A stretch of DNA of 64,000 nucleotides. Source: an uncultured Marinobacter sp. GTDB taxonomy: Bacteria; Pseudomonadota; Gammaproteobacteria; Pseudomonadales; Oleiphilaceae. The translations under genes and the position numbers were made by a program. Numbering within the stretch: the first letter of the stretch is position 1; each line of letters opens with the position of its first letter. The notes under the pieces are model-generated. The model ran no database searches. It worked only from the letters and a program-made list of their open reading frames with translations, and was not told where the DNA came from. Location of the stretch: contig NZ_CAMYMK010000007.1 of NCBI RefSeq assembly GCF_947259545.1, forward strand, positions 248,001 through 312,000, in the 5' to 3' direction. Shown piece by piece: positions 1-64,000 of the stretch.

Positions 1-733
1 CCTGGATCCGCTGACCGCTGAGGATGCGACCCGCAAGGCGGTCGCCAGGCTCATGCTCAACCGTTTCGGCAATACCCTGGATGATCTGGAGCGTAAACTT
101 CCGTTCTTCAAAGGTTCGGCGTTGATGTTTGCACCGGTGGGGCAGGCCAGGGTGTTACTGGATGACTTGCTGGTGGCGACCGCCATGGAGCACTTTCTGT
201 CGGACGGTCTGCCCCGTGACCGACAGCAGTTCGAAGCTAGGTTTGACAGTAAGCGGGGCGACTTCATTCCAGCGCTGGAGGAGGCGGACGAGCGGCTTCA
301 TCAGGCGATGAAGGGCTACCATGCTGTCGCCAAACAGCTAAAAGGCAAAATCAGCCTGGCGCAGGCGAACAGCATGGCCGATCTCAAGTTCCAGCTTCAA
401 AACCTCGTCTATCCCGGTTTTCTGGTTTCCACGCCCACCCCTTGGCTGGAACAGTTTGGCCGCTACTTCGAGGCCGCCGCCATCCGGTTCGAGAAAATGC
501 CCCGGGAAATGGGGCGTGAGCGGGAATTTCTCCACACGATTGAGCCGCTCTGGTCGCGCTATGCCAGCAAACAGGCGGAACAGCAGCGCCAGGGAGTGCG
601 GGATCCGGAACTGGTGCTGTATCGGTGGATGCTGGAGGAGTTCCGGGTGTCTTTCTTTGCCCAGCAACTGGGTACGGTCATTCCAGTGTCCGTAAAACGG
701 CTGGACCGCCAGTGGGAAAAGACCCGTGTCTGA
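1..733 (+). CDS. hrpA: ATP-dependent RNA helicase HrpA, C-terminal part (partial)
   Basis: The reading frame is open from the window edge (first full codon at 2) to a TGA at 731-733, so the 5' part lies outside. The roughly 243 visible residues resemble the C-terminal DUF3418 region of HrpA, a DEAH-box RNA helicase usually around 1300 residues long. Recognisable stretches include LKFQLQNLVYPGFL near the middle and the ending YRWMLEEFRVSFFAQQLGT. None of the helicase motifs is in view. In Escherichia coli HrpA acts on mRNA and on stalled ribosomes. The ATG at 53 is internal and should not be taken as the start. Confidence 0.88.
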   Translation, partial: LDPLTAEDATRKAVARLMLNRFGNTLDDLERKLPFFKGSALMFAPVGQARVLLDDLLVATAMEHFLSDGLPRDRQQFEARFDSKRGDFIPALEEADERLHQAMKGYHAVAKQLKGKISLAQANSMADLKFQLQNLVYPGFLVSTPTPWLEQFGRYFEAAAIRFEKMPREMGREREFLHTIEPLWSRYASKQAEQQRQGVRDPELVLYRWMLEEFRVSFFAQQLGTVIPVSVKRLDRQWEKTRV

Positions 734-834
734 GGCCTCCTTGGGCGCGAGCAAATTGTCAGGACTGTGTTACTATTTGGTGCATAAGCGGAATGTTCTT
801 TCATTTGTTTTCATTACCATGACGTGGGGTTAGC

Positions 835-1956
835 GTGATTAAAGCCGTCATCAGCGGAACCGGTCTGTATACACCGCCTGCAACCATCGACAACGACGAA
901 TTGGTGGAGGCGTTCAACGCCTTCGTAGAGATTCATAATAGCCAGCATGCCGACGAGATCGCCCGTGGCGATATGGAAGCGCTACAGCCTTCCTCCTCGA
1001 GCTTCATTGAAAAGGCATCCGGCATTAAACGTCGTCACGTGATCGACAAGAGTGGCATTCTTGATCCGGAGCGAATGGCGCCACGTATTCCCGACCGGGG
1101 AAACGACGAGCCGTCGGTACAATGTGATATGTCGGTTGCGGCCTGTAAGCAGGCCCTGGAGCAGGCCGGGAAGACTGCCGCGGACGTGGATGCGGTGATC
1201 GTTGCCTGTTCCAATATGCAGCGTCCTTATCCGGCCGTTTCCATTGAAGTCCAGGACGCATTGGGGATTGATGGCTTCGCCTACGATATGAATGTGGCAT
1301 GCAGTTCAGCCACGTTTGGCCTGCAGGCGGCGGTCAATTCCGTGGAAAACGGCAGCGCCCGCGCGGTGCTGGTGGTCAGTCCTGAGATTTGCTCCGGCCA
1401 CCTGAATTTCAGGGACCGCGACAGTCACTTCATTTTCGGCGATGCCTGTACCGCCATACTGGTGGAGCGTGAGGAAGATACGGCTTCGGGGCAGGGCTTT
1501 GAAATTCTTGGTACCAGTCTCAAGACCAAGTTTTCCAACAACATTCGCAATAACTTCGGCTTCCTGAACCGGGGCGACGAGTCAGGAATCGGCAAGCCGG
1601 ACAAGTTGTTCGTGCAGCAGGGTCGGAAGGTTTTCAAGGAAGTGTCCCCGCTGGTTGCGGAAACGATTCTGAATCAGCTTAAAGGGCTGTCGCTGGCACC
1701 TGAGGATCTGCGTCGCATGTGGTTGCATCAGGCAAATCTGAACATGAATCAGTTGATCGCCCGCAAGGTGCTGGGCCGTGACGCGGATACCGATGAGGCC
1801 CCGGTAATTCTCGATGAGTACGCCAACACCAGTTCCGCAGGTTCCATCATTGCCTTCCATAAACACAAGGATGACCTGAAGTCCGGTGACCTGGGTGTGA
1901 TCTGTTCTTTCGGCGCGGGTTACTCTATCGGCAGCGTGGTGGTACGCCGCCGATAA
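835..1956 (+). CDS. Beta-ketoacyl-ACP synthase III family protein (FabH-like, 373 aa)
   Basis: This is a thiolase-fold condensing enzyme of the FabH family. The Cys-His-Asn catalytic triad is visible: Cys156 in NVACSSATFG, His298 in WLHQANLN and Asn330 in EYANTSSAG. At 373 residues it is longer than classical FabH (about 320) and has an insert after residue 30, as in the Pseudomonas PA3286-type enzymes, which feed acyl-CoA from beta-oxidation into fatty acid synthesis. The exact acyl substrate here is an inference. The start is GTG, with a GGGG ribosome-binding stretch just upstream. It stands alone, 101 bases after hrpA, and converges on the thioesterase gene. Confidence 0.88.
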   Translation: MIKAVISGTGLYTPPATIDNDELVEAFNAFVEIHNSQHADEIARGDMEALQPSSSSFIEKASGIKRRHVIDKSGILDPERMAPRIPDRGNDEPSVQCDMSVAACKQALEQAGKTAADVDAVIVACSNMQRPYPAVSIEVQDALGIDGFAYDMNVACSSATFGLQAAVNSVENGSARAVLVVSPEICSGHLNFRDRDSHFIFGDACTAILVEREEDTASGQGFEILGTSLKTKFSNNIRNNFGFLNRGDESGIGKPDKLFVQQGRKVFKEVSPLVAETILNQLKGLSLAPEDLRRMWLHQANLNMNQLIARKVLGRDADTDEAPVILDEYANTSSAGSIIAFHKHKDDLKSGDLGVICSFGAGYSIGSVVVRRR

Positions 1957-1969
1957 CAGAACCTGCCAT

Positions 1970-2377
1970 CTACTCCGCTGCCAGAGCCCTGAGTGTGTCT
2001 GGCAGTCGGGTTGATGAGCGGTTCACCCGGTCGAACCAGACAATCTTGGCGTAACCCTCGGCATACAGCTCCCCCGTTTCGGCGTCCGTCAGGGTATGGT
2101 ACGTATCCAGACTGGAATTACCGGCCTTGTCGGCGTATGTTTTCACCACAACGGTGGCGGGGTGGTTCAGTTCTTTCAGAAAGGTGGCGCTGGTCTTTAT
2201 AATGATCGGGCCATCGGCTGCCTCGGGACCGCCTAATTCAAGGGATCCTAGCCATACGATCCGGGCTTCCTCGAAGAATCGGAAGAAGACCGTATTGTTG
2301 GCGTGGCCGTAAGCATCCATATCTCCCCAGCGAAGGGGGACGGACAAGGTGTTGACTAGATTTCCCGGTACTGACAT
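1970..2377 (-). CDS. Acyl-CoA thioesterase, 4HBT hotdog family (135 aa)
   Basis: A small hotdog-fold thioesterase of the 4-hydroxybenzoyl-CoA thioesterase/YbgC class, which cleaves acyl-CoA thioesters in the cytoplasm. The family signature is visible near the N-terminus as RWGDMDAYGHANN followed by FFRFFEEAR, with the catalytic Asp in the first motif. The start at 2377 is chosen because GGAGGAAC lies 3 bases upstream of that ATG; a further in-frame start 90 bases upstream would add 30 unlike residues. It is divergent from mlaA across 92 bases. The natural substrate cannot be told from sequence. Confidence 0.85.
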   Translation of the reverse strand: MSVPGNLVNTLSVPLRWGDMDAYGHANNTVFFRFFEEARIVWLGSLELGGPEAADGPIIIKTSATFLKELNHPATVVVKTYADKAGNSSLDTYHTLTDAETGELYAEGYAKIVWFDRVNRSSTRLPDTLRALAAE

Positions 2378-2469
2378 CGGGTTCCTCCGAACCTGAGAGC
2401 GAATAAAAAGAAAAACAGAGCCGGTATTTTCGACGAACTGAAACGGATTTAACAACCTCAGGCTCAAAA

Positions 2470-3255
2470 ATGACAGATTATTTTTCCCGGTGCCGGACGT
2501 TTGGAATGGTTTTGGCCGCTCTCATTGGATTTGTGGGAGGTGCTGCGCAGGTGGCCGCCCAGAACGTGCAGGAACCCGCTCCGGAAATGTCCGGTCCGGT
2601 GGATGAAAGTGATCCTTATGAAAGCTGGAATCGCAAGGTCTATTCCTTTAATGAGACTATAGATAACTGGTTCCTGAGGCCGGTGGCCCAGACGTACCGG
2701 ACGGTGATGCCAGGGTTCGCTGACCGTGCCGTGACCAATTTTTTCAATAACCTCACAGAAATTCGGAATTTCGCAAACAGTCTGTTCCAGCTCAAAGCGG
2801 AGTCCGCTGTGGTCGCAGCTGGCCGGTTCACCTACAACACTGTGTTCGGACTGGGAGGGTTGATAGACGTCGCTACCGCTTTTGATCTCCCGGAGCGTCC
2901 GGAGGATTTCGGTCAGACCCTGGGATACTGGGGCGCCGATTCGGGTCCATACCTGATGCTGCCATTCCTGGGGCCGTCCAATCCCAGGGATTTTGTCGGG
3001 CTTGGCACTGACATTCTGGTTCTTCCGTCCGCCTGGGATGCCGTAGAGGAGCCGGACGTTTACTTCGCCAGAGCTGTGCAGATCGTGGATAAACGGGCCG
3101 ATCTGATCCCGGCGGAAGGCTTTATGTCGGGGGATGGCTATACTTTCGTCAGGAACGCGTATCTGCAACGCAGGGAATACCTGATCAACGATGGTAAGAC
3201 GATGTCGGACCCGTTTGCAGATGAAGATGATGATCTGATGCTGGAAGATTTCTGA
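2470..3255 (+). CDS. mlaA: MlaA (VacJ) family outer-membrane lipid-asymmetry protein
   Basis: This is the MlaA/VacJ family, the outer-membrane part of the Mla system that removes misplaced phospholipids from the outer leaflet together with a porin and the MlaFEDB transporter. Family landmarks are DPYESWNRKVYSFNE, the stretch FFNNLTEIRNFANSL, and GYWGADSGPYLMLPFLGPSNPRD. The N-terminus is a signal peptide (hydrophobic FGMVLAALIGFVGG, then a likely cut after AQVAAQ). Unlike the E. coli protein there is no lipobox cysteine after the hydrophobic core, so it may not be lipidated. An acidic C-terminal tail follows. No other mla gene is in the window. The patatin gene follows after 5 bases. Confidence 0.9.
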   Translation: MTDYFSRCRTFGMVLAALIGFVGGAAQVAAQNVQEPAPEMSGPVDESDPYESWNRKVYSFNETIDNWFLRPVAQTYRTVMPGFADRAVTNFFNNLTEIRNFANSLFQLKAESAVVAAGRFTYNTVFGLGGLIDVATAFDLPERPEDFGQTLGYWGADSGPYLMLPFLGPSNPRDFVGLGTDILVLPSAWDAVEEPDVYFARAVQIVDKRADLIPAEGFMSGDGYTFVRNAYLQRREYLINDGKTMSDPFADEDDDLMLEDF

Positions 3256-3260
3256 CCGCG

Positions 3261-4748
3261 ATGACCGATGACCGCATTCGCAAGTTTCGGAAAATGCTGG
3301 CTGAGGCGCCCAATTACGAGGTATGGAAAGCCGCGGCACTCGAACTCGACTTCCTTGAGGGGAACGTGGAGTGGAAAGAGGAATTTGTTTCCGATCTCTA
3401 TCACTATGAGCTGATCTATGACCGGCTCAGCAACCTTCGCCAGTATCGACAGCAGAATGATTTCGAACGGTTGAAGCGAGCGCTGCGGGAAGGACTTCAT
3501 CACGATCTCGGCAACATGGGTAACGCAGCCCTCTATAGCCGTTCCCGCGTAGGTACCAAGCACCTGGTGGAGGAGTACATTACCCAGGTGTGTGAAGCGC
3601 TGGATTTCCTCTGTGATCATCCTGTGCCCGGCTTCCCGGTGTCCGAGAAACTGCAGTTCTTCCGCGATACCCTGACCAGTTACGGTCGCCCAACGCTGTT
3701 GCTCAGCGGCGGGGCGACGCTGGGCATGTTCCATTTTGGGGTGATCAAGGCATTGTGGGAAAAGGGGCTCTTGCCCCAGGTGATAGCGGGCTCCAGTATC
3801 GGTGCGATCATCGCCGGAATACTGGGTGTCCATACCGATGCGGAAGTTCCCGAAATGCTGGTCCCGGAGAACCACCACCTGAAAGCCTGGAAGTGGCGCG
3901 GTCTGATCAGTGCGATGCAGGGGGACGGGCTTATGGACCAGGACCAGTTGAAAGCCTGTCTGAGAGCGAATATCGGTGAGTACACGTTCGAGGAGGCATT
4001 CCAGCGCACCGGTCGCTCCATCAATGTCAGCGTATCGCCGGTGCAGGCGCATCAGAAGGCACGGCTATTGTGCGGATATACTTCGCCCTATCTTCTGGTG
4101 TGGAGTGCAGCCCTGGCCAGTGCAGCGGTACCGGGCATTTACCCACCGGTGACCCTGATGAAGAAGGACATGCACGGAAACGAGCTGCCTTACACCTCCC
4201 GATTGAAATTCGTGGATGGATCGGTCGTCAGTGACCTGCCCATTGAACGTCTGATGCACCTTTATGACGTGAACTTCACCATTGTCAGCCAGACCAATCC
4301 CCACGTTGTGCCGTTCCTCAATCGACGTGGTCGGGACGAAAAGCTAAGTCTCGTAAATCTGCCAATGCACTTGTTGAAATCCGAAATCCAGTTCCACGGG
4401 CAGGGACTGTTTGATTATCTCCGGAAACGGGTTCGCCCGGAGATCATGCGCCAGATGTCGGGGCAGCTGTATACCATCATGGCCCAGCGTTATTCCGGTG
4501 ATGTCACCATCGCACCGTCATACCGGCTGCGGGATTTTCGGCGTATGCTGGCGAACCCGGAGCCTGAGTATGTCCGGGAAATGATCCTGGCCGGTGAACG
4601 TGCGACCTGGCCAAAGATTTCGATGATCCGCTCCCATGCCCGTATCTCCAAGACCCTTGAGCGTTGTGTCCGGCGACTCAAACAGCAGCAAAAGCGGGTA
4701 AACGCCGAGCTCAGACTGGTAAGCAATGCAGATTCCGGGTCCTCCTGA
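3261..4748 (+). CDS. DUF3336 / patatin-like phospholipase (495 aa)
   Basis: A serine lipase of the patatin superfamily with the N-terminal DUF3336 domain found in the yeast TGL3/4/5 triacylglycerol lipase group. The oxyanion region is GGATLGMFHFG at about residue 150. The nucleophile elbow GSSIG has Ser near residue 179, and the catalytic Asp of the Ser-Asp dyad is in FVDGSVVSDLP near residue 318. No signal peptide is visible, so it is probably cytoplasmic or membrane-associated. Its 5-base spacing from mlaA suggests co-transcription and a link to membrane lipid turnover, which is inference. Confidence 0.88.
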   Translation: MTDDRIRKFRKMLAEAPNYEVWKAAALELDFLEGNVEWKEEFVSDLYHYELIYDRLSNLRQYRQQNDFERLKRALREGLHHDLGNMGNAALYSRSRVGTKHLVEEYITQVCEALDFLCDHPVPGFPVSEKLQFFRDTLTSYGRPTLLLSGGATLGMFHFGVIKALWEKGLLPQVIAGSSIGAIIAGILGVHTDAEVPEMLVPENHHLKAWKWRGLISAMQGDGLMDQDQLKACLRANIGEYTFEEAFQRTGRSINVSVSPVQAHQKARLLCGYTSPYLLVWSAALASAAVPGIYPPVTLMKKDMHGNELPYTSRLKFVDGSVVSDLPIERLMHLYDVNFTIVSQTNPHVVPFLNRRGRDEKLSLVNLPMHLLKSEIQFHGQGLFDYLRKRVRPEIMRQMSGQLYTIMAQRYSGDVTIAPSYRLRDFRRMLANPEPEYVREMILAGERATWPKISMIRSHARISKTLERCVRRLKQQQKRVNAELRLVSNADSGSS

Positions 4749-4860
4749 GATGACATCTCCCGGAGCCGGGCGGTATGATACCGCGATGGCCGGGAAGCCT
4801 TCTGGGGAATCGCCCCCACTGACTTCCGCAAGCTCCGTTTGAGCACCTGACTGGACTCTC

Positions 4861-6570
4861 ATGTACTACGAATTTTTCGGTTTTCGGGAACCCCCGTTTT
4901 CGATTGCTCCGGACCCCCGTTATCTGTTTCTGAGCGAGCGTCATAAAGAGGCGCTCGCTCACCTGATGTACGGCGTCCAGGGGCAGGGGGGCTTTATTGT
5001 GATTACCGGTGAGGTGGGCACCGGTAAGACCACCGTGAGCCGGTGTTTTATCGAGAACGTCCCGGATCATGTCGATATTGCGTTGATCCTCAACCCCCGG
5101 CTATCAGCCAGGGAGCTGTTGTCCTCCATTTGTGATGAACTCGAGATTCCCCATCCGGTCGGGGCCAGCATCAAGCAGTTGGTAGACCTGATCAACGCCG
5201 ACTTGCTCAAGGCCCACGGCGCAGGGCGTCACAAGGTTCTGATGATCGACGAGGCCCAGAACCTGTCTGCCGACGTGCTTGAACAGCTTCGGCTGTTAAC
5301 CAATCTGGAAACGGCAGAGAAAAAACTGCTTCAGATCGTCCTGCTGGGCCAGCCAGAACTTCAGGAACTGCTGGCGAGGCCGGAACTACGTCAGCTAAAT
5401 CAGCGTGTTACCGCACGTTACCACCTGGATTCCCTGGGCAGGGATGAGCTTCCGGGGTATCTGAGGTATCGCCTCGGTGTCGCGGGTCTCAGAGCGGATA
5501 TATTCACCGGCGGTGCTGTTAAAACACTGTTCAAGGTCAGTAACGGCATCCCCCGGTTGATCAACCTGATCAGCGACCGCGCGTTACTCGGAGCTTACGC
5601 CGAAGGTGAACATGTCATTACCGCGAAACATATTCGCACCGCGGCGAAAGAGGTCAACGGTGGCCATTTTGCGGCTGCGCAGAAGGTAGCAGGGGGCGGT
5701 AATAACCGGTCCCGATATCTTGCCCTGGTTGCGTCGGTGCTGGTCGCCGTTGCCGGCACTGCCTGGTTGTTGGAGCGTTGGCAGGTAGGCGCGGAGGCTT
5801 CAACTCCATTAGCCGGGGAGCAGAGCTTAGCCGTTACCGGTACCATTGAGCGTGTAGATACTGAACCCGCCCCGGCACCCAAGACGTCGGAGCCGGAACC
5901 AGAACCAGAACCAGAGCCCGTAACGGAACCTATCCTGTCGTTTGAATTCGACACCCACGGTCAGTCACAGGTCAGTGCTTTCCGCGGCTTGTTTGAACTT
6001 TGGGGGATTGACTATGTACCTTCCGATAACCCCGATCCCTGCATTTTTGCCCGGATTGAGGGGCTATCCTGTCTTCAGCGACAAGGCACGCGCCGAAGCC
6101 TTGAGCGGCTGAATCGACCGGCCATTCTTGAGCTTCGCAACCCGCAAGGGCAGCGTCGATATGTCACCGTCCGACATCTCAAAGAGAAACAGGCTGTTGT
6201 GGTGACACCCGGAGGCTCGGAGGTCTTCCCGTTTGATTCCCTTGAAGCCTTCTGGTTCGGCGAATTCACGGTATTGTGGCAGTTACCCCCCTATATGGAT
6301 GATAGCGATGAGAATACCGACACCAGCACAGAGCAGCTGTGGCTGAGCTCCCGGATGATGGAGCTGGCAGACCTGCTGGCCAGTGGGCGCGAGCAAAGCG
6401 ACCAGGTCAAGCGTATGGAGACCGAAGAGCAGGTGCGCTGGTATCAGGACCAAAAAGGACTCGTGGTGGATGGTATTGCCGGCGCTATGACTCTCATTCA
6501 GATTACCAACGATCTGAATGAAGACGTCCCACGGCTGGTGACGGTTGATGCCTTGTGGGAGGATAACTGA
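4861..6570 (+). CDS. exeA: ExeA/GspA-type AAA ATPase with peptidoglycan-binding end
   Basis: ExeA/GspA proteins, with ExeB, use ATP to help place the type II secretion secretin across the peptidoglycan. The start MYYEFFGFREPPFSIAPDPR is typical. Walker A is GEVGTGKTT at about residues 50-58 and Walker B is VLMIDEAQN at about 126-134. One membrane helix sits near residues 283-305. It is followed by a Pro/Glu-rich periplasmic linker and a C-terminal peptidoglycan-binding-like repeat (QVRWYQDQKGLVVDGIAG, near 525). The stop overlaps the start of exeB by one base. No secretin or other type II secretion gene is in the window, so the partner apparatus must be elsewhere. Confidence 0.9.
   Translation: MYYEFFGFREPPFSIAPDPRYLFLSERHKEALAHLMYGVQGQGGFIVITGEVGTGKTTVSRCFIENVPDHVDIALILNPRLSARELLSSICDELEIPHPVGASIKQLVDLINADLLKAHGAGRHKVLMIDEAQNLSADVLEQLRLLTNLETAEKKLLQIVLLGQPELQELLARPELRQLNQRVTARYHLDSLGRDELPGYLRYRLGVAGLRADIFTGGAVKTLFKVSNGIPRLINLISDRALLGAYAEGEHVITAKHIRTAAKEVNGGHFAAAQKVAGGGNNRSRYLALVASVLVAVAGTAWLLERWQVGAEASTPLAGEQSLAVTGTIERVDTEPAPAPKTSEPEPEPEPEPVTEPILSFEFDTHGQSQVSAFRGLFELWGIDYVPSDNPDPCIFARIEGLSCLQRQGTRRSLERLNRPAILELRNPQGQRRYVTVRHLKEKQAVVVTPGGSEVFPFDSLEAFWFGEFTVLWQLPPYMDDSDENTDTSTEQLWLSSRMMELADLLASGREQSDQVKRMETEEQVRWYQDQKGLVVDGIAGAMTLIQITNDLNEDVPRLVTVDALWEDN
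5890..5919 (+). repeat. Short in-frame 6-base tandem repeat in exeA
   Basis: Three exact copies of GAACCA (5896-5913), flanked by GAGCCG and GAGCCC, encode a run of Glu-Pro pairs in the periplasmic linker of ExeA. In-frame slippage here would only change linker length. Confidence 0.7.
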
Positions 6571-7286
6571 TGTCCTACATCCTGGATGCGCTGCGGAAGT
6601 CGGAGACAGAACGTCGTCAGGGCAAGGTGCCTGATCTCGGTCAACAGGTGCAACTTATTCATAAGCCCCGAAAGAGGTCGGTATCCGCGGCTGTTTGGGT
6701 GGCGATTGCGTTGATCATTAATGCGGCAGTCCTGGCGGTGATTTTCTGGCCGGGGAACATCACCTCGGTCGGTAGCGAGCCAGATGTGTCCGCCGGTGAG
6801 CCTGGTGTGCAAGCCGCCGAGCCAGAAACAACGACGGAGCCCCGCCAAACCGCTAGTCAGGATCAGCCCCCTGAGCCAGACACCGCCGAGCCCGTACCAG
6901 CTCCGCCCGCTGAAGAGCCGGTGGATGCCATAGCAGAGAGTGGGGGAGGCGAACCCCGTGTTCGTCCGACAGTGATCGTACCCAACCGGACGGTGGTCGA
7001 TCCCGTTCAAACTCAGCCCGAGCAGGAGCCAGTAGGCCGCGTGCCCCACCTGGTTGAATTACCCTTGCCGTTCCAGAAGAGTATTCCCGATTTGATTTTT
7101 AACAGCCATATTTACTCGTCAGAACCCAGTGCCCGACGGGTAATGATCAACAATCAATACATGCGGACCGGCGACAGTTTCTCCGGTATCCGTGTTGAGC
7201 GCATCACTGAAGAGGGTGTGGTGCTCAGCAAAAATGGCCGCCAGTTCCGCGTCGGTGTGGTTCGTGACTGGATGAGCCCCCGCTGA
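6570..7286 (+). CDS. exeB: ExeB/GspB-type protein (general secretion pathway protein B)
   Basis: The N-terminus MSYILDALRKSETERRQGKVPDL is the recognisable GspB/ExeB signature. A membrane helix follows at about residues 38-58, then a Pro/Glu-rich periplasmic linker and a C-terminal globular domain (SRRVMINN-like region, residues about 170-235) as in the T2SSB family. ExeB works with ExeA to install the type II secretin. The ATG shares one base with the exeA stop, and its own stop shares one base with the dinG start, so translation of all three is probably coupled. Confidence 0.88.
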   Translation: MSYILDALRKSETERRQGKVPDLGQQVQLIHKPRKRSVSAAVWVAIALIINAAVLAVIFWPGNITSVGSEPDVSAGEPGVQAAEPETTTEPRQTASQDQPPEPDTAEPVPAPPAEEPVDAIAESGGGEPRVRPTVIVPNRTVVDPVQTQPEQEPVGRVPHLVELPLPFQKSIPDLIFNSHIYSSEPSARRVMINNQYMRTGDSFSGIRVERITEEGVVLSKNGRQFRVGVVRDWMSPR

Positions 7287-9481
7287 TGGCCCTGACAGAC
7301 GACACCAAGCAGCAGATTCAACAGGCTTACCGCGATGTCCTGGCCGGAAAAGACATTCGTGCCCGTTACGGCCAGCGGCTGATGATTGCGGAAATCGCCC
7401 GTTACATGGGCGACATCACCGATAATGACGGACAGCGAACGTCGCCGCCGTCCGCCTGTGTTGTGGAGGCTGGAACTGGTACCGGTAAAACCCTGGCGTA
7501 CCTGATCGCCGCCATCCCTGTGGCCAAAGCCCTGGGCAAGACCCTGGTGATCTCGACCGCGACGGTGGCACTGCAGGACCAGATTGTTCACAAGGACCTG
7601 CCGGATCTCAAGAAACACAGCAAGATGGACTTCACCTGGACCCTGGCCAAGGGAAGAGGGCGCTATCTCTGCATGTCCCGCCTGGAAGCCCGTCTCCATG
7701 ACGAGGGCAACGGCGACAGCGATACCATGCCATTGTTTCTGCTGGACGGCCCTGGTAACGAGGAACCCGGGACCCGTGCCTTCTTCGAAGACATGCTGGC
7801 CAGCTACGGTTCCCGGACCTGGGACGGTGACAGGGACCACTGGCCGGATCAGATTCCCGATGATATCTGGCGTCAGGTCACCACCGACCACCGTCAGTGC
7901 ACCAACCGCCACTGCAGCTACTTTGATAGCTGCGCGTTCTTTGACGCCCGAAAAGACCTGGACGACGCCGATATTGTGGTCGCGAACCACGACCTGGTCC
8001 TGGCTGATCTTGCCCTCGGCGGGGGTGCCATCCTGCCCGAGCCGGAGAACGCCCTGTTTATCTTTGACGAGGCCCATCACCTCCCGGACAAGGCGTTGAA
8101 CCACTTTGCCGCATCGGTTCCGCTGAATGCGACCCGCCAATGGCTCAAACAGCTGTCCCAGGCATTGGGGAAAATGCAGCCTTTCCTGGCGCCGGCCACT
8201 CAGGCAGCCAAGACCATTGATCGCGTCAGCGAAGCGTCCCGGGGCGTTGATGTGGCCCTGACCGAGGTTTACAGCGAAGCGGAGCAGAATACTGGCTGGG
8301 AGTTCAGCGAAGAGCGCCGCTCGGCACAGTGGCGATATCCGGAAGGCGAGTTGCCGGAAGTCCTGGCCGGCCTGGCCGCCAACGCACGGCTCGCGACGGC
8401 AAGCCTGGTGCGACAGCTTGGTGTGTTGGTGGATGAACTGCAGAAGGCATTTGATGAGCGCAAAGAACACGATGTCGACCGGGAGACCGCGGAGTCCTGG
8501 TACCCGGTCATCGGCTCGTTTCATGCCCGTGCGGAAGACCAACTCCGTCTCTGGGCGGCTTGGTGCGAAGCCACGGGCCCTCAACCCGTTGAAAGTGAAG
8601 ACGATGCTCAGGGTGAGGAAATCACCGTAAAACCCAAGCTGAAGAGTCCGCCGCCGGCTCGCTGGGCGGTTCGCCAGAGGTGGGATCACGCCGAGGACAT
8701 TACCCTGTACAGCAGCCCGGTATTGGCGGACAACCTGCTGTATGCACGGCTGTGGTCCCGGGCTTATGGCGCGGTTCTGACCAGTGCCACGTTGACCGCT
8801 CTTGGTCGCTTTGATCGGTTGCAGGCACGAGCTGGTCTTCCTGAGGCCAGTCGTTTCCTCGTGGTTCCCAGTTCCTTTCGCTACGCCGAGATGGCCACTG
8901 TGGAGGTGCCCGCCATGACGGCGATGCCGAGTGATGATGCTTTCACCGATGCGCTGGTGTCACGGCTGCCTGATCTTTGGGTCGGCGAGAAGGCAACCCT
9001 GGTGCTGTTCACGGCCCGTCGTCAGATGCAACTGGTGCGGGATGCCTTGGCGCCGGAGTATCCTGACCTGATCATTACCCAGGACGATATGGCCAAGGGG
9101 GAGGTGCTGCGTCAACACTGCAGCCGTGTGGACGAGGGGCGCCCCAGTGTCCTTTTCGGGGTCGCCAGTTTTGCTGAAGGCATCGACCTGCCGGGTAAAT
9201 ACCTTGGGCACGTGGTTATCACCCGGCTGCCATTCTCCGTGCCGGATGACCCGATAGAAGCCAGTCTGGCCGAATGGGTCTCCCAAAGGGGCGGCAACCC
9301 GTTTATGGAAATCACCGTACCGGATGCGTCCATCAAACTGGTTCAGGCGGTCGGTCGTTTGCTGAGGACTGAGCAGGACACCGGTCGGGTAACCATCCTT
9401 GACCGGCGTATCGTTACCCGACGCTACGGTCAGTTGCTGTTGGATGCATTGCCACCATTTCGACGTATCATTGAGCAGTAG
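7286..9481 (+). CDS. dinG: ATP-dependent DNA helicase DinG
   Basis: An XPD-like superfamily 2 helicase that unwinds DNA 5'-3' and resolves R-loops and other structures. Walker A is EAGTGTGKT (residues about 62-70) and the DEAH box is in FIFDEAHHL near residue 262. The four-cysteine 4Fe-4S region is visible as one Cys in GRYLCMSR (near 129) and three in QCTNRHCSYFDSC (near 205-216). C-terminal motif VI appears as QAVGRLLRTEQDTGR. The length of 731 residues is normal for the long DinG form. Being coupled to exeAB is unusual, and no LexA-type box is visible immediately upstream because the start lies inside exeB. Confidence 0.93.
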   Translation: MALTDDTKQQIQQAYRDVLAGKDIRARYGQRLMIAEIARYMGDITDNDGQRTSPPSACVVEAGTGTGKTLAYLIAAIPVAKALGKTLVISTATVALQDQIVHKDLPDLKKHSKMDFTWTLAKGRGRYLCMSRLEARLHDEGNGDSDTMPLFLLDGPGNEEPGTRAFFEDMLASYGSRTWDGDRDHWPDQIPDDIWRQVTTDHRQCTNRHCSYFDSCAFFDARKDLDDADIVVANHDLVLADLALGGGAILPEPENALFIFDEAHHLPDKALNHFAASVPLNATRQWLKQLSQALGKMQPFLAPATQAAKTIDRVSEASRGVDVALTEVYSEAEQNTGWEFSEERRSAQWRYPEGELPEVLAGLAANARLATASLVRQLGVLVDELQKAFDERKEHDVDRETAESWYPVIGSFHARAEDQLRLWAAWCEATGPQPVESEDDAQGEEITVKPKLKSPPPARWAVRQRWDHAEDITLYSSPVLADNLLYARLWSRAYGAVLTSATLTALGRFDRLQARAGLPEASRFLVVPSSFRYAEMATVEVPAMTAMPSDDAFTDALVSRLPDLWVGEKATLVLFTARRQMQLVRDALAPEYPDLIITQDDMAKGEVLRQHCSRVDEGRPSVLFGVASFAEGIDLPGKYLGHVVITRLPFSVPDDPIEASLAEWVSQRGGNPFMEITVPDASIKLVQAVGRLLRTEQDTGRVTILDRRIVTRRYGQLLLDALPPFRRIIEQ

Positions 9482-9486
9482 GCCAT

Positions 9487-9521
9487 AAAAAAAAGAGCCA
9501 TACCGGTCGGGTATGGCTCTT
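9487..9521 (-). terminator. Rho-independent terminator (minus strand)
   Basis: A perfect 12-bp stem (9493-9504 with 9510-9521) around a 5-base loop is followed on the minus strand by eight U residues (A8 at 9487-9494). No T-run follows on the plus strand, so it mainly ends leftward transcription, either from the candidate RNA or from the MalT-like gene. Confidence 0.9.
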
Positions 9522-9620
9522 GTCAAAAGGGTTCTGCTGAACCCGGGCGTCGAAACGCGGAACAAGGATTCTGAAGGCCTGAAGTTTCAGAATTCCTGAT
9601 GAGGCCTTGCCTCACCCTGA
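9487..9620 (-). ncRNA. Candidate structured small RNA (five hairpins)
   Basis: This region lies downstream of the MalT-like stop codon. Read on the minus strand it holds five consecutive stem-loops: 9600-9614 (6 bp), 9568-9593 (8 bp, 10-base loop), 9547-9558 (4 bp with a UUCG loop), 9529-9544 (6 bp) and the terminator at 9493-9521. A -10-like TATGAT (complement of 9626-9631) would start the RNA near 9620, just before the first hairpin. A perfect CRP-type palindrome lies about 83 bases upstream of that point, which suits class I activation. No coding frame is evident. It could instead be a structured 3' untranslated region of the regulator gene. I do not recognise the family. Confidence 0.5.
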
Positions 9621-9694
9621 AAAGAATCATAGAAGAAGGTAGGGCGTACCCGGATCGTCCAAAGGGCGTAGTGGGGCGGAATAGTTCGATGAAA

Positions 9695-9712
9695 ATGTGA
9701 TTCCTGTCACAT
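9695..9712. promoter_or_regulatory. CRP/Vfr-type binding site, perfect palindrome
   Basis: The sequence ATGTGA-N6-TCACAT (ATGTGATTCCTGTCACAT) matches the CRP/Vfr consensus TGTGA-N6-TCACA exactly, with 6-bp arms. It lies in the gap between the dinG stop and the MalT-like stop, so neither of these genes would be its target. The only downstream unit is the candidate small RNA on the minus strand. Confidence 0.65.
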
Positions 9713-9735
9713 AACGCTGGCTGTTCGGACCTGGT

Positions 9736-12537
9736 TTACTCCAGTAGCGCCAGCTCCCGTGCTTTTGCCAGCGCTTCGGTGCGGCGGCTGACGCCCATCT
9801 TCCCGTAAAGATTACGGATGTGTGCCTTGACGGTGGCAGGCGCGACGTTCATTCGGCTGGCAATGTCTTTGTTCGCCAGTCCCTCGTTGATCAGGGACAG
9901 AACTTCTTTTTCTCTCTGGCTCAGGGGTTCCGCCAGGGCTGCGCTGGCACTGGCGGTCCTTTCTTCATTGCTGTTTCTGGCTACGGCTGGCTCCGGACTC
10001 TTCGAACCATCGCCAATAGTGCGGAGCATAGCCAGCAGACTGCTGTTCCATCTTGACGGCGCGCGCAGGGCAGGTAGCTCCATCAATCGCTGACGTACGT
10101 TCGGGCTCTCCTCTGCGAATAGCCTCATGAACCCCGCGTCTGATGCCTTCTGTGCCGCCTGGGACAGCATCTGATTGGCCTCAGGGATCTTCCCTTCGAC
10201 GTAAAGGGCTTCGGAGTAGACTGTGAGAATTTCCACCAGATGACGGAAATGCTGGTCCTTTTCTGCGCTGAGCCTGAGTGGTATGAGTGTCGCTATGGCG
10301 TCCGCCGGGCGGCCAGCCGCCACCATCACCCTGGCAATACTGATCTGATTCTGTTCCCGGTTCAGGGGATTGGAAAAGTGCTCATCAGCGACTGATTGAG
10401 CCCACCGCTCGGCCTGTTGAAGGCGGCCGGCTGCCAGGTAGCATCGGGCAAGTAACGCCGAGCAGGCCGGGGGTTCGAAGACAATATGATCGCGCCTTCG
10501 GCGAGCTACTGTGGCGGCATCCTCCAGTGCTTCGATGGCCTCTTCGAAGCGGCCCTCACTAAAGGCGAGATGGCCACTCACATACTGAATTATCACGTGC
10601 TGACCGGGCTCGGTACCGTTGGCCACATGTTCCAGCAGTGGCGCAAGGTGTGAAGTTGCCAGTTCGGGCTCGTTACGTTCCCGGTAAATCTCCGTCAGCG
10701 CGCTGTTTTGCCAGCAGGAAATCAGCCTGGGTTGTGCCGGATCGGCATAATGCTGGTCCACCCAGTGCCGGACCGATGTGCAGGTTTCCAGTGCATCGTC
10801 GATATCACCACGATTGTATTGGATCCACGCCAGCAAACCGCCACTGGATAGTACCGTATTGGGTTTTCGCTCCAGTTCTCCATAGCGGACAGCGGAACGC
10901 AGGGCCTCCCTGGCAGATGGCAGATCCCCCTTGCCGTAATAGTCCAGGCCGATGCCATAGTAGGTGACGGACTTGAGCGGGATGCGGGTGTGATCGATGT
11001 CCATGAGCACCTGGCGCGTCAGGTCGCTGGCACTCTTGTCATCACTTCGGGTGCGGGCCAGGTAGGAGCGGATCAGGGAAATTTCACTTTGTAGGCCCAG
11101 GGCGCCTTCGGCGTCAGGATGGGAGTCCGCGACGCGCTGATCGAGAATATCTTCGAGATTCGAAAGCAACGGCTCCAGCATGTCAACGCGATTGGCAAAG
11201 AACAGCGACCAGATCCGTAGCATCTGAAGTTGGGGGCTATCCTCCACCATGTTAGCAGGGAGGGAATCCAACCAGTTGAGGACGGGGAGATGGTATCCCC
11301 CGTGAATCAGGTTGTTGCCGTGTTCTGTGAGTACCTGCGCCAGCCAGATCCAGTCCTGCTGGCGAACAATCTGGGCAATACCTTCCTGGACGTGGTCGTG
11401 ATTCAACAGCCATGACACCGCCCGCTGCCAGTGTTGTTCCGTGACTTCGGGACGCGAGGTCCAGGCTCGTTGCAGCAGTGCATCCCGGAACAGGTCATGG
11501 TACCGGAACCAGTGGTTGCGGGTGTCCAGGGGGATCAGGAACAGGTTCTGCTTCAGTAACTGCTCAAGCATGGACTGACTGTTTGATGCGCCCCGCACGG
11601 CATTGCACAGAGGAGCGCAAAGCTTTGGGCAGCAGGCGGTACTGAGCAGGAAGTCACGGATTGCTTCGGGTTGCTGTTCCAGAACTTCACTGAGCACGTA
11701 ATCATTGATTCGGCGCTCGTCAACGTCGATCGTCATTGGCGGGGACGAGGATTCGCTGGCAGGCGGGCCGACACCGGAGGCTGGTGATAAGAGGGCCGAC
11801 AACTGCATTGCTGCCACCCAGCCTTCGGTTTTCCGGAAGATTTTGCGGATCTCCTGTTCGGAGACCGCCAACTCCATGGTGTCCCGGAAAAAGCGACGGC
11901 ATTCTTCTTCGGAGAACGCCAGCAGGTTCGGGTGAATGTCTTCAATCCACTGGCGAACCCGCCAACGCGCCAGAGGCAGGGGAGGCTCTGTCCGTGACGC
12001 CAGAGTCAAGGTAATACCTGGCGGCAGATAATCCACAAAGTAGGAAAATTGACGCAGGATGTCCGTATTCCGGATCAGGTGGAAGTCGTCGAGGACCAAA
12101 GCCCATTGGGTGCCATCGTCGGCCAGCGCATTAAGAAGGCTGGTAATGGGGCCTTCCAGCTCATGAGTTGAGCAATGGCTGAGTTGCTGGCGGCAAGAGT
12201 CCAGACCCGTCATCCCGCTGTATTCCAATGCCCCTGCCAGGTACTGCCAGAAACGCCGGGGCTCATCGTCGTGGTCATCAAGGGAGAGCCATGCGGTTGA
12301 TGTTCCCTGTTGTGTGCACCACTGACTGACCAGTGTTGTCTTGCCGAAACCCGCTGGCGCAACAACCAGGTTGAGACGTTTAGGGGAGCCGGGTTGCAGC
12401 AGACGGCACAAGCGCTCCCGCCACACCGCGCGGGGATCAGAGGTTGGTCTGAGGAACTTCGTGGTCAGCAGCATCGTATCCCTGAATGCACTCGGAGTAT
12501 CGAACTCGGATTGTGTGCTTTGCGACACTGAAGTCAA
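9736..12537 (-). CDS. MalT/AlkS-like LuxR-family ATP-dependent transcriptional regulator
   Basis: A large STAND-type activator of about 933 residues. An N-terminal NTPase has Walker A APAGFGKTT (near residues 61-69) and a sensor-like VLDDFHLI. A TPR-like helical middle follows, then a C-terminal LuxR helix-turn-helix: LSQREKEVLSLINEGLANKDIA and VKAHIRNLYGKMG. Such proteins (MalT, AlkS, AcoK) bind an inducer and activate a nearby catabolic operon, but no obvious target operon adjoins it, so the inducer is unknown. The frame opens with TTG at 12537; an ATG at 12474 preceded by AGGGA is an equally good start and would remove 21 residues. It is divergent from cysB across 197 AT-rich bases. Confidence 0.87.
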   Translation of the reverse strand: MTSVSQSTQSEFDTPSAFRDTMLLTTKFLRPTSDPRAVWRERLCRLLQPGSPKRLNLVVAPAGFGKTTLVSQWCTQQGTSTAWLSLDDHDDEPRRFWQYLAGALEYSGMTGLDSCRQQLSHCSTHELEGPITSLLNALADDGTQWALVLDDFHLIRNTDILRQFSYFVDYLPPGITLTLASRTEPPLPLARWRVRQWIEDIHPNLLAFSEEECRRFFRDTMELAVSEQEIRKIFRKTEGWVAAMQLSALLSPASGVGPPASESSSPPMTIDVDERRINDYVLSEVLEQQPEAIRDFLLSTACCPKLCAPLCNAVRGASNSQSMLEQLLKQNLFLIPLDTRNHWFRYHDLFRDALLQRAWTSRPEVTEQHWQRAVSWLLNHDHVQEGIAQIVRQQDWIWLAQVLTEHGNNLIHGGYHLPVLNWLDSLPANMVEDSPQLQMLRIWSLFFANRVDMLEPLLSNLEDILDQRVADSHPDAEGALGLQSEISLIRSYLARTRSDDKSASDLTRQVLMDIDHTRIPLKSVTYYGIGLDYYGKGDLPSAREALRSAVRYGELERKPNTVLSSGGLLAWIQYNRGDIDDALETCTSVRHWVDQHYADPAQPRLISCWQNSALTEIYRERNEPELATSHLAPLLEHVANGTEPGQHVIIQYVSGHLAFSEGRFEEAIEALEDAATVARRRRDHIVFEPPACSALLARCYLAAGRLQQAERWAQSVADEHFSNPLNREQNQISIARVMVAAGRPADAIATLIPLRLSAEKDQHFRHLVEILTVYSEALYVEGKIPEANQMLSQAAQKASDAGFMRLFAEESPNVRQRLMELPALRAPSRWNSSLLAMLRTIGDGSKSPEPAVARNSNEERTASASAALAEPLSQREKEVLSLINEGLANKDIASRMNVAPATVKAHIRNLYGKMGVSRRTEALAKARELALLE

Positions 12538-12692
12538 GGGTACTTACTGCAAAAAGGGCATTAGCAATGCGGCGTTATTCGATTTTTGGTCTAAACTGAG
12601 GGGGAGTCATTATGTATATTAAAAAAGAATGAAAAATAGAATTTTTATGCGTATTCTGTGTTTTATCAGTGTGGGCTGAAGCATAGAGATAA

Positions 12693-14434
<1,742 letters not shown>

Positions 14435-14634
14435 GAAAAGCTTGGTCCTTCATAAATGTGTGATAAATCTACCATTAAGGGGCGCCGGGCTGAAGGAATG
14501 TGGTCGTATATCCTTATATCGGGCAAGAAGCACGATGCATTCGGCGACGGATTTTCTTATCATACGGGCCCATTGAAGCCGGAGCGCGCCCGTGCGCAGC
14601 CGGAAACACTGAATACGACTATCAGGAGATCACT

Positions 14635-15249
14635 GTGGAACTCGCGTGCCTTGACCTCGAAGGAGTACTGATCCCGGAAATCTGGATCGCGTTTGCGGAA
14701 AAAACCGGAATTGAGGAACTGAGGGCCACCACCCGTGATATTCCTGATTACGACGTGCTCATGAAGCAACGCCTGCGCCTGCTGGATGAGCACGGTTATG
14801 GCTTGCCGCAGATTCAGGAAGTCATCGGTGAACTCGACCCGCTGCCGGGTGCCAGTGAGTTTCTGGACTGGCTGCGGGAGCGCTTCCAGGTGGTGATCCT
14901 GTCCGATACTTTCTATGAGTTTGCGATGCCATTGATGGCCAAACTGGGGTTCCCGACGCTGTTGTGTCACAAGCTTGAAGTGGCGGACAATGGCCAGATC
15001 ACCAACTACCTGCTGCGCCAGCGAGATCCCAAGCGTCAGTCCGTACGCGCCTTCCAACTGCTGAACTACCGTGTCATTGCAGCCGGTGATTCCTACAATG
15101 ACACCACCATGCTGAGTCAGGCGGAAGCCGGTATTCTGTTCCACGCACCGCAGAACGTCATTGACGAGTTCCCGCAGTTCCCGGCGGTTCATACCTTTGA
15201 CGATCTGAAACAGCAGTTCCTCAAGGCCAGTGCCGTACACAGCGCCTGA
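14635..15249 (+). CDS. thrH: ThrH: phosphoserine phosphatase / homoserine phosphotransferase
   Basis: A HAD-superfamily enzyme of 204 residues. ThrH from Pseudomonas aeruginosa dephosphorylates phosphoserine and can pass the phosphate to homoserine, bypassing homoserine kinase. HAD motif I is LDLEGVL at the N-terminus, motif II is ILSDTFYEF and motif III/IV is AAGDSYNDTTML. The C-terminal HAPQNVIDEFPQFPAVHT stretch is characteristic. The GTG at 14635 is chosen as the start because AGGAGA lies 5 bases upstream and the family begins exactly at this point (VELACLDLEG); earlier in-frame codons add unrelated residues. It sits between cysH and pabB, as in pseudomonads. Confidence 0.93.
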   Translation: MELACLDLEGVLIPEIWIAFAEKTGIEELRATTRDIPDYDVLMKQRLRLLDEHGYGLPQIQEVIGELDPLPGASEFLDWLRERFQVVILSDTFYEFAMPLMAKLGFPTLLCHKLEVADNGQITNYLLRQRDPKRQSVRAFQLLNYRVIAAGDSYNDTTMLSQAEAGILFHAPQNVIDEFPQFPAVHTFDDLKQQFLKASAVHSA

Positions 15250-15277
15250 GGTCCCGAATTGTGGGTTGATGTAACTC

Positions 15278-15309
15278 GTGTCGGATTAAGCCTGCGGCTA
15301 ATCCGACAC
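15278..15309. repeat. REP-like palindrome between convergent thrH and pabB
   Basis: An 11-bp perfect inverted repeat (GTGTCGGATTA and its complement) encloses AGCCTGCGGC. The motif of a GTCGGATTA arm, a GC-rich loop and TAATCCGAC resembles extragenic palindromes common in gammaproteobacteria. It lies in the 73-base gap between two stop codons, so it may also terminate transcription from both sides although no T-run follows. Confidence 0.6.
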
Positions 15310-15322
15310 TCACAAGTCCGAC

Positions 15323-16675
15323 CTACAGTTCCAGTTCTTCCAGAAATTCCATCAGCGGCCGCACCTTGGTCAGCGTCTCCTCATACTCGGCCTGTGGATC
15401 GGAATCGGCCACTATCCCTCCGCCACCCCAGCATCGGATGGTGCCCTCGTCATCACAGAGCAGGGTCCGGATCGCGATGTTGCTGTCCAGCACGCCGTTC
15501 AGCCCCCAGTAAAATACCGACCCGCAATAGGGCCCGCGCCAGTGGGGTTCCAGCTCGCGGATGATCTCCATGGCCCGTATCTTGGGTGCACCGGTGATGG
15601 AACCTCCAGGGAAGGCATCCACAAGTGCTTTTATCGGTGACACATTATCCTTCAGGGTGGCATGGATGTGGCTCACCAGATGATGGACGTTACGATAGGA
15701 CTCAAGCGCGAATAACTGGTCCACTGCGACGGTTCCGGTCACCGCGCTGACACCCAGGTCGTTCCGGAGCAGGTCCACGATCATCAGGTTTTCGGCGCGG
15801 TCCTTCTCCGAAGCCCGTAACTCGTCAGCCAGGGCCGCGTCCTGTTGAGGGGTCGTGCCGCGCGGGCGGGTGCCCTTGATCGGACTGGTGTGAACGGTCT
15901 TTCCCCGGATCTCCAGAAAGCGTTCGGGAGAAATCGAAAGAATCGAATGCCTGCCGGCACGAATGAACGCACTGTACGGGGTGGGATTGGCCTCAGAAAG
16001 CGCCCGGAAGGCCTGCCATGGGTTGCCCGAATAGCGGCCGGTGAACTCCTGGGACAGATTGGCCTGGTAACAATCGCCAGCCTCTATGTACTGGCGAACT
16101 GCGGCTACACTTGCCGTGAATTCGGCCCGGGACTGGGTCGGTGTAAACGGAGCGGTCATACGCCACGTCTCATCCGCTAAGACTGGATTGCCGGTCAGCC
16201 AGCCCTGGAGTTTTTTGCGGGTTTTTTTCGGGCAGTCAGGGTGGACCCACAGATAATAGCTGTCGCTTACCCGGTTATGGCTGGCGGACCACAGGTACAG
16301 GCCAGCGTGCATAAGCGGCACTTCGAGAGCCGGGCATTGGTCAATCAGGCGTTTCTCTTTTATGTAGCCCAATTCGTACCCCAGAAACCCGATCCAGCCG
16401 CCGGTCAGATGTTCCCCGGATTCAGCCTGGGGAATGCTGTAGTGCAGAGATGCTTCCTCCATTTGCCCGGCAAGCTTGCGGAGATTCGCCGCCGCGGACG
16501 AGCCGGGGCTGATTTCCAGGGATTGGCAGGCACACGCGGAAAACCCACCTATAACGCCCCGGGACTCGCCGGATCCAACGCTGCCGATATAGGCGAAGTC
16601 GGGCTCCGCGCAAGCGTGGTCCAATAAGTGGCTGAACTCTTCGCTGGTAATGGGTCTGGAAACAGGCAGGTTCAA
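15323..16675 (-). CDS. pabB: Aminodeoxychorismate synthase component I (PabB)
   Basis: Converts chorismate plus ammonia to 4-amino-4-deoxychorismate for folate synthesis. The chorismate-binding domain carries PIKGTRPRG, whose Lys marks PabB; anthranilate synthase TrpE has Ala there. The conserved EKDRAENLMIVDLLRNDL and FPGGSITGAPKIRAMEII are also present. The length of 450 residues is normal. The frame opens with TTG at 16675, supported by GGGG 5 bases upstream, and no nearby ATG offers a better choice. It converges on thrH. The amidotransferase partner PabA is not in the window. Confidence 0.94.
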   Translation of the reverse strand: MNLPVSRPITSEEFSHLLDHACAEPDFAYIGSVGSGESRGVIGGFSACACQSLEISPGSSAAANLRKLAGQMEEASLHYSIPQAESGEHLTGGWIGFLGYELGYIKEKRLIDQCPALEVPLMHAGLYLWSASHNRVSDSYYLWVHPDCPKKTRKKLQGWLTGNPVLADETWRMTAPFTPTQSRAEFTASVAAVRQYIEAGDCYQANLSQEFTGRYSGNPWQAFRALSEANPTPYSAFIRAGRHSILSISPERFLEIRGKTVHTSPIKGTRPRGTTPQQDAALADELRASEKDRAENLMIVDLLRNDLGVSAVTGTVAVDQLFALESYRNVHHLVSHIHATLKDNVSPIKALVDAFPGGSITGAPKIRAMEIIRELEPHWRGPYCGSVFYWGLNGVLDSNIAIRTLLCDDEGTIRCWGGGGIVADSDPQAEYEETLTKVRPLMEFLEELEL

Positions 16676-16858
16676 ACTAACCCCGTAACAAATGTAGAAG
16701 AATGATAATCAGCCCACAAAACGGGCATTGTCGGTTCCGAACGCCCGCTGATCTAATAGATCGGACATTTCGCAGCTCCGGACAGGCTGGTGATCTATTT
16801 TAACCGACTTCCGGGGGTGTCGTGTGGAAACCGATTGAAAATAATAAGGAAGATTACG

Positions 16859-17467
16859 ATGACAAGACTCAACAAGTCACTGGTCAACATGGCGTTGACC
16901 GCAACTTTACTCACGTCTCCACTTGCGTTATCCGAGGAAAAACAGTTGGCCGTAGAGATACCTGAAAACAGTGTGCTTTCGGATGGAGTGCTTACCAAGG
17001 AAGAACTGGCGAGATACGCGATCGTTGGTCAACAACAACTGGTCAGGCTCACAGAGAAAGCTACCGAGGAGTACGCCTACGAGTTAACTGATCAGAATGC
17101 CAATATGCCTGCTGCCTGGATGCTGTTGGATGATGGGGAAACTATCAAGAGGATCAACATTGACGAGCAGGCAGATCAGGCACCTGCCCAGATGAGGATC
17201 CTGATGTACCGGGCAGCGCTCAAGTCGATCGCACGGCGTGGGAAGATCAATGCGGCCGTCATACTCTATACCGGCAAGGTGAAAGAAGGTGAGGATGCCG
17301 AGGCTCTGGTGATAGAGCATGAGCACAGGCTGGGCATCTCGGGGAACAAGGTCGTGCCGTTCCACCTGGAGGGAGGGGACGTTACATTCTCAAAGGCCGT
17401 CACGAGGGAAAAGCCCTTCCAGTTATTCTATGACGATAAGACTCAGGCACCGGCTCATCAGGGGTAA
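16859..17467 (+). CDS. Exported protein of unknown function (202 aa)
   Basis: I do not recognise this protein. It begins with a signal peptide (MTRLNKSLVNMALTATLLTS then PLALSEE, likely cut near residue 28), so it should be periplasmic or secreted. The mature part is charged and has no cysteine or obvious catalytic motif. A helical-looking stretch RILMYRAALKSIARRGKINAAVILYTG and an IEHEHRLGISGNKVVPFHLEG segment follow. The ATG at 16859 is chosen because AAGGAAG precedes it and the signal peptide starts there; an in-frame ATG at 16790 adds an unlikely leader. It lies upstream of, and parallel to, the FilA-like gene. Confidence 0.7.
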   Translation: MTRLNKSLVNMALTATLLTSPLALSEEKQLAVEIPENSVLSDGVLTKEELARYAIVGQQQLVRLTEKATEEYAYELTDQNANMPAAWMLLDDGETIKRINIDEQADQAPAQMRILMYRAALKSIARRGKINAAVILYTGKVKEGEDAEALVIEHEHRLGISGNKVVPFHLEGGDVTFSKAVTREKPFQLFYDDKTQAPAHQG

Positions 17468-17519
17468 AACTGAGAAGTAGTGCGCGTTTGTTTCAGGTTG
17501 TAAGCGACTCGTAAAGATC

Positions 17520-17562
17520 TGTGAATGCAGTCACGGACTAGGACTGTAAAACAATCTTAAAT
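17520..17562 (+). promoter_or_regulatory. Probable CRP/Vfr-dependent promoter of the FilA-like gene
   Basis: TGTGA-ATGCAG-TCACG at 17520-17535 departs from the CRP/Vfr consensus by one base. A -10-like TTAAAT lies at 17557-17562, which puts the site centre (17527.5) at -41.5 from a start near 17569, the classical class II position. The coding start is at 17638. This is a reading of sequence only. Confidence 0.45.
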
Positions 17563-17637
17563 GACGTCGTGGGGTAAGGGACTCCACAACAAAATACAAA
17601 CTCAGATAACAACAACATGAGTTTATAAGGAGATAAT

Positions 17638-18552
17638 ATGAAAGGCCTGAAGAAAATCGCACTCGCAACAGCGGTCGCCGCTGCCCCGTTCGCAGCTCAC
17701 GCTGACCTAAAGGCAATGGATGACAGCGCAATGGGTAATGTCACCGGTCAGGCCGGTGTAACCATTGAGCTGGAAACCAAAGTAAGCATCGGCCAGTTCA
17801 AGTATACGGATGAAGGCTCCTTCGCCGTGAACGACATCGTTCTTGGTGGTGCCGGTGTGACAACTGAAGGTGCGGCAGCCGGCTACAATACGCTGTTGGA
17901 CCAGCTGAAGATCGATATCGACGTGGCCGATGACGGCGATGCCATCATCCATGTGGGCTCACTTGAGACCGACCCAACCACGGGGGCACCGGTTCCTATC
18001 GACTGGGGTATGACCGTTGGTTCCATGGAGCTGCTGGCTGGTAGTACTGGGTCAGACAGCACCACGCTGATCTCCAACATGAGCGGTTACGGTAACCTGG
18101 CAGCTCTCGACATGAGCGTTGATACAGCTACCGATCAGCTGAACATTGTTGCTGCGTTCGACATTCAGGATATGGACTTTGATGTCGAGTTCCTGGGCAT
18201 TGGTGTTCGAGACATGGTGATCACCGGTGCGGGTGACAACTTTGACTACGATGGCGATGGACTCCTCGTGTCTGAAGGTACCGAGACTGAAGAAGGTGGC
18301 AATGATCTGACGACCGCTGCTGGCCAGCTGGCATACGGCAAGCTGAGCAAATACGCCAACGTAGACCTGGACGTCTACAAAGGGGCTGGTCTGGGTGCCT
18401 CCACAGCTACAGACGTACTGCGTATTGACGTGAACAACGTCTACATGGATATGTCTATCGGTGCGGTTGAAATCGGTGGTACTTCCATTGGTTCGTTCGC
18501 CATCGACAACCTGGCGGTCACCGACACCAAGCTGGCTGTTTATGGTAAATAA
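17638..18552 (+). CDS. FilA-like putative pilus-system protein (DUF6160 type)
   Basis: A 304-residue exported protein starting with a clear signal peptide (MKGLKKIALATAVAAAPFAAHA), followed by DLKAMDDSAMGNVTGQAGVTIELETKV, the hallmark opening of DUF6160/FilA-like proteins of Acinetobacter, Pseudomonas and relatives. The rest is rich in Asp, Gly and beta-type segments and lacks cysteine, consistent with a repetitive beta-structured surface or secreted protein. A Ca-binding-like DNFDYDGDG stretch sits near residue 200. AAGGAG precedes the ATG and a strong terminator follows, so it appears to be a single-gene unit with its own promoter. Its molecular role is not established; the pilus link is by family name only. 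Confidence 0.72.
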   Translation: MKGLKKIALATAVAAAPFAAHADLKAMDDSAMGNVTGQAGVTIELETKVSIGQFKYTDEGSFAVNDIVLGGAGVTTEGAAAGYNTLLDQLKIDIDVADDGDAIIHVGSLETDPTTGAPVPIDWGMTVGSMELLAGSTGSDSTTLISNMSGYGNLAALDMSVDTATDQLNIVAAFDIQDMDFDVEFLGIGVRDMVITGAGDNFDYDGDGLLVSEGTETEEGGNDLTTAAGQLAYGKLSKYANVDLDVYKGAGLGASTATDVLRIDVNNVYMDMSIGAVEIGGTSIGSFAIDNLAVTDTKLAVYGK

Positions 18553-18579
18553 TCTGACCTGATACAGTAGGTGTATAGT

Positions 18580-18609
18580 AAACGCTCCGCTTCGGCGGGG
18601 CGTTTTTTT
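18580..18609 (+). terminator. Rho-independent terminator after the FilA-like gene
   Basis: AACGCTCCGC-TTCG-GCGGGGCGTT forms a 10-bp stem (one G-T pair) with a stable TTCG loop and is followed by a run of seven T residues. Confidence 0.93.
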
Positions 18610-18674
18610 GTTCCGGACATAAAAAAGACGCCAATAAAGGCGTCGTTTAAATCAGGCAATCCGGTTATTGGGTC

Positions 18675-19304
18675 TTACTGATCCGGCACCGCTATCGATA
18701 AATCAAAGCCACCGCCCGGGCGAGGCGTCAGACTGATTGGCCCCTCGTTGATCGCCTGCGGCACTTCAATACGGTCAATGCCGGGTGGGTTACCGATGGA
18801 AAAGTTCACATTCTGGCCGTCGAAGCCGATGCCGAGCTGGTCGTTCAGGAATGTCTGTGTGAAGGGTTCATCCGGAATCTGCGCCTGTTGACCAAAGATG
18901 ATGGGCGGGATTGTGGGGGTGAAGTCCACTTGGGGCTGGGCACGAGCCAACTCTTCCTGGGGAAGTAGCAGGGCGCGGCGAAGGAATTCTTCCTCGGCCT
19001 GTTCCAGGGCGTCGGATTTGCCTTCTTCCTGATACCGCTGCAGGGCCTCGCGATAGGCCTCTTCTTCCGCTTCCGTCACCACCGGTTCACCCGGCGAAAT
19101 GGTCAGGGAGCGTATGATTCGCTGGCGGTCCGCTGCACTTTTCTGTTGATCTCTGGGAACGACGATGACAGCGGAGTCTTTCACATAGGTATCCACCATT
19201 TCATCGGATGTCATGGTTTGCACACCCGCTGACAGCATCGTGCTGAAAACAGCAAACCCGGTAGCGCTGGCGATGGCAATGGAGAGAGGAGATGGGCGTG
19301 TCAT
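18675..19304 (-). CDS. Exported protein of unknown function (209 aa)
   Basis: I do not recognise this protein. A hydrophobic N-terminal segment (LSIAIASATGFAVFSTMLSAG) is a signal peptide or membrane anchor. The middle is a highly charged helix, coiled-coil-like (EAEEEAYREALQRYQEEGKSDALEQAEEEF, residues about 80-110). The C-terminal third is Pro/Gly-rich and beta-like, ending LTPRPGGGFDLSIAVPDQ. The ATG at 19304 is chosen because the hydrophobic segment begins just after it and GGGGC precedes it. It is convergent with the FilA-like gene, sharing the terminator gap. Confidence 0.68.
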   Translation of the reverse strand: MTRPSPLSIAIASATGFAVFSTMLSAGVQTMTSDEMVDTYVKDSAVIVVPRDQQKSAADRQRIIRSLTISPGEPVVTEAEEEAYREALQRYQEEGKSDALEQAEEEFLRRALLLPQEELARAQPQVDFTPTIPPIIFGQQAQIPDEPFTQTFLNDQLGIGFDGQNVNFSIGNPPGIDRIEVPQAINEGPISLTPRPGGGFDLSIAVPDQ

Positions 19305-19538
19305 GGTATAGCCCCTTGGCCTGTGATCCACGAAGATGAGGTGCGTCTGAAGTTACTGCGATCAGCCCGCGCCCTACTAATCAGTATTCGGATTGCCAGA
19401 CAGAAATTCAAGGGATTTATGGCGGGATTGTGACCGCTATCGGTGTATTTTCAGTATTGTTATAAATATTCTGGTAAAGATGGTTATATAGGCGGCTGAT
19501 TTTTTTCAGAAGCCCCTCGGGTTGGTAACAGGATCTCT

Positions 19539-20570
19539 ATGTTTCAGGCACTTCGTTCACGCTGGCGGCGCTGGGTCAATCTCAGGATTCCCCGTGCGGA
19601 TAAGCAGGTACTCAGTCAGCGTAATATTTTCATTCTACCGACCGGGGCGGGCGTCGTGTTCGGGATCCTGCTGTTGGTGATGCTGATTACCGGTATCAAC
19701 TATCAGAACAGCCTCATCTACCTTCTGACCTTCCTGCTGGGCGCCATTCTGGTGGCCGCGATGCACCAGACTCACCGCAACCTCGCGGGTCTGGAACTGA
19801 CCCTTGTGCAGGCCGGTGAAGGGTTTGCCGGTGACCGGATTCCGTTCCGTTTTCGTGCGGTGTCCGGCAAACACGACGCTGTAGCGATTTCCCTGAGTTG
19901 TGATGATTGCACACTGAGTCAACAGCATGTACCGGCAGGGCAGACTGGCGACCTGGTGTTATCGGTGGCAAGTGTGGAGCGCGGTTATTTTCGTCCTGAT
20001 CGGGTACGGGTGGAAACCCGCTTTCCATTTGGGCTACTCAAGGCCTGGTCGTGGGTACGACCGGTATCCTTCGGCATTGCCTACCCGCGACCTGTTGCAG
20101 CGCCAGACGCAACGAGCACGGTGTCCGATGGTGAAGATCAGGAAACTTCCCGCTCGGTGGAAGGCAACGACCACGCTGACATGAGGCCCTGGCGTGAAGG
20201 GGACCTGGCCCAGCGAGTGTTGTGGAAACGTTACGCCCGTACGGGGCAGATGGTCATCGCAGACTGGGAAGGCGAGCAGGGCAGCCCTCACTGGATTGAC
20301 TACCAGGCATTCCCGGGTGTGGATCAGGAGTTGCGAATCAGCTATCTGACCGCTCTTGTTCTTGATCGCAGCCGGTCGGGAACGCCTTTCGGCCTCAATT
20401 TGCCCGGTCAGGTGATTGACCCGGATGCCGGCCCTGCCCACGTCAGTCGCTGCCTTAAAAGTCTGGCGGTGTTTGGTCTGGAGAAACCGCGGGATGATTC
20501 TCAGAGCGCTTTCGGTACAAGGAGTCGGGCGACAGGATCGACCGTGGTCGGGGAGGGTGTTCGATGGTAA
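19539..20570 (+). CDS. DUF58 domain membrane protein (343 aa)
   Basis: Two membrane helices near residues 30-75 (NIFILPTGAGVVFGILLLVMLITG and SLIYLLTFLLGAILVAAMH) are followed by a cytoplasmic DUF58/vWA-like domain. This carries the family motif DHADMRPWREGDLAQRVLWKRYARTGQMVIADWEGE near residues 210-245. Such proteins are usually encoded as moxR-DUF58-transglutaminase sets and are thought to act with a MoxR AAA ATPase. Here no moxR lies upstream; a 234-base gap and an unrelated exported protein gene precede it. It overlaps the next gene by 7 bases, so the two are coupled. Confidence 0.88.
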   Translation: MFQALRSRWRRWVNLRIPRADKQVLSQRNIFILPTGAGVVFGILLLVMLITGINYQNSLIYLLTFLLGAILVAAMHQTHRNLAGLELTLVQAGEGFAGDRIPFRFRAVSGKHDAVAISLSCDDCTLSQQHVPAGQTGDLVLSVASVERGYFRPDRVRVETRFPFGLLKAWSWVRPVSFGIAYPRPVAAPDATSTVSDGEDQETSRSVEGNDHADMRPWREGDLAQRVLWKRYARTGQMVIADWEGEQGSPHWIDYQAFPGVDQELRISYLTALVLDRSRSGTPFGLNLPGQVIDPDAGPAHVSRCLKSLAVFGLEKPRDDSQSAFGTRSRATGSTVVGEGVRW

Positions 20571-22663
20571 CGCTTTCCAGTCGGAATCACGTGACAGGCT
20601 CTCCCGCGGCGGAAACTCCCGTACTCCCAACCAGGGCCCTGGTCTGGGTGATAGCCAGTTTTGCACTGCTACTGGTACCACAATGGGATCGCCTGCCGGT
20701 GTGGTTGATCGCCAGCTGTGTTGCCCTTGCGGGCTGGCGTTGGCTGGCTCAGTCCGGTCGCGTCCGTTTGCCCGGTAAATGGCTGAGAAGCGCCATCATG
20801 CTGGGGGTGATCGCCGTTTATGTCGCCACGGTTCGGGGGCGGTTTACGGTGGATACGGCCGCCTCTTTCTTTGTCCTCGCGGTAGGGCTCAAGTGGCTGG
20901 AAACCCGATCCACCCGGGATTTCTATGTGCTGTTCTTTATTCTGGTCTACCTGGCAACCGTCAACTTCCTGTTTCATCAGGAGATATATTGGACGGTCCT
21001 GAACCTGTTGGCGGTCGGTTCATTGCTGGTGGGGCTTCAGGTTCTGAACGCTCCGGATTTACCGGAATCCATGCGATCCGGATGGAGCCGTTTGGGCATG
21101 ATGCTGCTCAAGACGCTGCCCATTGTTGCCTTGCTGTTCGTCTTCTTTCCGCGTGTGGCTCCATTATGGAGTGTGCCCCTGGTGTCCGGAGAAGCGCGCT
21201 CAGGTATCAGTGACACCATGCGCCCCGGGGATATCTCCAGTCTCGCACAGAGCAGTGAGAGAGCTTTCCGCGCCACCTTTGGCGGCGAACTTCCAGCGTA
21301 TCGGGATCGTTACTGGCGGGGGCTGATCCTGGACTATCTGGATGGCGAAACCTGGCGCCAGGGCCAGGGGGAGCCGTTCAGGCGCCCGGGACGCGTGTCT
21401 GTCGATGGCGGTGTGGGCGACCTGACGTCCGGTCAATACGACGTATTGATGGAACCCACAGACAAGCGCTGGGCATTCGTGCTGGAGGATTCCGTAGCGG
21501 TCTCCAACAACGTAGTACCCACCGACGAGGGCTTGTTCCGGTTTCGTCGTCCGGCGGACACGACCGTTCGCTATCGTATGGAGTTGAAGGGAGGCGGTCA
21601 GGGTAATGCGGTTGGAGAGGATCCGCGAGTACTGCGTCGCTACCTGCAGTTGCCGCGTAGCGGTAACCCGCGAGCACAGGCCCTGGCGGAAGATCTGAGG
21701 ACAAACAATCCCGACCCCGGAGCCATGATTGAAGCGCTGATGTCCCGGTTCCGGCAGCAGGGATACTATTACACCCTGCGGCCGCCCGCGATGCCGGAAG
21801 ACGGTATTGATGCCCTGCTGTTCGATGAAAAACGGGGTTTCTGTGCCCACTACGCGGGTGCGACAACATTCCTGTTGCGAGCGGCCGGTATACCTGCCCG
21901 TGTGGTTGTGGGTTATCAGGGGGGCGATCCGGGGGCCGGTGACCAGTACCTTGTGGTCCGCCAGTATGACGCCCACGCGTGGGTGGAGGCATGGCTGGAT
22001 GGTGAAGGCTGGGTGCGGGTCGATCCCACCGCGGCCATTGCGCCTGACCGGATTGAGTCCGGATTGCGGGACGCAGTGGCCGAGGAAGGCTCCTTTCTGG
22101 AGAATGACTGGGCGTCGCCCCAACGATACGGCAACATGGCGGTGCTTCAATGGGCTTCTCTGCAACTCGATCGGATCAACTATCAGTGGCAACGCTGGGT
22201 GGTGGGCTATCAGGGCCAGTCCCAGATGGATTTGATGTCCCGTTTACCCGGCGGCCTCGGATTGAAAGAGCTGGGCTATGCGACAGCGGGTATTGTCGGG
22301 TTTGCTTTGTTGGTAGCGGGTGGCTTTTCCACGTGGCAAATGCGCCGCTCGACTCGTCGTGACCCTGTTGCGCGGCTGATCGGGCGCTGGCACCGGCTTT
22401 GCGAGCGTGCCGGTGTTCCGGTGCGCTATGGAGAGACACCCACGCAGCTGGCCGACCGGGTGGGGTCAGCCCGGCCCGGGGCGGCGGGAACCGCCAGGGC
22501 CTTTGCCCGAATGGTCAACAAACATTACTATGACAGCGAACCGGAAGAGGATCAGCGTCAGTCCCGCGAAAAAATGAGGCGGCTGCTGATCACTATGCGT
22601 AAACAGATGTCTCGGGATACCACACCGTCTCGCGAAACTGCCACCAGAAGGGTAACAGGTTGA
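20564..22663 (+). CDS. tgpA: TgpA-like membrane transglutaminase (DUF3488 + transglutaminase core)
   Basis: A 699-residue protein with about five or six N-terminal membrane helices (DUF3488). Next comes a periplasmic transglutaminase core with the Cys-His-Asp triad visible: Cys in RGFCAHYAGATTFLLRAAGIP (near 426), His in YDAHAWVEAWL (near 470) and Asp in VRVDPTAA (near 486). A further membrane helix lies at about 570-592, with a cytoplasmic C-terminal DUF4129-like tail. TgpA of Pseudomonas aeruginosa is reported as essential. The overlap with the DUF58 gene and with holB implies one transcript. The protein substrate is unknown. Confidence 0.9.
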   Translation: MVTLSSRNHVTGSPAAETPVLPTRALVWVIASFALLLVPQWDRLPVWLIASCVALAGWRWLAQSGRVRLPGKWLRSAIMLGVIAVYVATVRGRFTVDTAASFFVLAVGLKWLETRSTRDFYVLFFILVYLATVNFLFHQEIYWTVLNLLAVGSLLVGLQVLNAPDLPESMRSGWSRLGMMLLKTLPIVALLFVFFPRVAPLWSVPLVSGEARSGISDTMRPGDISSLAQSSERAFRATFGGELPAYRDRYWRGLILDYLDGETWRQGQGEPFRRPGRVSVDGGVGDLTSGQYDVLMEPTDKRWAFVLEDSVAVSNNVVPTDEGLFRFRRPADTTVRYRMELKGGGQGNAVGEDPRVLRRYLQLPRSGNPRAQALAEDLRTNNPDPGAMIEALMSRFRQQGYYYTLRPPAMPEDGIDALLFDEKRGFCAHYAGATTFLLRAAGIPARVVVGYQGGDPGAGDQYLVVRQYDAHAWVEAWLDGEGWVRVDPTAAIAPDRIESGLRDAVAEEGSFLENDWASPQRYGNMAVLQWASLQLDRINYQWQRWVVGYQGQSQMDLMSRLPGGLGLKELGYATAGIVGFALLVAGGFSTWQMRRSTRRDPVARLIGRWHRLCERAGVPVRYGETPTQLADRVGSARPGAAGTARAFARMVNKHYYDSEPEEDQRQSREKMRRLLITMRKQMSRDTTPSRETATRRVTG

Positions 22664-23691
22664 ATCCATCCGAAGTGTCCATGCCCTGGCTTCACGATGC
22701 CTGGGAAAGCCTGCAGAAACGTCTGGGTGAGAACCGGTTGCCCCACGCCTTGCTGGTCACCGGGGAGCGTGGCGTTGGTAAGCGGATGTTTGCCGACGGG
22801 GTGGCCGGACTGTTGATCTGTGACCGGCCTGTACACGATGGGGATCATGGTCCCCAGCCTTGTGGTAGTTGCAAACAGTGTGAACTGGTGGCGGCCGGTA
22901 CCCATCCGGATATTCGCGTTTATAGCCCGGAAAAGTCGCGGATGATCAAAGTCGACCAGATTCGTGCATTGTCCTCGTTCGCGGTATCGTCTCCTCAGGT
23001 CGGGCATCGTAAGATTGCGATCGTCGACCGTGCGGATCAATTGAATATCAACTCGGCGAATGCCTTGCTGAAAACGCTGGAAGAGCCTTCCGATGATGTG
23101 GTGCTCATACTGCTGCAGGAGAGCGGGCGCCCGGTTCTGCCGACCATTCGCTCGCGGTGCCAGACCCTGTCGATTGCCATTCCTGATGGCGATGCCGCTG
23201 CCCGTTGGCTGGCGGCTGAAGTTATGAAGCTGGACGAGTCTGACCGCCCTTCTGCAGAGCTGTGTGGCAAGGCGCTGACGTTGTCTGGCAACACGCCGAG
23301 ACTCGCCTACGAGTACCTGACCGGGGATTACCTGACATTGCGGGATCAGGCCCTGACCCAGTTTCGCCGGTTCATGAAAGGTCAGTTAACCGTGGGAGAA
23401 GCCGCTAAGCCGTTCAAGGCTCTCGGGCTGGAGGGAGCTATGAGTCTGTTCGAAGGTTGGGCGGCGGATCTTGCCAGAATTTCCGCTGGCGGTGCACCAA
23501 GGGATACGGACGCGGCGGAGATGCTGACCTATCTTGCCAAATCCAATCCGCCCTGGCGTGCGCATCACATCCTGGATCTGATTCATGAGGCACGTTCCGC
23601 AGCGGTATACAACGTCAATCCAGAGCTTGAAGCCGGCAGGCTACTGATCGCCTGGCAGAATTTGATGCCGCGTAAACGGGTGCCGGCCTGA
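22660..23691 (+). CDS. holB: DNA polymerase III delta-prime subunit (HolB)
   Basis: The clamp-loader delta-prime subunit. The AAA-like fold has a degenerate P-loop GERGVGKR, the zinc-binding cysteines in CGSCKQC (near residues 68-74) and the sensor region NINSANALLKTLEEPSDDVVLILL, all family hallmarks. The TTG at 22660 overlaps the tgpA stop by 4 bases; an ATG at 22681 (MPWLHDAW) would also fit the usual length. In pseudomonads holB lies next to tmk and pilZ. Here pilZ is kept downstream but tgpA precedes instead of tmk. Confidence 0.92.
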   Translation: MNPSEVSMPWLHDAWESLQKRLGENRLPHALLVTGERGVGKRMFADGVAGLLICDRPVHDGDHGPQPCGSCKQCELVAAGTHPDIRVYSPEKSRMIKVDQIRALSSFAVSSPQVGHRKIAIVDRADQLNINSANALLKTLEEPSDDVVLILLQESGRPVLPTIRSRCQTLSIAIPDGDAAARWLAAEVMKLDESDRPSAELCGKALTLSGNTPRLAYEYLTGDYLTLRDQALTQFRRFMKGQLTVGEAAKPFKALGLEGAMSLFEGWAADLARISAGGAPRDTDAAEMLTYLAKSNPPWRAHHILDLIHEARSAAVYNVNPELEAGRLLIAWQNLMPRKRVPA

Positions 23692-23775
23692 ACCGGATAT
23701 CGCCGTAATGCAGGGAGAGCGATTTTGATCGACTGCTGCTATGATTGCGGAATAACAGATAATTTTCAGTCTCAT

Positions 23776-23823
23776 GCCGCCGGTCGGATTCGCCTCAGGC
23801 GTTTTCCGGCGGCGTATTCCTAA
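23776..23823 (+). other. Stem-loop between holB and pilZ
   Basis: GCCGCCGG (23776-23783) pairs perfectly with CCGGCGGC (23816-23823), with a smaller GCCTCAGGC hairpin inside. No T-run follows, so it may be an attenuating structure or a processing site and not a clear terminator. Confidence 0.45.
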
Positions 23824-23864
23824 GAAGTAACAAGGTTTCACAGCCAGATAGAAAGGTGTTAACT

Positions 23865-24215
23865 ATGGGCCCGGGCTTTGGCGCAAGAAGTGGCATTCTG
23901 ACCCTTACCATCAAAGACAAAGCCGTACTGTACGCGGCGTATATGCCATACATCCGGCAGGGTGGACTGTTCATTCCGACCCAGAAGCAGTACCAACTGG
24001 GAGACGAGGTGTTTCTGCTGCTGAACCTGATGGATGAACCAGAAAAAATACCGGTTGCCGGTAAAGTGATCTGGATTACTCCTAAGGGTGCGCAGGGTAA
24101 CCGCGCCGCAGGGATTGGAGTCCAGTTCAATGGCGACGATGAAACTGCACGGACCAAGATAGAGTCCTATCTGGCGGGCTCGTTGAGTTCCGATCGCCCG
24201 ACCCACACCATGTAA
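23865..24215 (+). CDS. pilZ: Type IV pilus assembly protein PilZ
   Basis: At 116 residues this is the prototype PilZ, required for type IV pilus formation together with FimX and PilB. The sequence is very close to the pseudomonad protein: GILTLTIKDKAVLYAAYMP, GGLFIPT, DEVFLLLNLMDEPEKIPVAGKVIWITPKGAQGNRAAGIGVQF and the ending SDRPTHTM. Like other true PilZ proteins it lacks the N-terminal RxxxR motif, so it should not bind cyclic di-GMP itself. ATG 23865 is preferred to GTG 23856 because GAAAGG sits 8 bases upstream of the ATG. Confidence 0.95.
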   Translation: MGPGFGARSGILTLTIKDKAVLYAAYMPYIRQGGLFIPTQKQYQLGDEVFLLLNLMDEPEKIPVAGKVIWITPKGAQGNRAAGIGVQFNGDDETARTKIESYLAGSLSSDRPTHTM

Positions 24216-24237
24216 TCGTAGGTGAACTGATCCTTTA

Positions 24238-25158
24238 ATGAATGACATTGTGTTATCCCCGAAAGCGGCCATAGAGGTGGTGCCTGAAGAGGTAACCTGG
24301 CCCCTGAAAAATATCGAACTGGCGGGCCTGCGCTGGCCCGCCCAAGAGGCCGATGGCGACCCGTGTCCGATTCTGATGCTCCATGGCTGGCTGGATAACA
24401 GTCTGACATTTGCCCATCTGGCGCCAGAATTGCCGCGTGGGCGGGAAGTGTATGCTATGGATATGGCGGGCCACGGCCACTCCGGGCATCGTCCGGCCGG
24501 CCAGAGTTACCTGTTGATGGATTATGTAGCTGATCTGGCGGAATTGATCGAACATCATTTTGACCATGCGCCGGGACATAAGGTCGATCTGATCGGGCAC
24601 TCCCTTGGCGGGATTGTGTGTGTCCTGTATGCGGCAGCGTTTCCGGAACATGTCCGGAATCTTGTGATGATTGACAGTATCGGCCCTATCAGCCGGCCAC
24701 CCGAGGACACCGTTCCGCAATTGCGCAAGGCCATCAGGAAACGCATCACCGGTTCGGGCAAGTCTGTGGTCTACCCCGATCCTCAAACCGCTGCCAAAGC
24801 GCGGGAAGGGGGGCTGAGCCCACTATCTCCGGAAGCAGCGATGACACTCATCCCGCGCAACATGAGAGCGGTGGATGGCGGCTTTGTCTGGCGTACCGAT
24901 CCGAGACTCCGTCATCCCTCAATGATGATGCTCGAGGAATCGCAGGTGTTGGCGAGCCTTCGGGAAGTCAGGACCCGTACACTGTTTATCCGTGCCGAGC
25001 ACGGACTATTGTCCCATCGAAAGGGCTGGGAACCCCGGCTCGAAGCCATTTCCGGGATGGAAACCGTGACGGTGCCTGGCGGCCATCACTGTCATTTTGA
25101 CGGAGACATTGAACCCGTCAGCCAGGCAATCAGGGAATTTATCAGTCATGATGTTTAG
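24238..25158 (+). CDS. Alpha/beta-fold hydrolase (306 aa)
   Basis: A typical alpha/beta hydrolase: oxyanion motif MLHGWLDN near residue 48, nucleophile elbow GHSLGG near residue 120, and a C-terminal GGHHCHFDG carrying the likely catalytic His (near 283). No signal peptide is seen, so it is probably cytoplasmic. The substrate cannot be assigned; esterase or epoxide-hydrolase-like activity is possible. It ends inside the start of the DUF4892 gene (11-base overlap), suggesting co-translation. Confidence 0.85.
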   Translation: MNDIVLSPKAAIEVVPEEVTWPLKNIELAGLRWPAQEADGDPCPILMLHGWLDNSLTFAHLAPELPRGREVYAMDMAGHGHSGHRPAGQSYLLMDYVADLAELIEHHFDHAPGHKVDLIGHSLGGIVCVLYAAAFPEHVRNLVMIDSIGPISRPPEDTVPQLRKAIRKRITGSGKSVVYPDPQTAAKAREGGLSPLSPEAAMTLIPRNMRAVDGGFVWRTDPRLRHPSMMMLEESQVLASLREVRTRTLFIRAEHGLLSHRKGWEPRLEAISGMETVTVPGGHHCHFDGDIEPVSQAIREFISHDV

Positions 25159-26077
25159 AGGTTTAGTCAGCTATTTTGTCGTTGGATTGCTGGTTTTGGC
25201 AGGTGTTCCCGTCGCCGTGGCGCAGTCCGGTGACGATGTTCTGGAGGCGTTCCCGCAAGCATTCCCCCAGTCTTCGCTGGAAACGGAAGTGCCAGTTGTG
25301 TCTTCCGGTCATCTGATCCTGTTTAGCCCGGTCAGAGAGGTGAACAATCAGATTCGCTCGGAGAAAAAAGCAAGAATTCCGGTCAGAGGAGATGGGCGAC
25401 TCTATCAGATCAATAGGGATGCCAGCCGTGGTGAAGCACGCGCACATTATCAGAGTCTGTTACAGGCTCGAGGCGCCCGAGTGCTGTTCGAATGCAGTGG
25501 CCGCGCTTGTGGACGCAGTAATGTGTGGGCAAACCAGATTTTTGATCAGGCCACACTCTATGGGCGTGATTCTGATCAGGACTATCTGGTAGCCGCGGCG
25601 ACTGGAGAGTCCGGCAAGACCTGGCTCACCCTGGTTTATACTGTGACGCGCGGTAGCCAGCGGGAGTATGCCTGGGTAGAGCACCTCGAGGTTGGTGAGG
25701 GCGTCGCAATTCCCGGTCTCGGTTCCGCCAGTGCCCGGGTTCGTGGTCCGATCATAGTGCCCTGGCAGGGAGGCGTCACCTATCGCTTTGACTGGACCGC
25801 AACGGATCGTCGAATGCTGAATGACTGGGTAGAGGAAGAAGGCGCCCAGGTCGTGTTGACCGGCTTTGCGTCACTTGGGGAAGAGGAGTCCCTCGAGAAA
25901 GCCATGGAGCGGGCTCGTGATGCCATGGGTTCGCTGTCCGAGGTGCTTGATAAAATAGGGGTGTCCAGTAGTCGTCAGACTCTGATTACCGTTGGTCCGG
26001 CTGTTATTATCCCGTCTCCTGAACGCCAGGGGGATCGAGTCGAAATCGTCGTAATACGAGGTGGACCGGGTGAGTAA
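25148..26077 (+). CDS. DUF4892 domain exported protein (309 aa)
   Basis: Starts with a signal peptide (FRGLVSYFVVGLLVLAGVPVAVAQ), so periplasmic or outer-membrane associated. The N-terminal half has the DUF4892 pattern, with the paired cysteines of VLFECSGRACGRSNVWANQIF followed by ATLYGRDSDQDYLVA. The C-terminal part (from about 215) resembles an OmpA-type or oligomerisation module with alternating charged helices and strands. Two adjacent ATG codons (25148 and 25151) could start it; the signal peptide fits either. It is sandwiched in a coupled cluster between the hydrolase and the patatin gene. Confidence 0.75.
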   Translation: MMFRGLVSYFVVGLLVLAGVPVAVAQSGDDVLEAFPQAFPQSSLETEVPVVSSGHLILFSPVREVNNQIRSEKKARIPVRGDGRLYQINRDASRGEARAHYQSLLQARGARVLFECSGRACGRSNVWANQIFDQATLYGRDSDQDYLVAAATGESGKTWLTLVYTVTRGSQREYAWVEHLEVGEGVAIPGLGSASARVRGPIIVPWQGGVTYRFDWTATDRRMLNDWVEEEGAQVVLTGFASLGEEESLEKAMERARDAMGSLSEVLDKIGVSSSRQTLITVGPAVIIPSPERQGDRVEIVVIRGGPGE

Positions 26078-27257
26078 GCTAACAGACAACGATTCCGGAA
26101 AGACTGATACCCCGGCTGGCGATGTGTCCACAGACGTTCAGGGTTCTGATGTGTCTGCTGCTGAAGTGCCCGCATCCTCTGTTCAGAAACCCAGGAAACC
26201 GGGGCAGGGCAAAACCGTGGCGCTTACCCTGGGCAGTGGTGGTGCCCGGGGCTATGCCCATATTGGTGCCATTGAGGTCCTGGAAGAGCGGGGATATGAC
26301 ATTGTTGCTATCTCCGGGTGTTCCATGGGCGCCCTGGTAGGCGGGATGTATGCAGCAGGGAAGATGAAGGACTACAAGGATTGGGTGACCGGGCTCGGTC
26401 AGTTTGATGTGCTCAGGCTGTTGGATGTGACCTTCAATTCTGTTGGAGCCATTCGTGGTGACAAAATATTCTCGGTCGTGCGGGACATGTTGGGTGATAC
26501 CCGCATCGAGGATTTGCCTATTGCCTATACTGCTGTCGCCACGGACTTGCTGGCGCACAAGGAAATTTGGTTTCAGGAAGGTCCGCTGGACCAGGCAATT
26601 CGCGCTTCCGTTGCCATTCCTAGCGTGGTGACGCCGCTGGTGCTTAATGGCAGGGTTCTGGTGGATGGTGCGTTACTGAATCCACTGCCCATCATTCCCA
26701 CGATTTCCTCCCATGCTGACATGATTGTGGCGGTAAACCTTAGTGGTGAGGATGAGCGCCGTCGACGGATTCCCGATGCCGCCTTCAGCGAGTCTGGTGA
26801 GGGAGAAGAGGGTGACACGGAAGAATGGGTGGATGTCATCCGTGAAAAAGCGTCCCGCTGGTTTGACTGGGATGCGATCAAGACCTTCAGCGGTCGGAAA
26901 GCAGGGGCTTCCCCGGACAGTCCTCAAGACAAGATCAGCAAGGCTGTCGAGAAAAAGCAGGCCGAAAAGATAACGGACGATCCAGAGCCGGTTCACGAAA
27001 CCATCGATTGGGACAAGCTGGGCATCGGCAAATTCGATGTCATGAACCTGACCATCGAAACCATGCAAAGCGCCCTGGTCCAGTACAAGATTGCCGGTTA
27101 CCCACCGGATTTGCTGGTCAACGTTCCGAAGAATGCCTCGCGCAGTTACGATTACCACAAGGCTCCGGAGTTGATTCAGCTGGGAAGAGAGCGAATGGCA
27201 GCGGCACTGGATCGCTACGAAGAGAGTCGTACCAGTTCCGGACCACTGGCGTTGTGA
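26070..27257 (+). CDS. Patatin-like phospholipase (RssA/NTE-like, 395 aa)
   Basis: A second patatin-superfamily lipase in the window. The oxyanion loop is GSGGARGYAHIGAIEVLEE, the nucleophile elbow GCSMGALVGG (Ser near residue 90), and the dyad Asp is in LVDGALLNPLP (near 200). An N-terminal stretch of about 45 residues is disordered and rich in Ser, Asp and Pro. The GTG at 26070 overlaps the stop of the DUF4892 gene by 8 bases and has AGGTGG upstream; a GTG at 26061 is also possible. No signal peptide is seen. The membrane-lipid substrate is inferred. Confidence 0.86.
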   Translation: MSKLTDNDSGKTDTPAGDVSTDVQGSDVSAAEVPASSVQKPRKPGQGKTVALTLGSGGARGYAHIGAIEVLEERGYDIVAISGCSMGALVGGMYAAGKMKDYKDWVTGLGQFDVLRLLDVTFNSVGAIRGDKIFSVVRDMLGDTRIEDLPIAYTAVATDLLAHKEIWFQEGPLDQAIRASVAIPSVVTPLVLNGRVLVDGALLNPLPIIPTISSHADMIVAVNLSGEDERRRRIPDAAFSESGEGEEGDTEEWVDVIREKASRWFDWDAIKTFSGRKAGASPDSPQDKISKAVEKKQAEKITDDPEPVHETIDWDKLGIGKFDVMNLTIETMQSALVQYKIAGYPPDLLVNVPKNASRSYDYHKAPELIQLGRERMAAALDRYEESRTSSGPLAL

Positions 27258-27296
27258 TTGATGGCTGCAGGGCTGCAGTGTACTGGTCAAACAGCG

Positions 27297-27302
27297 TATA
27301 AT
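27297..27302 (+). promoter_or_regulatory. -10 box, probable prmB promoter
   Basis: A perfect TATAAT lies 41 bases before the chosen prmB start in a short intergenic gap. The -35 region is weak (TGCAGT at a 17-base spacing), so strength is uncertain. Confidence 0.4.
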
Positions 27303-27342
27303 GCCGGCCAGACACGCACCCTTACACAGGAATCAGAATTTC

Positions 27343-28245
27343 GTGACCAGCCCTATCGATGACCTGCATACTATCAGGGATTTCCTGCGGTATGTCTCTT
27401 CCCGGTTCTCCGCTTCAGAGTTGTATTTTGGCCACGGCACGGACAATGTGTGGGACGAAGCCGTACAGCTGGTGATGCGAAGCCTGCATCTGCCGCTGGA
27501 AAACAACACCCTGTTTCTTGATGCTCGTCTTACCCGGGAAGAGCGGGAGCTTATCGTTAGCCGTATGCGCAGGCGCATTGAAGAGCGGGTCCCGATGGCT
27601 TATTTGTTGGGTGAAGCCTGGTTTATGGGCATGCCGTTCAACGTGGATGAGCGCGTTCTGGTTCCGCGCTCGCCCATTGGCGAGCTGATTGAACGGGGCC
27701 TTCAGCCCTGGCTTGGCGACCGCCCCGTTGGACGTATTCTGGACCTTTGCACGGGCAGCGGTTGCATCGGCATCGGAGCCGCCACAGTTTTTGAAGATGC
27801 AGAAGTGGATCTGTCGGATATCTCAACGGATGCCCTGGACGTTGCCCGGTCCAACATCGAGCTTCACGAGTTGACCGAACGGGTACGCACGGTGCAATCC
27901 GATGTGTTCGACGGCATTGACGGGCGTTATGACGTTATCCTCAGTAATCCGCCTTACGTCGATGCCGAAGATATAGCCGGCATGCCTGATGAGTACCGCC
28001 ATGAACCGGAACTCGGGCTGGCTGCCGGAAATGACGGCCTGGATATTGCCCACAGGATCATCGCTGGGGCGGCAGATCATTTGAATCCGGGCGGACTGCT
28101 GATTGTTGAAGTGGGCAACAGCTGGGTTGCCCTTGAGCAGGCGTATCCGGATTTGCCACTGACCTGGCTGGATTTTGAAAATGGTGGTGATGGCGTCTTC
28201 CTTCTGACCGCCGAGGACCTTCGCCGGTGGCAGGAAAAAACCTGA
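27343..28245 (+). CDS. prmB: Ribosomal protein L3 glutamine N5-methyltransferase PrmB
   Basis: Methylates the side-chain glutamine of ribosomal protein L3. The SAM-binding region is [14 protein letters not shown] (near residues 132-145), followed by the NPPY motif ([11 protein letters not shown], near 205) that holds the glutamine substrate, as in HemK/PrmC relatives. The N-terminal domain [17 protein letters not shown] is specific for PrmB. The start is taken at GTG 27343, preceded by AGGAA, although the frame is open further up to 27301. The aroC gene follows after 36 bases, as in pseudomonads. Confidence 0.92.
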
Positions 28246-28281
28246 GAATCTTTTTATAAACCCTGGATAAGATACTGAATC

Positions 28282-29376
28282 ATGTCGGGAAACACCTTCG
28301 GAAAGTTGTTCACAGTCACCAGTTTCGGTGAAAGTCACGGGGCCGCGTTGGGGTGCATTATCGATGGCTGCCCTCCGGGGCTGCCACTGTCCGAGGAGGA
28401 CATGCAGCGAGACCTGGATCGTCGCAAACCGGGTACCTCCCGACACACGACCCAGCGCCGTGAGGCGGATGAGGTGAAAATCCTGTCCGGGGTGTTCGAG
28501 GGCAAAACCACGGGTACACCGATTGGGCTGGTGATTGAGAACACCGATCAGCGCTCCAAGGATTACTCCAAAATCTCCGAACAGTTCCGTCCGGCCCATG
28601 CCGATTACACCTATGTCCACAAGTACGGTATTCGCGATTACCGGGGCGGTGGTCGTTCGTCGGCCCGTGAGACCGCGATGCGGGTAGCGGCTGGCGCAGT
28701 TGCCAGGAAATTCCTTGAGCAGCGCCTGGGCATCCGGATTCGAGGCTATCTGTCGCAACTGGGTCCGATCAAGGCAGAGAAGCTCGATTGGGATCAGGTA
28801 CACCAGAACCCCTTCTTCTGTCCTGATGCTGACAAGGTGGCGGACATGGAAGCCTACATGGATGCCTTGCGGAAGGAGGGCGATTCCATCGGTGCCAGGA
28901 TCAATGTGGTCGCTGACGGTGTTCCACCCGGGCTGGGCGAGCCGATTTTTGATCGTCTGGATGCCGATCTTGCCCATGCATTGATGAGCATTAACGCCGT
29001 GAAGGGGGTGGAAATCGGTGCCGGCTTTGGGTGTATTGAGCAAAAAGGTACCGAACACCGGGATGAGATGACGCCTGAAGGGTTTGTGTCCAACAACGCC
29101 GGTGGCGTGTTGGGGGGCATCTCGTCCGGCCAGCCGATTGTGGCCAGCATTGCTCTGAAGCCGACCTCCAGTCTGCGACTGCCCGGGCGGAGTATTGATG
29201 TTCATGGGAACCCCGTGGAGGTGATCACCACCGGGCGTCATGATCCCTGCGTAGGAATCCGGGCGACACCGATTGCCGAGGCGATGATGGCCATTGTCCT
29301 GATGGACCACTATTTGCGCCATCGTGGCCAGAATGGCGATGTGGAGGTGTCTACGCCGGTTCTTGGTCAGCTCTGA
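28282..29376 (+). CDS. aroC: Chorismate synthase AroC
   Basis: The last step of the shikimate pathway, converting EPSP to chorismate with reduced FMN. All family signatures are present: the start [50 protein letters not shown], the [21 protein letters not shown] motif near residues 124-144, and [20 protein letters not shown]. The 364-residue length is standard. The product feeds the trp, pab and other aromatic routes encoded elsewhere in this window. Confidence 0.97.
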
Positions 29377-29399
29377 AGGCAACCCGAAGGGTTATTGTT

Positions 29400-30548
29400 A
29401 TCTACTGGCGGCTTTCAAATCTCTATTTCTGGTTCTTTGCCCTCCTTGGAGGGCTTCTTCCCTATTGGTCCCTCTATCTTGAAGGGCAGGGCTTTTCCTA
29501 CCTCCAAATCGCCACATTGATGGCGACCATTCAGCTCACCAAGATCATTGCACCCAGTGTGTGGGGCTGGTTGGGGGACCGGTCTGGCCAACGGGTACGA
29601 CTGGTGCGGTTTGGGGCGATTACCGGTTCGCTGTTTTTTGCCGGAGTCTTCCTGGAGCCCGGATTCTACGGGCTGCTGATCGTCATGTTGGCGTTTACCT
29701 TTTTCTGGAATGCCATCCTTCCGCTCTACGAGGTAATCACGCTCAGGACGCTGGGTGCCCAAAAGGACAAGTATGGCAGGGTCAGGCTGTGGGGCTCTGT
29801 CGGGTTTATCGGCGCTGTGGCACTGGTGGGTGGAATTCTGGAGTTTGTCCCCATTCAGAAACTGCCATGGCTCCTTCTGCCGGTGTTTGCGGGGATAGCG
29901 GTGTCTGCCTTTCTGGTTCCGTCTGAACCCGGAGAACGCAAGCCTCCCGCGCCCAGGGGAAGCCTCAAGGCAATTGTCACCCACCCGGCGGTGGTGTCGT
30001 TTTTCCTGATGAATTTTCTGCTGCAGGTGTCGCACGGAGCCTATTACACTTTCTTCAGTATTCACCTCGAACAACACGGCTACGGCAAGCTCTCCATTGG
30101 CCTGCTGTGGTCCCTTGGGGTGGTGGCGGAGATCGGGTTGTTTCTGGTGATGCATCGGCTATCCAGGAACTTTTCGGTCCGCCAGATTGCTATTGGCGCA
30201 CTGACGCTCACCATGATCCGCTGGGTGTTAATCGCCGAGTTAACGGACGTGGTGGCTGTGCTGATTTTCGCACAGCTGTTGCACGCGGCCTCATACGGCG
30301 CGTTGCATGCCATTTCCGTGCAATATATTCAGGGCTTTTTTGGCCAGCACCATCACGGTCAGGGACAGGCGCTATACAGCGGGCTGACATTTGGTGCCGG
30401 CGGCGCCGCAGGTGCGTGGCTGTCGGGTTTCCTGGTGGATGGTATCAGCACCTCAGCGGCATTCTGGGGTGGGGCCGTGGCAATGATGGTGGCTATTGTT
30501 ATCACCTGGCGGGGGCTCAGGCCCCCACCGAAGGGTGATCACGCCTGA
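29400..30548 (+). CDS. MFS transporter, 3-phenylpropionate-permease-like; start codon non-canonical
   Basis: A major facilitator of the MFS_1-like group with about 12 membrane helices. The first helix reads YWRLSNLYFWFFALLGGLLP, followed by the helix 2-3 loop GWLGDRSGQRVRLVR. The substrate is unknown. The protein sequence needed for helix 1 begins around 29403, but in this frame no ATG, GTG or TTG exists between at least 29283 and 29517. A GAAGGG ribosome-binding stretch (29386-29391) is 8 bases before ATC at 29400 and 2 before ATT at 29394, so an ATC or ATT start is likely. Starting at TTG 29517 would delete the first helix. It follows aroC, as in pseudomonads. Confidence 0.78.
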   Translation: MYWRLSNLYFWFFALLGGLLPYWSLYLEGQGFSYLQIATLMATIQLTKIIAPSVWGWLGDRSGQRVRLVRFGAITGSLFFAGVFLEPGFYGLLIVMLAFTFFWNAILPLYEVITLRTLGAQKDKYGRVRLWGSVGFIGAVALVGGILEFVPIQKLPWLLLPVFAGIAVSAFLVPSEPGERKPPAPRGSLKAIVTHPAVVSFFLMNFLLQVSHGAYYTFFSIHLEQHGYGKLSIGLLWSLGVVAEIGLFLVMHRLSRNFSVRQIAIGALTLTMIRWVLIAELTDVVAVLIFAQLLHAASYGALHAISVQYIQGFFGQHHHGQGQALYSGLTFGAGGAAGAWLSGFLVDGISTSAAFWGGAVAMMVAIVITWRGLRPPPKGDHA

Positions 30549-30555
30549 CGTCAGG

Positions 30556-31701
30556 TTATTCCGGTTCGTCTTCTTCGTCTTCTTCGATCTGCAGCGACAA
30601 ACCGCTTCCGGTGGGTCCGGAAGGCTTGTCAGTGGTCCCGTCCTGACCGTGGAGCTTGATCTTCAGACGAAGGTTGTTGGCTGAGTCAGCGTTCTTCAGG
30701 GCTTCATCTTCGGAAATCTTTCCTTCTTTCCAGAGATTGAACAGGGCCAGATCGAAGGTCTGCATGCCAATGTTGGCCGACTTTTCCATGATTTCCTTGA
30801 TGCTGTCCAGCTCGCCACGGAGGATGAGCTCGGAAATGGTCGGTGTACCCAGCAGAATTTCGATGGCGGCACAGCGCTTTTTGTCCACTGTGGGCACCAG
30901 CCGCTGGGAGACAAAGGCCTTCAGGTTCATGGCCAGATCCATCAGTAGCTGCGGGCGCCGTTCCTCCGGGAAGAAGTTGATGATACGGTCCAGGGCCTGG
31001 TTGGCGTTGTTGGCGTGGAGTGTGGAAATACACAAGTGACCGGTTTCTGCAAAGGCGAGGGCGTGCTCCATCGTTTCCCGGTCGCGGATCTCACCAATCA
31101 GAATGACATCAGGGGCCTGGCGCAGGGTGTTTTTCAGGGCCTTGTGGAAGCTCCGGGTGTCCACACCCACTTCCCGCTGATTCACAATGCATTTCTTGTG
31201 ACGGTGGATATACTCCACGGGGTCTTCAATAGTGATGATGTGGCCCGAGGAATTGGAATTCCGGTAATCAATCAGGGCCGCCAGTGATGTGGATTTGCCG
31301 GAACCAGTAGCGCCGACAAACAACACCAGGCCCCGTTTTGCCATCATCACGTCTTTCAGCACGGGCGGCAGCCCCAGGTCATCCGCATTGGGGATTTCGG
31401 TGACAATGTTGCGGGCAACGATGGAGATCTCATTGCGTTGGCGGAAGATATTGACCCGGAACCGCCCGACATTGCGAATGCTATAGGCCAGGTTCATCTC
31501 GAGTTCCTGCTCAAATTCCGCAATCTGCTCATCATCCATGACCTGATACGCAATCTCCTTGATCACGCCGGGGCCGAGAGGCGTGCGGTCAATCGGCTTC
31601 AGCGCGCCATGAAACTTTGCGCAGGGCGGTGCGCCAGTGCTCAGGTAGAGGTCCGAACCATCATTCTTGGCCAAAACCTTCAGGTAATCATCAAATTCCA
31701 T
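30556..31701 (-). CDS. pilU: Twitching motility retraction ATPase PilU
   Basis: A hexameric ATPase of the PilT/PilU group that powers type IV pilus retraction. Walker A is FVGATGSGKSTSL (near residues 128-140), the Asp box is HIITIEDPVEYIH, Walker B is DVILIGEIRDRETMEHA and the His box is GHLCISTLHANNANQALDR. The acidic, Ser/Gly-rich C-terminal tail and the 381-residue length separate PilU from PilT (about 345). The ATG at 31701 has GGGAG 6 bases upstream. pilT is not in the window, which is unusual because the two are often adjacent. Confidence 0.93.
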   Translation of the reverse strand: MEFDDYLKVLAKNDGSDLYLSTGAPPCAKFHGALKPIDRTPLGPGVIKEIAYQVMDDEQIAEFEQELEMNLAYSIRNVGRFRVNIFRQRNEISIVARNIVTEIPNADDLGLPPVLKDVMMAKRGLVLFVGATGSGKSTSLAALIDYRNSNSSGHIITIEDPVEYIHRHKKCIVNQREVGVDTRSFHKALKNTLRQAPDVILIGEIRDRETMEHALAFAETGHLCISTLHANNANQALDRIINFFPEERRPQLLMDLAMNLKAFVSQRLVPTVDKKRCAAIEILLGTPTISELILRGELDSIKEIMEKSANIGMQTFDLALFNLWKEGKISEDEALKNADSANNLRLKIKLHGQDGTTDKPSGPTGSGLSLQIEEDEEDEPE

Positions 31702-31769
31702 TAAAAACTCCCGCAATCCAGGATGGTTGCAATCGCAAACCGGAATGTTGTTATCGACGAAAAAACTGT

Positions 31770-32642
31770 TCAGGCGCCTTCCTCGGCCCTGACCACCTCA
31801 ATCAGGGCTCTGGCGGCACTGCTGAGCTGACGGCCGGAAAGACCGACGGCACCGAGTACCCGCGTAACCGGGAACCCGATATCCAGACGATGGATGCTGT
31901 TATCCATCATGCTTACTGGCAGAACGCTCCAGCCAAGCCCGACGCTGGTCATCATCTTGATGGTTTCAAGATAATTGGTCGGCATCTGCGGATGCAGGGG
32001 CAAGTTGGCCTCCAGAAACAGACGGCTGACCACCCGATAGGTCGCCGTCGTGGTATCCGGCAGCAACGCCGGATGCTTCGCAAGATCCTCCAGCCTGGGC
32101 GATGCGATGCCTGCCAGCGGGTGCTCCGGCCCAACCACAAACGCCATGGGGTCGGGCCATTGTTCGTATACCATGAAATTCCCTTCCATACTGTCACTAA
32201 GTGTGACAAAGGCCAGCTCCGCGTTACGTTTGCGCATCTGCTCATAGGCTGCATCCGATTCCATGAACTGCAGGTTCAGAGACACATTCGGAAACTCCCG
32301 GCTGAACCGGCGCAGCCAGTTGGGGAGGTGGTGAAGCCCGATGTGATGACTGGCAATAATCTGCAGTTCACCCTCCACCTGCCCGGAATCCGGCGACAGT
32401 GCCACCCGGGCATTATGAATTTCATCGAGGATCTTGCGGGCATGGGGGAGTAGACGCGCTCCGGCGTCTGTGAGTCGGATTTTCCTATGGCTGCGATCGA
32501 TCAGCGACGTGCCCAGCTGGTTTTCGAGTGCCGCCAGACGCTTGGAAATAGCAGGCTGCGTCAGGTGGAGGATTTCGGCGGCTTCGGAGAACGATTCCTG
32601 ATCGACAATTGTTAAAAAAGCCTTTAGTGCATTTGAGTCCAC
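31770..32642 (-). CDS. LysR-family regulator divergent from leuC
   Basis: A 290-residue LysR regulator. The winged helix has FLTIVDQESFSEAAEILHLTQPAISKRLAALENQLG, and the effector-binding part begins near residue 90. The GTG at 32642 is chosen because AGGG lies 7 bases upstream and the family begins at this residue; open frame further upstream runs through a repeat element. Divergent placement next to leuC is also seen in pseudomonads and suggests control of leucine synthesis genes or of its own expression, which is inference. It precedes pilU on the same strand with a 68-base gap. Confidence 0.88.
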   Translation of the reverse strand: MDSNALKAFLTIVDQESFSEAAEILHLTQPAISKRLAALENQLGTSLIDRSHRKIRLTDAGARLLPHARKILDEIHNARVALSPDSGQVEGELQIIASHHIGLHHLPNWLRRFSREFPNVSLNLQFMESDAAYEQMRKRNAELAFVTLSDSMEGNFMVYEQWPDPMAFVVGPEHPLAGIASPRLEDLAKHPALLPDTTTATYRVVSRLFLEANLPLHPQMPTNYLETIKMMTSVGLGWSVLPVSMMDNSIHRLDIGFPVTRVLGAVGLSGRQLSSAARALIEVVRAEEGA

Positions 32643-32684
32643 GTTTTTACCCTGTTTGCCTGCTTGTTTAAGGGGAGGTCGCGT

Positions 32685-32781
32685 GGCGGGCAGGACCTTC
32701 CAAAACACGCCATAAATACATCCCTGTAGGCTCGGTCGCGCCATCCCTGGCGCTCCACGGTTTTGGAAGGTCCTGCCCGCC
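32685..32781. repeat. Long inverted repeat with 53-base core (interspersed repeat candidate)
   Basis: Two 22-base arms (32685-32706 and 32760-32781) are perfect reverse complements. Pairing extends imperfectly outward through GGGGAG and CTCCCC. The 53-base core contains two smaller hairpins, TACA-TCCC-TGTA and GCGCCA-TCCC-TGGCGC, which share the loop TCCC. The form suggests a REP/MITE-like non-coding element present elsewhere in the genome, but copy number cannot be judged from this window, where I see one copy only. It could also insulate the divergent lysR and leuC promoters. Confidence 0.75.
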
Positions 32782-32912
32782 TCGCTCCCCGAACATTTTC
32801 AGTGCCTACTGCCTACTGCCGGGTGCCGGGGAGCGGATTGCTATACCAATCTGTGACCTTCACCAAAGCATAGATAATAACCGATTGGAATGCCATAGAT
32901 GAAAAACATGAA

Positions 32913-32942
32913 TTGAGGTTATCCAGGGCGGAGCGGTAAGAT
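32913..32942 (+). promoter_or_regulatory. Probable sigma-70 promoter of leuCDB
   Basis: TTGAGG (32913-32918) and TAAGAT (32937-32942) are separated by 18 bases and would start transcription near 32949, 44 bases before leuC. No leucine-rich leader peptide was found in the short leader. Confidence 0.45.
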
Positions 32943-32992
32943 AGCCATATAGAGATTTATAACCAGAAACCCCCAGAGAGTGAGAGAGAACC

Positions 32993-34411
32993 ATGGCGGG
33001 CAAGACCTTATACGACAAATTGTGGGACGATCATCTCGTCAAACAGCGGGATGACGGTTCCGCATTGATTTACATTGACCGACAGTTGCTTCACGAAGTC
33101 ACTTCGCCCCAGGCATTCGAGGGACTGCGCCTCGCCGGACGTAAGCCGTGGCGGATTGATGCCAATATTGCCACGCCGGATCACAACGTACCCACCACCG
33201 ACCGCGAACGCGGCGTGGAAGGCATCGTCGATCCGGTCTCCCGCATCCAGGTCGAGACCCTCGACAAGAACTGCGATGAATTCGGCATCCTCGAATTCAA
33301 GATCAAGGACCAGCGCCAGGGCATCGTCCACGTGATCGGTCCGGAGCAGGGCGCGACTCTGCCGGGCATGTCGATTGTCTGTGGTGACTCTCACACCTCC
33401 ACCCATGGCGCATTCGGCTGTCTCGCGCATGGTATCGGCACCTCGGAAGTAGAGCATGTATTGGCGACCCAGTGCCTGGTGCAGCAGAAGATGAAAAACA
33501 TGCTGGTTAAGGTCAACGGCAAGCTTGGGCCAGGCGTCACCGGTAAAGACGTCGTACTGGCGATTATTGGAAAGATTGGTACCGCAGGCGGTACTGGTTA
33601 CGCCATCGAATTCGGTGGTGAAGCCATTCAGGATCTGAGCATGGAAGCCCGCATGACCATCTGCAACATGGCCATTGAGGCGGGTGCCCGTGTCGGTATG
33701 GTGGGCGTGGATGACACCACCATCAACTATGTCAAGGACCGCCCGTTCTCGCCCAGAGGCGATCAGTGGGACGCCGCTGTTGACTACTGGCGTACCTTGC
33801 ACAGTGACGATGATGCTGTGTTCGACAAGGTTGTGGAACTTGATGGTTCGGCGATTAAACCTCAGGTCAGTTGGGGGACTTCTCCGGAAATGGTGGCCGG
33901 GGTCGACGGCAATGTCCCCGACCCGGAGAAAGAGGCAGACCCCATCAAACGCGAGGGCATCGTCCGGGCGCTTAAATACATGGGGCTCCAGCCGAACATG
34001 CCCATTACCGACATCAAGCTGGATCGCGTGTTTATTGGCTCCTGCACCAACAGTCGCATTGAGGATCTCCGTGAAGCAGCAGCGGTGGTAAAGGGGCGCA
34101 AGGTGTCGCCGACGCTCAAGCAGGCCATGGTGGTTCCCGGATCCGGGCTGGTGAAAGCGCAGGCCGAACAGGAAGGTCTGGACAAGATCTTCATTGAGGC
34201 TGGTCTGGAGTGGCGCGATCCGGGTTGCTCCATGTGTCTGGCTATGAATGCAGACAAGCTGGGGCAGGGCGAGCACTGTGCGTCTACCTCGAACCGGAAC
34301 TTTGAGGGCCGTCAGGGCTTCGGTGGCCGTACCCACCTGGTCAGCCCGGCCATGGCCGCGGCAGCCGCTGTCACCGGCCATTTCATTGATGTCCGCGAAT
34401 TGATGCACTGA
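32993..34411 (+). CDS. leuC: 3-isopropylmalate dehydratase large subunit LeuC
   Basis: The aconitase-type large subunit that isomerises 2- to 3-isopropylmalate in leucine synthesis. Cluster cysteines lie in GSCTNSR (near residue 346) and CSMCLAMN (near 410), and the substrate-binding start is [14 protein letters not shown]. The length of 472 residues is usual. GAGAGAG precedes the ATG. leuD follows after 16 bases and leuB after another 9, giving a leuCDB unit; leuA is not in the window. Confidence 0.97.
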
Positions 34412-34427
34412 TCCACAGGAGAGAACC

Positions 34428-35072
34428 ATGCGCGCATTTACGCAACACCAGGGCATTGTCGCCCCCATGGACCGTTCCAATGTGGATACGGACATGATCA
34501 TTCCCAAGCAGTTCCTGAAATCGATCAAGCGCACTGGGTTTGGTCCCAACCTGTTCGATGAACTGCGCTATCTGGACGAAGGCAAGCCAGACCAGGATTG
34601 TTCTCAGCGGCCAATCAATCCCGACTTCGTGTTGAACCAGGACCGGTATAAAAACGCCAGCGTTCTTCTGGCCCGGGCGAACTTCGGTTGTGGGTCCAGT
34701 CGTGAGCATGCCCCCTGGGCGCTGGATGATTACGGCTTCCGGGTGATTATCGCGCCCAGTTTTGCCGATATTTTCTACAACAACTGCTTTAAGAATGGTT
34801 TGTTGCCCATTGTTTTAGAAGAGAAAGTAGTTGACCAGCTTTTCCGGGAGGCGGAAGCGCAGGAAGGTTATCAGTTGGCGGTGGATCTTGAGGCAAAAAC
34901 CGTGACCACACCGTCCGGAGAATCCTTCAGCTTCGATGTGGACGATTTCCGGCGGCACTGCCTGCTTAACGGGCTGGACGACATTGGTGTCACGCTGGAA
35001 GATGCAGAGCTGATCAGGTCATACGAAGAAAGCCGCCGCAAAACGGCCCCGTGGTTATTCAAAGCAATTTAA
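34428..35072 (+). CDS. leuD: 3-isopropylmalate dehydratase small subunit LeuD
   Basis: The swivelling small subunit that completes the LeuC active site. Family motifs are [23 protein letters not shown] near the N-terminus, [19 protein letters not shown] near residue 85 and [23 protein letters not shown]. The 214-residue length is normal. The ATG has AGGAGAG upstream. Confidence 0.97.
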
Positions 35073-35081
35073 GGAACAACT

Positions 35082-36155
35082 ATGTCCAGAACTGTATTAA
35101 TGCTGCCGGGTGACGGCATCGGCCCGGAAATCGTCGCTGAAGCTGAGAAGGTGCTCCACAAGATCAACGAAAAATTTGACCTCGGCCTGACCTTTGAGTC
35201 CGGGCTGGTTGGTGGCGCTGCCATTGATGAAACGGACAGTCCACTGCCTGACGACACCCTGGAGAAAGCCCGCAAGGCGGATGCCATTGTTCTGGGCGCC
35301 GTCGGTGGTCCCAAATGGGACAGTCTGCCGATGGCCAAACGTCCGGAAAAGGGGTTGCTGGGTCTGCGTTCCAGCCTTGAACTGTTTGCCAACCTCCGCC
35401 CGGCGATTCTCTACCCGCAGCTTGCATCCGCGTCTTCCCTGAAGCCGGAAGTGGTTTCCGGTCTGGACATCATGATCGTGCGGGAGCTGACCGGAGGCAT
35501 CTATTTTGGCCAACCCCGCGGTGTGCGTGAGCTGGAAAGCGGTGAACGGCAGGGTTACAACACATACGCCTACACCGAATCGGAAATCCGTCGTATCGGT
35601 CGGGTGGCATTTGAGGCGGCGCAGCAGCGTGGCAAAAAACTGTGTTCCGTCGACAAGGCCAACGTTCTGGAGGTGACGGTTCTGTGGCGGGAAATCATGG
35701 AAGACTTGCGCCGGGAGTATCCCGACGTTGAGTTGTCCCACATGTATGTTGATAACGCAGCCATGCAGCTGGTTCGTGCCCCCAAACAATTCGACGTGAT
35801 TGTGACTGGCAACATGTTTGGTGATATTCTTTCGGACGAAGCGGCTATGCTGACTGGCTCGATTGGCATGTTGCCATCGGCATCGCTGAACTCGGAAAAG
35901 CAGGGCATGTACGAGCCTTGCCACGGTTCGGCGCCGGACATTGCCGGTCAGGGCGTGGCCAATCCGCTGGCTACAATCCTCAGTGCTGCGATGATGCTGA
36001 GATACAGTCTGGGCGAGGAAAAAGCCGCTGAAAGCATCGAGGCGGCAGTCAGCAAAGTACTGGACCAGGGGCTTCGTACTGCGGACATCATGTCTGAAGG
36101 TGCGAAGAAAGTGTCCACCCGCGAAATGGGTGAGGCGGTTCTGGCGGCATTGTAA
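35082..36155 (+). CDS. leuB: 3-isopropylmalate dehydrogenase LeuB
   Basis: NAD-dependent oxidative decarboxylation of 3-isopropylmalate, third step of the leucine branch. Landmarks are [15 protein letters not shown], the [17 protein letters not shown] loop, the substrate motif [15 protein letters not shown] and the metal/NAD site [24 protein letters not shown]. Its length of 357 residues is standard. AAGGAAC precedes the ATG, 9 bases after leuD. A 128-base gap separates it from asd and contains a 7-bp stem-loop (36189-36210) without a T-run. Confidence 0.97.
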
Positions 36156-36283
36156 GTCGCACCCCAGGTCACAGCATTTGAGACCCGACGGCAACGGGAC
36201 GCAGTTGCCGCGGGATCATCCATCCTGTCCCTGCCAGCGATAAAGGTAGAGGGCGGGCATAAAACGAGGTTCAAAGGTCGCAC

Positions 36284-37399
36284 ATGAAGCGAGTTGGACT
36301 TATTGGTTGGCGTGGCATGGTGGGCTCTGTCCTCATGCAGCGCATGCGTGAAGAAAACGATTTCGCGGATATCGAACCGGTATTCTTTACCACGTCCCAG
36401 GCCGGTAAACCGGCGCCGGATGTCGGTAAGGAAGGTGTTCCGCCCCTGCAGGACGCGTTTGATATCGATATCCTGAAAACCGTGGACGTGATCGTTACCT
36501 GTCAGGGTGGCGATTACACCGGCGAGGTCTACCAGAAACTGCGCGACGCAGGCTGGGAAGGCTACTGGATTGATGCGGCATCCACGCTGCGGATGGTGGA
36601 TCATTCCGTGATTGTGCTTGACCCGGTCAACCGCAATGTCATCGACGAGGCGTTGGACAAGGGCGTCAAGGACTACATCGGCGGTAACTGCACGGTCAGT
36701 CTGATGATGCTGGCCCTCGGTGGGCTGCTGGAGCAGGACCTGATCGAGTGGGTGTCTCCTATGACCTACCAGGCGGCCTCCGGTTCCGGTGCTCAGAACA
36801 TGCGCGAGTTGCTCAACCAGATGGGTGAGTTGAACAATAACGTCAAGAGTGAGCTGGACGACCCATCGTCGGCAATCCTGGAAATTGACCGTAAGGTTAC
36901 CGAAACCATGCGCTCTGAAGGGTTTCCGACCGAGCACTTCCAGGTGCCCCTGGCTGGCAGTCTGATTCCGTTTATCGACAAGCAACTTGATAACGGCATG
37001 AGCAAGGAGGAATGGAAAGCGGGCGTCGAGACCAACAAGATTCTTGGTCGTTCCGATAACCCGATTCCCATCGATGGTATCTGTGTCAGGATTGGTGCCA
37101 TGCGCTCCCACAGTCAGGCGCTGACCATCAAGCTCAAAAAGGACCTGCCGGTTTCCGAGATCGAGTCCATTCTGGCGAAGGCCAATGATTGGGTGAAAGT
37201 CATTCCCAATGATCGTGATGCGACCATTGAGGAGCTGACTCCGGCGAAGGTGACAGGAACTCTGAGTGTGCCTATCGGCCGTATCCGCAAACTGACCATG
37301 GGGCCGGAGTATATTTCCGCGTTCACCGTTGGGGATCAGTTACTGTGGGGCGCCGCCGAGCCGCTGCGCAGGATGCTCCGGATTCTCCAGGAGCGTTAA
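36284..37399 (+). CDS. asd: Aspartate-semialdehyde dehydrogenase Asd
   Basis: Reduces aspartyl phosphate to aspartate semialdehyde for lysine, threonine and methionine synthesis and for diaminopimelate. The NADP-binding start is [18 protein letters not shown], the catalytic Cys is in [13 protein letters not shown] (near residue 134), and the acid/base His is in [14 protein letters not shown] (near 274). The 371-residue length and insert pattern are those of the gammaproteobacterial type. A strong terminator region follows. Confidence 0.97.
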
Positions 37400-37409
37400 C
37401 TGCCGTGTA

Positions 37410-37454
37410 ACAGTTGGTATTAAATGCCAACTGTGTCCGGTTTCAGAGAACCGG
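37410..37454 (+). other. Two stem-loops before the asd terminator
   Basis: ACAGTTGG/CCAACTGT (37410-37417 with 37427-37434) and CCGGTT/AACCGG (37437-37442 with 37449-37454) are perfect short stems in a row directly after the asd stop. They may stabilise the asd mRNA 3' end or belong to a 3'-derived small RNA. Confidence 0.6.
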
Positions 37455-37458
37455 GTAA

Positions 37459-37499
37459 GGGGCGGAGGCTGAAATCGGTCTCCGCCCCTGTTATTTTTT
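37459..37499 (+). terminator. Rho-independent terminator after asd
   Basis: A perfect 9-bp GC-rich stem (GGGGCGGAG 37459-37467 with CTCCGCCCC 37480-37488) with a 12-base loop is followed by TGTTATTTTTT. Confidence 0.93.
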
Positions 37500-37631
37500 A
37501 ACAGCGAAGTTGTCGGTGTCAGTACCTGGGTTAGGCTACTATTTCCTGTATTGATGAGGCAGATCATCGTTCGGTAACAGTAAGTTCCATACCTTTTATA
37601 AAAAAATGGTACAACGACTGAAGCTGATTGA

Positions 37632-37653
37632 TTGATAAAAAGGGCTTTATCAA
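37632..37653. promoter_or_regulatory. Palindromic operator-like site upstream of fimV
   Basis: TTGATAAA and TTTATCAA form a perfect 8-bp inverted repeat separated by AAGGGC, about 130 bases before fimV. The half-site resembles TTGAT/ATCAA Fnr/Anr elements, but the spacing is too wide for that class, so the binding protein is unknown. Confidence 0.4.
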
Positions 37654-37783
37654 CAATACTTGGCCCACTGAAAATTAATAAAATTACACAACAACTATAG
37701 AAAACCAGACGGAAGTCATCCAACCTCGTCCGATTCTGTTTGAGAAAGCAGTAACGAATAACGGAGACTGGTAAGGAAAAAGC

Positions 37784-40700
37784 ATGAAGGTACGCAAGCT
37801 TGCGGTTGCCCTGGCTCTGGCGGGAGGGCTCGGTTCCGGTGTCGCTCAGGCCCTGGGGCTGGGTGAAATTGAACTGCAGTCCTATCTCAATGAGCCGCTT
37901 GAGGCAGATATTAATCTGCGAAAAAGCCAGGGAATTGATCCTGACGATGTATTCGTCAATATCGCCTCTGAGAACGATTATCAGAGAGTGGGTATTGATC
38001 GAAACTACTTCCTTACCAAGCTCCAGTTTGAGATTACGACCAGCAGCGACGGTAGTTTGATCGTCAATGTGTCCTCAAGAGAACCCCTTCGGGAACCGTA
38101 TCTTAATTTTCTGCTGGAAGTGACCTGGCCAAGCGGTCGCTTGATGCGCGAATACTCAGTGTTGGTGGACCCTCCCGTTTACGCCGAAGAGTCGGGAATC
38201 CAGGAGCAGGTCACCGCGCCGTCCACCGGTCAGATATCTGCACCTGAATCCAGTACCAGGACTGCCCCGCGTACCGATGGCCCTGCCGCTCCGCAAACGA
38301 CTGGCAGCCCCCGCACATTTGGCCCTACCGGTTCGTCCGATACGCTTTGGAAAATCGCGCAGAGCGTCCGCCCGAATGACAGCGTATCCATGCAGCAGGT
38401 GATGCTCGCCATTCAGGATCTCAATCCGAATGCGTTTATGGGCGACAACATTAACCGGCTCAAACGCGGTGAGGTGCTCCGGATTCCGGATCTGGAGCAG
38501 ATTCAGCGTCGCAGTCGGTCTGAGGCTAATCGTCAGGTGGCGGTCCAGAACGACGAGTTCTCCAGCCCGACCAGAACCGTTGACGCTACGGACGCGGCAA
38601 CGCCCGCGCCAGCGCCAGAAACCGGGGTGGCAGGTTCCGACAGTGCCGGCGGTGATGAGCTCAGGCTGATTACAGCGGATGAAGCCGGTGGTCGCGATAG
38701 CGAGGAAGGCGGCTCAGCCGGCGGCGATGGTCAAACGGCGGGCGGCGTTGATGCCGGATCCGCAGTCGCTATGGAGGAGCTGGAAAGCGCCCGTCGAGAG
38801 AACGAGGAGCTGAATACCCGGGTCGAAGATCTGCAGGATCAGGTGGAAACCCTGCAGCGATTGCTCGAACTGAAGAACAGTCAGCTTGCTGATATGCAGC
38901 AGATGACTGGTGAGGATGACGCTCCAGTCGCGGATCAGGAAGCTGACCAGGAAGCGGGCGAAGGTGCCATGGATGAAGAATCCATGGCAGCGGGTGACCT
39001 GACAGCCGGTCAGGACGGCGCGGAACAGCCAGACGGCGACGGTCCGGAAGGGGCAGGTGAGCCCGACGGCGTTGAGCCCGATGCGGAGATGGTTGAGTCC
39101 GCTGCTGATGAGGCGGTAGCCGAAGATAGCGAGGCGGGTGCCGATGAGGAGATGGTTGCCGGTGATGAATCTGGCATGGCTGCTCAGGATCCGTCTTCAG
39201 CGGTAGAGGACGGTGGGGAGCCGGAGGCTGAAACTCCGCCGTCGGTTGCTCCGTCAGACACAGACACTGCCGGACAACCGGCTGCGCCGGCGCAACAGCC
39301 GGCCAAGGGTTTTCCCGCGAACATTATTGATGCGATCACGAATAACACGCTGTACCAGATCGCCCTGGGTGGTGGTCTGATCCTGCTGTTGTTGTTACTG
39401 CTGCTCCTCGCTCGCCGAAGTGCCAACCGCGAGAAAGAATTCTATGACGAGTTGAACGGCGAGGAAGGTGAGTCGGATTCCTTTGATCTGAGTCTTGATG
39501 ACGAAGGTAAGGGCGAGGTTGCCGCAGATGATCCCATGGCGGAGGCGGAAACCTACATCGCCTACGGTCAGGAAGACAAAGCTGTACAGACACTGGAGAC
39601 AGCGATTTCCCACGAGCCCAGTCGTACTGACCTGAGGCTGATGTTGCTGGGCGTTTATGCTGATGCTCAGAACCGGGACTCTTTTGAGAAGCAGTTCCGG
39701 GAGATTGAAGCGCTGGAGGATGACAGTGCAATCAGGGAAGCCGGTGCGCTGCGTGAAAAACTCGAAGATGCGGAGGCTACGCCCAGCATTGATGATCTGG
39801 AATCCCAGTTGCGTTCCGATTCCTTCGAGCAGAACGTTGAGTCTCGCAATGATCAGGCCGAATCCAGCCAGCCGGAGCAACCTGCGGATGAGCTAGAGGA
39901 TTTGGACGTTGATTTCTCTGACCTCGAAATAACCGATTCGTTGGACCAGGATTCCGCAGTCGAAGAGGATAAGGCTGAGGCTGAGGCCGAATCCGACAGT
40001 GGTATGGTTGAGTACGACCTGTCTGGCCTGGAAGAATCCACTGATGACTCTGCCTCTGATTTCGAGACCCGTGAGGAGGACGAGGCGTTGGACTTCGATC
40101 TTGAGAAGTCTGATGACGATACCGCTGATGACCTGGCTGACGAACTGTCGCTTGAGGACTTCGAAAGTCTTGAGACCGATTTCACCACGGATGACTCTTC
40201 AGAGCAGGCAAAGGAGTCGGCGTCGTTTGAGGAATCCTCCGAGGAGAAAGAGCCGGAAGATGAAGGGCTTGGAGATCTTGATGAGTCGTTCCTGGATGAG
40301 CTGGACGCAGAGCTGGATAAGGTTGCCGGTGAATCCGAGGACGACGAATCCCTGACCAGCGAAGAGTCCGGACTCGACGATCTGGAGTTGGACGTCTCCG
40401 ATGAAGACTTGGCGCTGATGGAAGAGTTTGCGGATTCCGAGGACACTGATACGACCGAAACCCCGGAGCCCCCCCCAGAGCTTGATGAGGAGCTTGACCT
40501 GGAGGATTCGCTGATGGACAAGGACAGTGAGACGCCGGAGGAGCTGGCATCTGCTGAAGAGAGCCTGGAGGCCGCTGAAGGGCGGGAAGAGGAGTTGCCG
40601 GACCTTGGCGATTCCGATGAAACCGCTGAAACTGCTGCCCCGGAGGAATCGCCCGCTGAGAGTGACATGGAGCCACCTGTGGCTTCTGACTCGCTGGATT

Positions 40701-40933
40701 CCAGTGCCAGAAAATCTGCCGCTGATGACATTAATGAGTCCGATCTTGGCGACGATGATGATTTTGATTTCCTCGCAGGCACTGACGAGGCGGCCACCAA
40801 GCTTGACCTTGCCAGAGCCTATATTGAGATGGGGGATATGGACGGCGCTCGTGATATCCTCGAAGAAGTAGCGCTGGAAGGAGATGATGAGCAGAAGGCC
40901 GAGGCACAGGATCTCCTTAAAAATCTGTCCTGA
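37784..40933 (+). CDS. fimV: FimV: LysM/TPR pilus-assembly and polarity protein
   Basis: A 1049-residue inner-membrane hub. It starts with a signal peptide (MKVRKLAVALALAGGLGSGVAQA), then the GLGEIELQSYLNEPLEADINL N-terminal domain and a LysM-like peptidoglycan-binding module (near residues 185-245: SDTLWKIAQSVRPNDSVSMQQVMLAI). A coiled coil follows at about 330-370, a membrane helix at about 520-545 and a very acidic cytoplasmic region. The conserved FimV C-terminal motif is TKLDLARAYIEMGDMDGARDILEEVALEGDDEQKAEAQDLL. FimV organises type IV pili, type II secretion and polar proteins in pseudomonads. AAGGAAAAA precedes the ATG. Confidence 0.94.
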   Translation: MKVRKLAVALALAGGLGSGVAQALGLGEIELQSYLNEPLEADINLRKSQGIDPDDVFVNIASENDYQRVGIDRNYFLTKLQFEITTSSDGSLIVNVSSREPLREPYLNFLLEVTWPSGRLMREYSVLVDPPVYAEESGIQEQVTAPSTGQISAPESSTRTAPRTDGPAAPQTTGSPRTFGPTGSSDTLWKIAQSVRPNDSVSMQQVMLAIQDLNPNAFMGDNINRLKRGEVLRIPDLEQIQRRSRSEANRQVAVQNDEFSSPTRTVDATDAATPAPAPETGVAGSDSAGGDELRLITADEAGGRDSEEGGSAGGDGQTAGGVDAGSAVAMEELESARRENEELNTRVEDLQDQVETLQRLLELKNSQLADMQQMTGEDDAPVADQEADQEAGEGAMDEESMAAGDLTAGQDGAEQPDGDGPEGAGEPDGVEPDAEMVESAADEAVAEDSEAGADEEMVAGDESGMAAQDPSSAVEDGGEPEAETPPSVAPSDTDTAGQPAAPAQQPAKGFPANIIDAITNNTLYQIALGGGLILLLLLLLLLARRSANREKEFYDELNGEEGESDSFDLSLDDEGKGEVAADDPMAEAETYIAYGQEDKAVQTLETAISHEPSRTDLRLMLLGVYADAQNRDSFEKQFREIEALEDDSAIREAGALREKLEDAEATPSIDDLESQLRSDSFEQNVESRNDQAESSQPEQPADELEDLDVDFSDLEITDSLDQDSAVEEDKAEAEAESDSGMVEYDLSGLEESTDDSASDFETREEDEALDFDLEKSDDDTADDLADELSLEDFESLETDFTTDDSSEQAKESASFEESSEEKEPEDEGLGDLDESFLDELDAELDKVAGESEDDESLTSEESGLDDLELDVSDEDLALMEEFADSEDTDTTETPEPPPELDEELDLEDSLMDKDSETPEELASAEESLEAAEGREEELPDLGDSDETAETAAPEESPAESDMEPPVASDSLDSSARKSAADDINESDLGDDDDFDFLAGTDEAATKLDLARAYIEMGDMDGARDILEEVALEGDDEQKAEAQDLLKNLS

Positions 40934-40962
40934 TTCGTTATAATCAGGTTTATCGAACCCAG

Positions 40963-41012
40963 AACGCCGACTCTCGGGACAGTGTCCCGGTCACAGTCGG
41001 CGTTTTGTTTTG
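40963..41012 (+). terminator. Rho-independent terminator after fimV
   Basis: AACGCCGACT (40963-40972) pairs with AGTCGGCGTT (40995-41004). An inner hairpin CGGGAC-AGT-GTCCCG stacks inside, and a T-rich TTTTGTTTTG tail follows. Confidence 0.88.
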
Positions 41013-41037
41013 TTATACCGGTTAGTCGGATTATCAC

Positions 41038-41931
41038 TTGTTCCTGAACCCTCAAGCACTTACCACTGAAAACGCCATTGGCAATGGTCGCGTCGTACTG
41101 GCTTTTGAATACGACGGGCGCTCCTTCCACGGCTGGCAGTTGCAGAAATCCGGTGTACGATCAGTCGAGGCTGAGTTGGCCAGGGCGGTTTCAAAAGTCG
41201 CCGATCACGAGGTCGACCTGGTATGTGCGGGACGGACCGATGCTGGTGTCCATGCCAGCTATCAGATCGCGCATTTCGACACCTCGTCGGTACGCAACCT
41301 GCGGTCGTGGGTGATGGGCATCAATACGGCGCTGCCTGACGATATAGCCGTACACTGGGCGGGCAATGGTGTTGGCGATTTTCATGCCCGTTTTTCAGCC
41401 ACCTATCGCCGCTACCGTTACGTAATCTATAACCATCCGGTCAGGCCAGGCATTCAACGAGGGCAAGTCAGCTGGACGTTCCGCCCGCTGGATGCGGAGA
41501 GGATGAATGAGGCGGCGCAGTTTCTGCGGGGTGAGCACGACTTCTCATCGTTTCGGGCGGCAGGATGCCAGTCACGTAGCCCCAACCGCTTTATGGAGCA
41601 CATCCAGGTAAGCCGAAAAGGCGAGTTTGTCGTAATAGATGTACAGGCCAATGCATTCCTGCATCATATGGTAAGGAATATGGCCGGGGCCTTGATGGCG
41701 GTTGGTACCGGGAAGCGACCCGTCGACTGGATTCGTGAGATACTGGGGGCCAGGGACCGCACGGTGGCGGGGGTTACCGCCCCGGCGTTCGGATTGTATC
41801 TGGTGGATGTAGGGTACCCCGAGCGATTCGGGATACCGCCAGCGCTTTGTGGTCCAGGGTTTCTCCGTCCCTGGTTTGATCTCGGGGACAACTCGCCACG
41901 GCAGCCCACGTGGACACACCGAACTAACTGA
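41038..41931 (+). CDS. truA: tRNA pseudouridine(38-40) synthase TruA
   Basis: Modifies U38-U40 in tRNA anticodon arms. The catalytic Asp is in [19 protein letters not shown] (near residue 68). Other family landmarks are the start [15 protein letters not shown], the region [17 protein letters not shown] and the [23 protein letters not shown] motif. The frame begins at TTG 41038 with CGGA 7 bases upstream; no ATG is available before the conserved core, so this start is accepted with some doubt. The C-terminal tail of about 20 residues is longer than usual. trpF follows after 10 bases. Confidence 0.94.
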
Positions 41932-41941
41932 CTCAAGGCCT

Positions 41942-42571
41942 ATGAGAACCCGAGTAAAAATCTGTGGCATAACCCGACCCGAAGATGTTCGAGCTGCTGC
42001 ACAGGCAGGCGCGGATGCACTGGGCTTCGTATTCTATGAGCCCAGCCCCCGGTCCGTAAGCCCAGCGTCGGCAAAGGAGCTTGTGTCGCTCCTGCCAGCG
42101 TTTTCCGGGGCGGTAGGGCTGTTTGTGAATCCGGAACGGGAGTGGGTTGAGCAGGTTCTGAGCTCTGTTCCTCTTGATCTCCTTCAGTTCCATGGCGATG
42201 AATCGCCGGAGTTCTGTGCCAGCTTCGGCAGGCGTTGGATCAAGGCGGTTCGTGTTCGTCAGGCCGGTGATATTGAGGCCGCGTATGAGCGCTATCGTAA
42301 CGCCAGCGGATTGTTGGTCGACGCCTGGGATCCCCAGCGTTATGGCGGCACTGGTAAAAGCTTCAACTGGTCATTGATTCCGACCAGTCGCCCGCTACCA
42401 CTGATATTGGCCGGCGGGCTGGCATCTGATAATGTTGCCAGCGCCGTAGAGCAGGTTAGGCCCTGGGCTGTGGATGTCAGTGGGGGCGTGGAGAGCAGCA
42501 AGGGCGTGAAAGACAGCGCAAAAATTTCCGACTTTATAAACGAGGTTCACCGTGTCGATGAAACTGACTGA
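41942..42571 (+). CDS. trpF: Phosphoribosylanthranilate isomerase TrpF
   Basis: A TIM-barrel enzyme of the tryptophan pathway, 209 residues. Landmarks are the start [28 protein letters not shown] with its catalytic Cys (near residue 7), the [13 protein letters not shown] strand-loop, and the phosphate-binding ends [11 protein letters not shown] and [15 protein letters not shown]. The ATG at 41942 fits the family start. It ends 20 bases inside trpB. Confidence 0.96.
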
Positions 42572-43772
42572 AGAAATGCTAAGCGCACTTCCGGATGCAC
42601 GGGGTCACTTCGGTGCCTACGGCGGACGGTTTGTGTCGGAAACCCTGATGGATTCCCTGATGACGCTGGAAAAAGAATACCTGCGTCTTAAGAACGACCC
42701 TGAATTTCAAAAAACGTTTGATGAGGATCTTGCGAACTACGTGGGCCGCCCCAGCCCCCTGTATTTTGCCGAGCGCCTCACCCGGGAAACCGGCGGTGCC
42801 CAGATCTGGCTCAAGCGGGAAGACTTGAACCATACTGGCGCCCACAAGGTTAACAACACTATTGGTCAGGCACTGCTGGCGAGCTTCCTTGGGAAAAAGC
42901 GGGTCATTGCCGAAACCGGTGCTGGCCAGCATGGCGTTGCAACGGCCACGGTATGCGCACGGCTGGGGCTGGAGTGTCATGTGTTCATGGGGGCAGAAGA
43001 CGTCAAGCGTCAGTCCCTGAATGTGTATCGGATGAAACTTTTGGGCGCCGAGGTCCACTCGGTACAAAGCGGCACCAAGACGCTGAAGGATGCCATGAAC
43101 GATGCCATGCGTGACTGGGTGGCCAACGTTGATGATACTTTCTACATCATCGGTACGGTGGCCGGTCCGCATCCTTATCCGTTACTGGTGCGGGATTTCC
43201 AGTCGGTGATTGGTCGGGAAACTCGCCGTCAATCGCTCGAGCAGGCTGGAAAGCTCCCGGATGCGCTGGTCGCATGCGTGGGTGGCGGTTCTAACGCCAT
43301 TGGCATGTTCTATCCGTTCCTCACGGATGAGAGTGTGCAGATGTACGGCGTAGAGGCTGGTGGTCTGGGTATCGACTCCGGCCAGCATGCGGCACCGCTG
43401 TGCGCGGGCCGTCCGGGGGTACTCCATGGTAACCGGACCTACCTGATGGAAGACGAGAACGGCCAGATTGCCAGTACCCACTCCGTGAGTGCAGGCCTTG
43501 ATTACCCGGGCGTTGGCCCTGAGCACAGCTGGCTGAAAGACATCGGTCGCGCCCAGTATGTATCGGTGACGGATGACGAAGCCCTGGATGGCTTCCGCAA
43601 GCTTACCCGGGTTGAAGGCATAATGCCCGCCCTGGAAACCGCACACGCTGTCGCCTATGCCCTGAAGCTGGCGCCAACGATGGACAAAGATCAGGTCATC
43701 GTGATTAATATCTCAGGCCGTGGCGATAAGGATATACACACCATCGCCCAATTGGATGGCATTGAAGTCTGA
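42552..43772 (+). CDS. trpB: Tryptophan synthase beta chain TrpB
   Basis: PLP enzyme joining indole and serine. The PLP lysine is in [21 protein letters not shown] (near residue 97). The glutamine/glutamate and glycine loops [13 protein letters not shown] and [15 protein letters not shown] are intact, as is the C-terminal [11 protein letters not shown] 42552 is preferred (GAGG 6 bases upstream) over ATG 42558. In Pseudomonas trpBA lie apart from trpF-accD and are run by TrpI; here they are inserted between trpF and accD. Confidence 0.97.
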
Positions 43773-43813
43773 TCAACCGGTAAACAATCAGCGTACAAGA
43801 CACAGGAGCAGGC

Positions 43814-44626
43814 ATGAGTCGAATTGAAGGGGTGCTCAAGTCCCTGAAAGGGCAGGGACGCAAGGCGTTGATCCCTTACATTACGGCGGGCGATCCGCAC
43901 CCGGACCAAACCGTTGGTCTGATGCATACCCTCGTAGAGGCGGGTGCGGATATTATTGAACTGGGTGTGCCGTTCTCCGATCCCATGGCGGATGGCCCGG
44001 TGATTCAGATGGCCTGTGAAAGGGCTCTGAAGCACGGTACTTCCCTGCGCCAGGTGATCGCTATGATCAAGCAGTTCAGGGAAACCGATGACACCACGCC
44101 TGTGGTTTTGATGGGCTACCTGAACCCGATGGAAGCCATGGGATACGAAGCCTTTGCGGATGCAGCGGCGGATGCCGGTGTTGACGGTATCCTCACTGTG
44201 GATCTTCCTCCCGAGGAGGCAGATGAGGTTGCGCCGTTGTTCACCGCCCGTAATCTGGATGCCATTTTCCTGCTGGCCCCCACCACCACGGATGACCGTA
44301 TTCGTTCAATCAGTGAGCACTCCTCCGGGTATGTGTACTATGTTTCATTCAAGGGTATTACCGGTGCTGGCAAAATAGACGTGGACGAAGTGGCTTCGAG
44401 GGTCGCCCACATTCATGAAATCACCGCACTGCCGGTCGGCGTCGGTTTTGGTATTCGTGATGCGGAAACCGCGGCAGCAGTCGGGCGGGTATCCGATGGT
44501 GTAATTGTTGGCAGCGTATTGGTCGATACAATAGCCCGAAACCAGGCAGATTCTGATCAGCTGAAACGGGCTCTGACGGATCTGCTCCACCCGATGCGAG
44601 AAGCACTGGACGGCCTGGCTTCCTGA
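43814..44626 (+). CDS. trpA: Tryptophan synthase alpha chain TrpA
   Basis: Cleaves indoleglycerol phosphate; partner of TrpB. The catalytic Glu is in [21 protein letters not shown] (near residue 49) and the Asp in [16 protein letters not shown] (near 60 and 130). The phosphate site [12 protein letters not shown] and [10 protein letters not shown] is clear. The 270-residue length is standard. AGGAG precedes the ATG, 41 bases after trpB. Confidence 0.96.
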
Positions 44627-44672
44627 TTTTCAGGAAAACAGGCGGGCAGGCATCAAAGGACAGGATGAGAAC

Positions 44673-45599
44673 ATGAGTAACTGGCTGGACAAAATCATGC
44701 CGAGCAAGATCCGCTCGGAATCCAAGCAGCGTACTGGCGTACCTGAAGGTTTGTGGAAGAAGTGCCCCAAATGCGGTGCCTTCCTGTACAAGCCTGAGCT
44801 TGAGAAGAATCTGGATGTCTGCCCCAAATGTAATCATCATCTCAGGGTGAACGCCCGTCGCAGACTGGATATCTTCCTGGATGCCGATGGCCGCGAAGAA
44901 ATTGCGGCAGATCTGGAGCCCTGGGATCGGCTCAAATTCAAGGACAGCAAGCGCTACAAGGACCGTCTCGCTCACGCTCAGAAGGCGACGGGCGAGAAGG
45001 ACGCCCTGGTTGCCATGAAGGGTACTACTCTTGGGCTGCCTCTGGTGGCGTGTGCCTTTGAGTTCAATTTCCTCGGCGGCTCCATGGGGCAGGTTGTCGG
45101 CGAAAAATTCGTGCAGGCGGCGAATGTCTGCCTGGAGGAACGAATTCCCCTGGTCTGTTTTTCTGCCAGTGGGGGGGCGCGCATGCAGGAAGCGATACTC
45201 TCCCTGATGCAAATGTCGAAAACTGCGGCAGTGCTTGAGCGCATGAAGCAGGAAGGTATCCCCTATATTTCGGTCATGACCGATCCCGTATTCGGCGGGG
45301 TATCCGCGAGTCTGGCCATGCTGGGTGACCTCAATATCGCCGAGCCCAATGCGCTGATCGGGTTTGCCGGTCCCCGGGTCATTGAGCAAACCGTTCGGGA
45401 AAAATTGCCGGAAGGTTTCCAGCGCAGTGAATTTCTGCTGGAGCACGGAGCCATCGACATGATTCTTCATCGCCACCAGATGCGTGAGCGCATCACCCAT
45501 GTGCTGGCGAAGTTTACAGGGCAGGAAAAGCCGGCGAGCGAAGATCCGATAGAGTTTGAAGTCAGCGAAAGACCGGAAACCGATGCCCCCGAAAACTGA
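44673..45599 (+). CDS. accD: Acetyl-CoA carboxylase carboxyltransferase beta subunit AccD
   Basis: The beta half of the carboxyltransferase that makes malonyl-CoA. The N-terminal zinc ribbon has Cys31, Cys34, Cys50 and Cys53 (CPKC and CPKC). The carboxyltransferase core includes [35 protein letters not shown] and [15 protein letters not shown]. The 308-residue length is normal. AGGATGAG precedes the ATG and the 3' end overlaps folC by 17 bases. Confidence 0.96.
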
Positions 45600-46884
45600 T
45601 CATGTATCCCGGCACCCGGAAGCTCCGGGTGCCGGAGCCACACTGGACCAGTGGCTTTCCTACCTCGAATCGATTCACCCCGCAGAAATTGATCTTGGCC
45701 TTGATCGCGTTCTGATGGTGCTGCGGCGGCTTTTTCCGCGCAAACCGAAGGGGCGGATTATCACCGTGGCCGGCACCAATGGAAAGGGCAGCGCCGTTGC
45801 CTGCCTCGAGGCCTTGTTGATGGCAGCGGGGCGGACGACCGGCGCCTATACCTCACCACATCTCCAACGATATAACGAACGGGTGCGGGTGAATGGCAAG
45901 GACGTTGCGGATGGGGAACTGATTGCTGCTTTCCGTGAGGTGGAGGCCGCCCGAAGGGGCGTCACGCTGACGTACTTCGAGTTTGGCACTCTTGCCGCTT
46001 TCGTGTTGTTGGCCGGAGCCGGTGTTGAGGACTGGATTCTGGAGGTTGGACTCGGCGGGCGTCTGGATGCGGTAAATGTGCTTGACCCTGACCTGGCGAT
46101 TATAACTTCAGTGGATATCGACCATGTTGCCTTTCTCGGCAATGACCGGGAGATTATCGGCTTCGAAAAAGCGGGCATACTCAGGCCCGGGATTCCGGCC
46201 ATCTACGCGGATACCGATCCACCACGGTCCGTCCTGCAGCAGGTAGCAGCACAACGTGTACCACTGCAGCGGCTGGATGAAACCTATTATGTGGCTGACT
46301 CAGGCGAGGAAGTGACCCTTCGCTTCGAAAGCGACGGTCTGGTTGTGTCACTCCCTACAGTGCCGTTACCAGTAAACAGCGTTGCTGCGGCAGTGGTTGC
46401 CTTTCGGGAGCTCGAGCCGGAGCTGTCGCTTGATTCGGTAGCCCAGGTGATTGCACGGGTCCGTGCTCCAGGGCGATTCGAGAAATTGGGCAGCCATCCC
46501 GCAGTGTACGCGGATGTCGGTCATAATCCCCACGCCGCCCGTTGGCTCGCGGGCCGCCTTGAGGCCATAAAGGCGTCCACAGGGCGGTTGATTGCAGTAT
46601 ACGGAGCGCTCTCGGACAAAGATGTTGAGGGGGTTGTACAGGCTATGTCGTCAGTGGTTGATCAATGGTATCTGGGTGGTCTGGACTGCCCCCGGGGGCT
46701 TGCAGTTGGTGAGCTTGGGGAGCGAGTTGCGTCATCCAATCCCGGATTGGATATCACTAACTGCGATACTGTATCCGATGCCCTGCAGTTGGCGCTGAAT
46801 AACGCTAATCCTGATGACCTGATCATTGCCTTCGGATCCTTCTTTACCGTAGCGGAGGTTCGTCGATTTTTGTTGGCGGAATAA
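45583..46884 (+). CDS. folC: Dihydrofolate synthase / folylpolyglutamate synthase FolC
   Basis: Adds glutamate to dihydropteroate and folates. The Mur-ligase-type P-loop [19 protein letters not shown] lies near residue 60. Also visible are [16 protein letters not shown], the Mg-site [13 protein letters not shown], and the second-domain motif [14 protein letters not shown]. The ATG at 45583 inside the accD end is taken as the start; the frame is open a little further. With pabB, this is the second folate gene in the window. Confidence 0.94.
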
Positions 46885-46935
46885 CTGGAAGGTGACAGTT
46901 CAGTCTTAAAGTTTGGTCATGCCCGGGGAGAGCCT

Positions 46936-46964
46936 TTGAGTTATCGGTAGCAGGCAGTTAGTAT
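46936..46964 (+). promoter_or_regulatory. Probable sigma-70 promoter of dedD
   Basis: TTGAGT (46936-46941) and TAGTAT (46959-46964) with a 17-base spacer lie in the 137-base gap between folC and dedD. Confidence 0.45.
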
Positions 46965-47021
46965 CTGGCCTGATTGCCAACAACCATCGCCGCCAGTGAG
47001 ATAAACAGGGGACATCAAGAC

Positions 47022-47684
47022 GTGGACGGACTGAAGCAAAGAATAATCGGAGCATTGGTGCTGATTTCTCTCGCGGTTATTTTTGTGCCAATGCTATTTG
47101 ATGAACCCCATTCTGAACGTACTTCCAGTTCGATTAACATCCCGGAGGAGCCGCCATTCCCGGAAGTTGATGCGCCCGAGCCGCCCGCTGCGGATGCTCC
47201 GGCCTATCGCCTGGAGGAATCCGGCGAGCCTGAGCCAGTGTCTGACTCAGATGCCCAACGCCAGGTACAGCGTGTTGACGAACCGCAAGAGCCCGTTTCC
47301 CGATCAGAACCTGAGCCGGAGTCCCCGACAGAAACGTCAGAGCCAGTAGAGCAGCCCGTGGCGCAGGAGCCCGAACCCGAGCGCGAACAGCCGGTTCAGG
47401 AAAGTAGCCAGCAGGTAGATTCTGCCGAATACGCCGGTTCACTCGATGGCGCCTGGGTGGTTCAGCTTGGCAGCTTTGGCAGTGCCGATAATGCCCGCAA
47501 CCTTCGCAACAAGGTTCGCGATCAGGGCTACAACTCCCACCTCCAGAAAATCCAGCGTGGCGATACAACCCTGACCAGGGTTTTCAGTGGGCCGTTTGCT
47601 GAGAAAGCCGAGGCTGAGCGGGCCAAGCGGGCGCTGGATCGAGAATTCGGTCTGAACAGCCTGGTGACCAGCGGAGGCAAATAA
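47022..47684 (+). CDS. dedD: SPOR-domain cell-division protein, DedD-like (220 aa)
   Basis: A single N-terminal membrane helix (RIIGALVLISLAVIFVPMLF, about residues 6-25) is followed by a long Pro/Glu-rich periplasmic linker. The C-terminal SPOR domain (WVVQLGSFGSADNARNLRNKVRDQG, near residues 145-170, to the end) binds denuded septal glycan. DedD assists FtsN at division in E. coli. The GTG at 47022 is chosen because the helix starts just after it. The order folC-dedD-cvpA-purF is the same as in E. coli and pseudomonads. Confidence 0.9.
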   Translation: MDGLKQRIIGALVLISLAVIFVPMLFDEPHSERTSSSINIPEEPPFPEVDAPEPPAADAPAYRLEESGEPEPVSDSDAQRQVQRVDEPQEPVSRSEPEPESPTETSEPVEQPVAQEPEPEREQPVQESSQQVDSAEYAGSLDGAWVVQLGSFGSADNARNLRNKVRDQGYNSHLQKIQRGDTTLTRVFSGPFAEKAEAERAKRALDREFGLNSLVTSGGK

Positions 47685-47720
47685 GGTCTCCGGCCGAACG
47701 TATAATGGAAAACCGGCGGT

Positions 47721-47748
47721 TTGGTACGGGGGCGTTTCCTGTTAGAAT
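47721..47748 (+). promoter_or_regulatory. Probable promoter of cvpA-purF
   Basis: TTGGTA (47721-47726) and TAGAAT (47743-47748) are 16 bases apart, 30 bases before cvpA. A second -10-like TATAAT lies at 47701-47706. I see no clear PurR box like that of E. coli. Confidence 0.42.
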
Positions 47749-47778
47749 TCGCGCTTCAATATCACCACCGGGTTTTCC

Positions 47779-48348
47779 ATGGAAGCGCTGATCTGGATTG
47801 ACTGGGTCATCATTGCCCTAATTTCCGTATCCACTCTTATCAGCCTCAAGCGGGGCTTTGTTAAAGAAGCTCTCTCGCTTGTCACTTGGGTCGGCGCGTT
47901 CATTATCGCGCGGACGTTTCATCCCCAGATGCAATCTTTGCTGGAAAGTACTGTCGAAACCCCACTGGTTCGGCTGGTGGCGGCGTTTGCAATACTGTTT
48001 TTTGGCACACTGATCATTGGTGCCATTATTAATAACATGATTGGCCATCTTGTCCGCGCCACCGGACTGTCCGCCACTGACCGTGTGCTGGGTATGGGAT
48101 TTGGCCTGCTTCGAGGTTTGGTGGTGGTGATTGTGGGGATAGCGTTCACCCGTTATACCCCACTGGCTCAGGACACCTGGTGGAGAACCTCCATCATGAT
48201 TGATCGGCTGGCCGTCGTGGAAGACTGGTCCAGACGTACTCTTGGGGATGAATTTGCCCGATTCCTGGGGCCGGCAGACGAGGGCGCTGCCAGTCCCAAT
48301 GAACTTCAGCAGAAAGAAGGCGTGGAACCCGTTTCCGCGTCCCGTTAA
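47779..48348 (+). CDS. cvpA: CvpA family membrane protein
   Basis: A 189-residue inner-membrane protein with four predicted helices. The first two read [40 protein letters not shown], typical of CvpA/colicin V production proteins. The later [16 protein letters not shown] motif is also typical. Its molecular role is poorly defined; in enterics it affects envelope stress and colicin V export. purF follows after 35 bases. Confidence 0.93.
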
Positions 48349-48383
48349 CATTCAGTTATAACGCTTCGGAGATTACCGTATCC

Positions 48384-49907
48384 ATGTGTGGCATTGTCGG
48401 CATAGTCAGTACTTCCAACGTGAATCAGACGCTTTATGATGCGCTGACCGTTTTACAGCACCGGGGCCAGGATGCGGCGGGCATTGTTACGTTTCAGAAT
48501 GATCGGTTTAACCTTCGCAAGGACAACGGGTTGGTGCGGGATGTGTTCCACACCCGACATATGCGCCGTCTGGTCGGTAATGTCGGAATAGGGCATGTGC
48601 GGTACCCGACTGCCGGCAGCTCGAGCTCAGCCGAAGCCCAGCCCTTCTATGTCAACAGTCCGTACGGCATCACCCTGGCTCACAATGGTAACCTTACCAA
48701 CGCCGACGATCTTAGCAAGGATCTGTTCCGTACTGATCTGCGCCACATCAATACCAACTCGGATTCCGAAGTCCTGCTGAACGTGTTTGCCCACGAACTG
48801 CAGAAGCTGGGCAAGCTTGACCCCACCAAGGATGAAATCTTCTCGGCGGTGCGTGCGGTGCACAAGCGTTGTCGTGGTGCCTATGCTGTCATTGCCATGA
48901 TCACCGGGTACGGGATCGTGGGCTTCCGTGACCCCAATGGCATTCGTCCGGCCTGTTACGGTGTGCGCGAAACCGACGATGGCAAGGAATACATGATCGC
49001 CTCCGAGAGTGTGGCGCTGAGTGCTGCCGGGTTCACTCTGGTGAGGGACATTGCACCGGGCGAAGCAGTCTATATTGAGACCGACGGTACCCTGTACACC
49101 GAACAGTGTTCAGAGAAGGCACACCTGTACCCCTGTATTTTCGAGCACGTTTATTTTGCCCGTCCGGACTCGATCATCGATAAGGTGTCGGTCTACAAGG
49201 CACGGCTGCGGATGGGGGAAACCCTGGCGGAAAAAGTCCTGAGGGAGCGCCCTGAGCACGATATTGACGTCGTGATGCCAATCCCGGACACCAGCCGGAC
49301 ATCTGCCATGCAGATGGCTCATCTGCTTGGGGTCAAATTCCGCGAGGGGTTCATCAAAAACCGTTATATTGGCCGGACGTTCATCATGCCTGGCCAGAAA
49401 ATGCGCAAAAAGTCGGTTCGCCAGAAGCTCAACCCCATCGATCTGGAGTTCCGGGGCAAGAACGTCATGCTGGTGGATGATTCCATTGTTCGCGGTACAA
49501 CCTGTAAAGAAATTGTACAGATGGCCAGGGACGCTGGTGCCCGTAACGTGTATTTTGCATCGGCTGCGCCTCCCGTTCGGTATCCGAATGTTTACGGAAT
49601 CGACATGCCGTCGGCCAGCGAGCTCATAGCCCATGACCGTACCGAGGACGAGATCCGTGATCTGATCGGTGCTGATTGGCTCCTGTACCAGGACCTGGGT
49701 GACCTGATTACCTGTGTCAGCGATGTAAACCCTGATATTGAAGGCTGGGAATGTTCCGTGTTCACAGGCGAATATGTCACGGGGGATGTTGACGAAGCCT
49801 ACCTGAGCAAGCTGGAAGCCATGCGGAACGACGAGAATCGCTTCCAGGCAGCGGGAGCGGACCCGGCCGATAACGGCATCATTGATCTGTACAACGATGA
49901 AGATTAA
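48384..49907 (+). CDS. purF: Amidophosphoribosyltransferase PurF
   Basis: First committed step of purine synthesis. The N-terminal nucleophile Cys2 follows the initiator Met (MCGIVGIVS), with [10 protein letters not shown] and the glutaminase motif [11 protein letters not shown]. The phosphoribosyl site is [19 protein letters not shown] (near residues 362-380). The 507-residue length is the E. coli-like type without a cleaved propeptide. Confidence 0.97.
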
Positions 49908-49937
49908 CTGCCACCCCGCCAATAGCAGGAGCGAACC

Positions 49938-51161
49938 ATGACATTTTGCCGCGATGAACAGGTCTGGATTCCCGAATCGGATCTCGAAGGCATGTCAGTC
50001 GACACACTGGCGGTGCGCGCGGGGCAGATCCGCACTGGTCAGTTGGAGCACAGCGACCCGATCTTTCCGACATCGAGCTTTGTCTATGGCAGTGCGGCCC
50101 AGGCTGCCGCTCGGTTTGGCGGGGAAGAGCCGGGGAACATCTATTCCAGGTTCACCAACCCGACAGTGCAGGCGTTTGAGAGGCGTATTGCTGCGATGGA
50201 GGGTGGTGAGCGGGCTGTCGCCACGTCGTCCGGCATGGCCGCGATCCTCAGTACCTGCATGGCGCTGCTGCAGTCCGGTGATCATGTGATTTGTTCCCGT
50301 GGTGTTTTCGGAACAACCAACGTGCTGCTCCAGAAGTACATGGCCAGGTTCGGTGTCGAGACAACGTTCGTCAATCTAACCGATATGGCGCAATGGGAAG
50401 CCGCTGTCCGACCGGAAACCCGGATGTTGTTCATTGAAACGCCATCCAATCCACTGTGCGAGATTGCCGATATGAGGGCACTGGCGAACCTTGCCCAAGA
50501 CAATGACGCCCTGTTTGTCGTGGATAACTGTTTCTGCACGCCGGTATTACAGCGCCCCTTTGAGCATGGTGCTGATGTCGTCATCCATTCGGCCACCAAG
50601 TATCTGGATGGTCAGGGTCGCTGTGTCGGCGGTGTCGTGGTCGGATCAGACAAACTGATGGAAGAGGTATACGGGTTCCTGCGTTCTGCCGGCCCCACCA
50701 TGAGCCCGTTTAATGCGTGGGTGTTCCTTAAGGGATTGGAAACCTTACCAATCCGTATGCGAGCCCATTGCGACAATGCGTTAGAGTTGGCGCAGTGGTT
50801 GGAACAGCAGCCGGCCGTTGCCGAGGTGTTTTATGCAGGGCTGAGCAGCCATCCCCAGCATGAGCTGGCCAGGCAGCAACAGAAAGGCTTCGGTGGCGTC
50901 TTGTCGTTCCGCCTTAAAGGGGGCAGGGAAGAGGCCTGGGCCTTTATCGACGGTACACGGATGATTTCCATTACGGCCAACCTGGGAGATGTCAAAACGA
51001 CCATTACCCACCCGGCCACTACCACCCACGGGCGGTTATCCCCTGAAGACAAGGCTCAGGCCGGGATAACAGAGAACCTGGTCCGATTGTCGGTAGGCAT
51101 AGAAGCGGTCGAGGACCTGAAGATCGATCTTGAGCGCGGTTTCAGGGCCCTTGAAAAATAA
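49938..51161 (+). CDS. metZ: O-succinylhomoserine sulfhydrylase MetZ
   Basis: A PLP enzyme that makes homocysteine directly from O-succinylhomoserine and sulfide, the pseudomonad route to methionine. The PLP lysine is in VIHSATKYLDGQGRCVGGVV (near residue 219). Other hallmarks are NIYSRFTNPTVQAFERRIAAMEGGERAVATSSGMAA and the C-terminal LVRLSVGIEAVEDL. The length of 407 residues is normal. CAGGAGC precedes the ATG, 30 bases after purF. Asd and the cys genes in this window supply the carbon and sulfur for this step. Confidence 0.95.
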   Translation: MTFCRDEQVWIPESDLEGMSVDTLAVRAGQIRTGQLEHSDPIFPTSSFVYGSAAQAAARFGGEEPGNIYSRFTNPTVQAFERRIAAMEGGERAVATSSGMAAILSTCMALLQSGDHVICSRGVFGTTNVLLQKYMARFGVETTFVNLTDMAQWEAAVRPETRMLFIETPSNPLCEIADMRALANLAQDNDALFVVDNCFCTPVLQRPFEHGADVVIHSATKYLDGQGRCVGGVVVGSDKLMEEVYGFLRSAGPTMSPFNAWVFLKGLETLPIRMRAHCDNALELAQWLEQQPAVAEVFYAGLSSHPQHELARQQQKGFGGVLSFRLKGGREEAWAFIDGTRMISITANLGDVKTTITHPATTTHGRLSPEDKAQAGITENLVRLSVGIEAVEDLKIDLERGFRALEK

Positions 51162-51186
51162 CAGCAACGGAAACGTCTGAGTATTC

Positions 51187-53787
51187 ATGGCAGAGTCTGC
51201 AAAAGCGCAAAAGTCACGGGAACTGACCGATAAACAGCAGCGATTTCGTCGTCTGGCTGCCCAGGGCAGCCGTGAGGGTGCCGTTATTGCCCTGATTGCC
51301 CTGTGTATATACATGGCGATGGCGTTGGTAACGTTTAACCCAATGGATCCGGGCTGGGCAAGCATTGGGCATGAAACCAGTGTGCAGAACTATGCCGGTC
51401 GCACGGGGGCCTGGATTGCCAGTCTGCTAATGGACTTCTTTGGTCATGTGGCCTTCCTGTTTCCGTTGATGATTGCCGGCTACGCAGTAATGTTGATCCG
51501 CCGTCGTAATGATCCGCTGGATTTGCACTGGCCGTTACTGATGATGCGTTTTGGCGGTTTCCTGCTGATTCTGCTGTCGTCGACCAGCCTGTTGTCACTC
51601 TATTCCGTGTTCGGGCTTGGCGTTTCCTCCGGTGGGGTTCTGGGAGCCGCCGTATCCGAAGCGATGGTTCGGTTTTTCAACCTGCCGGCGACAACCCTTC
51701 TGCTTATTGCGATATTCCTGTTTGCACTCACGGTAACCACGGGTCTGTCGTGGTTCTGGCTGATGGACCAGGTAGGGCTGAACACCATTCGTTTCGGCAC
51801 CTGGTTGAAAAACCTGTTCAGCGCGGTTGGTAAGCAGGAAAAAACGCAGAAGCCGCAGAAGCCGGAGCCAGCGGCGAAGAAGCAGCCTGAACCACCGGTG
51901 GTAAAGGATCGGATTGGTGGCGATGGCGCGGCGAAGAAAGCCGCTGGAGAGCGCTGGTGGCATAAAATTCCCGGACTTGCTCCCAAGAAAGCGGGACCCG
52001 GGGCTGACAACGGCAGGACGGACCGTCGTGAGCCGGCGATTGATGGCTTTGAGTCTCCCCAGGATCCGGAACCTGCCCGGCTTGAGAGCTTCAGTTCACG
52101 GGATGATGTGGCGGAGCCGGTGGAGCCACCCTCCGTTAATGGTACCCGGAGAAAAGAAAAGGCCGAGCCCAAGGGAGCGGTCTCCCGGGCGTTGAAAATC
52201 TCGCCATTCAAGCGCGACGAGCCTGCCAGGAACGATAAGAACAGCAAGGGGAGTCAACCATCCTTGCTTGAGGACGTGGAGAGCCCGATTCCGCCGATCT
52301 CTTTGTTGGACCCGCCTGAGGAACATAAGGAAAAGGGCTACTCGGAAGAATCCCTTGAGCACATGTCCCGGTTGCTGGAGGAGAAACTGGCGGACTTTGG
52401 CGTTTCCGTGGAGGTCGTTGAAGTCAATCCGGGGCCGGTGATTACGCGCTTTGAGATCAAACCGGCACCTGGCGTCAAAGTCAGCAAAATTTCCAACCTC
52501 GCCAAAGACCTTGCCCGCTCCCTTGCGGTGCTGAGTGTCCGGGTTGTGGAAGTTATTCCGGGCAAATCCGTTGTCGGGATCGAGATTCCCAACGAAGAGC
52601 GCGAGATGGTGCGTCTGAGTGAAGTGCTGAGTGCCCGGGTGTTTACGGAGTCCTCCTCAGCTCTCACTTTGGCGTTGGGTAACGACATCGGCGGCAATCC
52701 AATGGTCGCCAATCTGGCCAAGATGCCGCACCTGTTGGTGGCGGGTACCACGGGTTCCGGTAAATCCGTCGGCGTGAACGCCATGCTGTTGAGCATGCTG
52801 CTGAAAGCCACACCGGATGAAGTCCGCTTTATCATGGTCGACCCGAAAATGCTGGAACTCAGCATTTACGATGGTATTCCGCACCTGTTGGCGCCGGTGG
52901 TGACGGATATGAAAGAGGCCGCCAACGCCCTGCGCTGGTGTGTGGCTGAAATGGAACGCCGTTATCGGCTGATGGCCAGCCTCGGAGTCCGCAACCTTGC
53001 CGGCTACAATCGCAAGATCCGGGACGCTGCGGCGGCCGGCGAACCGATTCTGGACCCGCTCTGGAAACCGGATGAATACCTGGCCAACGATGAGCAGGAC
53101 CGGCCTGAACTGGAAACCCTGCCGTTTATTGTGGTGGTAATCGACGAATTCGCCGACATGATGATGATCGTCGGCAAGAAGGTGGAAGAATTGATTGCCC
53201 GGATCGCTCAGAAGGCGAGGGCGGCAGGTATTCACCTGATACTGGCAACCCAGCGACCTTCGGTGGATGTCATCACCGGCCTGATCAAGGCCAACATCCC
53301 GACCCGTATGTCGTTCCAGGTGTCCTCCAAGATCGATTCGCGGACGGTACTGGACCAGGGCGGCGCGGAGCAGCTACTGGGCCACGGTGACATGCTGTAC
53401 CTGCCACCCGGGTCGGGCCTCCCGGTTCGGGTTCATGGCGCTTTTGTGGACGACGACGAGGTTCACCGGGTGGTCAGTGCCTGGAAAGCACGAGGCGAAC
53501 CGGTGTATGTGGACGACGTATTGAACGGTGCCGAGGGGGAGAACCTGCCCGGGGTGCCGACGCTGACCGAAGGCGGCGGCGAGGACGGCGATGCCCTGTA
53601 TGACGAAGCTGTGGCGTTTGTGACCGAAGGGCGGAGGGTCTCGATCTCTTCCGTTCAGCGTAAATTCAAGATCGGGTACAACCGGGCGGCAAACCTGGTT
53701 GATGCCATGGAAGCATCGGGTGTGGTCAGTGCCGCCGGCCATAATGGCGCGCGGGAAGTGCTGGCACCGCCACCACCAAGAGACTAG
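51187..53787 (+). CDS. ftsK: DNA translocase FtsK
   Basis: Couples chromosome segregation to division. Four membrane helices lie in the first 190 residues, followed by a charged linker of about 200 residues. The motor domain has Walker [18 protein letters not shown] (near residues 518-534) and Walker [15 protein letters not shown] (near 646). The C-terminal gamma winged helix [29 protein letters not shown] reads KOPS and contacts XerD. The length of 866 residues is short-linker relative to E. coli FtsK (1329) but usual for pseudomonads. lolA follows after 13 bases. Confidence 0.96.
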
Positions 53788-53800
53788 GAGTTAGCTGACG

Positions 53801-54454
53801 ATGAAACAACTTGCCCGACTGTTCTGGATGTCGTTTGTGGTGGCTGTTCTGATGCCGTCATTCGCGGTGCAGGCTGAAGATGGCAGTAAGCAGGATGCCT
53901 CTGAACTGGCACAAATGCTGGAAAGCTACGAGTCCTATCAGGCTCGCTTTATCCAGATAGTGGTCAATGAAGGCGGCAGCCGCGTGCAGGAATCCCGCGG
54001 CTTCCTGAAAGCCAAACGTCCGGGCCTTTTCTACTGGGAAACCCGTGAGCCGTATCCCCAGTTTATTGTCAGCGATGGTTCGAGCGTTGAGGTCTATGAC
54101 CCGGACCTGGAGCAGGTGACCGTTCACAGCCTGGATGAGCGTGTGCAGACAACGCCGGCATTATTGCTCAGCGGGGAAGTGGGCAACCTGAACGAAACCT
54201 ACAAAGTATCCGGTCGCAGCAAGGGTGAGCATACCCAGGAATTTACCCTTGTGCCCAGAAACGCTGATTCTTTGTTCGTGTCTTTGCGGCTGACCTTCTT
54301 CAAGGGAGAACTTCAGGAAATGCGCATGGAGGATTCCCTGTCGCAGATCAGTGTGCTCAGCTTTGACGATATCAAGCTGAATCAGACGATTGAAGATACT
54401 GCCTTCACCCTCGATTACCCTGATGAGGTGGACGTTATCCGGGACGGGGCCTGA
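53801..54454 (+). CDS. lolA: Outer-membrane lipoprotein carrier protein LolA
   Basis: The periplasmic chaperone that ferries lipoproteins from LolCDE to LolB. It starts with a signal peptide (LARLFWMSFVVAVLMPSFAVQA). The mature beta-sheet cup includes LESYESYQARFIQIV, SRGFLKAKRPGLFYWETREPYPQFIVSDGSSVEVYDPDLEQV and LSFDDIKLNQTIEDTAFTLDYP. AGGAG precedes the ATG and the stop shares a base with rarA. Confidence 0.95.
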   Translation: MKQLARLFWMSFVVAVLMPSFAVQAEDGSKQDASELAQMLESYESYQARFIQIVVNEGGSRVQESRGFLKAKRPGLFYWETREPYPQFIVSDGSSVEVYDPDLEQVTVHSLDERVQTTPALLLSGEVGNLNETYKVSGRSKGEHTQEFTLVPRNADSLFVSLRLTFFKGELQEMRMEDSLSQISVLSFDDIKLNQTIEDTAFTLDYPDEVDVIRDGA

Positions 54455-55791
54455 TGCAGGACAGCCTGTTTACCGGACAGCAGGGGTTTCGCCCACTGGC
54501 AGCCCGCATGCGACCCGGAAACCTGGATGAATATGTGGGCCAGGCCCACCTGGTGGGGCCCGGCAAACCCCTGAGGCGTGCCGTCGAGCAGGGGCAGCTC
54601 CACTCCATGATTCTGTGGGGACCGCCCGGCGTTGGTAAGACGACCTTCGCACAGTTACTGGCAAACCTCGGCGACCTCAGCTTTGAGACGGTTTCCGCGG
54701 TGCTGAGCGGGGTGAAGGACATTCGTGCCATCGTCGAACGGGCGAAACACCGTAAGCACAGTGAAGGTAGGGACACCCTGTTGTTCGTGGACGAAGTCCA
54801 CCGCTTCAACAAAAGCCAACAGGACGCTTTTTTACCCCATATTGAAGACGGTACGTTCATTTTCGTGGGTGCTACCACGGAAAACCCCTCCTTTGAACTG
54901 AACAGCGCCCTGCTGTCTAGAACCCGGGTCTACGTCCTCAAGAACCTTGAAGAGAGTGATGTGCTGGTTCTGCTTCGGCGCGCACTGGAAGCAAGTGAGG
55001 GGCTTGAGGGCCGGGTGGCGGTGGATGAGTCCGTACTGGCTACGATGGCTGCAGCGTCTGGTGGAGATGCCCGCAGAGCGCTCAATGTGCTGGAAGTCGC
55101 CGCTGATTTGGCGGAAGAAGATCCGCAGGGAGTCATGCGGATTACCAGTGATCATCTGGAGCAGGTGCTCCAGACCAGCCTGCGTCGCTTCGACAAGGGC
55201 GGCGATGTGTTCTATGACCAGATCTCCGCATTGCACAAGTCCGTGCGGGGATCGGATCCCGATGGATCCCTGTACTGGTTGTGCCGCATGCTGGATGGTG
55301 GATGTGACCCGCTGTACGTTGCCCGTCGACTGGTCCGCATTGCCAGCGAAGACATTGGCAACGCCGATCCCCGGGCGCTGCAAACTGCCATGGACGCCTG
55401 GGAAGCGCAGGAGCGTCTGGGCAGTCCGGAAGGGGAGCTGGCCCTGGCACAGGCGGTGACCTACCTGGCGCTGTCGCCCAAAAGCAATGCGGTGTACAAG
55501 GCGTTTAATCAGTGTATGGCGGATATTCGCAATGATCCGGATTATGAGGTGCCGGTGCATCTCCGCAACGCCCCCACCAAACTGTTGAAAAGCCTCGGTC
55601 ATGGGGATGAGTACCGCTATGCCCACGATGAACCCGAAGCGTTTGCTGCGGGTGAGTCCTATCTCCCGGAAGCCATTCATCAACGTCGCTACTATGAGCC
55701 TGTTAACCGGGGCCTGGAAATCAAGCTTGCCGAAAAGCGCCAGCGACTGGATGACCGCAACACCGAAAGCCCCCGTAAACGCTATCCCTGA
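54454..55791 (+). CDS. rarA: Replication-associated recombination protein RarA (MgsA)
   Basis: A clamp-loader-like AAA ATPase acting at stalled forks. Walker A is GPPGVGKTTFAQLLA (near residues 52-66), Walker B is LLFVDEVHRFNKSQQDAFLPHIEDG, and sensor 1 lies in FVGATTENPSFELNSALLSRTRVY. The C-terminal tetramerisation region ends with the RRYYEPVNRGLEIKLAEK motif. The length is 445 residues. The ATG overlaps the lolA stop by one base. Confidence 0.95.
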   Translation: MQDSLFTGQQGFRPLAARMRPGNLDEYVGQAHLVGPGKPLRRAVEQGQLHSMILWGPPGVGKTTFAQLLANLGDLSFETVSAVLSGVKDIRAIVERAKHRKHSEGRDTLLFVDEVHRFNKSQQDAFLPHIEDGTFIFVGATTENPSFELNSALLSRTRVYVLKNLEESDVLVLLRRALEASEGLEGRVAVDESVLATMAAASGGDARRALNVLEVAADLAEEDPQGVMRITSDHLEQVLQTSLRRFDKGGDVFYDQISALHKSVRGSDPDGSLYWLCRMLDGGCDPLYVARRLVRIASEDIGNADPRALQTAMDAWEAQERLGSPEGELALAQAVTYLALSPKSNAVYKAFNQCMADIRNDPDYEVPVHLRNAPTKLLKSLGHGDEYRYAHDEPEAFAAGESYLPEAIHQRRYYEPVNRGLEIKLAEKRQRLDDRNTESPRKRYP

Positions 55792-55818
55792 GCTGGTAGC
55801 CACCAGCGCTTGTGCAGG

Positions 55819-57992
<2,174 letters not shown>

Positions 57993-57994
<2 letters not shown>

Positions 57995-58023
57995 AAAAGG
58001 GAGCCTGATGGCTCCCTTTTTTT
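57993..58023. terminator. Bidirectional terminator between cobA and DAHP synthase
   Basis: A6-GGGAGCC-TGAT-GGCTCCC-T7: a perfect 7-bp stem extended by A-T pairs, with T-runs on both strands, between two convergent genes. Confidence 0.93.
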
Positions 58024-58040
58024 CTGCTTACTGTCTGCTC

Positions 58041-59114
58041 TCAGCCTTTGCGCTTCGGCAGAACGTCCTTCAGCTTTTCGCGCATATCCCGTATGGCTTT
58101 CTCGGTGGTCGGCCAGTCAATACAGGCATCGGTGACGGAGACACCGTATTTCAGATCCGCCAGGTTATCCGGGATGGACTGGTTGCCCCAGTTGATATTG
58201 CTTTCCACCATCAGGCCCTGAATAGACTGGTTACCTTCCAGAATCTGGTGGGTAATGTCCTGCATGACCAACGGCTGAATGGCCGGGTCCTTGCTGGAGT
58301 TGGCGTGGCTGCAGTCCACCATGATGGAATTGCGCAGCCCGGCCTTATCCAGAGCCTGTTCACACAGGGCGACGCTGACGGAATCGTAATTGGGCTTACC
58401 GCCGCCACCGCGGAGAACCACGTGGCCGTAGTTGTTACCCTTGGTGCGAATGATCGCGACCTGACCTTTCTGGTTGATACCCAGGAAACTGTGGGGATGG
58501 GAAACCGACTTCATGGCGTTTACCGCGACGTCGAGGCTACCATCCGTGCCGTTCTTGAAGCCGATGGCCATGGAAAGCCCGCTGCTCATCTCGCGGTGAG
58601 TCTGGGACTCGGTGGTACGGGCGCCAATGGCCGACCACGAAATGCTGTCCTGAAGGTACTGGGGGGAAATCGGATCCAGTGCTTCCGTGGCCGTTGGCAG
58701 GCCAATCTCGGCGATGTCCAGAAGCAACCGACGGCCAATGTGCAGCCCCTGTTCAATGTCGAACGTATCGTTCAGGTGGGGATCATTGATCAGACCTTTC
58801 CAACCTACGGTCGTGCGTGGCTTCTCAAAATAGACACGCATAACAATCAGCAGTGTGTCGCTGACTTCGTCGGCAAGTTTCTTGAGCCTGGTGGCGTAAT
58901 CGCGAGCAGCTTCAACGTCATGGATGGAGCAGGGGCCAACGACTACAAATAACCGGTGGTCCTTGCCGTCCATAATGTCATAGATGGCCTGACGTCCTTT
59001 TTCCACGGTTTCGGCGGCGGCGCTGGACAATGGCATTTCCTGCTTCAGCGCTTCAGGGGTAATCAGTTGTTCCTGATTCGCCACGTTAATGTTCTCAAGT
59101 TTGTTGCCCGACAT
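58041..59114 (-). CDS. Class I DAHP synthase (AroF/AroG type)
   Basis: Condenses phosphoenolpyruvate and erythrose 4-phosphate, opening the shikimate pathway. Landmarks are VVVGPCSIHDVEAA, MRVYFEKPRTTVGWKGLINDPHLND, WSAIGARTTESQTHREM, and the metal-site MVDCSHANSSKD and YGVSVTDACIDW. The length of 357 residues is standard. The ATG at 59114 is chosen by family length; open frame upstream adds 49 unrelated residues. Which amino acid inhibits it cannot be told safely from this reading, so I leave aroF/G/H open. Confidence 0.94.
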   Translation of the reverse strand: MSGNKLENINVANQEQLITPEALKQEMPLSSAAAETVEKGRQAIYDIMDGKDHRLFVVVGPCSIHDVEAARDYATRLKKLADEVSDTLLIVMRVYFEKPRTTVGWKGLINDPHLNDTFDIEQGLHIGRRLLLDIAEIGLPTATEALDPISPQYLQDSISWSAIGARTTESQTHREMSSGLSMAIGFKNGTDGSLDVAVNAMKSVSHPHSFLGINQKGQVAIIRTKGNNYGHVVLRGGGGKPNYDSVSVALCEQALDKAGLRNSIMVDCSHANSSKDPAIQPLVMQDITHQILEGNQSIQGLMVESNINWGNQSIPDNLADLKYGVSVTDACIDWPTTEKAIRDMREKLKDVLPKRKG

Positions 59115-59211
59115 TCTGTTGTTTTCCCCGGTTCTTAACGTTGCAGCGACCCTTTGGTGTTTCTGATAACCTGAAGGCCGTGCCAATATGAGCTTAACAA
59201 GCCGGTTTCCA

Positions 59212-59242
59212 TTGCGGTAAACCCCGGCGAGTTGGTTATACT
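59212..59242 (+). promoter_or_regulatory. Possible promoter of the DUF1631 gene
   Basis: TTGCGG (59212-59217) and TATACT (59237-59242) are 19 bases apart, a wide spacer, 48 bases before the coding start. Confidence 0.3.
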
Positions 59243-59289
59243 GCGTCATTTGGTAGCCCATTTCAACGCTTCTTACGTGCGGATGACGG

Positions 59290-61113
59290 ATGTCTCAGAA
59301 ACGGCCGAAAACGCCCGCAATACTGCCTCGCGAACTGTTTATGGAGAAGATCCCGGACGTCCTCTCGGGCATCCGCGTTCCGGATCTTCCGTATCCGGTC
59401 GGAAAAGTGGCGGACGATGCTGCCAGCGACTGGAGACCACTGCTGTCTTCCTGCTGGTCGGAGCAGCGGGATGAGCGGGTCATGGAGCTCGTTCGCTCTG
59501 TCTCCCTGAACTGGTCTGTACGGCAGGTTAATTCCGCCTATGTTGCCGACAGGATTATGGATGTCTTTGCCCAGACCAGCGGCCTGCACCCGGAATTGCT
59601 CCGGCGAATTGCCCGACTGCGCTTTTTCTTCGCCTGGCGGATGAGCGAGGAAGGTGCCAAGGGATTCAGCGAAGACATTCTGCTCTGGCTGGATGGTCTC
59701 CAGGAATTCCGCGGCTGGAGTGCTTCCGGTGGTCGCTCGGCAAAAGCGTTGCTTGATCAGTTGGAATCTCTGGTCATTGCGGTTTCGGCCTGTTTTGAGA
59801 CAGGGACCAGGGAGCCCCTGGAGGCTTTCTGCAGGGACTGGCAGAAGGACTCGGAGAAGCGCAGTCAGCAAGTGTCACGGCTGCGTCGGCGGCTTCTGGA
59901 AACAGAGCAGGGGGCAGCCAGACAGCGGCGTGCCGACCAAACCGCTCGTGCTCTGGTAGGGCGAGCCCTTGAGGGGCGTCAACTGCCCAGATCCATCATC
60001 ACCTTTATTCTTGATCACTGGATGCATCTGCTTAAGCAGGTCGTGTGGGCCGGTGAGATGGAGAGTGAAGACTGGCGGCACGGCAGAAAACTCCTGGAAT
60101 GGTTGGTCTGGATCGGAGATCCGGCGCTGTCCGACAAGGATCGCAATCGTCTGTATCACGTTGGTGAACAAATTGGTGATCGTATTCTGGATGTCTGGAT
60201 GCGTGTTGTGGGTGAACCGCTATCGGTACAGGCTCTTGAAGGCATCCAGTCAGTGATGATGGCACGCCTGCGGGGTGAAACCCCGGAATTGATCGAGGCA
60301 TTGCCCGTGGGGGCCGGTTTTTCCTGGGACGCTTCCTGGCTGTCCTTCAAGGTGGCGGATCAACAACTGCTGGAGGACCTTGAGGGACAGTGGTTTGTGG
60401 AAGGTGAAGGCGCCGCGGAACAGCGTCGATACTTCTTTGCGTTGCTGCCGGACACGGCAGAAATTCTTTGGACCAACGGTGCCGGGGTGAAACTGGGTCT
60501 GCAGCCCTGGGCGGAGTTTGAAGCTGCCAGGGCCCGGGGTGACATTCGGCTGTTGCCTGCTCTGAAGCCTTTTGGTCGGGTCCTGACCGAGGCGGTGAGT
60601 GCTCTCTCCAGTGTGCTCGAACGGCAGCAGGTATTGCGCGAGAAGGCTGTTAAGGAAGCCAGGAGTAGGGCGGCAGCGCTGAAAAAAGAGAGGGACGCCG
60701 AGGAAGCCAAACGTTTGGCCGAGGAGATCGAGCGACTGGCGGAGATTGACAGGCTCAAGCGCCAGGAGCAGGAAAAACAGCTCGCTGATGAGCGTGCCGA
60801 AAAGGAGCGACTGGACCAGGAAAACCGGACAGCAGCGCGACAATTGGTGGATAACATCAAACTGGGTGGCTGGATTGTGCTGGATGAGAAGGATGCCAAT
60901 GGTGATCCGGTAAGGCTGAAGCTTGCAGTCAGAATCAATGCATCGAACAAGCTGGTGTTTGTTGACCGCCTGGGTCTGAACCGCCGGGAGTATCAGGGTG
61001 ATGAGCTGGTGGAGGCCATCGTTGCGGGCAGCGGAAGGATACTGGGGAGTTCCGCCGAGTTTGACGAAACCTTGAGTCGCGTTGTGGGGCGGATACGGGT
61101 AGGCCGAAATTAG
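59290..61113 (+). CDS. DUF1631-like protein (607 aa)
   Basis: A soluble-looking protein without signal peptide. The first 400 residues are mainly helical. A long charged coiled coil spans about 440-520 (KEARSRAAALKKERDAEEAKRLAEEIERLAEIDRLKRQEQEKQL). The C-terminal module GGWIVLDEKDANGDPVRLKLAVRINASNKLVFVDRLGLNRREY resembles the end of DUF1631 proteins of pseudomonads. The function of this family is not established. It is divergent from the DAHP synthase gene and convergent with fabI. Confidence 0.7.
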   Translation: MSQKRPKTPAILPRELFMEKIPDVLSGIRVPDLPYPVGKVADDAASDWRPLLSSCWSEQRDERVMELVRSVSLNWSVRQVNSAYVADRIMDVFAQTSGLHPELLRRIARLRFFFAWRMSEEGAKGFSEDILLWLDGLQEFRGWSASGGRSAKALLDQLESLVIAVSACFETGTREPLEAFCRDWQKDSEKRSQQVSRLRRRLLETEQGAARQRRADQTARALVGRALEGRQLPRSIITFILDHWMHLLKQVVWAGEMESEDWRHGRKLLEWLVWIGDPALSDKDRNRLYHVGEQIGDRILDVWMRVVGEPLSVQALEGIQSVMMARLRGETPELIEALPVGAGFSWDASWLSFKVADQQLLEDLEGQWFVEGEGAAEQRRYFFALLPDTAEILWTNGAGVKLGLQPWAEFEAARARGDIRLLPALKPFGRVLTEAVSALSSVLERQQVLREKAVKEARSRAAALKKERDAEEAKRLAEEIERLAEIDRLKRQEQEKQLADERAEKERLDQENRTAARQLVDNIKLGGWIVLDEKDANGDPVRLKLAVRINASNKLVFVDRLGLNRREYQGDELVEAIVAGSGRILGSSAEFDETLSRVVGRIRVGRN

Positions 61114-61133
61114 CGGGCTGGCAGGTCAATAGT

Positions 61134-61159
61134 CCACCGGGTGCCGTAACACCCGGTGG
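61134..61159. other. Stem-loop between convergent DUF1631 gene and fabI
   Basis: CCACCGGGTG pairs perfectly with CACCCGGTGG around CCGTAA. No T-run follows on either strand, so termination would be weak or Rho-assisted. Confidence 0.5.
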
Positions 61160-61167
61160 GGGCGAAG

Positions 61168-61953
61168 TCAGTCTTCCAGTTCGCCCATGCCGGTAATGTT
61201 GAAACCGGCGTCAACGTACATGATTTCACCGGTAATGCCGCTGGCCAGGTCGGAGCTCAGGAAGGCCGCGGCATTGCCCACTTCCGCCGTGGTCACGTTG
61301 CGGCGCAGGGGCGCACGTTTGGCATTTTCTGCCAGCATGCGGCGGAAGCTCTTGATGCCCGAGGCAGCCAGGGTCTTGATTGGGCCAGCGGATATACCGT
61401 TCACCCGGATGCCCTCACGACCCAGGCTGGCAGCCATGTAGCGTACGTTGGCTTCGAGAGAAGCCTTGGCCAGCCCCATAACGTTATAGTTCTGCAGGAC
61501 CTTCTCGGCACCCAGATAGCTTAACGTTAACAGTGAGCTTTTCTCGTGCATCATGCTACGGGCACCCTTGGCGAGCGCGACAAAGCTGTAGGAACTGATG
61601 TCGTGGGCGATCTTGAAACCCTCGCGGGTTGTCACATCCACAAAATTGCCGTCAAGCTCATGAGCCGGGGCATAGCCCACTGCATGAATGATGATATCAA
61701 TGTTATCCCAGTGCTTGCCCAGCTCCTTGAACACATTTTCAATTTCTTCGTCACTGGCAACGTCACAGGGGAAGGTAAGTTGGCTACCCCATCCGTCAGC
61801 AAACTTTTCTACCCGGGACTGAAGCTTTTCATTCTGGTAGGTAAAGGCCAGTTCGGCGCCTTCACGGGCGAACGCTTCCGCGATGCCATAGGCGATAGAA
61901 TGTTTGCTGGCCACGCCAACGATCAGCGCTTTTTTGCCACTGAGTAATCCCAT
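61168..61953 (-). CDS. fabI: Enoyl-ACP reductase FabI (NADH)
   Basis: Last reduction of each fatty acid elongation cycle and the triclosan target. An SDR fold starts with [35 protein letters not shown]. The FabI-specific triad Tyr-x9-Tyr-x6-Lys is visible in [19 protein letters not shown] (near residues 145-163). The C-terminus [19 protein letters not shown] is typical. ATG 61953 is chosen because GGGAGA lies 6 bases upstream; the frame extends 10 codons further without a good ribosome site. Confidence 0.97.
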
Positions 61954-62018
61954 AGGTTTTCTCCCTGTAATCTCGGTTTGCATGCATTATCCCTGAAGTG
62001 AATCGATGGGAGTAACGC

Positions 62019-63620
62019 TCAATTGGTCGTAGGCTTTTGATAGAACAGTGCGGCACTCAACAGCTCCTGAGTGTAGCCCTGTTGCGGTGAATGGAATATG
62101 TCCGTCGCATTTCCGTACTCGACCACCTTGCCGTGCTGGAGCACCAGCAGCTTATGGCTCAGTGCCCGAACCACCGAGAGATCGTGACTGATAAAGATAT
62201 AGCTTAGCTGATATCGGGCCTGGATATCCCGCAGCAGATTGATAACCTGCTTCTGCACGGTGCGATCGAGGGCCGAGGTGGGTTCATCGAGTATGATGAT
62301 TTCCGGTTGCAACACCAACGCCCGAGCGATGGCTATACGTTGTCGTTGACCTCCCGAGAACTCATGGGGATATCGATGTCTGGCGTCGGGGTCGAGGCCA
62401 ACATCCAACAGCGCACGGATGACTTTTCGGTCCTGATCCTCCGGGCTGGCCGGGGCGTGGATCTCGAGGCCTTCACGAATGATTTCAGCCACCGACATGC
62501 GCGGACTGAGACTGCCAAAAGGATCCTGGAAAACAATCTGCACACGGCTGCGGTAGGGCCGGAACTGCTTCTGGTCCAGGTGTGCCAGCTCCACACCATC
62601 AAGGCGAATACTGCCGGTGGCGCCGGTGAGCTTCAGCAAAGCGTGACCGATGGTGGTTTTACCACTGCCGCTCTCGCCAACGATACCCAGGGTTTCCCCC
62701 CGTGCAAGCGTGAAGCTGGTCTCGCAGACCGCATGGAAGTAGCTGACGGTGCGACCGAAAAGGCTCTTCTTGGTGGCAAACCGTACATCCAGGTTATCCA
62801 CTTGAAGCAGCGGCTGCTCCGATCGATCCAGACTGAGCGGGGAGTCTGGAGGCTCGGCATCAAGAAGGCGTTGGGTATAGGGATGTTCAGGAGCGGTAAA
62901 CAGCTGTTCAGCAGGTGCCAGTTCCACGAGTTTGCCTCGCTCCATAACGGCGACGCGGTCCGCATAGCGGTGCACAATGGACAGATCGTGGGTGATCAGC
63001 AGGATCGCCATACCGAATTCCTGTTGCAGGTTCCGCAACAACTCCAGAACCTGGCGTTGCACCGTGACATCCAGCGCCGTCGTGGGCTCGTCGGCAATCA
63101 GCAATTCAGGGTCGTTGGCCAGGGCCATCGCGATCATGACCCGCTGTTTCTGGCCGCCGGACAGCTGATGGGGATAACTGGACAGTCGCGATTCTGGCGA
63201 GGGAATGCCCACCATCTCCAGCAGCTCGATGCAGCGTTTTCGTGCCTGCGGGCCACGCAGCCCCTTGTGCAGGGCCAGCGTTTCGCTGACTTGCTTTTCC
63301 ACCGTATGCAGTGGGTTGAGGGACGTCATGGGCTCCTGGAATATCATGCCAATGCGGTGCCCGCGAATCTGTCGCAGCCGCTTGTCGTCGGCTTTCAGTA
63401 GGTCCTCGCCATGAAAGTGAATCTGGCCCGACGGATAGCGGGCATGCCGCTCATCCAGCAGTCGCAGGATGGAAAGTGCCGACACGGATTTTCCGGAGCC
63501 ACTTTCGCCTACCAGCGCCAGCGTCTCTCCCCGGTTGATGTCGATAGAGAGACCATCGACCACCGGTTCGCTCTGGTCGAAATGGATAGAGAGGTCTGAG
63601 ATTTCCAGCAGTTTGGTCAT
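62019..63620 (-). CDS. yejF: Peptide ABC transporter ATP-binding protein, fused double cassette (YejF-like)
   Basis: Two complete ABC modules in one chain of 533 residues. The first has Walker [21 protein letters not shown], signature [16 protein letters not shown] and Walker [13 protein letters not shown]. The second has Walker [20 protein letters not shown], signature [16 protein letters not shown] and Walker [13 protein letters not shown]. Fused cassettes of this type energise the YejABE oligopeptide/microcin C importer. The ATG at 63620 follows the permease stop by one base, so the genes are coupled. Confidence 0.92.
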
Positions 63621-63621
63621 A

Positions 63622-64000
63622 TCAGTTCTTTCTCGGATCAAAGGCGTCCCGCACGGCTTCGCCTACGAACACCAGAAGGGTGAGCATCACGGAGAGGGAC
63701 ACGAAGGCGGAGATGCCCAGCCAGGGAGCGTGCAGATTGGCTTTGCCCTGGGCAATCAGTTCGCCGAGCGAGGGTGACCCCGAAGGCAGACCAAAGCCGA
63801 GAAAATCCAGCGACGTAAGCCCGGTAATGGCGCCGGTAAGGATAAACGGCAGGAATGTGAGCGTGGCTACCATGGCGTTGGGCAGGATATGGCGGAACAT
63901 GATCTTGCGATTGCCCAGGCCCAGGGCGCGGGCGGCCCGGACGTACTCGAAGTTGCGTGCCCTCAGAAACTCGGCCCGAACGACATCGACCAGCCCCATC
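63622..64000 (-). CDS. yejE: Peptide ABC transporter permease, YejE-like (C-terminal part, partial)
   Basis: The frame runs off the right window edge, so only the last 125 or so residues are seen. They contain the BPD-transport EAA loop RAARALGLGNRKIMFRHILPNAMVATLTFLPFILTGAITGLTSLDFLGFGLP, and the YejE/DppC/OppC-type ending GEAVRDAFDPRKN. The assignment to yejE over oppC/dppC rests on the fused ATPase just downstream. Confidence 0.85.
   Translation of the reverse strand, partial: MGLVDVVRAEFLRARNFEYVRAARALGLGNRKIMFRHILPNAMVATLTFLPFILTGAITGLTSLDFLGFGLPSGSPSLGELIAQGKANLHAPWLGISAFVSLSVMLTLLVFVGEAVRDAFDPRKN

What the first reader, a model, noticed from the sequence alone, without database searches (positions are those of the whole stretch)
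9487..9712. Compact five-hairpin RNA candidate with its own terminator, downstream of a perfect CRP/Vfr palindrome
Between the dinG and MalT-like stop codons, where no promoter would be expected, the minus strand shows ATGTGA-N6-TCACAT (9695-9712), a TATGAT -10-like box (complement of 9626-9631), five successive hairpins in 128 bases (one with a UUCG loop) and a 12-bp terminator stem with U8. The site centre is about 83 bases from the predicted start, close to the -82.5 phase used by class I CRP promoters. Together this looks like a catabolite- or Vfr-controlled small RNA of a family I do not recognise. The layout is seen in the sequence; the RNA and its control are inference.
Basis: partly seen in the sequence, partly recalled or inferred. 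Interest (0 to 1): 0.72.

Follow-up and report, generated by a model that had tools for sequence, protein, structure and literature searches.

The report
Small RNA guarding DUF6160 start codons
Marinobacter and related bacteria share a conserved hairpin-RNA gene whose loop is complementary to the first codons of DUF6160 genes (predicted exported proteins), so it is likely a small RNA that would block their translation, probably on command of CRP and a neighbouring MalT-like regulator.

Summary
The CRP palindrome, -10 box, hairpins and terminator are in the sequence. The locus is found in 99 of 124 Marinobacter genomes, with compensatory changes in the stems. No Rfam family reaches its gathering score.

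(1) The most constant promoter part is not the CRP site but a box, TACGCCC-N3-GGACGAT-N5-TACGCCC, starting 39 bp before the -10; it persists in genera where no CRP site was found. (2) In the genus the RNA and the adjacent MalT-like regulator gene occur together: 99 and 98 genomes, one exception, G087. (3) A target: the hairpin-2 loop (ACUUCAGGCCUU) is complementary to the start of a DUF6160 gene 8 kb away. Codons 2-4 of that gene are AAA GGC CTG in 70 of 70 copies read, while every later codon varies. Loops of other genera shift register but stay largely complementary.

Best reading: a new base-pairing sRNA family, likely activated by the MalT-like protein plus CRP, that occludes the Shine-Dalgarno and early codons of DUF6160 mRNAs. 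I have no transcript or binding data.

The parts
9695..9712 (-). CRP/Vfr-type palindrome ATGTGA-N6-TCACAT, predicted centre about -82 to -85
   Evidence: exact in window; 8-10 of 10 half-site letters in 99 of 99 loci, start 41 bp before box 1 in 98 of 99
9664..9670 (-). box 1, TACGCCC direct repeat
   Evidence: alignment of 99 loci
9654..9660 (-). GGACGAT core of the promoter element
   Evidence: unchanged in 99 of 99 genus loci (the loci had been found by BLAST with this region); whole element at up to 4 mismatches in 15 of 18 regions downstream of MalT-like orthologs in other genera
9642..9648 (-). box 2, TACGCCC, 22 bp after box 1
   Evidence: exact in 89 of 99 loci; the exact double repeat occurs once in the own genome
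9626..9631 (-). -10 box TATGAT
   Evidence: 39 bp after the start of box 1 in 93 of 99 genus loci; a -10-like hexamer there in 35 of 37 elements outside the genus
9487..9619 (-). predicted sRNA, about 133 nt
   Evidence: fold z -4.5; covariance model R1 and pair counts; start site inferred
9598..9616 (-). hairpin 1
   Evidence: 4 of 7 pairs with changes on both sides
9566..9596 (-). hairpin 2, presents the seed in its loop
   Evidence: stem arms covary between genera, 0 of 20000 arm permutations as good
9576..9585 (-). loop ACUUCAGGCC, predicted seed (with following UU)
   Evidence: complementary to 17642-17652; TCAGGCC invariant in the 83 aligned loci
9547..9558 (-). hairpin 3 with UUCG loop
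   Evidence: 93.7% of cells paired in 83 loci
9529..9544 (-). hairpin 4, GGGUUC/GAACCC
9493..9521 (-). intrinsic terminator stem, U-tract to 9487
   Evidence: 3 pairs of the outer and 3 of the inner stem with both-side changes
9736..12537 (-). MalT-like LuxR-family regulator (MalT TPR region + LuxR HTH; ORF 933 aa from TTG), likely activator
   Evidence: PF17874 121.7 bits, PF00196 66.4 bits; NCBIfam MalT 432.7, below its cut-off 537; co-occurrence
17638..18552 (+). DUF6160 protein gene, predicted target
   Evidence: PF19657 128.5 bits
17642..17652 (+). predicted pairing site AAGGCCTGAAG, codons 2-5
   Evidence: longest loop match of 1592 candidate start codons in the window; codons 2-4 identical in 70 of 70 copies read
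17627..17632 (+). Shine-Dalgarno AAGGAG, predicted second pairing block
   Evidence: duplex predictions
17520..17535 (+). CRP-like site TGTGA-N6-TCACG upstream of the DUF6160 gene
   Evidence: 9 or 10 of 10 letters at -115 to -124 in 30 of 30 loci

Best explanation
The locus is likely the gene of a trans-acting small RNA, about 133 nt long, whose hairpin-2 loop is predicted to base-pair with the start of DUF6160 mRNAs and would repress their translation. Shown by sequence: a promoter of fixed geometry (CRP palindrome, box 1, GGACGAT, box 2, -10), a covarying hairpin RNA with terminator, and a loop complementary to codons 2-5 of DUF6160 genes (in the 7-Mb genomes of genus g3, to all or part of the AUG and the codons after it). 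Inferred: transcription starts near 9619; the neighbouring MalT-like ATPase regulator, once it senses its unknown signal, binds the repeat box and activates together with cAMP-CRP; the loop pairs with the early codons while the following UCCUU/UUCUCC stretch pairs with the Shine-Dalgarno, closing the ribosome site, perhaps with Hfq. Because a CRP-like site also precedes the DUF6160 gene, CRP plus the MalT-like signal would form an incoherent feed-forward loop: CRP turns DUF6160 on, the signal turns it off.
For: Conservation and synteny: 99 of 124 genus genomes by BLAST, own included. In these 99 loci tblastn finds the regulator's end upstream in 98 and dinG downstream in 97 (the misses are L089 and two loci cut by a contig end). 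Rigid promoter geometry. RNA structure: 11 of 36 pairs with both-side changes, 0 of 500 shuffles as good; hairpin-2 arms, 0 of 20000 permutations (hairpin ends chosen by eye). Regulator link: RNA in 99 and MalT-like (E 1e-60) in 98 genus genomes; the only RNA without an intact regulator is G087, and no regulator is without RNA. In G005 both are decayed by what look like separate deletions. Outside the genus the element follows the MalT-like stop in 15 of 18 regions read, and in six more g3 genomes and G139. The exact core pattern was in 0 of 372 genomes of other families drawn from the order. Target: ATGAAAGGCCTGAA in 133 of 163 family genomes, reversed control in 1 of 163; in 97 of 99 RNA+ and 2 of 25 RNA- genus genomes. 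Codons AAA GGC CTG in 70 of 70 copies, every later codon variable. Of 17 DUF6160 genes outside the family 0 carry the 14-mer, and one with the same peptide start MKGLKK has the synonymous CTT. In 22 RNA/target pairs the duplex beat the shuffle mean in all; 16 or fewer of 300 shuffles reached it in 21.
Against: No transcript, start site, protein-DNA or RNA-RNA data. Raw duplex energy does not single out the DUF6160 start in the window: it is not among the best 12 of 1592 starts; only seed length does. The 10-mer AGGCCTGAAG is not enriched in the own genome (13 sites including the RNA itself, control 11). A third DUF6160 type starts ATGAAAAGCCTGAA with similar constancy (13 of the 20 loci fetched as paralogs), one base off the seed, so part of the constancy could be a constraint on translation initiation. 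G142 and G143 carry the target start but no RNA and no exact element was found. In genus g9 the pairing needs G-U pairs: G145 is weak (70 of 300 shuffles) and G146 has no Watson-Crick run over 5. In one search the own 3' arm ranks first in only 8 of 18 hairpins, second in 8, fourth and seventh in one each. Adjacent genes are lost together easily, and the 25 RNA-negative genomes may be few lineages (no tree made). The windows were picked by the start motif.
Confidence: 0.77

Rival explanations
1. The RNA is real and pairs with DUF6160 starts, but its activator is not the adjacent MalT-like protein; another factor reads the TACGCCC/GGACGAT box and the neighbour is only a hitch-hiking gene.
For: Binding is untested; in G146 and G159 the element and RNA are not next to the MalT-like gene; in G087 RNA and box remain after loss of most of the regulator gene.
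Against: Presence and absence match in 123 of 124 genus genomes, and the element follows the MalT-like gene in 15 of 18 regions read in other genera and in seven more genomes. G087 is the one genus locus with a changed base directly before box 1.
Confidence: 0.25
2. The RNA is mainly the 3' UTR of the regulator mRNA (read-through product ending at this terminator), with an internal promoter of little importance.
For: The RNA terminator is the only terminator-like site found on this strand in 9000-10200.
Against: CRP site, boxes and -10 keep their spacing over 99 loci, and boxes and -10 over 37 elements elsewhere; in G146 element and RNA lie beside dinG without the regulator gene upstream.
Confidence: 0.08
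3. The DUF6160 start is constant for reasons of its own (translation initiation or signal-peptide codons), and the match to the RNA loop is coincidence; the RNA acts on other targets.
For: MKSLKK paralogs are also nearly constant at these codons; duplex energy ranking in the window is negative.
Against: Only codons 2-4 are invariant while the others vary; outside the family the same peptide start uses another codon; loops of other genera shift register yet stay within the complement of the same stretch, with wobbles in g9; presence of RNA and of the start coincide.
Confidence: 0.12
4. The loop sequesters a protein or pairs with itself (AGGCCU is self-complementary), so the RNA works as a dimer or sponge rather than by mRNA pairing.
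For: AGGCC is in most of the 25 hairpins folded.
Against: Some loops lack the palindrome (for example G129 and G134) but still match the DUF6160 start.
Confidence: 0.04

Closest known systems
Vsr217 of Vibrio (PMC8265627, passages read)
   Same: An sRNA under a MalT activator in carbon metabolism, trans-acting repression of an mRNA, conserved through a genus.
   Different: Vsr217 lies in the malK 5' UTR, has no predicted Rho-independent terminator and targets fbp; here the RNA has its own terminator, follows the regulator gene, has a CRP site and a different predicted target. No sequence or structure relation was tested.
sRNAs acting in the coding sequence of ompD (RybB, SdsR, MicC; PMC4911921, title and start of abstract in the listing)
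   Same: Predicted pairing inside the coding start of an mRNA for a predicted exported protein.
   Different: Different RNA, regulator and target; seed in a closed hairpin loop.
SdsR_RyeB (Rfam RF00111)
   Same: Weak resemblance of the last two hairpins (25.9 bits).
   Different: Below the gathering score of 38 and not seen in 20 relatives searched at E up to 5; treated as chance.
AlkS/MalT-type LuxR activators (PMC8784404, passages read)
   Same: Regulators of the LuxR/MalT family whose sites lie beside the -35 region.
   Different: AlkS sites are described there as 20-bp inverted repeats; the box here is a direct repeat 22 bp apart around GGACGAT. That MalT's own boxes are direct repeats is recalled, not looked up.

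Membership tests
[quoted passage not shown]
   promoter elements and terminator conserved; transcription itself not testable here
trans-acting base-pairing small RNA | conserved RNA structure with compensatory changes | tested here: met
trans-acting base-pairing small RNA | conserved seed complementary to a conserved site in target mRNAs | tested here: met
   raw energy ranking in the window negative
trans-acting base-pairing small RNA | Hfq or ProQ binding and regulation of the target in cells | not testable with these tools
   needs experiments
class I CRP-dependent promoter | CRP site at a fixed upstream position, no good -35 | tested here: inconclusive
   site and spacing conserved in Marinobacter, phase depends on an unmapped start; not found in several genera
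MalT/AlkS-family regulator (the neighbour) | MalT-like TPR region plus LuxR HTH | tested here: met
MalT sensu stricto | NCBIfam MalT equivalog cut-off | tested here: not met
   432.7 bits, cut-off 537
MalT-controlled promoter (box bound by the neighbour) | protein binding to the repeat box | not testable with these tools
   only co-occurrence and adjacency
SdsR_RyeB RF00111 | Rfam gathering score | tested here: not met
   25.9 of 38 bits; no match in 20 relatives

The most novel reading that the evidence does not exclude
A dedicated signalling circuit of a whole bacterial family: a MalT-type signal ATPase whose main or only DNA target is one small-RNA promoter, and a small RNA whose loop has co-evolved, sliding in register from genus to genus, to cover the start codon and Shine-Dalgarno of DUF6160 genes; regulator, RNA and target family are kept or lost together.
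Probability: 0.5. Interest if true: 0.75.

Novelty: new member of a known kind. Interest (0 to 1): 0.66.

Why it matters
It turns an unexplained intergenic palindrome into a testable circuit in a widespread marine genus: likely activator, promoter box, RNA, seed and target site are all named to the base. It gives a handle on two unknowns at once, the signal of an orphan MalT-like regulator and the function of DUF6160 proteins, and a natural series of nine genera in which seed and target can be compared.

Tried and rejected
SdsR_RyeB and other Rfam families: below gathering score and not repeated in 20 relatives; 10 loci from other genera gave none at gathering score. A regulon of the box: the exact double repeat occurs once in the own genome, and the 22 sites with up to 2 mismatches do not exceed the control of 44. 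Extra RNA copies: of the weak R1 hits (20-31 bits) I read eight. Seven (L241, L243-L248) are ends of other genes or tRNAs with a terminator; L242 is real, and G137, also weak, proved real (L254). Ranking targets by raw duplex energy failed. RNAalifold on the MAFFT alignment missed hairpins 2 (long form), 3 and 4, so I named the structure myself from these sequences, which favours it in slid controls. Papers: no report of this RNA turned up in searches (listings only); 'DUF6160' is in one paper of the library (listing only). PMC8784404, PMC8265627 and PMC9438474 were read as passages; nothing I saw in the last bears on this RNA. A first regex was wrong and found nothing; it was corrected. The HTH motif search missed 16 of 99 loci.

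Dropped rows: the structure counts used 83 of 99 loci; L056, L076, L078, L082, L084-L086, L088, L091-L093 and L096-L100 were left out of A1 as near-duplicate, short or more divergent, which favours a clean alignment. Target starts were read in 70 of the 86 genus genomes with a DUF6160 match at E 1e-30, own included; one of the 70, G075, is a 58%-complete assembly without an RNA hit. The script fixed codon 2 as AAA by its pattern; read the same 70 starts by position. Start codons were guessed by script. One search used 18 hairpins of the 25 folded, with ends chosen by eye. G075 was left out.

Full report
Anatomy. On the minus strand between the MalT-like stop codon (9736) and the dinG stop codon (9481) the sequence shows a perfect CRP-type palindrome (9712-9695), two TACGCCC heptamers 22 bp apart (9670-9664, 9648-9642) around GGACGAT (9660-9654), a -10 box (9631-9626), four hairpins and a terminator ending near 9487. 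The RNA segment folds better than all 200 shuffles (z -4.5).

Conservation. BLAST of the intergenic region finds it in 99 of 124 genomes of the genus, own included. Named records identify the genus as Marinobacter (76 stretches with the exact 20-mer, one match each, all labelled Marinobacter except one Tamilnaduibacter, one Mangrovitalea and one MAG labelled Halomonas). In the 99 loci, tblastn finds the MalT-like end upstream in 98 and dinG downstream in 97 (L089 lacks the regulator, L092 and L098 end before dinG). These loci were chosen by similarity to this region, so overall conservation is partly selected; the spacing is informative. The TGTGA start lies 41 bp before box 1 in 98 of 99, the -10 box 39 bp after its start in 93 of 99, box 2 is exact in 89 of 99, and the CRP half-sites keep 10, 9 or 8 of 10 letters in 65, 28 and 6 loci. 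Shuffled upstream stretches reach 8 or more in 2%.

Structure. On the 83-sequence alignment the structure I named has 95.5% of cells paired and 11 of 36 pairs with changes on both sides; none of 500 shuffles reaches any of the five measures, and slid versions are lower on every measure. Hairpin 2 varies little within Marinobacter and has no both-side change there. Across genera, 18 hairpins (17 from eleven genera and one unlinked copy in G159, ends chosen by eye) give a mean arm-arm energy of -8.35 for own arms and -3.20 for swapped arms; 0 of 20000 permutations are as good. Singly, the own 3' arm ranks first in 8 of 18 and second in 8. The stem changes while the core AGGCC or GCCUUUC stays in or next to the loop in nearly all of the 25 hairpins folded. 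No Rfam family reaches its gathering score in the window or in 10 loci of other genera.

Range. The covariance model finds matches in 117 of 163 family genomes at E 1e-3. Outside the genus the clear ones are six genomes of g11, one each of g8, g5, g10 and g15, and weaker ones in g4. Of eight weak matches read, seven are other terminators. Reading downstream of MalT-like orthologs in genera g2, g3, g4, g9, g12, g13 and g14 showed the element in 15 of 18 regions with at most 4 mismatches; 14 of the 15 are followed by an AGGCC core and L259 by AGGCUUU. In G160 box 2 is missing. In G146 and G159 the element and RNA lie elsewhere, in G146 beside dinG with the regulator on another contig. Six more g3 genomes and G139 have the element right after the regulator (coordinates). 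An exact core pattern hits 10 of 390 genomes of the order, all in this family, 0 of 372 outside it; it misses 6 of the 16 RNA-positive family genomes drawn.

Which input is primary. Outside Marinobacter a -10-like hexamer (second A, sixth T) is best placed at +39 in 35 of 37 elements read and at +38 in two, but a CRP-like site of 8 or more letters is found in only 20 of 37. It was not found in the g2, g3, g9 and g16 elements or in the unlinked G159 copy; in g4 and g12 it sits at -39 or -50. So CRP looks like an added input; the box is the constant one. The box is unique in the own genome. Its likely reader is the neighbouring MalT-like protein: RNA and regulator are both present in 98 genus genomes and both absent in 25, with one genome (G087) that has the RNA but only the last codons of the regulator. 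In G005 remnants of both remain: 29 residues of the regulator's end, then a CRP half-site fused to the 3' half of the RNA, which looks like two separate deletions. Binding of the regulator to the box is inference, and the RNA-negative genomes may be few lineages.

Target. The loop complement AGGCCTGAAG occurs 13 times in the own genome, about as often as its control (11). One site, however, lies on the start of the ORF at 17638-18552, a DUF6160 protein with a signal-peptide-like start. Among 1592 candidate starts in the window this one has the longest match to the loop (11 nt; the next has 10). In 70 of 70 gene copies read, own included, codons 2-4 are AAA GGC CTG, while each of codons 5-20 varies at its synonymous site. 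ATGAAAGGCCTGAA occurs in 133 of 163 family genomes against 1 of 163 for the reversed pattern: in 97 of 99 RNA-positive and 2 of 25 RNA-negative Marinobacter genomes. Of 14 ORFs with this start that I scanned from other genera and other copies, 13 are DUF6160 by Pfam; L336 is not. The DUF6160 family itself is found in only 2 of 24 RNA-negative genus genomes searched, both borderline. In one search the 12 RNA-positive genus genomes listed all have it, and G013 and G041, RNA-negative, do not. Of 17 DUF6160 genes from other families of the order none has the 14-mer, and one that encodes the same MKGLKKLALATAVAAAPFA start uses CTT.

Co-evolution. In 22 RNA/target pairs from g1, g2, g3, g4, g5, g8, g9, g10 and g11 the predicted duplex is stronger than the mean of 300 shuffles in all 22; the shuffles reach it 0 to 16 times in 21 pairs and 70 times in G145. 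The register slides: Marinobacter loops cover codons 2-5, the g4 loop 12 nt from the G of AUG on, and three of four g3 loops all or part of the AUG plus the codons after it; G134 (g3) and both g9 genomes need G-U pairs. By eye, a second block covers at least part of the Shine-Dalgarno in the predicted duplexes. The windows were found by the start motif, so the test speaks for the quality of pairing, not for discovery. Against this, raw duplex energy does not rank the site first in the window, and MKSLKK paralogs show a similar constancy with one base off the seed (13 of 20 loci fetched as paralogs).

Model. A CRP-like site also precedes the DUF6160 gene at -115 to -124 in 30 of 30 loci. With CRP on both sides and the MalT-like signal on the RNA side only, an incoherent feed-forward loop is the simplest circuit. 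That pairing at the Shine-Dalgarno and first codons represses translation follows from established sRNA biology (recalled; coding-sequence pairing by RybB, SdsR and MicC seen in the listing). The nearest known relative in logic is Vsr217, a MalT-activated sRNA. What the MalT-like protein senses and what DUF6160 does are unknown; a second DUF6160 gene of the own genome (G000:C7:616740-617045, L406) also starts with the 14-mer.

Noticed in passing
L463 (G146:C25:75044-75062, minus): A second copy of the promoter element with a -10-like box and another hairpin RNA with terminator but a different loop, without dinG or the MalT-like gene in the 3 kb read; suggests paralogous RNAs under the same activator.
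   Followed up: partly
L254 upstream of box 1: In this g4 genome a third TACGCCC lies 22 bp before box 1; the CRP site sits further up (-50) in L254-L256.
   Followed up: partly
13 loci among L393-L407: A third DUF6160 type, MKSLKK, starts ATGAAAAGCCTGAA almost without variation, one base off the RNA seed; a possible weaker target or a sign of another constraint.
   Followed up: no
L268, L237 (G005): Remnants of both the MalT-like gene and the RNA, apparently from separate deletions.
   Followed up: partly
L267 (G087): MalT-like gene gone except its last codons while RNA and box remain; the base before box 1 is changed, and the CRP site has one mismatch, as in 28 of 99 loci.
   Followed up: partly
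L283 (own genome C3:18509-18518): The seed complement also lies 37 nt before the first ATG of a long ORF; a possible further target.
   Followed up: no
G142, G143: Fragmented assemblies with DUF6160 starts matching the seed but no RNA, exact element or MalT-like match found at the thresholds used.
   Followed up: partly
window 16790-17467 (+) and 18675-19331 (-): Two ORFs flanking the DUF6160 gene without any Pfam or NCBIfam match.
   Followed up: no
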